In this document: one piece after another, positions 1 to 37,656 of the stretch | Numbering within the stretch: the first letter of the stretch is position 1 | Layout: every line of letters begins with the position of its first letter | Position numbers and translations under genes: made by a program | Origin: a virus | Reading direction: 5' to 3' (one strand) | IMG/VR virus record: IMGVR_UViG_3300031671_000004 | Coordinates: 1-37,656 of that record | Length of the DNA: 37,656 bases | The notes under the pieces: model-generated | Told to the model about the DNA's origin: nothing | What the model saw: the letters and a program-made list of their open reading frames with translations, nothing else | The model's database searches: none

Positions 1-22
1 TTCCCCGGAAGATTCCCCGGAA
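1..22. repeat. Short direct repeat TTCCCCGGAA at window edge
   Basis: TTCCCCGGAA occurs at 1-10 and again at 13-22. Similar GGAATTCC-like words (TTCCTGGGAA, TTCCAGGGAA) lie at about 70-92 inside the end of the tail fibre gene. They may be a real low-complexity repeat encoding an I-F/P-P-G type peptide, or an assembly-edge artefact. Confidence 0.5.
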
Positions 23-45
23 TCTCCCGTGCAATCGCAGGGCCG

Positions 46-1218
46 TCAAATGGCTTTGGGTTCGCGGAGATTTCCTGGGAAAATTCCAGGGAATATGCCT
101 TGCTTTCTAAGTGTCACTGTAGTGTTAATGTAAACTGCGCCAGTTTTGCTAGAAACTGATGAGACAACCCCCGCCACATGTATCCAACGCTTGAGTGGCA
201 GCGATTGGTATGTATCGAACGATGTGAAGTTGCCACTCGCATCCCCATACATAATACGCACTTGCCCAGTAGCTAATGTCATAAACTCCCAACAACCGCT
301 GTTGCCATTACGACGATTAACAATCACCTCACCTGTACTACCACCGTAACTGTTTAGATATACCCACGCCTCACACGTAAATGCTGAGGTGAATGTGATC
401 CCCGAGGGTGAGGTGTTCGTAGCGTATTGGCTGCTTCCCGATACGAAACTCATACATTGTGTCGGAGGAACCGTACCGCGCACTACGCTTAGCTTATCTC
501 CCGGCTGTATCACACCTGTCAAGTTAGCGCTGGTATTAAGCAAGAACTCCTTATTGCCATTATTACCTGCATAAGTAAAACTGCCTGATGCGGGTTGCCA
601 GCCGGTCCAAATGATACTCGTGCTATTACCTAAAGTCTTGTTATTGAGTGTTTGTATGGCATTGGCTAAAACGACGGTATCATCGGCGACATTCGGCACA
701 GTATGGCCGTACGTGTTACTAGAACCGCCCCATAAGTTAGCTCTGACAGCGAAAGGTGACCGCACGTCGGCGATATTGGCGGTGACGATCTGGGTAGCGC
801 TCTGCGGCACGGTGACATTCGCAAGAGCAATCCACGGTACACCGGCACCGACTGCCGTTTGAATAGCTGAACTGTTTGGTGCGACCGGGCTGCTGCCAGG
901 TATTCCCTGTACATCCATGAAGGCCAATGCGCCGGGGTTGTTGCTGTTAGTGGTGCTGACGGCTGAAAGGTTAATATAAGCTACTACGACGTCAATGCGC
1001 GGGTTGGAGGGGCTGGCGGCGGCAATAGTTAGATTGGTGACGGCGTCTTGCCAGACGTTGTACGAGTACGTAGACAATGAGTTGGAGATAAGCGCTGAAC
1101 CAATAGAGATATCCACTGACATGTTCGCACCGGCTGCGCGCTGAATGGCTTGGAGAGAGGTTGAACTTGTAACTGTAGGTATACCTTGGAAACCCATCAG
1201 GGAGCTAAAGCCAGACAT
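46..1218 (-). CDS. Tail fibre / receptor-binding protein with LamG-like domain
   Basis: 390 aa. The N-terminal ~160 residues resemble the virion-attachment region of siphovirus baseplate fibres, ending in a TANIADVRSP segment typical of such proteins. Residues ~272-370 look like a concanavalin A/LamG jelly-roll (EAWVYLNS, W-x-H-V-A-G, GAVYINTT), a carbohydrate-binding fold common in phage receptor-binding proteins. The domain seems cut short: after GAVYINTT it runs into the low-complexity peptide GIFPGIFPGN and stops at 46. A neighbouring frame stays open from there to the window edge, so a frameshift or edge misassembly may hide the true C-terminus. It is the last gene of the leftward tail operon. 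AGGG lies upstream of the ATG. Fibre role is firm by position and domain; the ligand is unknown. Confidence 0.75.
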   Translation of the reverse strand: MSGFSSLMGFQGIPTVTSSTSLQAIQRAAGANMSVDISIGSALISNSLSTYSYNVWQDAVTNLTIAAASPSNPRIDVVVAYINLSAVSTTNSNNPGALAFMDVQGIPGSSPVAPNSSAIQTAVGAGVPWIALANVTVPQSATQIVTANIADVRSPFAVRANLWGGSSNTYGHTVPNVADDTVVLANAIQTLNNKTLGNSTSIIWTGWQPASGSFTYAGNNGNKEFLLNTSANLTGVIQPGDKLSVVRGTVPPTQCMSFVSGSSQYATNTSPSGITFTSAFTCEAWVYLNSYGGSTGEVIVNRRNGNSGCWEFMTLATGQVRIMYGDASGNFTSFDTYQSLPLKRWIHVAGVVSSVSSKTGAVYINTTVTLRKQGIFPGIFPGNLREPKAI

Positions 1219-1358
1219 AAAACCCTGAGCGCTTGTCTTGCCGTTGTCTATGATGCTCGCGTAAGCTGTTATGTTTTTATTCCTTCAGCTATCATTTGAT
1301 ATTAGTCTAGCTGGATAATACGCTATTGGCAATACAGCACCTATAATTACGGTATGAT

Positions 1359-1387
1359 TTGACTAAACGATATAAAAACGGTATAAC
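1359..1387 (+). promoter_or_regulatory. Sigma-70-like promoter for the secreted Thr-rich protein
   Basis: TTGACT at 1359-1364, a 17-bp spacer, and TATAAC at 1382-1387. The predicted start near 1394 gives an 18-nt leader that contains AGGA at 1401-1404, eight bases before the ATG. It gives this plus-strand gene expression independent of the leftward tail operon. Confidence 0.6.
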
Positions 1388-1411
1388 TGCTACTATAAGC
1401 AGGAACCACCC

Positions 1412-1981
1412 ATGAAATTATCCATAAAGTCAACCTCAATTATCCTCGGTGTTATCGGCCTCGCCTTTGTCGGTGGCATTGCGCTAACAAGCCACATGAA
1501 TCCCTCTACGCCTATCGTGGCCTTCAAGTCAACGGCCGACACCACTACTACTGCCAGCACTGATCCTATTGCTACTCCTGCCCCTGCTAGCCCACAGACA
1601 ACCACTACAACAACGACCGCACCGATAGCTGCTAATACGACACCAAGCACGAGTACCACGGTTACCTCTACTGCTACGTCTAGTAGCCCCAGCAGTACAC
1701 TGAGTGCTACGACATCAACGACCACCACTCCTTCTGCATCCACTACACCTGCTGTAACGGCAGTAAGCGCAACTCTGAGTGACTGGAGCGCACCTGTAGA
1801 CGGGCCGGGTGGTACTATGATTGAACCATCCACTGTGCAATCGCAATATTGTATCTTCACCTATAGTGACAGCTCTACCAAGAGTATCTTACACGCCACC
1901 CGCGCTGTCTATGCTGACGGCCTACGTAGCGAAGGCGAAGGTGCGGCTTGCACTATTGCCAATGCTCCCGCCGCGAGCTAG
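1412..1981 (+). CDS. Secreted, membrane-anchored Thr/Ser-rich protein (possible moron)
   Basis: 189 aa. Residues ~7-27 form one hydrophobic segment after a KLSIKS start, so this is a signal anchor or signal peptide. Residues ~42-120 are an extended Thr/Ser/Ala/Pro linker, probably outside the membrane. The C-terminal ~65 residues form a small putative globular domain with two cysteines (QYCIFTY and AACTIA), which could form a disulfide. The gene opposes the tail operon between the fibre and gene 1978-2223, has its own promoter and SD, and ends by overlapping its neighbour. That arrangement fits a phage moron affecting the lysogen's surface, but no family is recognised and the role is inference. 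Confidence 0.75.
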   Translation: MKLSIKSTSIILGVIGLAFVGGIALTSHMNPSTPIVAFKSTADTTTTASTDPIATPAPASPQTTTTTTTAPIAANTTPSTSTTVTSTATSSSPSSTLSATTSTTTTPSASTTPAVTAVSATLSDWSAPVDGPGGTMIEPSTVQSQYCIFTYSDSSTKSILHATRAVYADGLRSEGEGAACTIANAPAAS

Positions 1982-2223
1982 TCCGTACTAAACGGCTTTC
2001 TCGGTCCTCTCACCACCACCTTGCCAGTCGCTGCATCGTGTTCAATATGGTGTGTCTCGGCTTTTTTCATGAGTCCTGTAAACTCTTCACGGGTAGCTTC
2101 AAATTCCTGTATAGAGGCAACCGGATCTCTAGGATAACATCCATATGTCCTCGTACCGTCGTCGACGCGTGAGAGTGTCGTAAAACCTTTTTCGCTTATG
2201 ATCAGGAAGTTTCGCATGCCCAT
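1978..2223 (-). CDS. Small hypothetical protein
   Basis: 81 aa, no family recognised. It is compact and charged, with no membrane segment. AAAGGG lies about nine bases upstream of the ATG. It sits between the 168-aa gene and the plus-strand secreted protein and converges with the latter, the two ends overlapping by four bases. Probably a minor tail-operon gene. Confidence 0.6.
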   Translation of the reverse strand: MGMRNFLIISEKGFTTLSRVDDGTRTYGCYPRDPVASIQEFEATREEFTGLMKKAETHHIEHDAATGKVVVRGPRKPFSTD

Positions 2224-2238
2224 ATAGTATTTCCCTTT

Positions 2239-2745
2239 CTAGACAAGGTTAGGAAGATAAAGTTTATACACCAGGTAATAGTTGTGATTCGCAGTATCGT
2301 TGTTCTTAATATATACCTGGTATATACGGTCATTCAGCGTGTCATCTGATTGGGCCCAGTCCAGCCACCAAGTCATAGATGCGTTCTGTTGGCCTGGAGT
2401 AAGATTGAAGCCGTTCGGCCATAGGTTATTAGCGTCTGGCACTCCTGTTACGGGGTCGAGGGTAGGATCGACATATAACGTAAATGCGAAGTTCCATAAG
2501 GTCAATACTTTGTTGAGCGGATAGCCTTGACAAGTAAATATCCAATCGTTATATGGAGCAGTAGGAAGTAAATAAGCTGGTCCCTGTATATTCACCTCAT
2601 TAGCGGCGGCAGGTATTGTCTGTAGTTGCAGTATGTCACCGCCTACCTTCTGCGGCGTCTTCATTTCGCGCACATTCCGCTTGAGCAGCTTGATGTCATT
2701 GGTGACGCGACGGTCTAGTTTGAGCTGTACTTTGTTGATTGCCAT
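2239..2745 (-). CDS. Tail-region hypothetical protein
   Basis: 168 aa. A basic, possibly coiled N-terminus (residues 1-30, many Lys/Arg) precedes a beta-rich domain with many Trp and Tyr. The start overlaps the preceding stop as TAATG, which argues for translational coupling to the baseplate gene. Position between the baseplate hub and the fibre suggests a baseplate or fibre-attachment component. No named family. Confidence 0.7.
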   Translation of the reverse strand: MAINKVQLKLDRRVTNDIKLLKRNVREMKTPQKVGGDILQLQTIPAAANEVNIQGPAYLLPTAPYNDWIFTCQGYPLNKVLTLWNFAFTLYVDPTLDPVTGVPDANNLWPNGFNLTPGQQNASMTWWLDWAQSDDTLNDRIYQVYIKNNDTANHNYYLVYKLYLPNLV

Positions 2746-3899
2746 TATGCGAGACTCGTTATTATGGTCACTTGTTCATTGTCTGATTCGTCTATTGTAA
2801 CCTGAATTTGTTCCGTCCGGTACATCCCATCGACATCTGAGTATAACGGATGGTTACGGATTTTTATATGTATCCAGTCTCCTACGCTGAAATCAGTCGG
2901 GCTGGGACCATTATGGGTATTGTATATGATCGAGGGCAGCACTAACGGCACTTGGAATTGTGCCAGGTTCCAGGTGGCGTAATTCTGGAGCGAGTCGTCA
3001 CTTGCATCGAGGGAGCTAGGGGATATGAACGACTGACGGACTTTATAATTTGCTGTTGAGCCGGTATTAGGCGCGGTGTACTGGCTCTGTGTAACGGTGC
3101 CGTTCCCGGTTCCTTGGGCGCTGATCAGATTAGCCATCTGAGTACCGTCTTCAGTAATGTCGGCTTCGATGATGGTGCCGGGGTATTCCAATACGATGTC
3201 CGGCCGCTGGACACCTAATTGGATGAAGGTATTAAACACCTTGTTATAGGTGAATTGCATATCGAAACCGCCGACAGACACATTGCAGAAGTCCTGGAGG
3301 GCATCACTGATTGCCATATTCTGATACGTCCGTGTATGCGGTCCGACGGTCGCTAACGAGCCCTGCGTAATGCCGAAGTTCCAATCAGCGATAGGCACAC
3401 CCGACGTGGCCGTGCCAGGAATAATCAGGCCGGTAGTGGTATTCAGCGTGCCAGTTGGGTCATTGTTACCTTGTTGTGACTGGTTGATTAAGTCCCAGGC
3501 AATCGCTGAAGCGTCCATGTTGGTGTAAATCTGTCCTGGGCCGGTAAAGCGCTGAGTGAACAAGTTGAGGAACCCGCTGGCTTTTAACTGGATGAGGTTG
3601 CCGCTGCCATTCTCAGCCAATGAGCCGTATTTGTAGCTTAACTGTCCGGCTGCCATGTAAGTACCATTGCGTTTAACCCGTACTTCAGTCTGGTTGGTAA
3701 CGAGTAGTAGTTTCGGGTCTTGGTAAGTCTTCCTACAATAGTCTTCTAATTCATCTATTGATAGATACCACTGGATATCGTCGGCGCCGTTCCTGGTGAC
3801 GGTAAACGTGCGTTGTGAGGCACGGCTGGATAAATCGGCCAGGATGTTACCGGAGGGTGAAACTAGTTCAAGGCTGTAGATACTGGTGGGACGACCCAT
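2745..3899 (-). CDS. Baseplate/tail hub protein (Tal or Gp37-like)
   Basis: 384 aa from the chosen start. An in-frame ATG 15 bases upstream would add five residues, but the start at 3899 overlaps the Dit stop as TAATG, the junction used repeatedly in this operon. The N-terminal half (ADDIQWYLSIDELEDYC, then VRVKRNGTYMAAGQL) resembles siphovirus baseplate proteins of the ReqiPepy6 Gp37-like type, which follow the distal tail protein and form the hub or tail-associated component at the tail tip. No lytic catalytic domain is evident. Function is inferred from order (tape measure, Dit, this gene, fibre) and family resemblance. Confidence 0.75.
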   Translation of the reverse strand: MGRPTSIYSLELVSPSGNILADLSSRASQRTFTVTRNGADDIQWYLSIDELEDYCRKTYQDPKLLLVTNQTEVRVKRNGTYMAAGQLSYKYGSLAENGSGNLIQLKASGFLNLFTQRFTGPGQIYTNMDASAIAWDLINQSQQGNNDPTGTLNTTTGLIIPGTATSGVPIADWNFGITQGSLATVGPHTRTYQNMAISDALQDFCNVSVGGFDMQFTYNKVFNTFIQLGVQRPDIVLEYPGTIIEADITEDGTQMANLISAQGTGNGTVTQSQYTAPNTGSTANYKVRQSFISPSSLDASDDSLQNYATWNLAQFQVPLVLPSIIYNTHNGPSPTDFSVGDWIHIKIRNHPLYSDVDGMYRTEQIQVTIDESDNEQVTIITSLA

Positions 3900-4768
3900 T
3901 ACAGCCCCACCCATGCGCTGTAAAACTGAATCTCAACATATCCCCCGTCGCTGCTGTTACTGGTACTCAGCGCTATCGTATTGCTGCCTGGCACGATAGT
4001 CCACCAGCTAGAGATCGGGTCATTGCGGTAGGATATAAAGTTCGAGCTATTGTTATACACCACGCTCTGTTCGTACATATCCACTACGATGCTGTCACCG
4101 CCTAAGATCGTATAGTTCAACTGGAAAGCGTAGCCGGTCGTCTGGTTAACGATATAGGGATTCGTTAAGGGACCGACGAATGTAAGGATCGGATGGCTTT
4201 CAGCTGTACCACTGTTTGTCACCGTGACTGAGCCGCCGCTACTGCCGGAACTGACGACTGGTACCACGGTTGGTACCACAAAGCCGCCGCCAATGAGGGT
4301 GGTAATCTGGCCGGAGTTCTGCTGGCTTGTGCCGTACAGCCGTCCGTCAGGGGCAACCAGTGTCAGCTGATACTTCGTCCAGGTGTTGTAAGTGTGGGCG
4401 AATACCGGCTTTTTCGGCTGGACATTCGTAAAGTAACTGTTGCCGTCCAGGGTGGTGAATTGGAGCCGGGTTAAAGTAGGGTAGTTATAACTGTTCCGGT
4501 TTATAGCGGTGGCTGTGGATAGCGCCTGACGCCTGGCAATATAGTCGGTCGGGTTCTGGCCGATGATATACCCCTGTAAGGTAATCGTCCGGGCGTCGTA
4601 AAATGCCTGGGAGACACGAGCGTAATCTTGTCCTGGTGTTGGATATTGCACCATGCGATAATCTGGCGCGTCTAATCCTTGCACATTCGGATCGACGGTA
4701 CAGCCATACTGCTGCGACGGCGTGGGGCCGGTGATGAAGGATAAGCTGCCGAGTGACATATTCTGCAT
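3899..4768 (-). CDS. Distal tail protein (Dit-like)
   Basis: 289 aa, the usual size for siphovirus Dit proteins. The N-terminal half resembles the Sipho_tail belt domain. The C-terminal domain has the characteristic run: a Gly/Ser linker, TVTNSGTAESHPILTFVGPL, then GDSIVVDMYE and a W-x2-V-PGSN-x-I motif, as in the SPP1 Dit galectin-like domain. Dit forms the hexameric ring joining the tail tube to the baseplate. The gene follows the tape measure directly, as in most siphoviruses. Confidence 0.88.
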   Translation of the reverse strand: MQNMSLGSLSFITGPTPSQQYGCTVDPNVQGLDAPDYRMVQYPTPGQDYARVSQAFYDARTITLQGYIIGQNPTDYIARRQALSTATAINRNSYNYPTLTRLQFTTLDGNSYFTNVQPKKPVFAHTYNTWTKYQLTLVAPDGRLYGTSQQNSGQITTLIGGGFVVPTVVPVVSSGSSGGSVTVTNSGTAESHPILTFVGPLTNPYIVNQTTGYAFQLNYTILGGDSIVVDMYEQSVVYNNSSNFISYRNDPISSWWTIVPGSNTIALSTSNSSDGGYVEIQFYSAWVGL

Positions 4769-4776
4769 AACGACTC

Positions 4777-6963
4777 CTAAATACCGCTCAATTGGAACGC
4801 TAAGTTTCTATTGGCTTCGGTCATGTCTGCATTGCTGTAATTGTTGACCGTCTGGTAGATGGTAACGCCGCCACTGCTTAGACCTCCGGGGTGCATCGTG
4901 CCCATTTGGGCATTTGTTTTAATCATTGCACCCTGTGGCACATACATCGGTTCTGGGCCGTTCTCACCGACCATAGACCAGCCACCGGGGGCATAGTTGG
5001 TGCCGGTAGCGAAACCGAGTGATTTGAGACCCGCCATAACATCAGAGAATACGTTACTACTGTTATTACTTGGTACACTACCAGCTAGTGATCCGCTCGC
5101 TAACAGAGCTTTAGCACGTGCCTGCTGGGCTGGAGTACCAGTTTTCGCCAGATTACTTACTGTACTAATGGCATTGTTTATGGATGCAAAATCGGCATTT
5201 ATGCCCTGCTGCATCTGATCTATAACCTTCTTTGTCTGATTAGCACTATTCTGTATAAGTATGAACGCTGCCACTGCTGCCGCTCCGAAGACCGCCCAAC
5301 CCGCCAGTGCCGCTGGACCACCGACATAAGTAACAAGGTTTTGCACTGCCATCTTAATACCCACTCCGCCAGTCATATTAGCAATTATCTGATCGGCAGC
5401 ATTGAAGGCGGCTGTCCCCATCGCTTTCATTGCCACGCCGAATGGTCCGGTTGCAAGCTCAATAATACCGCTTATACCCTTAGCCACCCCTCCAAAGAAC
5501 ATAAGTAACGGTCCCGAGATGGCAACAATACCGAGCGCGTCAACCACAAACTGTTTTTGACCCTTGCTGAGATGGTCGAACCAATTCGTGATGTTATTTA
5601 CTGCCTTGGCTCCGTCATTCACCACATTCGTTACTTCCGGCATGATGGTTTGTCCTAATTTCGTCAGGTCAGTCATTACTTGAGCAAGCGCATGATCAAA
5701 TTGGTACTGGGCTTCGGATTGTTTGGTCTTATAATCCTGTGCGAAGTTGTTAGTACTTTGCTGAATCGATTGCAGCTTCTGTGTGAATGAGCCTGAATCG
5801 TAGCCGCCTAACAGTTGCATGATAACTGATGAAGATCGCGAGCCGCCAAATGCCTTACTGATGGTACTGGCGGCATTAGCGCTGCTATTGGCGAAAGCGT
5901 CCGCTGCTGCCGGGCCTTGCGTTTGGAGCAGATTCATGTATGTCTGTACGCTGGTCGCGGCAGTCGGGCCGAACGTATCATTTAAATGTTTGTTAACATC
6001 CCCAAGTGCTTGTTGGATACCGCCCTCCTGGAGATCGACACCTAACTGGTTCGAGCTTATACCGATACTGGCGAGTGCTTTCTGTGCAGCAGTACTTGGC
6101 GACTGCATAAGTAAGAGAGCCTGCCGTAAGTGCTGTGCCGATGTTTGGGCATTGCCAGTCATATCGGCGAGCAACGCTTCTGCCGCACCGACATCATTTA
6201 ATGTTAAGCCTGCTGCTTTCCCTGCTGCTAATAGTCCGGTTGGGCCAAGAGCAGCAACTAGATCGTTCATACGCATGTTTCCAGCACCGACGATGGCATT
6301 GAGCGATGCTGCTGCATCGCCGAAACTTTGCGCTCCCGAAATTCCCGACTTCCACGCCACGGCAACAGCATTAGTCGTATCCTCAAGGTTTGCGCCGCCA
6401 ACGGCTGCCAATTGCTGGGCGGAGTTCAATGCGTTTATTGCATCCGCGCCGCGCAGACCAACAGATGTTAGATGATATAGACCTGCCGCCAACTGATCAG
6501 GTGTCCACATTGAGTTTTGGGATAGTTGTAATACTTGGTTACTCAGCCATGAGAGGCTATCGGTTGTATCGCCTGCCTGGGTCTGTATCAGGTTCATCTG
6601 TGTCTGGAAGCTCATCGCGCTCTTGACGGCTTCATAAGCGATGCCAGCGACAGGAAGGGTCACATAGGTGGAAATTGTACGACCAACGCCTGATAAACTC
6701 TCGCCAGTGCTTTTGAGGGAAGATGCAAGACTTGTACTAGAAACAGTTGCCTTTGCAGCCATAGCTTCTGTGGCAGAGGCTTGCTCATCAGCGGCGGCGA
6801 CTCCAGCTTCGCCTTCGGCAGTTATGGCACCCTGGGTTTCCTCGGCTTGGACTTGTAAGCCAGCTAAGCTTGCCTGCGTCGCTTCAATGCCAGCAGGATC
6901 AGCAACCGTGGTGATTGTGATACCGACGTTTGAATTGCCGCTTGCGCCTGGGAGGGTTGCCAT
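4777..6963 (-). CDS. Tail tape measure protein (TP901 family)
   Basis: 728 aa. The PhageMin_Tail/TP901 core lies at roughly residues 110-330 (QTQAGDTTDSLSWLSNQVLQ, then SVGLRGADAINALN). Hydrophobic stretches at about 470-510 and 553-573 fit the membrane-interacting parts of tape measures. The C-terminal ~100 residues carry the GWSMVGENGPEPMYVPQGA motif common at tape measure ends. At about 0.15 nm per residue the tail would be near 110 nm. The gene follows the frameshifted chaperone pair, the canonical order. No good SD is seen before the ATG. Confidence 0.95.
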   Translation of the reverse strand: MATLPGASGNSNVGITITTVADPAGIEATQASLAGLQVQAEETQGAITAEGEAGVAAADEQASATEAMAAKATVSSTSLASSLKSTGESLSGVGRTISTYVTLPVAGIAYEAVKSAMSFQTQMNLIQTQAGDTTDSLSWLSNQVLQLSQNSMWTPDQLAAGLYHLTSVGLRGADAINALNSAQQLAAVGGANLEDTTNAVAVAWKSGISGAQSFGDAAASLNAIVGAGNMRMNDLVAALGPTGLLAAGKAAGLTLNDVGAAEALLADMTGNAQTSAQHLRQALLLMQSPSTAAQKALASIGISSNQLGVDLQEGGIQQALGDVNKHLNDTFGPTAATSVQTYMNLLQTQGPAAADAFANSSANAASTISKAFGGSRSSSVIMQLLGGYDSGSFTQKLQSIQQSTNNFAQDYKTKQSEAQYQFDHALAQVMTDLTKLGQTIMPEVTNVVNDGAKAVNNITNWFDHLSKGQKQFVVDALGIVAISGPLLMFFGGVAKGISGIIELATGPFGVAMKAMGTAAFNAADQIIANMTGGVGIKMAVQNLVTYVGGPAALAGWAVFGAAAVAAFILIQNSANQTKKVIDQMQQGINADFASINNAISTVSNLAKTGTPAQQARAKALLASGSLAGSVPSNNSSNVFSDVMAGLKSLGFATGTNYAPGGWSMVGENGPEPMYVPQGAMIKTNAQMGTMHPGGLSSGGVTIYQTVNNYSNADMTEANRNLAFQLSGI

Positions 6964-6988
6964 GTGGTTTGTTTTACTCTTGCTTACA

Positions 6989-7593
6989 TTATGCCATGTC
7001 TTTAGGCGTTTGCCGCGCTATATGTTGCCGTCTGACGTCTGCTTCAATGTCTAACATCTCAAGATCGTTCATAATCACGCTGAGGGGCATACGCATTGCC
7101 TCAAACCAGCCGACATGCATTTTGCGACGCCACAGTAGCACGATATAGGCTAACGGTGCGTCGGGTATCTCTATGTCTATACCCTCGGCGCTGGTTTGCA
7201 ATGCATCAACATAGAGTGCTAGCTTTTTTTTTGATAATCTGAAAGTACTTGAGATTCTGGTATGGCAATTTGACCAGATAGGTAGTCGATGTTCGTCTTA
7301 CCGAGTTGTAACACCGTCTGAAAGTTTACGGGTGCCACATTACCTGCCGCGTCTGTGAAGTTCCACTCTTTGATGCGTTCTGCCACTATCCGCGTACCGG
7401 CTCGCATCAGCGTCGTGTCGCTGGCTTCGATAACGAGTGAATCTTGCACGTTCATGGGGCTGACATCCATTTTGACCCAACCCTGTTCTTCTTGCGGTAT
7501 AGGCACTTGTTTGCCGTCAACTTCTTTCGTAGCCGGGTCAGGCATGTAGAATTGCTTGATAACTGGGGTCGGTAATGAGGGTAGTACTGGCAT
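6989..7593 (-). CDS. Tail assembly chaperone, -1 frameshift fusion product
   Basis: The zero-frame ORF (7219-7593) ends CAA AAA AAA AGC TAG. A one-base backward slip on the A9 run reads on through KLALYVDA into the downstream frame ending at 6989, giving a 201-aa fusion. The downstream ORF has no ATG near its start, only a TTG at 7201, which fits expression by frameshifting. This is the G/GT arrangement of lambda and many siphoviruses: two overlapping chaperones between tail tube and tape measure genes, the long form made by slippage, which guide tail polymerisation on the tape measure. Order and slip site make this firm; efficiency cannot be judged. Confidence 0.88.
7219..7593 (-). CDS. Tail assembly chaperone, short form (gpG-like)
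   Basis: 124 aa. It is the zero-frame product, ending YQKKS at a TAG just after the slippery A9. It lies directly downstream of the tail tube gene and is coupled to it by a TAATG stop-start overlap. Such short chaperones bind the tape measure and help tube assembly, and are absent from the virion. No catalytic motif is expected. The ratio of short to long form is set by the frameshift. Confidence 0.85.
   Translation of the reverse strand: MPVLPSLPTPVIKQFYMPDPATKEVDGKQVPIPQEEQGWVKMDVSPMNVQDSLVIEASDTTLMRAGTRIVAERIKEWNFTDAAGNVAPVNFQTVLQLGKTNIDYLSGQIAIPESQVLSDYQKKS
7224..7232 (-). promoter_or_regulatory. A9 slippery site for programmed -1 frameshift
   Basis: Nine T on the plus strand, hence A9 in the mRNA, with the zero-frame stop TAG only three bases after it (7221-7219). 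Slipping -1 joins the frame that continues to 6989. The sequence permits re-pairing at AAA AAA in both frames. Confidence 0.88.
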
Positions 7594-8789
7594 TACGCTA
7601 TCGTCGCCAATCCGTTAATATTCGTCAGAGCAAACATTTGCGCATCAGACGTGTCGTATTGCGACTTGTACTTGATATCGCTGAAGTTAATGCCTTTGCT
7701 CTTGACCTTCGGCATCGGATCGTCGGTTTTAAGATGGTTGAAGGTCACACGAAGTTCGTACTGATTCGTCGAACCGGCAAAGTGGCGGACCACCCAAGCG
7801 GTTTTGCTCTGTTGATTGAACTTAATGACATCATCGGGCGTATCGAAGTAGCGTTTGACGTTCAAGCTAGCACCGCCAACAGTACGCCGTAAACTGAACG
7901 GGTCGGCTGAACCGGAAAGCTGTGAGCCGCTATCGCTCTCGAATGAATAGTCGAGTTCCCACGTGCTGCCTTGTTCTAGCCGTGTCTGGGTGGCAGATAA
8001 TGCTGCTGCTGCGGTCGCACCGGCGCAGAACTGGGTGTTGCTCCATAAGAACGGGGTAAGCAATGTGAAGCTCGGCGTTTGAGGACGTAGACTGATGGTA
8101 TCCCCAGCGACCAGGCTGCTCATATTAGCGGCGGTCGTAATGGTCGTAGCATTGACGATGGTCGCAATCGTGCCGTCGATGTAAGCTGATCCGGCATGGT
8201 ATCCGCGTATTAGGTCGGCGGCAACAAGCTTAGTCGTCGGACTGGCATCATAGGTGGTATCAAAAACAATCGTGTACGGGCCTGAACCGCTCACTGAAGC
8301 AATCACGCCTGTCTGGAACGAACCGAGGGCGCTAAACGAGGGTTTGAGCATAATCTGGTTTTTGCTCTGGGTCATAGTGAGCTTAGAGCATTGGACACCG
8401 ACAAAGCGCTTGACAATGCCGCCGAGAGATACTTCCAGTGTCTTGCTGTTTGGCGCGGTTAAACCGTTCAACGTAAACGGCCAGGTGTACGGGCCACTAC
8501 CTGTAACACTGCCGCGTGTTAATAGACAATCTGCTACCTGGGCGGCGGTGTTCGGTTCAGCAACAATCGTAATGTCGCCTTTGTGATCGCGGAGACCAGG
8601 CAATACCTGGTATGTTCCAGCTGGGTTGCCGAAAACGACATCTTGCTGTTCTAGGTTATAAGCTGTCGTCATTGTCTCATCGGTCAGAAGTGTGGCTACA
8701 GAAGGTAGTACAGCGGTGCCTGGTATCGTTTCGGTAACAAACATGGCATAGCCAAGATTACCGACCCATTCGCCATGGTAATTTCCCAT
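7593..8789 (-). CDS. Major tail tube protein
   Basis: 398 aa. The sequence resembles the phage tail tube family of siphoviruses of Gram-positive-type hosts: an N-terminal GYAMFVTETIPGTA segment, mid-protein beta-rich Thr/Ser repeats, and a C-terminal LRVTFNHLKTDDPMPKVKSK segment. A central Ig-like insertion (about residues 170-240, SGSGPYTIVFDTTYDASP) makes it longer than minimal tube proteins. It lies directly upstream of the chaperone pair and is coupled to both neighbours by TAATG overlaps. It should polymerise into the tail tube. Confidence 0.8.
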   Translation of the reverse strand: MGNYHGEWVGNLGYAMFVTETIPGTAVLPSVATLLTDETMTTAYNLEQQDVVFGNPAGTYQVLPGLRDHKGDITIVAEPNTAAQVADCLLTRGSVTGSGPYTWPFTLNGLTAPNSKTLEVSLGGIVKRFVGVQCSKLTMTQSKNQIMLKPSFSALGSFQTGVIASVSGSGPYTIVFDTTYDASPTTKLVAADLIRGYHAGSAYIDGTIATIVNATTITTAANMSSLVAGDTISLRPQTPSFTLLTPFLWSNTQFCAGATAAAALSATQTRLEQGSTWELDYSFESDSGSQLSGSADPFSLRRTVGGASLNVKRYFDTPDDVIKFNQQSKTAWVVRHFAGSTNQYELRVTFNHLKTDDPMPKVKSKGINFSDIKYKSQYDTSDAQMFALTNINGLATIA

Positions 8790-9103
8790 TATTTAATTTC
8801 CTCGTTTACGGGGTTTGTGGGTGAAACTTCCTGCTTTGGTGTCTGAGGGTCTATCTGGGGTATTCCCTGTTGAAGTGGATTCGAGGCAACTGGCACAGCA
8901 GGGGCAGCCGATACTTGAGGTTGCGTCTGAGGTTGTACTGGGGGCTGGACTGATGTTTGTTCCGCTTGTTGGGCTTGTTCCACTTTCACTAGGTTGTGGT
9001 TCTCCAGATTGTCCGGAGCGTCCTTTAATAACCCGTCTACAATTTCTCCTACACCAGGCACAAAGCCTATCTTCGTTCCATCTTTTGTTTGATATGTTGC
9101 CAT
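8789..9103 (-). CDS. Small Gln/Pro-rich hypothetical protein
   Basis: 104 aa. Residues 1-40 could fold (MATYQTKDGTKIGFVPGVGE); the rest is a disordered Gln/Pro/Val tail. GAAGGAAA precedes the ATG. An overlapping frame from 9116 is rejected as less protein-like. It lies between the tail terminator candidate and the tube gene. A similar short N-terminal domain plus Pro/Gln/Ala tail occurs in gene 17133-17546, suggesting two small virion proteins of similar build. Function unknown. Confidence 0.65.
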   Translation of the reverse strand: MATYQTKDGTKIGFVPGVGEIVDGLLKDAPDNLENHNLVKVEQAQQAEQTSVQPPVQPQTQPQVSAAPAVPVASNPLQQGIPQIDPQTPKQEVSPTNPVNEEIK

Positions 9104-9143
9104 AGGTTTCCTTCATATTAGCGCACTTTATACATCAGCACAA

Positions 9144-9653
9144 TCACGAGCGTCCCGAAACAATTACCCGCCGCTGCGTGCTCATGGTCACATCAGCGTA
9201 AGCTATATTCGTTTCCGCGTTTCCCGGCTTCTCAATGCCATAGTGGAACTTGACATCCGAGTCGATCAGCCACTGCTGAAGTGTCAGGTAGGTACGGAGG
9301 ACGTAGAGGATAGTGTCAGGCTTGTAATCTAAAGTGACAGGGTCTTGCCCTTCCACTAATAGCTGCAATTCGCGCTGGGTAGTCGTCTTGACATTACCGG
9401 AGCCGACAGCGTCAGATGTATTTTTGAAGATAGTTATAAGGATACTCTCGGTTACTTCGTCAGTGCTGGTCGGGCCAATGACAGCCGTCCCCTCTAATTT
9501 TTGAACCATCAATGCCGGATACTCTTCCTTAGTTGGTGGTATCAACGGCATATCTTCCCAATAAGAATTAAAATAATCGCCGAACTGGGCTTGGAATAAC
9601 TCAATTAAATGAGTCACGGTATCCTTGGCGTAGAGGTTCTGTGAGGGTTCCAT
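9144..9653 (-). CDS. Putative tail terminator / minor head-tail protein
   Basis: 169 aa. Position between the tail-completion gene and the tube gene, and size, match the tail terminator (gpU-like) slot. It has an alpha-beta pattern with N-terminal helices (VTHLIELFQAQFGDYF) and a C-terminal beta segment (ADVTMSTQRRVIVSG). It starts with a TAATG overlap on the upstream gene. Assignment rests on synteny. Confidence 0.6.
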   Translation of the reverse strand: MEPSQNLYAKDTVTHLIELFQAQFGDYFNSYWEDMPLIPPTKEEYPALMVQKLEGTAVIGPTSTDEVTESILITIFKNTSDAVGSGNVKTTTQRELQLLVEGQDPVTLDYKPDTILYVLRTYLTLQQWLIDSDVKFHYGIEKPGNAETNIAYADVTMSTQRRVIVSGRS

Positions 9654-10108
9654 TATGCGTTCGTGCTCGCAATCTTGGCTGCAATGTCGGCTTGCAATAC
9701 GGTCTTAATCATCGTTTCGACGGTAGCATTCACGCCTATCATAGATCGTTGGGGCATCTTGCGCGTACCTAATTGATGATATGGGAAGTACGGAGCAGTG
9801 TTAGTAACAAACAGCGTATCAGGAGTAGCTGTTGAGGTAAAACTCTGCTGCATAGTCCCGGTGCGCACTAATGGACCGCGTCCTGGCCAATGACTTGACT
9901 TATATGCTTGGGTACTATCCGCGAGTGGTGCCCACCTCGAACCTAACGCCGTCCCCTGCGAATTCATCACCGTATCGCTATAAAACATAATCAACTGCCG
10001 TCCGAGCAGGCTGAGCGCCCCACTAAAATCATGCAAGCTGGCACCTAATGCACTTAATCGTTCGTTCACGCGATCTAATCCAGTGACAGTTACTGTAATT
10101 GACAACAT
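9653..10108 (-). CDS. Tail completion / virion morphogenesis protein (gpS-like)
   Basis: 151 aa. The pattern resembles the phage virion morphogenesis family: an N-terminal helix with LGRQLIMFYSDTVMNSQGT, then SRWAPLADSTQ, GPLVRTGTMQQSF, and a Y-x-HQLGTRKMPQRSM segment. In Mu and P2 relatives this protein completes the tail and joins it to the head. AAGGGGAG precedes the ATG. The promoter of the opposing HNH gene overlaps this start region. Confidence 0.8.
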   Translation of the reverse strand: MLSITVTVTGLDRVNERLSALGASLHDFSGALSLLGRQLIMFYSDTVMNSQGTALGSRWAPLADSTQAYKSSHWPGRGPLVRTGTMQQSFTSTATPDTLFVTNTAPYFPYHQLGTRKMPQRSMIGVNATVETMIKTVLQADIAAKIASTNA

Positions 10109-10127
10109 ATTTTACTCCCCTTATAGT
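10099..10127 (+). promoter_or_regulatory. Sigma-70-like promoter for HNH gene
   Basis: Perfect TTGACA at 10099-10104, a 17-bp spacer and TATAGT at 10122-10127. Transcription would start near 10134, four bases before the ATG at 10138, giving an essentially leaderless mRNA. The -35 lies inside the first codons of the opposing minus-strand gene. Confidence 0.6.
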
Positions 10128-10137
10128 TATGTAGAAT

Positions 10138-10704
10138 ATGTCTAAAAATGCTCACTTCATCATTTATTGCGCTAACTGCGGGAAACCTATACACATACAT
10201 CCAGCTATAGCTACCAAACGAAAGTGTTGCAGCCGTAAGTGTAAAGGTGAATTGCAATCCGCTCATCCATTTAACCAGCATCTGCGAAACAGAGTTAAAA
10301 AGAAATGCGAGACCTGTGGCAACGAATTTGAGGTAATAAAGGCACGCGAGAATAAGGCACGCTTCTGCTCCCATAGATGTTTGGCTAAGTCTAAGGTTGG
10401 TACTCGTCATGGAATGTGGAAAGGGGATAGCGTTAGCTACTACGGTCTCCATGCTTGGGTAAGTCGTCATAAGGGCAAAGCCTCTTTCTGCCAGAATGAC
10501 CTAACCCATACTTCTAAACGCTTCGAATGGGCGAATATTAGTGGCGAATATAGACGTGATCTAGACGACTGGATGCCTTTATGTACGAAGTGCCACCACA
10601 AGTATGACAACATAATGGAGAAGGGCTGGGCAAGAAGGAGAGGCGGCGGAACGATATCTAAACGAGAAGAACGGGACATCCTTATCCAGAAGTCATTTAA
10701 GTAG
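10138..10704 (+). CDS. HNH homing endonuclease, free-standing
   Basis: 188 aa. Two N-terminal zinc-finger-like modules: Cys11/Cys14 with Cys30-35, and Cys57/Cys60 with Cys77/Cys81. The HNH domain follows: RFEWANISGEY at ~128-138, DLDDW, then LCTKCHHKYD at ~148-157. The gene is inserted on the opposite strand between the connector and tail completion genes, carries its own promoter and lacks an SD. This matches selfish HNH genes that spread by cutting intergenic sites of related phages. Only one cysteine remains in the usual pair before HNH (SFCQND), which may weaken zinc binding. Confidence 0.88.
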   Translation: MSKNAHFIIYCANCGKPIHIHPAIATKRKCCSRKCKGELQSAHPFNQHLRNRVKKKCETCGNEFEVIKARENKARFCSHRCLAKSKVGTRHGMWKGDSVSYYGLHAWVSRHKGKASFCQNDLTHTSKRFEWANISGEYRRDLDDWMPLCTKCHHKYDNIMEKGWARRRGGGTISKREERDILIQKSFK

Positions 10705-10711
10705 ATAGGCA

Positions 10712-11713
10712 TCAGTATTCCTTGTTTATCCAGAACTGAAAACCATGGTCTTGGCCGGTTGACCCTAGTTCTCTATTAGATAGTGTGCCAGAGGTATCCT
10801 GAGTTGTCTCATCCGGCCAGCCGCCAAAGCCGTGGGCTTCGTCAATCGTCTCTTCATTGTAATTGGCGTCCATCAGTATTACTTCGCGGTCTACCAGCTC
10901 AGCTAAACTGGTATGCGAACCGCCGCCGTTACGGGCCGTGCTGGCTTTGGCTTCACCTTCAGCCGCCATGCTGGGGCTGACTTCAAGATATTCCTCGTGC
11001 ATCAGCTCACCAGCGGCGATATTCTTGACGATCTCCACGACAATCGGGTTTGTCGGCTGTGGCAACGGCAACGTATAGACGGCTGCCAGAGAGCCTAGCA
11101 CTTCTTTTTCAGCCGCGTCCCTAAACTCGTTGATAATATCATCGGTGACTTTTGCGTTAGTCCGAAACCCGGCGGCATTGCGCACCTGATCGGTCGAAGC
11201 AATGTGGACAACTCCAGTTTGCGCGGCATTACTGGAGGACAGATCCGTTTCGCTCGTAGTCGTCGAGTTGTAGTAGGTAAACTTGTACCACTGTCCGGCT
11301 ACCCCCGTAGCATCGGTATATTGGGTCGAGGCACTATTGGGCGTGATGTTGATCGTAGTGATCAGCGAGAAATCAGCATCAGGTGGCTGCGTACCATTGC
11401 CGGAGACGTCGTTAGCCCGATATACCCGTATCTGGTTACCGAATAACAGTGTCACAAGATCGTTGAAATTGTGAGGCAGGCTGGTCGTAGCAGATAAGGG
11501 GATAGCCGTACTACTAACTGGGCTGGTAGCCGTTTGCATTTCGGACACGCTGCTGCCGAGAGAACCGATAATAACGTAGCCGCCACCGCTGAATGATGCG
11601 CTGTTACCGACAGGAAGCGAGTTGACCCCAGCTGCCAGGTCTTGCGTTAAAGCCGTCGGCTGCCCTACGAGGTTGGGGCGGTTATAATTGGTCAGTGAAA
11701 TCGAGTTCGCCAT
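10712..11713 (-). CDS. Head-tail connector with N-terminal extension
   Basis: 333 aa. The C-terminal half (about residues 175-260: VRNAAGFRTNAKVTDDIINE through IVKNIAAGELMHEEY) resembles the helical head-tail adaptor (gp15/gp6-like) that caps the portal. The N-terminal ~170 residues are beta-rich, with Ig-like or domain-swap-like character, probably displayed at the neck. AAGGGAAA precedes the ATG. The gene closes the head module; the HNH gene is inserted just after it. Confidence 0.7.
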   Translation of the reverse strand: MANSISLTNYNRPNLVGQPTALTQDLAAGVNSLPVGNSASFSGGGYVIIGSLGSSVSEMQTATSPVSSTAIPLSATTSLPHNFNDLVTLLFGNQIRVYRANDVSGNGTQPPDADFSLITTINITPNSASTQYTDATGVAGQWYKFTYYNSTTTSETDLSSSNAAQTGVVHIASTDQVRNAAGFRTNAKVTDDIINEFRDAAEKEVLGSLAAVYTLPLPQPTNPIVVEIVKNIAAGELMHEEYLEVSPSMAAEGEAKASTARNGGGSHTSLAELVDREVILMDANYNEETIDEAHGFGGWPDETTQDTSGTLSNRELGSTGQDHGFQFWINKEY

Positions 11714-11730
11714 TGTGGTTTCCCTTCATA

Positions 11731-13179
11731 TTACAGGTATATGTGGTCATTGTCATCATTACTGAGCATCGTAGTGCTGTCGTTCTGGGATAGAGAGTTG
11801 TGAATATCATTCTGGGCGATCTGCGTCACGTCGTCATTGTTGGTAGTGAGAGTAACCGTAGCATCGTTCTGGCTGAGATTCGTTGCAATAGGTTTTGGCG
11901 CAGTGTTAGTGACGATATGGGCTGTCGCGGTCTGGGTCTTCATTGCTGAGAACGAAATGCGAGCGGTAGCAGGCTGGGTCTTGGTAAGAATTGCGGCTAA
12001 TCGTGCTGTCGCGGTTTGGACAGATGATAGGCTCTTGGCAATTCGAGCAGTAGCCGATTGGGTCTTGGTAAGTGACTTCGCTATACGGGCCAGAGCGTTC
12101 TGGGGCGCTGCGAACGTCTTGGCGATCCGGGCTAAGGCACTTTGGATATTCGCGGAGGTAACGCTTATCCGTGCCACGCTCGACTGGGTATTGGTCTTGA
12201 GGACTTGGATGCGGGCAGTTGCTGGCTGGGCATTCGTGACCGTTCGTATAATGCGCGCGATTGCAGACTGGGTTTTAGTGACAGTACTATTCTGTATGAT
12301 ATGCGCCGTAGCTGGCTGTGTCAGGAACAGATTCTTTTGTATCCTGGCATTTGCAGGCTGTGTTTTGGCAGCGATTATCTGAATGCGGCCGATAGCACTC
12401 TGCGTTTTTGTCAAGTTATTAGCGATACGTGAAACTGCGGTCTGGATTCTCGTGAGATTAGTGGCGACCCGAGCAATAGCACTCTGGGGAATCGTCTTGT
12501 TGGCTGCTATGCGAGCCGTCGAGTTCTGAGTTTTGACAAGGTTAGTGGCAACTCTCGCTATGGCTGGCTGCGTCTTTGTCAGGCCATTGGCTATGCGCGA
12601 GATTGCACCCTGGATATTCGTAGAGATAACACTTATACGGCCTATCGCAGTTTGGGTCTTAGTATAATTCTGAGCAACCCGGCTTATAGCTGTCTGTGTC
12701 TTAGCTATAGGCTGGACGATTCGCGCTAGGGCAGCTTGGGTTTTGGTTACGGTTTTTTGTATACGAGCAATAGCACCTTGGGTTTTGGTGAGGTTGTTGG
12801 CTATACGGGATATGCCGCTCTGCGTCTTCGTATAATTTTGGGCTATGCGGGCCGTAGATGTCTGAGTCTTCGTGAGGTCAAAAGCGATACGGGATATAGC
12901 AGGTTGGGTTTTGGCGACGATTGCTGTGATGTGAGCGGTGGCACTTTGCGTTTTGGTTAGATTGTTAGCCACCCTCGCTATAGCTGATTGAGTAGTTGTC
13001 CGATTGTTAGCTATGCGCGAGATAACCCCTTGCGTTTTCGTAAGGTTATTTGCGATCCTGGCTTTTGCCGCTTGGGTAAGTGTCTTATTAACCGCTATGC
13101 GTGCGATAGCGGTTTGCGTCTTAGTAAGGTTACTCCCCCCGCTAGGGAGAATAATTAGGAGATAGTTTTCTCCGAACAC
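11731..13179 (-). CDS. 14-residue tandem repeat protein, putative neck or head fibre
   Basis: 482 aa from a GTG start. After 17 residues comes a run of 29 copies of a 14-residue unit, consensus LTKTQxAxARIANN, broken once by a two-residue ST insertion after copy 20. The Gln at unit position 5 is invariant, position 10 is Arg in 26 copies and His in three, and position 11 is always I, V or L. The last 57 residues are Asn/Asp/Ser-rich with a smaller SQNDxT-type repeat. An ATG two bases upstream forms TAATG with the preceding stop but leads to a stop after eight codons, so GTG is chosen. A regular strand-turn repeat fits a fibrous stalk such as a beta-solenoid or triple beta-spiral, but no family is recognised. 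Confidence 0.8.
   Translation of the reverse strand: MFGENYLLIILPSGGSNLTKTQTAIARIAVNKTLTQAAKARIANNLTKTQGVISRIANNRTTTQSAIARVANNLTKTQSATAHITAIVAKTQPAISRIAFDLTKTQTSTARIAQNYTKTQSGISRIANNLTKTQGAIARIQKTVTKTQAALARIVQPIAKTQTAISRVAQNYTKTQTAIGRISVISTNIQGAISRIANGLTKTQPAIARVATNLVKTQNSTARIAANKTIPQSAIARVATNLTRIQTAVSRIANNLTKTQSAIGRIQIIAAKTQPANARIQKNLFLTQPATAHIIQNSTVTKTQSAIARIIRTVTNAQPATARIQVLKTNTQSSVARISVTSANIQSALARIAKTFAAPQNALARIAKSLTKTQSATARIAKSLSSVQTATARLAAILTKTQPATARISFSAMKTQTATAHIVTNTAPKPIATNLSQNDATVTLTTNNDDVTQIAQNDIHNSLSQNDSTTMLSNDDNDHIYL
11905..13128 (-). repeat. 29 x 42-bp degenerate coding repeat array
   Basis: 1,224 bp encoding 29 units of 14 residues plus one two-residue insertion. Units share TKTQ and AR-I codons but differ in synonymous positions, so the array is old enough to have diverged or is held by protein selection. 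Confidence 0.85.
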
Positions 13180-13180
13180 A

Positions 13181-13522
13181 TTAGTACTTCAACACTTTCC
13201 ATGGATATGCCCTCGCCGTCCCAAATGTCTGTTTGAGGCTGAACCGTAAGGCTGTAGAGTCCGTTAAGTCGTTTCCGATCGGCAAACTTATTTTAATAAG
13301 ATCATCGGCTAGCTGTACGCCGTAGAATGTCTGTTCGAATACGACACGGCTTGTCCCTGCTGTCAGTACCATCTGGTAGACCCGTAATTCGGTTATGTCT
13401 CCAGTAGCCATATTGACAGTATCGACATGGAATGAAAATACTCCCGCGACATTGGTATCGGCTAGTTGTGCTTCGGTACCAACCGTTGGCGTTTCAGTAC
13501 CTGATGCTTGTAATGATGGCAT
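13181..13522 (-). CDS. Small virion-cassette protein
   Basis: 113 aa, starting MPSLQASGTE. An open frame extends upstream to 13699, but the ATG at 13522 has AAGGAG ten bases upstream and forms TAATG with the preceding stop, so the shorter form is preferred. The sequence is beta-rich with no cysteine. Its place among surface-type genes between capsid and connector suggests a decoration or fibre-base protein. No family recognised. Confidence 0.7.
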   Translation of the reverse strand: MPSLQASGTETPTVGTEAQLADTNVAGVFSFHVDTVNMATGDITELRVYQMVLTAGTSRVVFEQTFYGVQLADDLIKISLPIGNDLTDSTALRFSLKQTFGTARAYPWKVLKY

Positions 13523-14070
13523 TAGATTGTACTCCTTGTACTTAAACCGAATAACGGTATCTGGTCTTGCCCGAGCGTCGCAAACGTCGCAGAAGCTGGC
13601 AGGGGAAACGCAGAGTCCATCTGAGCCAACCCCGTATAGGGAGTCTTCAGCGACTGGCCGATCTGCTGGATGGCAAAATTGGCCGTAGTATTGTCGCAAG
13701 ACATCGCCATATAATACAGCCCTGGCCCGAGGGTGGTGGTGGTCAGCGTGAGTAGCTGGATATTGTACGTTCCAGACATAGCAGTCGAGCCCTTCGAAAC
13801 GATCTTCGTTCCGTCCGACGAGTAGATACCGACGTCAAGATTCCCGCTGACGCTGTTCCAATTAGAGGTGAACATCGTGGAGAAGCTTATTTTCTGGCTG
13901 AGCATGAATGGTACGAAGATTGCTCGGTTAGAGTTTGGCCAGTTTCCAGCCGCATGGCTGTTTAGCCCCTGGTTCGCCCCGTTGTATACCGCAGAGCCGC
14001 CAGCCCCAGCCTCCATAGAGAGTGGGATTATCGTCACCAACGGCTTAACCACTGGAGCAGGCCAAATCAT
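13522..14070 (-). CDS. Virion-surface protein, intact copy of a duplicated pair
   Basis: 182 aa, beta-rich. Shared with the upstream locus 14067-14604 are SGNLDxGxYSxDGTKI, the T-TTLGPGL-Y segment, PLPASATFA, and a GxxxRSxx end. The start overlaps the neighbour's stop as ATGA, so the two are translationally coupled. Such jelly-roll-like proteins occur in head fibres or decorations. Function is inference. Confidence 0.7.
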   Translation of the reverse strand: MIWPAPVVKPLVTIIPLSMEAGAGGSAVYNGANQGLNSHAAGNWPNSNRAIFVPFMLSQKISFSTMFTSNWNSVSGNLDVGIYSSDGTKIVSKGSTAMSGTYNIQLLTLTTTTLGPGLYYMAMSCDNTTANFAIQQIGQSLKTPYTGLAQMDSAFPLPASATFATLGQDQIPLFGLSTRSTI

Positions 14071-14604
14071 AGCACGCTCCTTCCGGTTATACCCATAATC
14101 GGAACCATAGACCCAGTATTCGCAGCGAACGTAGCGGATGCTGGCAGCGGCAGGGCAGACGCCTGCTGCGACACGCCCAGCATCCTTAGCAGGCCAGCCT
14201 TATCGGTATTGGACATCGAGTACGCCATCCTGACATGCCGTAGTGCTACACACCAAGGCAAGATAAAACAGTCCTGGCCCGAGGGTGGTGCTTGTCACGG
14301 TAATGACATTGTTGTTCGCCCCCACAGAAGTCGAGCCTGTCGAGATTATTTTCGTACCATCTTCTGAGTAGACACCAGCGTCAAGGTTGCCCGATGCCGA
14401 CCCGATGCAAACTGCGATACTGCTAAACTGGAACGGCGAAGCTATCCGAAAAGGGATGTAGAGCGCCAGATTATTGGCAGGCCATGCCGTACCAGCGTTT
14501 ATAACTCCGCCGCCCATAGGAATCGAACCAATACTCATTGGCCCGAGCGTAGAGATGGTAATTAACCCATCAGGCATAAAGCGAGGACGCAGGAAGTTAG
14601 TCAT
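14067..14604 (-). pseudogene. Frame-shifted paralogue of the 13522-14070 gene
   Basis: The frame 14200-14604 (134 aa) aligns with the first ~125 residues of the intact paralogue up to TTLGPGLFYLALVCSTTA, then runs into unrelated residues and stops. The missing C-terminus (RMAYSMSNTDKAGLL through PLPASATFA to TGRSVL) is present at 14067-~14230 in the frame one base further on. A +1 shift near 14230-14245 restores a full-length homologue. Either a one-base indel inactivated or split this copy, a sequencing error is present, or the ribosome shifts. The C-terminal part has an in-frame ATG in AGGATGGCG. The start overlaps the upstream gene as ATGA. Confidence 0.75.
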
Positions 14605-14978
14605 AGTGTCTGTACTTCCTGGATATTCTCGCCGTTATCGTTAGTATATTGATACCCGAAGTCGACCTCTGAATAACCCATTTCTTCAGTGCCATCAGGA
14701 AAAAAGTGATGGTAGCCATGGCGGAAGCGAATCGGACGAGCATTTTCTGGCAAATTCCGCCAATTGACATCGTACCGGCGATTCTTCCAGAACACCGTGA
14801 ACTTGACCATCTTGCCGTGTTCGGCTTCTGGCAATCGGTTTAGGATGTCATAAAAAATATTGTGTTTGACTTCACTCTTATCAAACTGAGCAACATCTTT
14901 GTGCTCAGTCTCATCGAGCATAAAACCGTCTTGATATTCAGCGCGAACGGACGAGTCGATTGGTTGCGGTAATGACAT
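14601..14978 (-). CDS. Hypothetical virion-cassette protein
   Basis: 125 aa, acidic N-terminal third, then an alpha-beta region rich in aromatic residues (RFRHGYHHFFPDGTEEMGYS). No family recognised. It is coupled by ATGA to the frame-shifted duplicate downstream. It is less low-complexity than its neighbours and could be an adaptor rather than a decoration. Confidence 0.65.
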   Translation of the reverse strand: MSLPQPIDSSVRAEYQDGFMLDETEHKDVAQFDKSEVKHNIFYDILNRLPEAEHGKMVKFTVFWKNRRYDVNWRNLPENARPIRFRHGYHHFFPDGTEEMGYSEVDFGYQYTNDNGENIQEVQTL

Positions 14979-14995
14979 TGAATTGTCCCCTCATA

Positions 14996-15505
14996 TTAGC
15001 TTTCAGTCCACGAAGCAGTGATTGTTCTGCTGGCAATGTCGCCAGGCCCACCAGCGTAGCTAGAAGTCGTCTGTAGTTGCGTTCTGAGCGCGTTCGCATA
15101 CATCGTACCGGAAGCCGTCGAAGAACTTGTGCCCGTACCGTAAGGTGAGCTAGAGGTATTGAAGTTAGCAGACAAACCACTTGTACTCATTGCTGAGTCG
15201 CCACTGGCAGTCGTGCTAGGCGTCGTACCAGAAGTTACTACTGAGCCCACGATTGATAACCCTGTGGCGGGAGCGTTATTGTCGATCTTGTATGTCAATG
15301 CACTCAAGCTATTCCAAGTACCAGCAAATACGATTGCCTGATATTTGGTCATTGAGTTCTGATTACTAGTAGAGTTTATAGGGTTGGAACTGTAGTCAGA
15401 TTGCGTAGCGCTATCATTACGTTTCCAGTTACAAGCCGTGACACTGGTTGTTTCAGTGGCAGCGTTCGTACCGTTGAATTCAGACCATGTTTGAGTAGAT
15501 GCCAT
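14996..15505 (-). CDS. Ser/Thr-rich virion protein
   Basis: 169 aa, very rich in Ser, Thr, Asn and Gly, with N-terminal TWSEFNGTNAATETTSVTAC and C-terminal ITASWTES. This composition fits a beta-sandwich surface protein. The start forms TAATG with the upstream stop. No named family. Confidence 0.65.
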   Translation of the reverse strand: MASTQTWSEFNGTNAATETTSVTACNWKRNDSATQSDYSSNPINSTSNQNSMTKYQAIVFAGTWNSLSALTYKIDNNAPATGLSIVGSVVTSGTTPSTTASGDSAMSTSGLSANFNTSSSPYGTGTSSSTASGTMYANALRTQLQTTSSYAGGPGDIASRTITASWTES

Positions 15506-15687
15506 TAGTGATTACCATCCCGTCCTGGAACCTCTTTATGCCAGCCGACTAGCTTACCGTTCTCATCGTAACTACCTTTGACCACTTCACTATCCGACAA
15601 TACGGTGCCCTCATCATAACCGCTGAGGCTCTTGACGGTTGGTGCTGGTGGTTGGGACTGTGATGGCTGTGTTAGTTGTTGGTCCAT
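15505..15687 (-). CDS. Short hypothetical protein
   Basis: 60 aa. A Gln/Pro-rich N-terminus is followed by a short GSYDENGKLVGWHKE segment. AAAGGA lies upstream of the ATG, and its stop overlaps the next ATG (TAATG), so it is genuinely part of the operon. Function unknown. Confidence 0.6.
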   Translation of the reverse strand: MDQQLTQPSQSQPPAPTVKSLSGYDEGTVLSDSEVVKGSYDENGKLVGWHKEVPGRDGNH

Positions 15688-15701
15688 TATTTTCCTTTTA
15701 T

Positions 15702-16763
15702 TTATACGGTTATATTATTAGCATTGACCGTACTCGTTCCACTGTCTGTAATAGCGGTCGTAAAGCCGGAGATATTATTACTGGTAAGGATAGTCTTTGT
15801 AGCACCCGAGATAACGTCTATCCCCGTAGCAATGTTGGCTATCGAGTTTCCGTTAATAATCGCATTATTTCCACTATTGACGTAAATACCGACTGAGCTA
15901 GAGAGAGGTGTACCGTTACCTATGACTGAGTTTCCAACAACCGTTGCACCATATCCAGTGCTACTATCATTGATAAATATCCCATTTCCGGCGTAATCTA
16001 GCCATATAGCATTACCAGAGACAGTACATCCATCTACCACTTGTACAGCGTCACCACCAACCTGATACACAGAATTTCCAGTAAATGTACAACGAAAGTC
16101 TGAGGTTAGTGCCGCTCCATTACCACAGAAGAATGAATTACCTGTTATGCTACACCATTCACCACCTGTATAAAGTATTGGACCACCACCAGCGCTTATG
16201 GCCTGATAATAGAGGAAGTTAGCCGAAAAGGTTGTGTTAGCATCAAGCCATACACCACCATTTGTATTATGTGGTGCTATGAAGTGGTTTCCTACAATAC
16301 GGTTTCTAGGTCCAAATAAACAACGCGCAGAACTCCCTGTAGCTTCAAATTTGTTATGAAAGTAGCTATTGTAGTAATAATCCGATAGAAAGTACATTGC
16401 AGCAGAACCTTTAAGATGGTTGAGCGTTAGTGTAGAGTATTGTCCTGTTATTTCTATCTGGTAGCTTGCGCCAGCGTCTATCGTACAACCGGATAGCTTC
16501 AAGTAATTACCTGAAAGGATGAGGTTAGCCCCAAGGGTCATCGTAACAGCTTCCGTACCAGCTCCTACGATTGTCAGATTCGTTTGAGAAAATGTACCAC
16601 CTGCTTCTGAGTATGAACCAGGTTTAACATAAATCGTATTACCGCTTACAGCCGTACCGAGAGCAGCAGATAGTGTCGTAAAATCTCCACCAGTAGGAGC
16701 TACGATATATGTGTAGTACATTTTCTGGGCTGGTGCTGGCGGTGACCCGAAAGGCAATAGCAT
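15702..16763 (-). CDS. Right-handed beta-helix (pectin-lyase-fold) virion protein
   Basis: 353 aa. After a short lead, GGDFTTLSAALGTAVSGNTI and YVKPGSYSE mark the classic start of a parallel beta-helix. At least ten N-x-I/V-x-GN-type rungs follow (IVGNHFI, ITGNSFF, FTGNSVY, VSGNAIW, VVGNSVI, INGNSI, LTSNNI). The fold is used by tailspike depolymerases and head fibres. No clear catalytic carboxylate pair can be assigned, so enzyme activity is uncertain. Its position near the capsid genes, far from the tail-tip fibre, suggests a head or neck appendage. Confidence 0.8.
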   Translation of the reverse strand: MLLPFGSPPAPAQKMYYTYIVAPTGGDFTTLSAALGTAVSGNTIYVKPGSYSEAGGTFSQTNLTIVGAGTEAVTMTLGANLILSGNYLKLSGCTIDAGASYQIEITGQYSTLTLNHLKGSAAMYFLSDYYYNSYFHNKFEATGSSARCLFGPRNRIVGNHFIAPHNTNGGVWLDANTTFSANFLYYQAISAGGGPILYTGGEWCSITGNSFFCGNGAALTSDFRCTFTGNSVYQVGGDAVQVVDGCTVSGNAIWLDYAGNGIFINDSSTGYGATVVGNSVIGNGTPLSSSVGIYVNSGNNAIINGNSIANIATGIDVISGATKTILTSNNISGFTTAITDSGTSTVNANNITV

Positions 16764-16766
16764 ATA

Positions 16767-17114
16767 TTAGTTTCCTATCCAGCACAACTTATCAGTATTG
16801 TTGCTGCCAATAACGTACACAAGGTTCTGGTTACTGGCGGCGATACTGCATGCTTGACCGGCTTGCAACTCGAAGCCGGTACTGGTCGTTACTGAACTGT
16901 CGCCGACATACACTTTCGCTGTATTGGCAGCTAATGCCTGCACGATTAAGCCGTTGCTGAGCGCTTTAGATGTTGCCGTCAGCTGGACTGCCGTCGTATT
17001 CGATGTCTGTTGGCCGTATTGAATATTACCCGCGACAGCGCCGACACCGTCCGAAGCCAGCTCAACACGCTCAGCTTGGTTTGTCACATCGTAGGTGTAC
17101 TTATCGTAGGCCAT
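16767..17114 (-). CDS. Small beta-rich capsid-associated protein
   Basis: 115 aa, no family firmly recognised. The central part (VQLTATSKALSNGLIVQALA, then KVYVGDSSVTTSTGFELQAG) looks like a short beta-barrel seen in phage head decoration or fibre-base proteins. AGGAG lies seven bases before the ATG. It lies in the surface cassette next to the beta-helix gene. Confidence 0.65.
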   Translation of the reverse strand: MAYDKYTYDVTNQAERVELASDGVGAVAGNIQYGQQTSNTTAVQLTATSKALSNGLIVQALAANTAKVYVGDSSVTTSTGFELQAGQACSIAASNQNLVYVIGSNNTDKLCWIGN

Positions 17115-17132
17115 GTATGGCTCCTATTTGTG

Positions 17133-17546
17133 TTAAGCGACTGAATTAGCGGCAGCAGCGATTTCTTCAGGGCTCGGCTGCTTTGCTGGTGTCGCTGGCG
17201 CTTGTGGCTGGGCTGGCGCTTGGGGAGCAGGAGCGGTCGTCGGTTGGACAGCTTCACGCTGATTTGCTATCTGGGCGGTCGGTACCTGGCCGCTACCGCT
17301 TGGGGCATCAACGGGCAACGCGTGTTGGTCCGCGCCGACAACTGCCGACGTATGCGTTGCTGAGTCGTTGGTGTAAGTGGCAAGTTTGCGGTCAATCAGG
17401 TTCTGGGCGATGTCTTTGAGGCCGGTTGCATCCCGCTCGAGGTCAACGATCATGCCTTCGGAGAGCTGGATATTATCTTTGATGACCGGACCGCTAAACA
17501 AACGCCCTTGGTGGGTCACGTTACTTAAGAATTTTAGATTAGCCAT
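17133..17546 (-). CDS. Virion protein with Pro/Ala/Gln-rich tail
   Basis: 137 aa. A folded N-terminal ~60 residues (NLKFLSNVTHQGRLFSGPVI) is followed by a disordered Pro/Gln/Ala tail of ~60 residues. AGGAAGGA precedes the ATG. It resembles gene 8789-9103 in layout. Position next to the capsid genes suggests a minor head protein. Function unknown. Confidence 0.65.
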   Translation of the reverse strand: MANLKFLSNVTHQGRLFSGPVIKDNIQLSEGMIVDLERDATGLKDIAQNLIDRKLATYTNDSATHTSAVVGADQHALPVDAPSGSGQVPTAQIANQREAVQPTTAPAPQAPAQPQAPATPAKQPSPEEIAAAANSVA

Positions 17547-17556
17547 GGGTTCCTTC

Positions 17557-18042
17557 CTATGCGAGCGTTACGACCCGATAAAACAAGTCAAGTGTTATGG
17601 TGCTATCTCCAGCAGCCGGGTTAGCCGTACCGACGCTAATAACCACTGGCGAGTTAACGACAGGAGTTACAGCGGCTGGTACTACCTTAGCGGCGGCACT
17701 CGATGAACTGTCCAGGAATGATGAGGACAGCGTACCAGTAGCTGCTGCACCTGCACCATTAGTGTAGGTGATGTTGGCAGCGTTAGCACCTGTATAGGCG
17801 ACGGTGCCGAAATCCAGCTTGGCAGTGGCAGCTAATACCTCGATGTAGGTATTAGCGCCTTGGGCGGCAATAAGCGTGATTGGAGTCGTATTAAGAGCAA
17901 GGATTTGAGCGCTGGTAAGCGTCACCTTTACGCTCTTGATTACCGCGCCATTATCCGCACCGTTTGCTAGTTGAAGTTGGCTGAACGTCGCCGTGTTATT
18001 CGGCTGGACTATGTTCCCGAGGAACTTGCTTATGACTGACAT
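17557..18042 (-). CDS. Putative capsid decoration protein
   Basis: 161 aa, Ala/Thr/Val-rich and beta-rich, with no cysteine. It starts one base after the major capsid stop (TGACATG), so translation is probably coupled to the capsid gene. Such small beta proteins directly after the capsid gene are often decoration or cement proteins. No named family seen. Confidence 0.65.
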   Translation of the reverse strand: MSVISKFLGNIVQPNNTATFSQLQLANGADNGAVIKSVKVTLTSAQILALNTTPITLIAAQGANTYIEVLAATAKLDFGTVAYTGANAANITYTNGAGAAATGTLSSSFLDSSSSAAAKVVPAAVTPVVNSPVVISVGTANPAAGDSTITLDLFYRVVTLA

Positions 18043-18043
18043 G

Positions 18044-18997
18044 TCAAGCGACCGCGCCCTGAATCATATAGAACGCTTCCGGTCCGACCATGAACTGGCT
18101 GTAATAGTCGTTCACGCGAACCCAGGTCGTCTTACGATCCCTTGAAGGCCAACCGTCAACATAGCGGCCGTTTTTCAGTACTAAGGTGTACATACCGTTC
18201 ACTTGGCGCAGGCCAGGTGTCGGCGTACAGTAGGCCAACCACAGGTTCTTACCCCAAACATACGTGTTGCTGGTTGTTCCTGGAGGCGGTGCCTGTTCTG
18301 TTGACGAGTCGTAGACTACTTTACCTATGACTACGCGGGTAATCATCGTGCCGGAAGTCTTGCTGATAAGTTCAGCGAAGAGCTGCTCCGTCATAACACC
18401 TAATTGCGAGTATTTCACGCGGTCGATTAGGTCAGGATGGTTCATAAGTTGCGCCCATACCTGCCAACCCATAAAGATGGTGTTCGGAGCCTTTAGACCG
18501 TTCAATAGCATCGTGCTGACGCCAGTGACGATGTCCATAAATGGCGAACCTGCACCGGTGCTAGCGTTCCATTGCACGCCTGGGGCGGCATATTGGGTAA
18601 CAGTAGCAGTGCTGCTCAGCGTAGTCGCTAAGTTGATTTCCCGATCGCGCTTCATGGCGTCCATAAGTTCACGGGTCGCATCGAACATCGGGTCAAGCGG
18701 GTTCAAATATTGTTCAAGCACATCTTTTTCAAGACCAGTCTTGAGGGCACGTTCCTGAAGAGTAGTGTAGTTCTTCCATTCGACGTTGGTGTCCATCTCA
18801 GCTGTCTTTTGCTTGCCGGTTCGCAGGATGTTCGTCGGCTTGCGTAGATTAGACCTGGTGTAGTAGGCATATTTGCCTGTTTTTCGTTCGACGGTGAGCA
18901 CAGGAGCGATCACATCTTGCAGGTAGTCCGCGTCGTCGTTGCGGTACAGCTGGCTCATGTTGGTCAGCGCCTGTGGTATATAAATTTGGCCGTTCAT
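18044..18997 (-). CDS. Major capsid protein (HK97-fold)
   Basis: 317 aa, the expected size. Features match tailed-phage capsid proteins: an N-arm (PQALTNMSQLYRNDDADYLQ), a Lys/Arg-rich E-loop-like segment (RKTGKYAYYTRSNLRKP), a spine helix (DPMFDATRELMDAMKRDREI), and an A-domain with LNGLKAPNTIFMGWQVWAQL and YVWGKNLWLAY. The order protease/scaffold, decoration, capsid is canonical. The only SD-like AAGGA is about 15 bases before the ATG, weak for a highly expressed gene. Confidence 0.85.
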   Translation of the reverse strand: MNGQIYIPQALTNMSQLYRNDDADYLQDVIAPVLTVERKTGKYAYYTRSNLRKPTNILRTGKQKTAEMDTNVEWKNYTTLQERALKTGLEKDVLEQYLNPLDPMFDATRELMDAMKRDREINLATTLSSTATVTQYAAPGVQWNASTGAGSPFMDIVTGVSTMLLNGLKAPNTIFMGWQVWAQLMNHPDLIDRVKYSQLGVMTEQLFAELISKTSGTMITRVVIGKVVYDSSTEQAPPPGTTSNTYVWGKNLWLAYCTPTPGLRQVNGMYTLVLKNGRYVDGWPSRDRKTTWVRVNDYYSQFMVGPEAFYMIQGAVA

Positions 18998-19030
18998 ATG
19001 TTTTTAGTTAATTCCTTATTCGTTAACCGA

Positions 19031-19462
19031 TTAGTACAAGAAGTAAAAGCTCTCAAATTCCACAAGTTGTCCCGCAGCAGATGCGGCAGTCAGCGCTCGA
19101 CCGAAGACGCGAACTGTTGGTTGGGAACCGGCGCTTGTCTGGGTGGCAGCAACTGCTCGACCAGTAGAATCCATAGTCAGGTACTGACCAATCGTGATAG
19201 CAGCGCCAGAGGCTACCTTACCGGAACCGGTATTGTTAATCGCCAGAATATCCGCCGAATCGCCGACTATCGGGCAGTTCATGATGATGCCGAGAACCTC
19301 ATCGGTTGCAGCTGCGCAAGGTATAACCTGCCCAGCAGTACTACCGGAACCGAACTTCACGCCTTGGTATGTTGGCTCGAAAACGGTCTGACTGCTCGTG
19401 AAGTCAGTTCCCGATGGATACGCGAGTCGAGTTGACCCTTCTCTCCAGTTAAGTGCGCCCAT
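19031..19462 (-). CDS. Head decoration protein (DUF2190-like)
   Basis: 143 aa. The C-terminal two-thirds show the typical pattern: GIIMNCPIVGDSADI, KVASGAAITIGQYLTMDSTG, then a GRALTAASAAGQLVEF ending. This family forms small beta-barrel spikes on the capsid. AAAGGAG lies before the ATG. It sits between protease/scaffold and capsid. Confidence 0.75.
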   Translation of the reverse strand: MGALNWREGSTRLAYPSGTDFTSSQTVFEPTYQGVKFGSGSTAGQVIPCAAATDEVLGIIMNCPIVGDSADILAINNTGSGKVASGAAITIGQYLTMDSTGRAVAATQTSAGSQPTVRVFGRALTAASAAGQLVEFESFYFLY

Positions 19463-19489
19463 ATGTTATATCTCTCCTTTTAACTCAGA

Positions 19490-20269
19490 TTACTTTGTTA
19501 CTTCTGGATTTACACCGACTAAACCATGAGCGTTCGTGCCCCATGCCGCTTCCATCGGATTAAATGAACCCATGGCCGCCTGAACAGCATTCGCTGCGCG
19601 GGCATCAAGCTCAGGGTCAGCGGCGAGAACTTGCTTGCGGGCGGTATAGGCGTCAGTTGACGGGCTAGCAGCCATCACGTCTTTTACTTTCTTAGCGATC
19701 TCTGCTTCCACGTCCATTGCGGCGCTTCCTTCCGTTTGTTGGCTGCCATAGGTGTGAGCTAGCAGCGGGTTACTAGCCAAAGCTTCCAAATCGGCGATCA
19801 ATGCGTCACGGTCTTCACCTTGCGCTGCTACAAGTCGGTTCGTATACGATTCGATGCGATCAGCTTTGATAGCGCCACGGGCAGCGGCCGCTTCGACAAT
19901 TGCTTTCATCTTCTCTTGTTCGCTCTTTTGGTTGGAGGCTTGCAGGGCAGTGTTGTTCTCTTCGAGCTTGGCAATGCTGGCTTGCATTGCAGTAATGCCT
20001 TCCTGAGCCGCCTTTAATGCTTCTGCCTGAGCAGCGTTGTTGTCCTGGATAGCCTTCAGATCACTGGCTTGGATTGATACCACGCCTTCGGTGCCAGTTA
20101 CAGCACTTGCAGCTACTACTGGGGCAGCTGGCGTCTCAACAACGGCAGCTTCCAAACCGAACTTCTTGCGTTCGTCGTCTGATAGCTCGTTCACGTGCTG
20201 GGCGATAAATATACCCTCAGCACCGGTCAGGTCTTCTGCCGCTTTAATGCGCAGTTGATCTAAATTCAT
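19490..20269 (-). CDS. Nested scaffold protein from an internal start (Z-like)
   Basis: 259 aa, in frame with the protease gene, starting at Met286 (MNLDQLRIKAAEDLTG). AAAGGAG at 20282-20276 sits six bases before this ATG, a far better ribosome site than the full-length start has. The product is mostly helical: QASDLKAIQDNNAAQAEALK, then KLEENNTALQASNQKSEQEK, as expected for a scaffold. Separate production of scaffold in excess over protease is the rule in Mu (Z) and lambda (Nu3). Confidence 0.8.
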   Translation of the reverse strand: MNLDQLRIKAAEDLTGAEGIFIAQHVNELSDDERKKFGLEAAVVETPAAPVVAASAVTGTEGVVSIQASDLKAIQDNNAAQAEALKAAQEGITAMQASIAKLEENNTALQASNQKSEQEKMKAIVEAAAARGAIKADRIESYTNRLVAAQGEDRDALIADLEALASNPLLAHTYGSQQTEGSAAMDVEAEIAKKVKDVMAASPSTDAYTARKQVLAADPELDARAANAVQAAMGSFNPMEAAWGTNAHGLVGVNPEVTK

Positions 20270-21124
20270 GCGTTTCTCCTTTATTGTTTCGCTTGCATTA
20301 ACGTAAATGACGGTCTTCACGCCGGTCGCTTCCGCTTCCTGTTCCGCTTCAGCCTCGATTTCCGAGGCGATCACCGGCTTGTTGCCGGTCATCAGCGGAC
20401 GGTTGGTCAGGGCGGCACCGACGATGACATTCTTGGCGGTGATACCGCTTTCAGCATCGGCCCATTCACCGAAGGCAGCAGGATAGAAGTCAGAACTCAG
20501 GCATTTATACTCTTTACCGAGCAGGGCTTTTTGGCCGGAATCAGACCATTCAACATTAGTTCCCCATAGCTCAGTGCCATCGTCAGCCTGGACGACTTCG
20601 AGGCCGCGAATCCAACCGGCAGCGTTCAGGTGTGATTGATGAGCAAAATCAATCGGGATGCCAGTTTCGCCCTCATTGGCCATACCGACACCACGGTCAA
20701 AGTTAAATTTCATTTCATAAAGATCGCTAGCAGTGATTGGTACTTCGCCGTATTTCTGGGTGTTGAAGTTGCCGTCACGCAAGAGATGGACGCGGTTCGG
20801 TAGTGTCGTACTACCATCTGAAGCTTGGACAGCATGCGTACTGCGCAAGATCATATCATCGGCGGCTTTGGCATTTTTGAGGGAATTCTGGAGCTTGGTT
20901 TTTACCTTAGCGCGCTCCTCATCGCTCATACCTTTGACTTGATTTAAGCGGGCTAAAGCGGCACGGACATGTGGCAAATCAACTTTACCATCGGCGTCTT
21001 TGTAAGGGAGATGGCGGTTGCCGTCTTTATCGATGAAAGCAAAACTACTGTCGGGGAGGCTGGAAACGAACTGGCTCGTCCAAGTAGCGGCCTGTACACT
21101 TCCTGTTTGTGTTTCTACGGGCAT
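19490..21124 (-). CDS. Prohead protease (Mu I-like) fused to scaffold
   Basis: 544 aa. Residues ~28-90 resemble a small DUF6582-type domain (FAFIDKDGNRHLP, PHVRAALARLNQVKGM). Residues ~105-250 are Mu I-like protease: IPIDFAHQ with His162, a GWIRGLEV segment, LWGTNVEWSDSG, YKCLSSDFYPA with the likely nucleophile Ser210 or 211, and GAALTNRP. Residues 286-544 are a coiled-coil, Ala/Glu-rich scaffold. Mu gene I has the same design, with scaffold Z nested in its 3' part. The protease should cleave scaffold and capsid during maturation. No SD precedes the full-length ATG, in contrast to the internal start. Confidence 0.85.
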   Translation of the reverse strand: MPVETQTGSVQAATWTSQFVSSLPDSSFAFIDKDGNRHLPYKDADGKVDLPHVRAALARLNQVKGMSDEERAKVKTKLQNSLKNAKAADDMILRSTHAVQASDGSTTLPNRVHLLRDGNFNTQKYGEVPITASDLYEMKFNFDRGVGMANEGETGIPIDFAHQSHLNAAGWIRGLEVVQADDGTELWGTNVEWSDSGQKALLGKEYKCLSSDFYPAAFGEWADAESGITAKNVIVGAALTNRPLMTGNKPVIASEIEAEAEQEAEATGVKTVIYVNASETIKEKRMNLDQLRIKAAEDLTGAEGIFIAQHVNELSDDERKKFGLEAAVVETPAAPVVAASAVTGTEGVVSIQASDLKAIQDNNAAQAEALKAAQEGITAMQASIAKLEENNTALQASNQKSEQEKMKAIVEAAAARGAIKADRIESYTNRLVAAQGEDRDALIADLEALASNPLLAHTYGSQQTEGSAAMDVEAEIAKKVKDVMAASPSTDAYTARKQVLAADPELDARAANAVQAAMGSFNPMEAAWGTNAHGLVGVNPEVTK

Positions 21125-21196
21125 AATTATTAGTAATGATTGCAGACAAGCATGTTCTCGTCAATAATTAGGCCATAAAAATCGCTGAAATACAAA

Positions 21197-21225
21197 TATA
21201 CATATATGTGGCTTTTTGTTACTAT
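21197..21225 (+). promoter_or_regulatory. Promoter for the small RHH-like gene
   Basis: TATACA at 21197-21202, a 17-bp spacer, TACTAT at 21220-21225, then seven bases to the ATG at 21233. There is no SD. The transcript would be leaderless or nearly so. Confidence 0.4.
21200..21209. promoter_or_regulatory. Palindrome ACATATATGT, possible operator
   Basis: A perfect 10-bp palindrome lying just inside the predicted promoter of the small ribbon-helix-helix-like gene, overlapping the end of its -35. An RHH protein could autoregulate here. Speculative. Confidence 0.3.
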
Positions 21226-21232
21226 ATGACTG

Positions 21233-21391
21233 ATGGCAAACATAACTATTTACCTTCCAAAAGAGATATACGAGGCATATAAAAATGACAACAAGCGAAG
21301 TGGGCTGATTGTAGACTTTCTGTCTACACACTACGGCTTTGTAATTAAGCCTCGTACTGTTCGCAAAAAACGCATGCTGGGGCTTCTCTAA
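21233..21391 (+). CDS. Small ribbon-helix-helix-like DNA-binding protein
   Basis: 52 aa. The start MANITIYLPKEIYEAYK followed by RSGLIVDFLSTHYGF matches the strand-helix-helix pattern of Arc/MetJ/CopG-type regulators, and the tail is basic (KPRTVRKKRML). The gene stands on the plus strand between the protease and Mu F-like genes of a minus-strand operon, has a promoter-like sequence and no SD. Its TAA and the TAG of the opposing Mu F gene share CTAA. It may be a regulator, an antitoxin-like orphan, or a small selfish insertion. The fold call is moderate; the target is unknown. Confidence 0.6.
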   Translation: MANITIYLPKEIYEAYKNDNKRSGLIVDFLSTHYGFVIKPRTVRKKRMLGLL

Positions 21392-22281
21392 CTATTCCAC
21401 TGGGCTGTAGCTTCATCCACGCTATCAGCGTAGATGTAGGTACAGAGGCACCTACACCTCGGATGAGCCGGTTCATTCGGGTCGCCACTCACAAAGTCCT
21501 CCCCAATCGGAATCGGCCCCTGTGCCGTATTATCCGCACAAACATCCGTCGCATTGTTATCGCTCCATACTTTGTAGCCTGCGCCAGACTGTAGGGCATA
21601 CGTCTTACGTCCCTCAGCATAAGCTCTGACGGTTTCGGTATAAGAAATCATGTCGGCACGGTTCGCATCAGCAATCACACTCTGTAGCCGTTTGACGGCC
21701 TGGGTATGATCTTCGCCAAGCTGGATGCTTGTTTTTATACTCTGGGCGATCTTATTGCGCGTCGTCTCGTCGATGTTGTACTCAGGCTTCGGGTTGGGTA
21801 CTATCGTGCCGTCTTTATTAACCTTCATCCCGACTAAGTTCGCTAATTGTTTAGTGGTCAGATTCTGGATGATCGAACTCGTCGAGCTGAGCCCAATTGG
21901 AATACCAGCTTCTGTTTCCATAGAGCTGGCGCCAGTCGCCATAACCGTTGCCATCGTATCGAACACGACTTTGATGAATTGCTGGTCTTGCTGGCTGACC
22001 GCGTCGTTGTTGATGACCACGTTGATGTTGTAGGCTTGGATTCCGTCAGCTAAGAAGTGTCGCTGTTGTTCAGACACAGCCGCCGAATACTCATACCAGT
22101 TGACTAGGCGCGGGGCTTCCTTGGCGAGATTACGCAAGTAGCGCATAACAAGAATTTGCATTTTAGCGGTCAAGCGTATCAGCTCGGCGTGCTGTTTCGG
22201 AGCGTTACTATACGCCGGTGCCCAGTCTTCAGCGGCCAGGATAGCGATACTCAGGCGTTCCAGCTCGGCTTCAAGCTCCAT
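21388..22281 (-). CDS. Head morphogenesis protein, Mu F-like (minor head)
   Basis: 297 aa. The C-terminal third carries the Mu F hallmark: MISYTETVRAYAEGRK, then KVWSDNNATDVCADNTAQG and AHPRCRCLC. These residues define the family that follows the portal and is packaged in a few copies. The N-terminal two-thirds is helical. It starts five bases after the portal stop. Function in head assembly is established for the family, with the mechanism poorly known. Confidence 0.88.
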   Translation of the reverse strand: MELEAELERLSIAILAAEDWAPAYSNAPKQHAELIRLTAKMQILVMRYLRNLAKEAPRLVNWYEYSAAVSEQQRHFLADGIQAYNINVVINNDAVSQQDQQFIKVVFDTMATVMATGASSMETEAGIPIGLSSTSSIIQNLTTKQLANLVGMKVNKDGTIVPNPKPEYNIDETTRNKIAQSIKTSIQLGEDHTQAVKRLQSVIADANRADMISYTETVRAYAEGRKTYALQSGAGYKVWSDNNATDVCADNTAQGPIPIGEDFVSGDPNEPAHPRCRCLCTYIYADSVDEATAQWNS

Positions 22282-22286
22282 AGTGG

Positions 22287-23843
22287 TTACGCGCCCATGT
22301 ACGCTGCTTGCAAGGCCATACGAGCCTTTCTAGCGTCTTCCAGCACATCCGTAGCTTGAGTGTTCTTCTTGTAGCTGTCAGGCCGAGGTACCGGTTTATT
22401 GGCGTTGTCTGCCTTTTCATTGGTACGTGTTACCACGTTCGATTGGTCGTCTGCTGGTTTGTTACCCGGCTTATTATTCCCTGGCTTCTCACCGGTCGGT
22501 GGGTTTTCCAGTACCTGGCCGTTCGGTGCCGGGGCGTTGGGGTCCTGACCGGGACCAGATTGTGTCAGCGGTACGGCGGCTGTCTGTGCCGTGGCGCGTT
22601 CATCATAATTTTCATAGATATCATCTGGTAAGTCAGGCAAGTCGGCCCACTGGCGCAGTTTGTTTTCAAGATCCCGGTCAGGCGTCAACAAATCGACGGA
22701 TGCCAGCTTGTTCAGGTAGTCGCCCATCATGACCAAGTTCTGGTCGCCGATGTTGGAATAAATAACCTTCGGGTAACCGTTCGGCAGCTTCGACCAGTTG
22801 AGATCGCACAGCTGTTGGATAAGGTTGATGTTAAGTTCTTCTACGACCTCATTGGCGATGGCCTCCAGCGCTTTTTCAAAAAGCTGCGACTGGTCGGCGG
22901 ACAGGGCGCGTGACCCACCGGAACCGCCGCTGCGCGATCCCGCTAAGTCCAGAAACTGCGCCAGGATAGACTTATCGATCTCATGCTGGAAGTGCTCAAT
23001 TGCGGGAAGCAGGTCGCTCTTAATGTTCGTATCAACCTTCATCCAGTCGATTTTGAACTTGCCTTCCGGGTAAAACATATACTGGCGTTCGTGGCTGCGG
23101 AAGTTCTTGAGCACATTCTCCATCTTGTCCTGGTCATTCTTCGATGACTGAGGATTGTATTCGGCAGTAGGGAAACCAAGGCTACGTGAAGCTGCCACGA
23201 TGAGATAGTTCTCCAGTGATTTCTTGATGTCCCAGGCTTTGTAGACATAGCGAAGCAGGCTGATGCCCTGATAGTTATCCCCTTCGCGGTCGTTGACAAA
23301 GGTCAGTAGCTTTTCCTGGGGAATGTCTACCGGACCACTCAACAGTTCCTGGGTAACGCCGGGTTGATCGGCGCTTGTCGCCCAGCGCAGGATTGACCAT
23401 TGTTTGCGCCAGCCGAGTTCCTTGATACCGACGCGGGTCTGTTTTTCAAACTCGGTCAGCTCGTAGGTTTTCTCAAAGACAGAAAAACCGAAATCACATT
23501 TACCGAGTGCATCACGTAGGAAACGGTAGAACACGACGTTGCGGTTGAAGAGTTCGTTTTTGACATGCCGGGCAACGTACTGGTCGAATTTCTCGTCGCT
23601 GGCCGGTTCGATATCCCAGGTGGCAGCAAGCAAAGGATGTTTGACGACTTTGAGCATGGCCTGGATGCTGGCGTCAGAACGGCGCATGTGATCATAGACT
23701 TCGATACCACGCCGCCACAAGAGTTGCGGTAGATATTCTTCGTTGGAGATAAAGCCGGAGGTATTCCAGGTACCGGAAGCACCGAGGATATCTCTCATCA
23801 TTGGCTGGAGAAGGATGTTGTCAGAGTCTTTGTTAGCGGCCAT
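22287..23843 (-). CDS. Portal protein (DUF935 / Mu gp29-like)
   Basis: 518 aa. Typical segments: YDHMRRSDASIQAMLKVVKH, HPLLAATWDIEPA, FGFSVFEKTYEL, GDNYQGISLLRYVYKAWDIK, and SILAQFLDLAG with the Gly/Ser loop after it. These match DUF935 portals. The C-terminal ~100 residues are Pro/Asn/Lys-rich and probably disordered. It lies between large terminase and Mu F as in Mu-like head modules. It forms the dodecameric DNA entry vertex. Confidence 0.92.
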   Translation of the reverse strand: MAANKDSDNILLQPMMRDILGASGTWNTSGFISNEEYLPQLLWRRGIEVYDHMRRSDASIQAMLKVVKHPLLAATWDIEPASDEKFDQYVARHVKNELFNRNVVFYRFLRDALGKCDFGFSVFEKTYELTEFEKQTRVGIKELGWRKQWSILRWATSADQPGVTQELLSGPVDIPQEKLLTFVNDREGDNYQGISLLRYVYKAWDIKKSLENYLIVAASRSLGFPTAEYNPQSSKNDQDKMENVLKNFRSHERQYMFYPEGKFKIDWMKVDTNIKSDLLPAIEHFQHEIDKSILAQFLDLAGSRSGGSGGSRALSADQSQLFEKALEAIANEVVEELNINLIQQLCDLNWSKLPNGYPKVIYSNIGDQNLVMMGDYLNKLASVDLLTPDRDLENKLRQWADLPDLPDDIYENYDERATAQTAAVPLTQSGPGQDPNAPAPNGQVLENPPTGEKPGNNKPGNKPADDQSNVVTRTNEKADNANKPVPRPDSYKKNTQATDVLEDARKARMALQAAYMGA

Positions 23844-23870
23844 GATTTTGTTATTAGTCTATCACGAGTG

Positions 23871-26546
23871 TTAGTAATCACCCCAACTGCCATTAACACC
23901 ACCTGCGTACTCATTCTCAGCGCTGCCGGGTGTGGGCTCGTAGTCAGCGTCGTCTTCGTCTTCGGAAGCCGGTTCATCCTTTGTTTGCCAATCGACAATT
24001 CCTTGACGGATTAGGGTCATCATAACACTGTCCGCCCGGTCAGGTGACTTGCCGTGTAGACGCTTCTTCATTTCCTTTTTTTCTTCAATGAATATCTTGT
24101 TGCCCCTAAAGAAATACTGGATACAACTTAATTCATCCATCAGTTCTTCTGGCAGCTTGCCATCTTCGTCTGGCATCAGATAAACATCGTCAGACTCAAA
24201 CATCTCCATAAGCTTCCAATACAGCTCAGCACGCTTGTTCGCAAATACCATTTGTGGCATACCCTCTGGCTTGTCGGTAGGTGACGTGTTCACGTCTACG
24301 CCGATGATCTGCGCCCATTGGTTATTACCGAGGGCCTCTTGTTCCTCTTGGAGCTGGAGCAGTTGGTCTAACACTCCACCGCCGACACCGATAACATCAA
24401 TGCAGGTAATGTCAGTCGGTAAGTTCTGTATCATAGGCCAAACCCGACCGGCAGTCTCGGTAGTTTTCTGCTTATGAAATGCTTGGCCGAAACCGATAAC
24501 TTTTCCCCAACGGCGAGTGACGACGCTAGAGTCGCTTCCTTCACGGGCAACATCAACACCGCGTATAGTGTTTTGGCTAGCGATGTAATCAGCTAACGCT
24601 TGCTTTCGCATCTCATCGTTTTTTGCCTCGAGCACTTGTGCCTCGGCCTCACTAATCTTCGGCGTGGGATCAGGCAAGTTAAGCCCAAGCACTTTCTCCA
24701 GCCGTTCGTTGCTGCAGGCTTTCTCGATCCAGTTCAGCGGGATAAGGTTGTTTTCGCCGACTTCTGGGAACTTGGCGCGGATACGCGACTGATAGAGCGG
24801 ACTACCGACACCCCACTTTTTCAGACGCTCATAGGCCCATACAGGTGAGATGAGCGAGTGGTATGGCTGTAAGAGTTCCTGCTTCGACTCGATTGCTTTG
24901 ACCAATTGCTCTTCGTTACGAATATTATTCGCTATAAAGTTTGGCGTATCGAAAGCGTCTATGCGGATGCGATGCGCTAACGAGCCAGGCTTGTGACTAT
25001 CACGAAAGGTACCGGTTTGGCTCGTCGGGTTGCCGAGCATCAGGAAGCGGGCATCGGCGCTCGTTAAGATGGCGTAAATACCCTCGAAGATTAATTCATC
25101 AATAGCAGCTGCTTCATCGGCGATAACGAGGATATGACCGCTATCTGCATGATAACCCTGGATACGGTTCGGGTCCTTGCTTGAAACGCCGACAGCGAAC
25201 CAGTTGCTGCTTATCTGCCAGCCGGTTACGTTCGGGTGATCACCACCAAGGGGGATTTTAGCTTTGTCGTAGCGGGTATTGATTTCGCGCCACAACAGGT
25301 CTTTTACCTGACGGAATGTATTACCGGACCAACAATACTTTCCATTACGCCGCACAAGTACGATTCCACTTGGTACCTTCACGCAATAGACGACTCCCTT
25401 ATAGTTTTGCTTGTACCAGTCCGTTCCCTTGACAGTTGGGTATGCGCCACGATTCCATATCCTCACACAATACGCCGTGTACTCTACAGGAAGGTTTGAA
25501 AAATAAGATTTTGTTCTCGACTCACACGATATGTTAGTAATCATGCCTGCTTTTATACATAACTCTTGTAGGTCATCAGCCAATATGCGCGATGAGGTAC
25601 ATAGCTTGCGTGAACCATTTACGTCCACAGAACCATCGCCCATCGCGTAACCATCGAGAAATGCTTTGATACAGGCTTGGTTAGCCTCCTTAACATAGGC
25701 GGGCACGTGTTTTGTTCTTGCTTTGCCGTACTGTACTAGTTCTTCGGCGAGCGCCTTTGCGTGAATGGTAATGTCAACGCATGCAGGATCGCTTTGTTTA
25801 GGATAAACTTTTGCTCTTTCAAGCCAACCAATATGCTCAACTAATCCTAGCGCATATGCGATATGCTTCTTTTGCGTTAGTGTCACCCGGTATTTACGTT
25901 TAGGTGGGTTGAACTCTGCCCACCCTTCGGCAAACCAAAAACCTAAGAATTCAAACCAATCGGGATCTTCCTGCTTTCCAACCCAGGTTGCCGTCTTTCG
26001 GAAGCGCTCCCATTTCCCATAAATTTCTTCGGCTGTATTAATACGAAACCCTTTTGATTTTTCTGGTCGATGCCACATACGGTGGTTTGGTGTTACAAGA
26101 AGGTCGACGAGGCCGTTCTTAGCACCTATCATTTCGCCTTTATATGGAAAAGTTATGATATCTGAAGGCTTCACGAATTCGAGCTTTGTGCCGTCGACTA
26201 ACTGCGCAACTTCGTCTGTATCGTTGAGGTCACGGAATAGCACCCAACCACGTTGACGAGTCAAGATTTCTGTCTGGTCATCATAACAAGGTGCAGTCGT
26301 AACGACGATAGATTCTTCATAGGAGGATAAGTACCACGGTACCAGACAGCCAGAAGTGCCCGTCTTGCCAGCGGAGTTACAGCTGGAAACCGTCGTGGTG
26401 CGGTTATGTACTACACTCTGGGCAATTTCTATTTGTTGACGATACGGTGTAAAACCGAGGATATGCTCAAAAAACCACTCGGGGTGCTGGCGGTAGTACG
26501 CTTGGAGCTTCTTGGCCTGATCAGGAGTCAGGCTCTGTTGGCTCAA
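23871..26546 (-). CDS. terL: Terminase large subunit, intein-containing
   Basis: 891 aa as translated, 568 aa after removal of a 323-residue intein. ATPase part: Walker A-like SSCNSAGKT at 54-62, then the ESIVVTTAP segment interrupted by the intein, TFRQVKDLLWREI resuming the extein, and Walker B HILVIADEAAA. Nuclease part: RGVDVAREGSDSS with the first metal-binding Asp, CIDVIGVGGG, and SPDRADSVMM near the end. All catalytic elements seem present. Protein splicing is needed for activity because the intein splits the ATPase domain 25 residues after Walker A. The start overlaps the small terminase by 26 bases. Confidence 0.93.
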   Translation of the reverse strand: MSQQSLTPDQAKKLQAYYRQHPEWFFEHILGFTPYRQQIEIAQSVVHNRTTTVSSCNSAGKTGTSGCLVPWYLSSYEESIVVTTAPCYDDQTEILTRQRGWVLFRDLNDTDEVAQLVDGTKLEFVKPSDIITFPYKGEMIGAKNGLVDLLVTPNHRMWHRPEKSKGFRINTAEEIYGKWERFRKTATWVGKQEDPDWFEFLGFWFAEGWAEFNPPKRKYRVTLTQKKHIAYALGLVEHIGWLERAKVYPKQSDPACVDITIHAKALAEELVQYGKARTKHVPAYVKEANQACIKAFLDGYAMGDGSVDVNGSRKLCTSSRILADDLQELCIKAGMITNISCESRTKSYFSNLPVEYTAYCVRIWNRGAYPTVKGTDWYKQNYKGVVYCVKVPSGIVLVRRNGKYCWSGNTFRQVKDLLWREINTRYDKAKIPLGGDHPNVTGWQISSNWFAVGVSSKDPNRIQGYHADSGHILVIADEAAAIDELIFEGIYAILTSADARFLMLGNPTSQTGTFRDSHKPGSLAHRIRIDAFDTPNFIANNIRNEEQLVKAIESKQELLQPYHSLISPVWAYERLKKWGVGSPLYQSRIRAKFPEVGENNLIPLNWIEKACSNERLEKVLGLNLPDPTPKISEAEAQVLEAKNDEMRKQALADYIASQNTIRGVDVAREGSDSSVVTRRWGKVIGFGQAFHKQKTTETAGRVWPMIQNLPTDITCIDVIGVGGGVLDQLLQLQEEQEALGNNQWAQIIGVDVNTSPTDKPEGMPQMVFANKRAELYWKLMEMFESDDVYLMPDEDGKLPEELMDELSCIQYFFRGNKIFIEEKKEMKKRLHGKSPDRADSVMMTLIRQGIVDWQTKDEPASEDEDDADYEPTPGSAENEYAGGVNGSWGDY
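25320..26288 (-). mobile_element. Intein with LAGLIDADG-type endonuclease in terL
   Basis: Residues 87-409 of the terL product. It starts with Cys87 (CYDDQTEIL, block A), has a block B-like LVTPNHRMWH, two dodecapeptide motifs LGFWFAEGW at ~201 and FLDGYAMGDGS at ~296 of the homing endonuclease, then VVYCVKVPSGIVLVRRNGK (block F) and ends SGN before extein Thr410. The penultimate residue is Gly rather than the canonical His; such ends occur in phage inteins, but splicing may depend on another His. Both acidic residues of the endonuclease motifs are kept, so homing may still work. The insertion site TTAP/T is in the most conserved part of the ATPase. Confidence 0.93.
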
Positions 26547-27024
26547 CGACCTCTCCCTCTAGTATGCCATCGCGTTCGGCGGCTGCTAGTACATCCATCA
26601 GACCGCCTTGAACTTTGATGTCCTGGCGCTGAACAGGCGTGCGTAGACCGTGATGTCCTAGGTACGTCTTCAGCGCATCTACTGCCGCCCGCTGATCGTG
26701 GTGCGGCGCATTCGGGCCAAGCGAACTCACGCCAATTAAATACAAACGATTCCAAGCAGCAGTTTCACGAGCGAGCGGTACGACTTCATCACGTCGCGCC
26801 CTGACCTTTTCAGCGAACCCGTGTTCACGCCTCCAACGCCATGTGGTAGCTTCGTTGACGTTATACTTTTCACAGAATTGCTTAGTAGTCATAGAGGAGA
26901 CAGTCCCGGTATCTGATACGAGCATACCGCCGAGAGCGCTGAAGGTCAGGTACTCATCGTATGCAAAAGCGTGGCGTCGAGCGACACCGGTCGGGGTAAT
27001 TGATGAAATTGCATTTCCTTGCAT
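26521..27024 (-). CDS. terS: Terminase small subunit
   Basis: 167 aa. A helix-turn-helix lies at ~46-66 (MTTKQFCEKYNVNEATTWRW), followed by a helical oligomerisation region, and a C-terminal Gly/Glu-rich tail. It immediately precedes and overlaps terL. The protein should recognise the packaging site and load the large subunit. Its ATG follows the preceding TAA without a gap. Sequence identity alone is weak; order and HTH make it solid. Confidence 0.82.
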   Translation of the reverse strand: MQGNAISSITPTGVARRHAFAYDEYLTFSALGGMLVSDTGTVSSMTTKQFCEKYNVNEATTWRWRREHGFAEKVRARRDEVVPLARETAAWNRLYLIGVSSLGPNAPHHDQRAAVDALKTYLGHHGLRTPVQRQDIKVQGGLMDVLAAAERDGILEGEVVEPTEPDS

Positions 27025-27351
27025 TTATCGTTTATGATACCAAACCACATCCAACTCGTGCAATCCCCCGCATCCCGGACACCGTGCTTGACCATTCTCG
27101 AGCGCGATAATCACCGGAATTCCGCAGACGTGCTGCGGCCCTGACTGCTTGACCTCTTCCAACGGATCGCCCTGCATATACCGTTCCAGCCGGAGCATCT
27201 TCAAATGGTGCTCACTAATGACCACGGCACAGATATGCACCATCGGGTAATCGGCTTTGATAGATGGCACGAGGTCATTCACGACTGCCATGAAGCCTTT
27301 CATCGTGTCGAAGTCATAGTCGCGGAGATCGACGGTTATTGGCGGGATCAT
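27025..27351 (-). CDS. Small protein with zinc-ribbon-like motif
   Basis: 108 aa. It ends with CPGCGGLHELDVVW, half of a zinc ribbon, and also has HVCG earlier (Cys95-like), which could supply another ligand. It lies between the 30-aa gene and terS in the ATGA-linked chain. No family recognised. Confidence 0.65.
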   Translation of the reverse strand: MIPPITVDLRDYDFDTMKGFMAVVNDLVPSIKADYPMVHICAVVISEHHLKMLRLERYMQGDPLEEVKQSGPQHVCGIPVIIALENGQARCPGCGGLHELDVVWYHKR

Positions 27352-27440
27352 TGATCGCAGTCCCAGGTTATCGTCCTATTTCGCAGCTTCCGACGAATAA
27401 GCTTATCGAGCTGCTTAGGTTGTGATTTGGTAGCAATCAT
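27348..27440 (-). CDS. 30-residue basic protein
   Basis: 30 aa: MIATKSQPKQLDKLIRRKLR followed by a ten-residue end with Trp26 and Cys28. It is strongly basic. Its ATG overlaps the upstream gene's stop as ATGA, and its TGA overlaps the next gene's ATG the same way, so coupling on both sides supports it as a real gene despite its size. Function unknown; the charge suggests nucleic acid binding. Confidence 0.6.
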   Translation of the reverse strand: MIATKSQPKQLDKLIRRKLRNRTITWDCDQ

Positions 27441-27655
27441 GGCTCCTCCCGATTCTCAATATCCAGCCTATCGTGTATCTTCTCCATGAGCGCATCCAGC
27501 TTCGGTTGGACATTGTCGCAAAAGATCAGCTCCTCCAAAAAGTGATGCTCCTCGCAGAAGATCAAAATGTTTGACAGCGATAGCGCCAGATCGCCGTCTA
27601 GAACCACGGGGATTTTTATTACTTCGAGCGTGGTATGGCGGTTGATGCTGGTCAC
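27437..27655 (-). CDS. Small hypothetical protein, GTG start
   Basis: 72 aa from GTG at 27655, which overlaps the preceding TGA as GTGA. An ATG at 27682 would extend it nine residues further into the upstream gene. Acidic and helical in the second half (LSLSNILIFCEEHHFLEELI). No family recognised. It is part of the tightly packed early gene chain. Confidence 0.6.
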   Translation of the reverse strand: MTSINRHTTLEVIKIPVVLDGDLALSLSNILIFCEEHHFLEELIFCDNVQPKLDALMEKIHDRLDIENREEP

Positions 27656-27882
27656 GCCGCTAACTCCCCATGCACCGGACAATTAGCCCGCTTGGCATAC
27701 TTCGGATCTGGGCAGTTGCATACTGGCTCAGGTGGCTTCTCATACGTCGTCGTCTTTCCCATCCGCACAAACGCCTGGACTTCTTCAAGCCGAGCACAGG
27801 CCTTATTTCTCCACGGCTGGACAATTGACTTGTCCGCTTTGATTTGCTCAATGAAGGTGATGAAAGCGGCGTCGTAGTTCAT
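27652..27882 (-). CDS. Small Cys-rich protein
   Basis: 76 aa. A helical N-terminus is followed by CNCPDPKYAKRANCPVHG, where three Cys and one His could bind zinc. This kind of small protein is frequent in phage early regions. ATGA overlap with the upstream gene. Function unknown. Confidence 0.65.
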   Translation of the reverse strand: MNYDAAFITFIEQIKADKSIVQPWRNKACARLEEVQAFVRMGKTTTYEKPPEPVCNCPDPKYAKRANCPVHGELAA

Positions 27883-28115
27883 CCCTGCTCCCCTCCGATC
27901 TCCGGCAAATGTATCTCTTCCATCATCGCCTGCCGCTCTTCCGAATTCCGTGCCATGACAATCAGGCTGCCAGCAATGGCGATCAGGGCGGACAAGGTGC
28001 CGTTCTCCGTGCCAGCCGCTTGCCGCGAATAGCCGTTCTGGGCACGTTCGAGCATCTTCTCGGACAGTGCCAGGAGTTCTTCGTTGGTGAGGGGTTGTTT
28101 GGGTTGCGTTTCCAT
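27879..28115 (-). CDS. Small hypothetical protein
   Basis: 78 aa, helical, acidic. A hydrophobic helix lies at ~43-55 (LSALIAIAGSLIVMA), possibly buried or membrane-touching. It is coupled by ATGA to the next gene. SD before the ATG is weak. No family recognised. Confidence 0.6.
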   Translation of the reverse strand: METQPKQPLTNEELLALSEKMLERAQNGYSRQAAGTENGTLSALIAIAGSLIVMARNSEERQAMMEEIHLPEIGGEQG

Positions 28116-28124
28116 ATTTCTACT

Positions 28125-28349
28125 TTACCCCTTTCGCTTGCTGTCTTCACGCAAATTCGATGCTTCCTGCTGAGCCGCTTCACTGATAGCGGATCGGTAA
28201 TACGGCTCGATCAGCATCTGCCGCAACCTTTCCGACTCGACGCGGTAAGCCACGCCGTTGATAATAACCACATCGCCGACCTTGGCAATGGTGATCTCGG
28301 GATTCGGAAAATTGATTTCTTGAACTTTTTTGCGGTTGAATATGCTCAC
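28125..28349 (-). CDS. Small hypothetical protein, GTG start
   Basis: 74 aa from GTG with AAAGGAG seven bases upstream. A short beta part (VGDVVIINGVAYRVES) resembles small SH3-like barrels, then a helix. No family recognised. It is a member of the early gene chain. Confidence 0.6.
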   Translation of the reverse strand: MSIFNRKKVQEINFPNPEITIAKVGDVVIINGVAYRVESERLRQMLIEPYYRSAISEAAQQEASNLREDSKRKG

Positions 28350-28361
28350 TTCGTGTCTCCT

Positions 28362-28844
28362 TTAAACTTCCTCTGGATTATGTCTCGCTTTGTCCGACAG
28401 GTATTCCGATTCACAAGCGCATTCGCCCGCTCTATAATCACACCATTGGTTGTTCATTCCCCTGAGTTGCGATCTAACCTTCTCGCGCCAGGCAGTATCC
28501 TGAATCAGCTTTGACCATTTCAGACCTTCGGGATTCGGACCAGTCACATGACCGCCTTCATCGTGAGCGATATCGTTTATTTGCTTTTGGATGGAATATT
28601 GCCCACGACAATGATCTTTGGCTTCTATTCGCTTTGATTCCTGGATGACTTCTGAGGTAAGCCAATCTGGTTGGGTGAGTTGCTCTTTGGCAATGCTGAC
28701 GATCTGACTTGATAGCACTGAGCCATCACCCAGTCGGGCAGGGAATGGATGCTTTGCGCTTTCCCATGTATCGCGAAGTGACAGGCCGTTTTCGTTATCC
28801 AGCCGATGCGTTGTTCCGTCTCGTAACGTGACTATGTAGCTCAT
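28362..28844 (-). CDS. Hypothetical early protein
   Basis: 160 aa. The ATG at 28844 forms ATGA with the replication gene's stop, so it is chosen over the ATG at 28862. The beginning MSYIVTLRDGTTHRLDNENG is beta-like, and the C-terminal part has four cysteines or histidines (QWCDYRAGECACESEY). No family recognised. Confidence 0.65.
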   Translation of the reverse strand: MSYIVTLRDGTTHRLDNENGLSLRDTWESAKHPFPARLGDGSVLSSQIVSIAKEQLTQPDWLTSEVIQESKRIEAKDHCRGQYSIQKQINDIAHDEGGHVTGPNPEGLKWSKLIQDTAWREKVRSQLRGMNNQWCDYRAGECACESEYLSDKARHNPEEV

Positions 28845-29767
28845 GCTGTTCTCGGCCTCCATGCCCTAGGTTTTTGCTCTTCGGCAGCTCGTTTGAATGC
28901 GTTTACAACGGAGAGGCGCTTGGTGTAGATGTCAAACGCGGTGTTGATGTCCGGCTTGTACTCAATTTTTATCACAGCGAACTTATCACGCATGAACTCC
29001 AGGTAAACGATTAGGTCTTCTTCGGGTGCTTCACCCTTCATGGAGGCTATTTTCTTCCGCAACGTGTCATGGTTTGGAGTAGGTAAACCCAAAGACTTGA
29101 TCGCTTCATAGTAGAGCTTCGTTATCGAATCAACTTTTTCCAAATCCTGAACACTTTTTTTATCCGCGGCGCGTTTTCGCGACGCAGTATTACCGTTAGG
29201 TTTAGGTTTAAGTAAAGGTTTAAGTAAAGGTAAAGAATCCTCGGGTTCCTTGGTAGGAACTTGGTAGGAACTTGTATGACCCATAGTAGGGTCATCGTCT
29301 ACCTCTGTTACTGGGATGTCTTCAAGCACAATGCTCCATTTCTCAAGCATGGACTTCCCCCAATGTGCCTGGACGCTTTCATAGAACGTTCGTGGTATTT
29401 GTTTCTTAATTTTTGCAGGTAGTTCTTGAAATTCGCGTATGATGCCTTTCGCGGTTGGGTTGTCAATGCTGCCACCCGTGGATTGGTGTTTCGGTCGGTT
29501 CAATAAGCAGACATAGCCGCCTTCAATAAGCACGATCTTTCCATCACGCGCAAAGCGGGCAAGCATCTTATTCACCATATCAGCGTCTAGCCCAGTCTCA
29601 AAGGCAATCCGGCGCGGATGGAATTCGTAAACTCCTAGAATGGACACCATTGGGTTATCCAGAAGATATCCAAAAAGCAGTTTTTCAAGAGGGTCGAGAT
29701 TAGTAACGTAGTTGTCTTCCCAGAAATGGGTGCTTTTGTAACGCTTCTTACTCATCGCTGAGGACAT
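28841..29767 (-). CDS. Phage replication initiator / DnaD-like protein
   Basis: 308 aa from ATG 29767, which has GAGG six bases upstream; a TTG at 29779 or an ATG at 29755 are alternatives. Residues ~5-95 form a winged-helix-like region (LDPLEKLLFGYLLDNPM, then DADMVNKMLARFARDGKIVL and GGYVCLLN) as in phage replication initiators such as gpO/DnaD types. A Lys/Pro-rich linker (~185-215) leads to a helical C-terminal domain. The candidate origin lies 350 bp upstream, as expected for an initiator that loads the host helicase. The family call is moderate. Confidence 0.65.
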   Translation of the reverse strand: MSSAMSKKRYKSTHFWEDNYVTNLDPLEKLLFGYLLDNPMVSILGVYEFHPRRIAFETGLDADMVNKMLARFARDGKIVLIEGGYVCLLNRPKHQSTGGSIDNPTAKGIIREFQELPAKIKKQIPRTFYESVQAHWGKSMLEKWSIVLEDIPVTEVDDDPTMGHTSSYQVPTKEPEDSLPLLKPLLKPKPNGNTASRKRAADKKSVQDLEKVDSITKLYYEAIKSLGLPTPNHDTLRKKIASMKGEAPEEDLIVYLEFMRDKFAVIKIEYKPDINTAFDIYTKRLSVVNAFKRAAEEQKPRAWRPRTA

Positions 29768-29933
29768 CCAGTGCCTCAAGATAATCGCCGATCTCTTTCA
29801 GCGCGTTCGGTTTGTCGAGCAATTCAAAAATCTCAGCCATCTGCTGCGTAGATAGTGGAGCGTTACGTCCTCTATCAAAACTAATTCCACATGAGGTAAG
29901 AACTGCTGCGTACCGTGTGTATTTATCGTCCAC
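29748..29933 (-). CDS. First gene of the early operon, small protein
   Basis: 61 aa from GTG at 29933 (MDDKYTRYAAVLTSCGISFD if GTG is read as Met). Helical and acidic at the end. Its only SD-like sequence, GAGGTG, lies in the 3' arm of the leader hairpin 29938-29968, so ribosome access may depend on opening the hairpin. It overlaps the replication gene. No family recognised. Confidence 0.55.
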   Translation of the reverse strand: MDDKYTRYAAVLTSCGISFDRGRNAPLSTQQMAEIFELLDKPNALKEIGDYLEALDVLSDE

Positions 29934-29949
29934 GAAAAAAGCACCTCAT
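29923..29949 (-). CDS. Possible 8-residue leader peptide
   Basis: ATG AGG TGC TTT TTT CGT GGA CGA TAA. GGAG at 29958-29955 lies five bases before this ATG, and both lie in the loop of the leader hairpin. It overlaps the start of the 61-aa gene in another frame. It could be a chance ORF. Confidence 0.3.
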   Translation of the reverse strand: MRCFFRGR

Positions 29950-29968
29950 TTTTTCTCCGAGGTGCTTT
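29935..29968 (-). terminator. Leader hairpin with terminator form
   Basis: Perfect 10-bp stem AAAGCACCTC / GAGGTGCTTT (29968-29959 and 29947-29938), loop of 11 bases, followed on the minus strand by TTTTTT. It lies between the early promoter and the first early gene, so it should stop most transcripts unless antiterminated. Confidence 0.7.
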
Positions 29969-29982
29969 GACCTTTCGTTATC

Positions 29983-30000
29983 GCTATTGAACACAATAGC
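29983..30000. promoter_or_regulatory. Palindromic operator candidate
   Basis: GCTATTG AACA CAATAGC is a perfect 7-bp inverted repeat with a 4-bp spacer, overlapping the early -10. Size and symmetry match phage repressor operators. No repressor gene was identified in the window. Confidence 0.5.
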
Positions 30001-30022
30001 ATACTACGACCGATGCTGTAAA
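29993..30022 (-). promoter_or_regulatory. Early leftward promoter candidate
   Basis: TTTACA at 30022-30017, 18-bp spacer, TATTGT at 29998-29993. The predicted start is near 29986. The -10 overlaps the palindrome 29983-30000, so a bound repressor would block it. Confidence 0.45.
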
Positions 30023-30131
30023 CACCCTCGGTTAATTTTTTTCCAAGGGCTTTTGTTAGCGATAACGAAAAGTCCTTTACCTCGACTGTAACACAATCCC
30101 ACTTTTGCTCCAACTCCGACCTACTGTGAAG

Positions 30132-30303
30132 TTATCCACCATTTTGCCCGGAACGCGTTTAACAGATAGGGCAAATGTGGATAAAGTACCCTGAATGTGG
30201 AAAACCGTTTTTCCTGATATCGGAAAAAACTTCCTGCGACAGATGGCCGTGAGGCATCCTTCCATTGGATAAACTGGCGAGATAACCGTTTATAAATTTA
30301 TAA
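30132..30303. other. Candidate phage replication origin
   Basis: DnaA-box-like sites: TTATCCACC at 30132-30140 (one mismatch), TGTGGATAA at 30176-30184 (perfect, inverted), TGTGGAAAA at 30196-30204 (one mismatch, exactly 20 bp from the previous). Around 30199-30228 lie short GGAAAA/TTTTCC inverted repeats. An AT-rich perfect palindrome TTATAAATTTATAA lies at 30290-30303 and could be an unwinding element. The stretch separates the leftward replication genes from the rightward accessory genes. No convincing gene lies in 30000-30349. Confidence 0.5.
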
Positions 30304-30349
30304 GCATACCTGCCGATAGTGGCAGCGTTATTCTGTTTCGGAGTTTTTT

Positions 30350-31018
30350 ATGACGAATGAAGATGGTGATGGAAGTCAACCAGAGGCGCAGCCGCCTGCA
30401 GCTTCATCGACTACTGCTTCCGCGCCTGCGTCTACTGCGCCTGCGGTCAAGAAGAAAGAGAGCGTGGGTGACATCTGGAAGTCAAGTACTAAGGATGCTT
30501 TTGAGACGGTAGGAAATACCGAGACGGTTATCGGCACGCACCGGCAGATAATAGACGCCGGGCTACTCGGCATATGCGTTACATTTCTCGTTGCACTGCT
30601 TACGATGCAACCGACAGCCGTTGATGCCAACCTGCAAAGCGCCATAATCGCCTTCGGCATTGCGTTGCCTCTGATAGGCTGGGGATACCTTCAGGCAGCC
30701 ATAAAGCTTAAGGAGGGCTACAAAAACATCCTGCTTGAATCATTACTCATAGGTTCCTCTGTAGGCGAAAGTGTTGGTGAGCTAGCAGCCGTCATAGGCA
30801 TATTCTTCATATTCCGTCATTTTAGCTCTGGGGCAGGCGCTGCTTTTATCTGGTCAGCCGTTTTTGCGGTAGTTGCCGTTCCTGTTTTGGCGTTCATCGG
30901 ACTGTTTGTTTACGCAATGAGGAAGAGTAAGGAACTGGCAGCAAAACAACAGGCAAAAAGTGCCGGTACTCCTACACCGGGGCAAAAAGCAACCGGCCAA
31001 ACAAATAACAATCCGTAG
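30350..31018 (+). CDS. Four-helix membrane protein
   Basis: 222 aa. An N-terminal Pro/Ala/Ser/Thr-rich cytoplasmic or disordered region (1-40) is followed by predicted membrane helices at ~68-86, 97-116, 142-158 and 163-190, and a Lys/Gln/Thr/Pro tail. CGGAG precedes the ATG. It is the first rightward gene from the control region. No family recognised. It might alter the host membrane or exclude other phages; that is inference. Confidence 0.75.
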   Translation: MTNEDGDGSQPEAQPPAASSTTASAPASTAPAVKKKESVGDIWKSSTKDAFETVGNTETVIGTHRQIIDAGLLGICVTFLVALLTMQPTAVDANLQSAIIAFGIALPLIGWGYLQAAIKLKEGYKNILLESLLIGSSVGESVGELAAVIGIFFIFRHFSSGAGAAFIWSAVFAVVAVPVLAFIGLFVYAMRKSKELAAKQQAKSAGTPTPGQKATGQTNNNP

Positions 31019-31054
31019 CCTTATACCCTCCACGCTGCCTTCCTTGACAGTCGC

Positions 31055-31065
31055 GGTATAATACC
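31055..31065 (+). promoter_or_regulatory. Palindromic -10 region GGTATAATACC
   Basis: A perfect -10 hexamer TATAAT at 31057-31062 lies in an 11-bp palindrome upstream of the AlbA_2-type gene. A TTGACA at 31044-31049 is only 7 bp away, too close to pair with it, and no good -35 is at 17 bp. Confidence 0.35.
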
Positions 31066-31125
31066 GATAACGTTTTTTGTTGATCTAGAACCACGTTGGG
31101 ACTGCTACGTTGAAAGAGATGCACA

Positions 31126-32448
31126 ATGCTGGAACCTGACCGTATTGCCTATTACTTTTCACTCACCCACGAACTACCTGAGGTAGAGTTCAAAGGGCTA
31201 GGAATGAGGGGAGATAACCCACTCTTTGGCAGGGTCGTGCGGGCAGCAATGGCGATGGCGAACCGGCGCGGCGGTGGCACGGTCATTATCGGCGTAAAAG
31301 AGGAGCAGGCGGGACTGGACTTCAAAGGTCTGACCGCTGACATGCTCGCGACGTGGAAATACGAACATATTGCGAATGGCTTCAACAGCTATACGAATGT
31401 CCCCATCGAGTTCGACCACCTAGAGTATGAATATAACGGTGACAAGTTTCTCGTCCTAGACATTCACGAGTTTGCTACAGTCCCCGTCATGTGTATGAAG
31501 GAATACCGGGACAAAACTAACCCGAAAATGCCTTACGATCAGTGTAAAGTTATCCTGCGTCCAGGCGCATTTTATATCCGCACGATCAACAATGCGGAAA
31601 GCAAGGAAATGCTCACCAGCGAGGAGACACGCACCCTCTTCCAGCTAGCGAACGATAAGGCCGTCCAGTCCTTTGTCACACATACAAGACTTGCTGGTAT
31701 CAACATCGCGCCGCTGCCAAAAGATGAAGAGCTGTTCGCACGGCAACTCGAGGGATGGACGGGTACAGTTTACGACAAAATCCGCACCCGTGGCTATTGG
31801 GATATCCGCATCCGACCAGCGACGTTCAAGCCAGACCGGATGCCATTGTTTGCACTACGCCAGCTGATTATGCGTGCTTCACTGGACTACCGGAACTGGG
31901 AGTTCCCCTACAACACGCCGGTAAAGCCAGAGTATGGCAATGACTGGATCGGTCTGGAACACCAGCGGCGGCAGGCGTTACAAGCCTGGCGATTCTTTCA
32001 GAGCGGACAGTTTGCTGCCGTCGTGGGGCTACTTGAAGACTGGGGAGATTTGCGGACCACTCCGACGAAAGTCGAATGGAACCCTGGCGAGTACCTGTCA
32101 ATTCCCGACGTAGTTCACCACCTTACCGAATTTTTTGGCCTAGCTTCCCGGCTTGCAGTTACCGACTTATATCGTGACGAGCAGTCAGTCATAATCGACC
32201 TGAAGCTTTGCAAAACGAAAAACCGCAAGCTGTATGGACGTGGAACCTATCAAGACTTTCTGGGGTCAGATTACCCCACAGCTGCCGAGAATATTCCTTA
32301 TACCATTACACTTGCAAAAGAAGATATCATTGGCCGCCCGCTGGAGCTTGCCCGCGAAGCTTCCCTGTTCTTCTTCGACCGTTTCGGATACTACCCGTCA
32401 CAACAGCTCCTGACTACCATGCAATATGAACTTGAGATACATACTTAG
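31126..32448 (+). CDS. AlbA_2 / Schlafen-type putative ATP- or nucleic-acid-binding protein
   Basis: 440 aa. Residues ~18-150 match the AlbA_2 domain: EVEFKGLG at ~19-26, then AMAMANRRGGGTVIIGVKEE at ~42-61 with the glycine-rich GGGT-x-IIGV signature, and a FxVLDI-HEF segment with VILRPGAFYIRT after. The C-terminal ~250 residues are unassigned. In bacteria such genes are often regulators or parts of defence systems; Schlafen-type proteins may act on nucleic acids. It lies between rightward membrane genes, and a phage-encoded defence or exclusion role is possible but unproven. SD is weak (GAAAGAGA). Confidence 0.7.
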   Translation: MLEPDRIAYYFSLTHELPEVEFKGLGMRGDNPLFGRVVRAAMAMANRRGGGTVIIGVKEEQAGLDFKGLTADMLATWKYEHIANGFNSYTNVPIEFDHLEYEYNGDKFLVLDIHEFATVPVMCMKEYRDKTNPKMPYDQCKVILRPGAFYIRTINNAESKEMLTSEETRTLFQLANDKAVQSFVTHTRLAGINIAPLPKDEELFARQLEGWTGTVYDKIRTRGYWDIRIRPATFKPDRMPLFALRQLIMRASLDYRNWEFPYNTPVKPEYGNDWIGLEHQRRQALQAWRFFQSGQFAAVVGLLEDWGDLRTTPTKVEWNPGEYLSIPDVVHHLTEFFGLASRLAVTDLYRDEQSVIIDLKLCKTKNRKLYGRGTYQDFLGSDYPTAAENIPYTITLAKEDIIGRPLELAREASLFFFDRFGYYPSQQLLTTMQYELEIHT

Positions 32449-32479
32449 AGGAAACAACACCAAAACACCGGACGGCGCG

Positions 32480-32507
32480 TTGATAGCATCGTTCATCGTG
32501 CTACACT
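32480..32507 (+). promoter_or_regulatory. Promoter for the small membrane protein cassette
   Basis: TTGATA at 32480-32485, 16-bp spacer, TACACT at 32502-32507, then exactly six bases to the ATG at 32514. No SD. The start site would fall at the ATG, giving a leaderless mRNA. Confidence 0.45.
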
Positions 32508-32513
32508 GTCCCC

Positions 32514-32795
32514 ATGCGCCCCAACACAAAAAGTTCCCGCCGCTACCTAGTAGTACTGGCTCTGTTATTCCTCTACGTCCTGAGCCTGATCGCCGCCGCC
32601 TTCCTGTTCCACGTTGATACCGTCTGGGTCTTTTATGGCTTGATCCCCAGCGCCTGCAGCATCTACCTGGCACTTCACGGCTACCATGAAAGCCAGCATG
32701 CCGAAAACCATCTCAGGAGAATTGCCAATGATATGGCAGCCGTTAAGGCCTACGTTGAGTCGCTGGTCGGCGTAGGTAAGGAGTTTGATAGCTGA
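32514..32795 (+). CDS. Small membrane protein with two helices
   Basis: 93 aa. Basic start, helices at ~11-33 and ~37-54, then a soluble helical tail (AENHLRRIANDMAAVKAYVESL). Holin-like in size and topology, but no family match and no lysin gene is nearby, so the function is open. First of three small consecutive membrane genes; the leader is lacking. Confidence 0.65.
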   Translation: MRPNTKSSRRYLVVLALLFLYVLSLIAAAFLFHVDTVWVFYGLIPSACSIYLALHGYHESQHAENHLRRIANDMAAVKAYVESLVGVGKEFDS

Positions 32796-32796
32796 T

Positions 32797-33006
32797 ATGG
32801 GTGGCGATGACTCTCTGATACGCCATCTCCGCTGGTTCCTGACTATCGTCGGTATGGCTCTCGTCTTTATGCTTTTTGCGTTCGGCCTAATCGAACTTAT
32901 CCCACACTCCAAGCAAGCGGAAACGTGTACGATCAGCTACCACACGATTCTCAGCAATCGCTTCTTCAAGATCAATGAACCGTTACTGCCGAGGCGATGC
33001 AAATAA
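32797..33006 (+). CDS. Small single-helix membrane protein
   Basis: 69 aa from ATG 32797, one base after the preceding TGA; a TTG at 32785 is an alternative. A hydrophobic helix lies at ~12-34 (FLTIVGMALVFMLFAFGLIELI), followed by a short soluble tail with two cysteines (ETCTIS and RRCK). It resembles the size of spanin or accessory lysis genes but has no recognisable motif. Confidence 0.6.
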   Translation: MGGDDSLIRHLRWFLTIVGMALVFMLFAFGLIELIPHSKQAETCTISYHTILSNRFFKINEPLLPRRCK

Positions 33007-33146
33007 TGCGCAAGGCCATCATCTGGTTCCTGTTCGGTGACACCTTGGCGATCATGCTGCTACTAGTCAGCCTTAAACTCCATCCGCATAAACACGACGA
33101 AATCAAAGAACTCACAGGCGCTTCAGAAGGTCTGATCAGACGGTAA
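33006..33146 (+). CDS. 46-residue membrane protein
   Basis: 46 aa. The ATG overlaps the preceding TAA as TAATG, supporting coupling. A short hydrophobic helix at ~5-24 (IIWFLFGDTLAIMLLLVS) is followed by a His/Lys-rich tail (KLHPHKHDEIK). Third of the cassette. Function unknown. Confidence 0.55.
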   Translation: MRKAIIWFLFGDTLAIMLLLVSLKLHPHKHDEIKELTGASEGLIRR

Positions 33147-33327
33147 ATGCATTTTGCGACATGAAATCGTCGTAACACCTTACAAACAAGGGAAGGCTCA
33201 AAAATGGGAACGTATCGTTAAGTGGGTCATGGCCGTAAACGCGCTCAGAAACGAGCTAGTGCAGCCACAGGCCGTAAATTACCAGCCACATGTTAACGAA
33301 AAAACCGCCAAGCTTTTATGCTTCAAA

Positions 33328-33558
33328 CTAGCAAAAGCCAACTATTTCAAGCATCTCACGCTTCTTGTCCCATTGGCCTACTAACGACCTGCCGATGTAG
33401 TCAAACATGTTCAAACCAACGATATGACGCTGCGTTATAGCAATACCCTTCCGATGCAGCACATCGGTCACGAGCACGTCATATTTCGGGAGGAGGATAC
33501 CGTTGCGAGCATCATAGGTAAATATCTCATAAAAGTTATATTGAAGAAGCTTATTCAT
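33328..33558 (-). CDS. Small hypothetical protein
   Basis: 76 aa, alpha-beta, protein-like composition with many aromatic residues (YNFYEIFTYDARNGILLP). No SD is seen. It lies 34 bases after the 83-aa gene in the minus-strand unit that begins with the methyltransferase. No family recognised. Confidence 0.5.
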   Translation of the reverse strand: MNKLLQYNFYEIFTYDARNGILLPKYDVLVTDVLHRKGIAITQRHIVGLNMFDYIGRSLVGQWDKKREMLEIVGFC

Positions 33559-33592
33559 AATAGGAGTACCCTAATCCACGGCCGGTTAGTTA

Positions 33593-33844
33593 CTATTCAG
33601 AAGGAACGGGGGTTGTGCCTTGTTCGGCAAGTGGCGGGAAAACCGTGTCGTGTATCACCTCCAACTGGGTTGCGAGACCGCCCAGCGCAATTGCCATCTC
33701 CGCTTTGAACTCCTCAGAAAAGGGTTGCTGTACCTGACCTTCGGCCATAGACACCGTTTGCATGTGCTCCAACCGTTTCTGGACCCTCTCGAGTTCAATC
33801 TTAATACTGACGGTGTCCTCGCGGATGATTCGTTCTCTATGCAT
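33593..33844 (-). CDS. Small coiled-coil protein
   Basis: 83 aa. Helical, heptad-like N-terminus (VSIKIELERVQKRLEHMQ), then FKAEMAIALGGLATQLEVIH and a flexible tail. Starts eight bases after the methyltransferase stop. GAGG is 13 bases upstream, but a perfect TATAAT six bases before the ATG suggests a second, leaderless transcript. Function unknown. Confidence 0.65.
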   Translation of the reverse strand: MHRERIIREDTVSIKIELERVQKRLEHMQTVSMAEGQVQQPFSEEFKAEMAIALGGLATQLEVIHDTVFPPLAEQGTTPVPSE

Positions 33845-33850
33845 GTACGT

Positions 33851-33856
33851 ATTATA
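33851..33856 (-). promoter_or_regulatory. -10 hexamer TATAAT six bases before an ATG
   Basis: TATAAT on the minus strand overlaps the methyltransferase stop codon and lies exactly six bases before the ATG at 33844. No convincing -35 is present, so it may need an activator or may be chance. Confidence 0.3.
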
Positions 33857-34736
33857 CCTCTTGATCAGCTGCCTTGATCGCTTTCATAATCTCAACCGCT
33901 ACAGCAGGCACAATTGCGTTACCGACCGCTTTCAACGCTTCTTTCCGCCACCTGGCTTCACTGATACTCGTTCCATCGGGAAGCTTAACCATGTTTCGGG
34001 TATTCCCATCATCCAAAGTACGAACGCAGGTTGAAGCTGCAACCTCCCGCCAGTCTCGCTCCCAAGCTGCTGCTTCAGGCCAACGCGGGCGTAGCGACCC
34101 GTCAGACGGTTGTAACCGGTCTGTCCGATGCGGTACGGCTGGCCATCTTTGCCTACCAGCATCTCCACTTTTGTCCCCGGATCGTGGACTAAGGGAGTGC
34201 GCAATAAGCCAGACTCTATCCCGTCGATGTGGCGCGTTGAGGGCAACAGCCGGAATAATGTACGTTTGAACGGAGTAACCGATATTTTCCAGTTCAACGC
34301 ACAGTTCCTCGAATACCAGACCGGATTCAAGACTAAGGAGTCCAGGAACATTTTCCAGAATGCAGAATGTCGGCCTGACGTCTCGTATGACGTCAAAAGT
34401 CTGAGGCCAGAGCCAACGGTCATCTGCTTTGCCTTGTCTTCGGCCTGCTTGGGAAGCCGCTTGACAAGGTGGACTGGCACTGATAAGGCTAACATGTCCG
34501 CGATGGACGGCGAGTGGCGATTCGGCCCGACCGCTCCCTTCCAATCCCGTGCTGTTGGTGTCGGTAAGAGTCCTGATGTCTCCATAGATGGGTACTCCTG
34601 GAAAGTTCTTTTGTAGCACCATGCGGCAGAACCAGTCCGTTTCACAAAAGCCGACGCATTCGTAGTCGTCACGCCAGACATGCTGCGCGGCGAGCGCCCA
34701 TGAACCAATGCCTGAAAAAAGGTCTAGGTGCCTCAT
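33852..34736 (-). CDS. C5 cytosine DNA methyltransferase
   Basis: 294 aa. Motif I DLFSGIGSW at 5-13, motif II-like FCETDWFC, motif IV SASPPCQ with catalytic Cys91, motif VI CILENVPG with ENV at 128-130, motif VIII APHRRDRVWLIAH at ~168-180, and motif X near 272-285 (VGNAIVPAVAVEI). The target recognition region lies between ~181 and 265. It likely methylates phage DNA for protection from host restriction. No partner restriction enzyme is seen. A second frame in the same strand is also open over most of its length (see 33932-34585). Transcription diverges from the sigma-like gene. Confidence 0.93.
   Translation of the reverse strand: MRHLDLFSGIGSWALAAQHVWRDDYECVGFCETDWFCRMVLQKNFPGVPIYGDIRTLTDTNSTGLEGSGRAESPLAVHRGHVSLISASPPCQAASQAGRRQGKADDRWLWPQTFDVIRDVRPTFCILENVPGLLSLESGLVFEELCVELENIGYSVQTYIIPAVALNAPHRRDRVWLIAHSLSPRSGDKSGDAGRQRWPAVPHRTDRLQPSDGSLRPRWPEAAAWERDWREVAASTCVRTLDDGNTRNMVKLPDGTSISEARWRKEALKAVGNAIVPAVAVEIMKAIKAADQEV
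33932..34585 (-). CDS. Overlapping frame within the methyltransferase gene
   Basis: 217 aa from ATG 34585, preceded by AGGAG with a nine-base spacing; the frame is open from 34708. It lies one base downstream of the methyltransferase frame on the same strand. Contains LLPTPTARDWKG and GPNRHSPSIADML, then an ending LQPAFVLWMMGIPETW, words I associate with proteins encoded next to phage cytosine methyltransferases (LPTPTxxD-KG; LNPxFVEWLMGFP). If translated it would be a real overprinted partner gene. Expression is unproven and the resemblance is from memory. Confidence 0.5.
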   Translation of the reverse strand: METSGLLPTPTARDWKGAVGPNRHSPSIADMLALSVPVHLVKRLPKQAEDKAKQMTVGSGLRLLTSYETSGRHSAFWKMFLDSLVLNPVWYSRNCALNWKISVTPFKRTLFRLLPSTRHIDGIESGLLRTPLVHDPGTKVEMLVGKDGQPYRIGQTGYNRLTGRYARVGLKQQLGSETGGRLQLQPAFVLWMMGIPETWLSFPMERVSVKPGGGKKR

Positions 34737-34741
34737 AGCAG

Positions 34742-34827
34742 TGGACAGCTTACCTCTGGTGCTATGGAAGTCCAGTCACTGACTTTTTCCGACTAGGCAT
34801 CTGCCACTTTCCCAGCTAAGCTGTCCA
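34742..34827. promoter_or_regulatory. Divergent control region with inverted repeat
   Basis: TGGACAGCTTA at 34742-34752 is repeated inverted as TAAGCTGTCCA at 34817-34827. Read toward each gene, TAAGCTGTCCA ends five bases (methyltransferase: CTGCT) or four bases (sigma gene: GCTG) before the ATG. In between lies the palindrome AGTCACTGACT at 34774-34784. No consensus sigma-70 promoter is obvious. Confidence 0.55.
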
Positions 34828-34831
34828 GCTG

Positions 34832-35593
34832 ATGCACCCCGAGACCATGCTCACCATTGACGAACTCGACCAGATGGACGATTTATCCGGTACTGTCCTC
34901 TATGCCGCCGAGGTGAAACGGATTGCATATCTGACCCGTGAGGAACAAGCCGGATACATTGAAGCGGCCAGAGAAGGCGATATAGCTGCTCAAGAAGCCT
35001 TGCTGCTGAATTGCCTACACTGGGCACACTACCGCGCCTGGGCGGTCATGCATGATTTTGAGCCGTCACACTCCGATATTATGGACTTGGTGGGATGTGC
35101 CAATGTACGCATGGTAGAAGCGTTGCCGTCAGCCTTGAAAGCCAGCGATCCGATCAAGTACCTGATGAGCGTCAGCGCCAACGAGATGAAACGCTACTGT
35201 ATGTACCATGACCCGCTCATAAAGCGTCACCGCGACCAGCCGCTCAGCAAGCCGCATCCCATCACGTATAGCCTAGAGGAAGGCGGCCAACCATTGACCG
35301 ATTCGTTAGCCGGACCGGACATACAACTTGTCCCGCCTGAAATGCACGAAGAGAAGAAGCTCAGCGAATATCAGGTAGTCTACGACGCCTTACAGCAACT
35401 CAGTAGACGCAAACGGGAGGTGCTGATAGCTGCCTATGGCTTATACGGCGAACCGGCACAACGGAACGGGGATATTGCTGAGATGTTAGACTTGCCGAAG
35501 GAAACGGTTGAGAAATACCTGTGGCGGGCGAAACTCAGCTTGGCGGAAAAACTCGCGCCGTATGTGACGGAGCTGGGGCTGAAAGGAGCATAA
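34832..35593 (+). CDS. Sigma-70-like RNA polymerase sigma factor
   Basis: 253 aa. Region 2-like segment at ~53-125 (HSDIMDLVGCANVRMVEALP and SVSANEMKRYCMYHD), a linker, and region 4 at ~182-241 with YDALQQLSRRKREVLIAAYG and a helix-turn-helix RNGDIAEMLDLPKETVEKYL. A divergent sigma of this size in a phage would redirect host polymerase to phage promoters. Region 1.1 is absent. It faces away from the methyltransferase; a TAAGCTGTCCA motif precedes the ATG. The identification is good, its regulon unknown. Confidence 0.75.
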   Translation: MHPETMLTIDELDQMDDLSGTVLYAAEVKRIAYLTREEQAGYIEAAREGDIAAQEALLLNCLHWAHYRAWAVMHDFEPSHSDIMDLVGCANVRMVEALPSALKASDPIKYLMSVSANEMKRYCMYHDPLIKRHRDQPLSKPHPITYSLEEGGQPLTDSLAGPDIQLVPPEMHEEKKLSEYQVVYDALQQLSRRKREVLIAAYGLYGEPAQRNGDIAEMLDLPKETVEKYLWRAKLSLAEKLAPYVTELGLKGA

Positions 35594-35618
35594 AAAACCA
35601 CCGGCACAAGACCGATGG
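35592..35618 (-). terminator. Minus-strand terminator at the sigma gene end
   Basis: On the minus strand CCATCGG, 7-base loop, CCGGTGG (7 bp with one T-G wobble) followed by TTTTTT. It would end leftward transcripts and overlaps the rightward sigma gene's stop region. Confidence 0.5.
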
Positions 35619-35727
35619 CTGGTACGCTCTTTGTTTATCCGCATCGCCGTTCGGTCGAAACCTTAGGGCTAGCTTCGTCGGTATGGGTAGAGTCTCCCCG
35701 ATAACTGAGTACCGCGACTAGTATAAC

Positions 35728-35760
35728 AAAAAAGCCCCCACGTATGTCTACAGGGACTTT
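35728..35760 (-). terminator. Second minus-strand terminator
   Basis: On the minus strand AAAGTCCC pairs with GGGCTTT plus one wobble around a 15-base loop, and is followed by TTTTTT. It serves the leftward gene 36053-36277 or read-through from the glycosyltransferase. Between 35619 and 35864 nothing else is seen. Confidence 0.45.
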
Positions 35761-35864
35761 CTTGCTTGGGTCAGAGCAGGTGCTAGTCACGCTACTAACA
35801 TTGTATCATCCTGCTATACTTGAGGCATTGTCACAGTTCTATGATTTTGTAACGAAAGGAACTC

Positions 35865-36056
35865 ATGCGTCCATTATCAATCCTCTTCTTAGCGGTCACT
35901 TTCTTCTTAGCTGGCTTAATCAAGCTCGGAGCGGCAACTATTACCGACCATGCATTCGGTTGGTTATTACTTGCAGATGCGATTGTGCTTCTGCTCGACC
36001 CAGTCGTACCAGCGGTAGTCGGCTATTTCCATTCTCGCCGCGCTCCGCAAGCCTAA
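35865..36056 (+). CDS. Small two-helix membrane protein
   Basis: 63 aa. Hydrophobic helices at ~5-22 (SILFLAVTFFLAGLIKLG) and ~31-52 (FGWLLLADAIVLLLDPVV), short basic end. AAAGGA lies five bases before the ATG. Its TAA shares CTAA with the opposing gene's TAG. Function unknown. Confidence 0.65.
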   Translation: MRPLSILFLAVTFFLAGLIKLGAATITDHAFGWLLLADAIVLLLDPVVPAVVGYFHSRRAPQA

Positions 36057-36271
36057 GCGTTGGCGATATGGTCGGCAAAGCGTCCGGCAAGCTCTACTGA
36101 ATGCATTGCAACCTCTCCTGCACGACCCATAAACCGCTTGAACCGGAAAGCATTAAACGCTGCGCCGTTAGCTAGTTCCTCGCCATAGTATATCGGCAAA
36201 ATAGCTTGTTCGTCGTTGGCCTGGAAGCCTTCGGTGATTTGTTGGAGTGTTTGTTTGATTTCTAGTGACAT
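36053..36271 (-). CDS. Small hypothetical protein, leaderless
   Basis: 72 aa from ATG 36271 (MSLEIKQTLQQITEGFQAND); an ATG at 36277 adds two residues but lies directly after the -10. Alpha-beta protein with FRFKRFMGRAGEVAMHS. The promoter places the transcription start at this ATG, so leaderless translation is likely. Function unknown. Confidence 0.6.
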   Translation of the reverse strand: MSLEIKQTLQQITEGFQANDEQAILPIYYGEELANGAAFNAFRFKRFMGRAGEVAMHSVELAGRFADHIANA

Positions 36272-36277
36272 ACTCAT

Positions 36278-36306
36278 ATACTAGCAAACATTATTGCATT
36301 TGTCAA
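36278..36306 (-). promoter_or_regulatory. Promoter of the 36053-36271 gene
   Basis: On the minus strand TTGACA at 36306-36301, a 17-bp spacer, TAGTAT at 36283-36278. Seven bases downstream falls the A of the ATG at 36271, so the mRNA would be leaderless. Confidence 0.6.
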
Positions 36307-36325
36307 TACTTTATTTCAAAATAGT

Positions 36326-36418
36326 TTATACTTCCCTGAACAGGTTCGGATGTACCCCGCGTAAATGCTCTGCCTCACGATCAAAGAAAATATCATGTAT
36401 GATTTTGAGGTCTGCCAT
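36326..36418 (-). CDS. Possible 30-residue ORF or gene remnant
   Basis: MADLKIIHDIFFDREAEHLR then GVHPNLFREV, no SD. The frame stays open and protein-like upstream of the ATG toward the glycosyltransferase end (YHILQTDASQSFIIRDMAD), without a start codon, so it may be the remnant of a larger gene. Confidence 0.3.
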   Translation of the reverse strand: MADLKIIHDIFFDREAEHLRGVHPNLFREV

Positions 36419-36470
36419 ATCACGTATTATGAATGATTGGCTTGCGTCCGTCTGTAAGATATGGTACGCG

Positions 36471-37656
36471 TCAAGCGGCTAACTCGACCTCCTCATATTC
36501 TGGAACGACAGGAACGACGCTCTTAATCTTGCTATTTTTAGCAGCATGGTGTGCATTGGCAAAGACCGACAAGTAGACGCTCATAAGACTTGGTGCGACG
36601 ATCAGCAAGGTAGGCAATGGGCTTTTGTCGAGTACCAGCGATATACCTGACAACACAACCGCAAACATGATCTCACCTTTGTTGGCCCGCAGCGCTTCCC
36701 ACCATGATACATGACTGTGGCTTTTCGGCGTTACTAGAAAAACCGATCCGCCGAATAACGACTTGACCGAGGATGTCAGACTGATGAACAGCATGGAACC
36801 GTAGAGCAGAAATGTATGTAAGAGGTACCATGCCATATGCAATAGCGGGATTTTCCGCCAGTAGAAGATCACGTCGTTCATCATCGGCGCGAACAGGAAT
36901 AGGATAGTCGGCACCAGCAGCCAGGCCGGATAGCCGACGTGGTAGCGCAGCAGCGGCAGCAGCACGACGTTGATGACCACGTAGAAGGCAAAGAAGGCAG
37001 TCAACGGCAGGTTGTATGTAAACAGCACAATGTCCAGCTTCTCGAACCATGTCATGTCTGCCCGCAGTATACGCAGAGTGTAGCGTTTAATGAACTCCAT
37101 ATTGCCCTGTGTCCACTTGGAGTGCCGTTTCTTGAATGCCAGGTAGCTGATCGGGTATTCCTCCTCGCAGACAATATCCGCGGCGAAGGCCACGAAATAG
37201 CCCTTCCGCCGGGCCTCAATACTGAAACATAAGTCCTCAGCTACCATATGTGGGAACCCGTTGGCAGCTTGATAGCATGACCGGCTGACCATAGCACCAT
37301 GCCCAAGGAGCGACAGGAAGCCGCCATGTTGTTTCACCGCCTGGTATGTCGGCCAATGCGAATCTACGCCTATAGAGAACAGTTTCATAAACCGGTTGCG
37401 GTTCCGGGTCGCAATGTGGTTGGCCTGGACTATTCCTACGCTGTCGTCTTCGGCAAAGTAATCAAGCGCTCTGGTGACAAAGTTCGGCGGTATGATCTCG
37501 TCGCTGTCTAAAATGACAAAATATTCATAATCGGCAGTTCGTAAGTAGTTATTGAGGTTCCCGGCTTTGAAGCCGATATGGTCTTTCCGTCTGATAACTT
37601 CCAACTTATGGCGCAAGGCGAATGCATCAACCTCTGCCTTGTACTCCGACTTAGTT
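36471..37656 (-). CDS. Family 2 glycosyltransferase, cellulose-synthase-like (5' end outside window)
   Basis: At least 394 aa; the frame is open to the right edge, so the true start is missing. GT-A motifs: GFKAGNLNNYL, DSDE with the metal-binding Asp, GHGAMVSR, AEDLCFSIEARRKGY with the catalytic Asp, and KRHSKWTQGN, the Q/RxxRW-like acceptor motif. C-terminal half holds about five to six membrane helices. Such enzymes make polysaccharide at the membrane. In phages they can modify the host surface, but this may equally be a bacterial gene next to a prophage. Confidence 0.88.
   Translation of the reverse strand, partial: TKSEYKAEVDAFALRHKLEVIRRKDHIGFKAGNLNNYLRTADYEYFVILDSDEIIPPNFVTRALDYFAEDDSVGIVQANHIATRNRNRFMKLFSIGVDSHWPTYQAVKQHGGFLSLLGHGAMVSRSCYQAANGFPHMVAEDLCFSIEARRKGYFVAFAADIVCEEEYPISYLAFKKRHSKWTQGNMEFIKRYTLRILRADMTWFEKLDIVLFTYNLPLTAFFAFYVVINVVLLPLLRYHVGYPAWLLVPTILFLFAPMMNDVIFYWRKIPLLHMAWYLLHTFLLYGSMLFISLTSSVKSLFGGSVFLVTPKSHSHVSWWEALRANKGEIMFAVVLSGISLVLDKSPLPTLLIVAPSLMSVYLSVFANAHHAAKNSKIKSVVPVVPEYEEVELAA

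Follow-up and report, generated by a model that had tools for sequence, protein, structure and literature searches.

A 14-residue tandem-repeat protein encoded between the head and connector genes of an uncultured phage is a candidate virion fiber shaft

Organization of the locus

The window, by which we mean the whole stretch of DNA analyzed, is a 37,656-base IMG/VR record. Gene C codes for a repeat protein of 482 residues and occupies the interval given in the original prediction, but its strand had to be corrected; stops interrupt the plus strand of 11731 to 13179, and the C open reading frame is on the minus strand. The gene lies between head and connector genes, as had been proposed, with the major head protein encoded upstream and the head-tail adaptor downstream. 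The relevant features are as follows.

18044 to 18997, minus strand: major head protein, upstream of C (phrog_1005, E 8e-46)
14996 to 15505, minus strand: A, conserved partner of 169 residues, with an all-beta model (pLDDT 89)
14601 to 14978, minus strand: B, conserved partner of 125 residues
14067 to 14604, minus strand: domain gene broken by a frameshift; 14200-14604 resumes in another frame at 14067-14261
13522 to 14070, minus strand: domain gene of 182 residues, similar to the preceding split one
13181 to 13699, minus strand: small protein, true start probably at an inner ATG (MPSLQASG...), with a homologue at the same place in the related contig L034
11731 to 13179, minus strand: C, repeat protein of 482 residues (GTG start at 13179, stop at 11731-11733)
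13129 to 13179, minus strand: C leader, 17 residues, VFGENYLLIILPSGGSN, upstream of the array
11905 to 13128, minus strand: C array, 29 units of 14 residues, consensus LTKTQSAIARIANN (residues 18-425, 408 residues)
12283 to 12330, minus strand: sole 16-residue spacing of the array, LFLTQPATAHIIQNST (residues 284-299), with Arg10 replaced by His
11734 to 11904, minus strand: C tail, 57 residues, Asn/Asp-rich and acidic, ending in SNDDNDHIYL
10712 to 11713, minus strand: head-tail connector (adaptor), directly downstream of C (phrog_195, E 2e-4)
4777 to 6963, minus strand: tape measure protein, separate from C (PF10145)
46 to 1218: LamG-bearing fiber gene, away from C

C has no globular end domain. 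Its leader resembles MYGETLTILIPETQNN and MYGETLTIVIPGIHNV, the leaders of two syntenic L034 proteins (compared by eye), and because both of these have the same short leader type we rejected the idea that C derives by truncation from a larger protein bearing an N-terminal domain. A role as tape measure protein was likewise rejected, as C matches no tape measure family and a separate tape measure gene is present. The split gene, which precedes a second, similar beta-domain gene, has an intact homologue in L034; sequencing error and decay are indistinguishable as sources of the frameshift. Among the head genes, 15702-16763 (minus strand) codes for a right-handed beta-helix protein, and the related contig L020 has a beta-helix-like protein of 651 residues that is similarly placed.

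An old array under purifying selection

The 29 units over 408 residues that had been predicted are present at residues 18 to 425, with an identity at lag 14 of 0.417, compared with a best value of 0.162 at any lag from 5 to 40 in 1,000 shuffles. The periodicity, claimed to be exact, is so for 27 spacings of 14 residues and is broken by the one of 16, where Arg10 is changed to His, as is usual when units of the wider family are spaced by 16 residues. Gln5 is invariant, as had been noted (29/29 units), position 11 is Ile, Val, or Leu in all 29, and position 10 is Arg in 26 and His in 3. The unit was first described as TKTQxAxARIANN, and LTKTQ(S/T)A(I/T)ARIANN is the more accurate form. The array is Thr/Ser-rich and almost without aromatics, with 56 Lys and Arg and a single acidic residue in its 408 positions, a net charge of about +1.9 per unit.

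Tandem Repeats Finder detected no DNA-level tandem repeat at the array, and pairs of units share 52% of their nucleotides and 48% of their residues. Identity between units at codon positions 1, 2, and 3 is 0.62, 0.65, and 0.30, respectively; third positions are thus saturated, and the units are old duplicates held together by selection on the protein pattern and not the product of recent DNA duplication. The related contigs L004 and L011 both keep 22 units, and their arrays have a dN of 0.027 and a dS of 0.28 (dN/dS of about 0.1). The units are under purifying selection, which is position specific.

A family of 14-residue units with a probable Gly/Pro turn

Using a two-unit DNA pattern together with a looser pattern, we recovered the unit from dozens of contigs in IMG/VR, and refined parsing yielded 1,256 units from 50 open reading frames on about 47 contigs, nearly all of them viral; two Saccharibacteria prophages also carry it. 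Setting aside short fragments at contig ends, the arrays contain about 10 to 118 units each. The unit occurs in an Ala7 form, as in C, and a Gly7 form (TQTGKARI). Glycine and proline are concentrated at adjacent positions, with 687 of the 959 glycines in the family at position 7 (Gly7 in 55% of units) and 141 of the 251 prolines (56%) at position 6 (Pro6 in 11%), a clustering that points to a turn in each unit. Gly7 is present in 100% of the L008 units and 95% of those of L048, in which 76% also have Pro6, and the turn signal in the C array itself, with six Pro6 and one Gly7 in 29 units, is weaker than it is family-wide. Beta-branched Thr, Val, and Ile predominate in the family.

Inserts between units are mostly of two residues. 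Arg10 is lost before 31 of the 39 16-residue spacings versus 153 of the 1,077 14-residue spacings (p of about 1e-18, with units not independent), and this tie suggests that Arg10 probably contacts the next unit. Some family proteins have N-terminal regions that look lectin-, Ig-, fibronectin-, or propeller-like by sequence (Pfam supports only a few), and their C-terminal domains are varied.

The original prediction of an undescribed fibrous module is borne out in part. C has no above-threshold match in Pfam, and its PHROG profile matches are to families of unknown function, phrog_5553 (E 5e-8) and phrog_25538 (E 2e-4), the latter also matching the members L044 (E 4e-12) and L012 (E 1e-11). Several members match these two PHROGs, over the repeat region only, and neither PHROG has an assigned function. 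The unit is also not alone in its genomic slot, where several unrelated repeat families are found, as described below. Searches of cultured phages by tblastn with the C and L044 proteins gave no match, the low-complexity filter probably masking the repeats, and a literature search for the unit or for any 14-residue phage repeat found nothing. The exact two-unit pattern is absent from 85,000 genomes, in which the looser pattern finds one certain Saccharibacteria prophage and three weak or chance-like matches.

Copy number changes by whole units

Copy number was predicted to be variable, and it differs among relatives. The near-identical contigs L022 and L092 differ in C by whole units only; their DNA is 99% identical over the 120 codons that start the aligned region and 93% identical in two further blocks, and between these blocks L092 has extra segments of 88, 14, 28, and later 16 residues, each a whole unit or a sum of units (88 being four of 14 plus two of 16). 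A repeat protein of 2,468 residues (L083:5419-12825) contains 4.7 copies, matching at 95%, of a 336-bp block that spans eight units, which is a recent tandem expansion. In the slot that C occupies, unit counts in relatives are about 1 in L030, 12 in L034, 21 in L084 and L089, and more than 30 in L092 (L030 and L092 counted by eye). Unit number may set fiber length, in keeping with the hypothesis that it acts as a second ruler besides the tape measure, and the L022/L092 pair opens this relation to direct testing.

The slot preceding the connector gene

Relatives gathered through the connector gene (n = 18, including this phage) show that the gene just before the connector codes for a significant tandem-repeat protein in 14 of 18, compared with 2 of 74 control open reading frames of the same loci (Fisher p of about 3e-11). 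The repeats themselves are swapped, with unrelated units of 14, 18, 22, 24, and 39 residues, the 18-mers including SGTLNLAGSLSRQIQRTL and SDTGSGVDALSLLAQIAV. Charge differs too; three slot proteins are strongly acidic, at -1.7 (L099), -1.8 (L101), and -1.4 (L094) per 14 residues, in contrast to the basic C array. The slot conserves tandem-repeat character and not charge.

The 18-, 22-, and 39-residue repeat families of the slot are found in L086, L091, L096, L099, L101, L103, and L100. A similar short motif closes several slot proteins whose repeats differ (for example, LDQDDNEIHLK, SNDDNDHIYL, LADDNEITII, and LDENDGLLYLR, compared by eye); its carriers are C, at 11734-11760, and the slot proteins of L034, L086, L091, and L092, and a common C-terminal anchor is possible. 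A D/N-rich C-terminal tail common to all slot proteins was considered and rejected, as only some have one.

A three-gene cassette shared with Saccharibacteria prophages

Protein A, used as a query, finds 14 related loci, most with the repeat gene, and profiles of the three proteins show that the genes share a strand and have the invariant order A-B-C. Of 48 contigs bearing C (near-duplicates included), 40 have A upstream of it on that strand; seven of the other eight end less than 2.5 kb from C, and the sole real exception, L050, is a weak member. A and B are present without the repeat in L020. Profile searches of the PDB and of PHROGs gave nothing usable for either A or B.

The cassette is found in siphovirus-like contigs, in the L083 contig, and in two Saccharibacteria genomes. 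The L083 gene for the 2,468-residue protein is separated from a head-tail adaptor gene by a single small open reading frame. In the Saccharibacteria genome G001 (contig 23; L075/L076), A-B-C is flanked on one side by an integrase gene and on the other by smpB and tRNA-Asn, so that the element looks like a prophage, and its A is 67% identical to that encoded at 14996-15505; the second such genome is G526. Among the genomes sampled, 1 of 287 from the phylum and 2 of 393 from the order carry C. Since the cassette occurs in these genomes, a Saccharibacterium is plausibly the host of this phage. The succession of A, B, and a tandem-repeat gene before the connector provides a signature with which head and neck fibers could be sought in uncultured phages, Saccharibacteria prophages included.

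What the array may form

Several structures could underlie such a repeat. A flexible cationic spacer or surface brush without ordered structure would suit the Thr/Ser-rich, basic, aromatic-poor composition (56 K+R versus 1 D+E in 408 residues) and the AlphaFold2 model of the C monomer, predicted with 16 family members, which has a pLDDT of 31 throughout and no secondary structure. We nonetheless regard it as unlikely; the exact 14-residue register and the fixed hydrophobic Ile11 argue against it, and the strict link between Arg10 and spacing is accounted for by ordered packing and not by disorder. The monomer model is neither for nor against an intertwined oligomer. An alpha-helical trimeric coiled coil, with 14 residues as two heptads and a core at positions 1, 4, 8, and 11, draws on the hydrophobic periodicity; units of the Gly7 form show a beta-like pattern and those of the Ala7 form a mixed one, and in the variant present in C the heptad component is at least as large as beta alternation, and the 102.9-degree component is the largest (0.33). 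C also has weak, sub-threshold matches to Pfam coiled-coil families such as CLZ and to trimeric coiled coils of the PDB, namely a trimeric autotransporter fragment (2wpr, E 0.006) and coronavirus HR1 chimeras, and the stem of the phi29 gp8.5 head fiber is a helical supercoil (PMC6542822). However, Gly7 and Pro6 would interrupt a helix once per 14-residue unit, and they recur in homologous register, such that the uninterrupted Gly/Pro-free heptads of trimeric coiled coils are absent. Beta-branched residues dominate, and the PDB matches are composition-like; we dismissed the sub-threshold Pfam coiled-coil and spike HR1 matches as composition driven and consider a coiled coil quite unlikely.

We find it very unlikely that the array serves to bind a polyanion, either packaged DNA in the head or phosphate-rich polymers of the host surface. 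Its charge per unit and the position of its gene among head genes would fit, but the slot proteins of relatives are strongly acidic (L099, L101, and L094), and many members have lectin- or Ig-like domains that are expected outside the particle. Donor-strand assembly, in which each C unit would fill the groove of one A subunit with a pilin-like, incomplete Ig fold and C would be a string counting A beads, is suggested by the A-B-C gene order, by the strand-like alternation of the units, and by the model of A, whose best neighbors among solved folds are nearly all chaperone-usher pilin subunits (best Z 7.2, to FimG, with an rmsd of 3.2 A over 115 residues; Z below 8 may reflect a common arrangement only). 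Foldseek gives A a best E of 0.011 against solved structures, with TM-scores below 0.45, and no match at E below 0.001 among viral predicted structures. A is present, however, in L030, where C has a single unit, and in L020, where it has none; we judge this arrangement extremely unlikely. There is similarly little probability in a composite scheme, in which A-B-C would be a widespread cassette with an exchangeable shaft slot, a ruler given by unit number, and perhaps donor-strand pairing between C units and A, a way of assembly that to our knowledge is not known in phages.

A head or neck fiber shaft as the favored reading

Electron micrographs show long thin fibers on phage heads and necks. 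We favor, at somewhat better than even confidence, the reading that C is the interchangeable shaft of such a fiber, probably a beta-structured oligomer attached to the head or neck, with a reach set by the number of units. Each unit would most likely be one beta-fiber repeat, with strand segments flanking a turn at positions 5 to 8 (Gln5-[Ser/Thr/Pro]6-[Ala/Gly]7-x8) and units stacked in register, the small residues at positions 7 and 9 being packed inside along with Ile11. The chain is probably oligomeric, and by analogy with other viral shafts may be a trimer. Because the gene adjoins head genes and directly precedes the connector gene, attachment to the head or neck, aided by A and B, is probable. 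A location at the tail tip is less likely, since the tape measure, the distal tail genes, and the LamG-bearing fiber gene (46-1218) are elsewhere, and the tail-tip adhesin would be encoded there and not by C. In many relatives the same shaft would carry globular lectin-like or Ig-like domains, held off the particle to touch cells or matrix, and its reach would change through recombination in whole units. Several points weigh against a shaft. In the variant present in C the heptad component of hydrophobicity is no weaker than the beta alternation, the monomer model gives no fold, and A and B also occur in L020, which lacks the repeat. L030 has about one unit in the same slot, which indicates that a long shaft is not essential there, and the end of C itself has no globular domain.

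Triple beta-spiral shafts of the adenovirus type have short repeats, a Gly/Pro-rich turn, strand-like alternation, and a length given by repeat number, and low sequence similarity between them is usual. They are the nearest working analogy for C, as yet unproven. A conserved Gly/Pro turn in a short tandem repeat is present in the family, and repeat length and strand-like alternation are similar, but C has no sequence match to these shafts, the hydrophobic positions of the consensus differ, and no solved fiber shaft is among its PDB profile matches at E up to 1.

Among phage proteins, phi29 gp8.5 has a beta-barrel base of 110 residues and a helical supercoiled stem and forms a head appendage (PMC6542822). 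Read as a fiber, C would resemble it in being made with the capsid and in placing an elongated part beyond a base, as an appendage of the virion head. C shares the gene position of this type, between the major head protein and the head-tail adaptor, but only the 17-residue leader precedes its 14-residue repeat, compared with an N-terminal base of about 110 residues, and we rejected C as a head fiber of the gp8.5 type. Phage 7-7-1 has long flexible head fibers for which the authors postulate a trimer with a repeat-sequence shaft resting on Ig-type proteins, the structure of the capsid fiber being unsolved (PMC12796354); the likeness to C, compared by description, is that of a postulated repeat-built shaft extending from the head. 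The BACON tandem repeats of crAss-like phages evolve by duplication and are associated with host binding (PMC6949934). These too are tandem-repeat structural proteins of phages, but the repeats are whole domains and tail associated, in contrast to the 14-residue unit of C and its gene among head and connector genes.

Other genes in the window

The large terminase (23871-26546, minus strand; 891 residues) has an apparent intein of about 330 residues at TTAP/TFRQVKD, whereas that of L020 is uninterrupted at 561 residues. The intein stretch matches LAGLIDADG_3, as well as thymidylate synthase and RNR PHROGs, presumably through intein-bearing members. At 36471-37616 (minus strand) there is a family 2 glycosyltransferase with membrane-like segments, an unusual phage gene.
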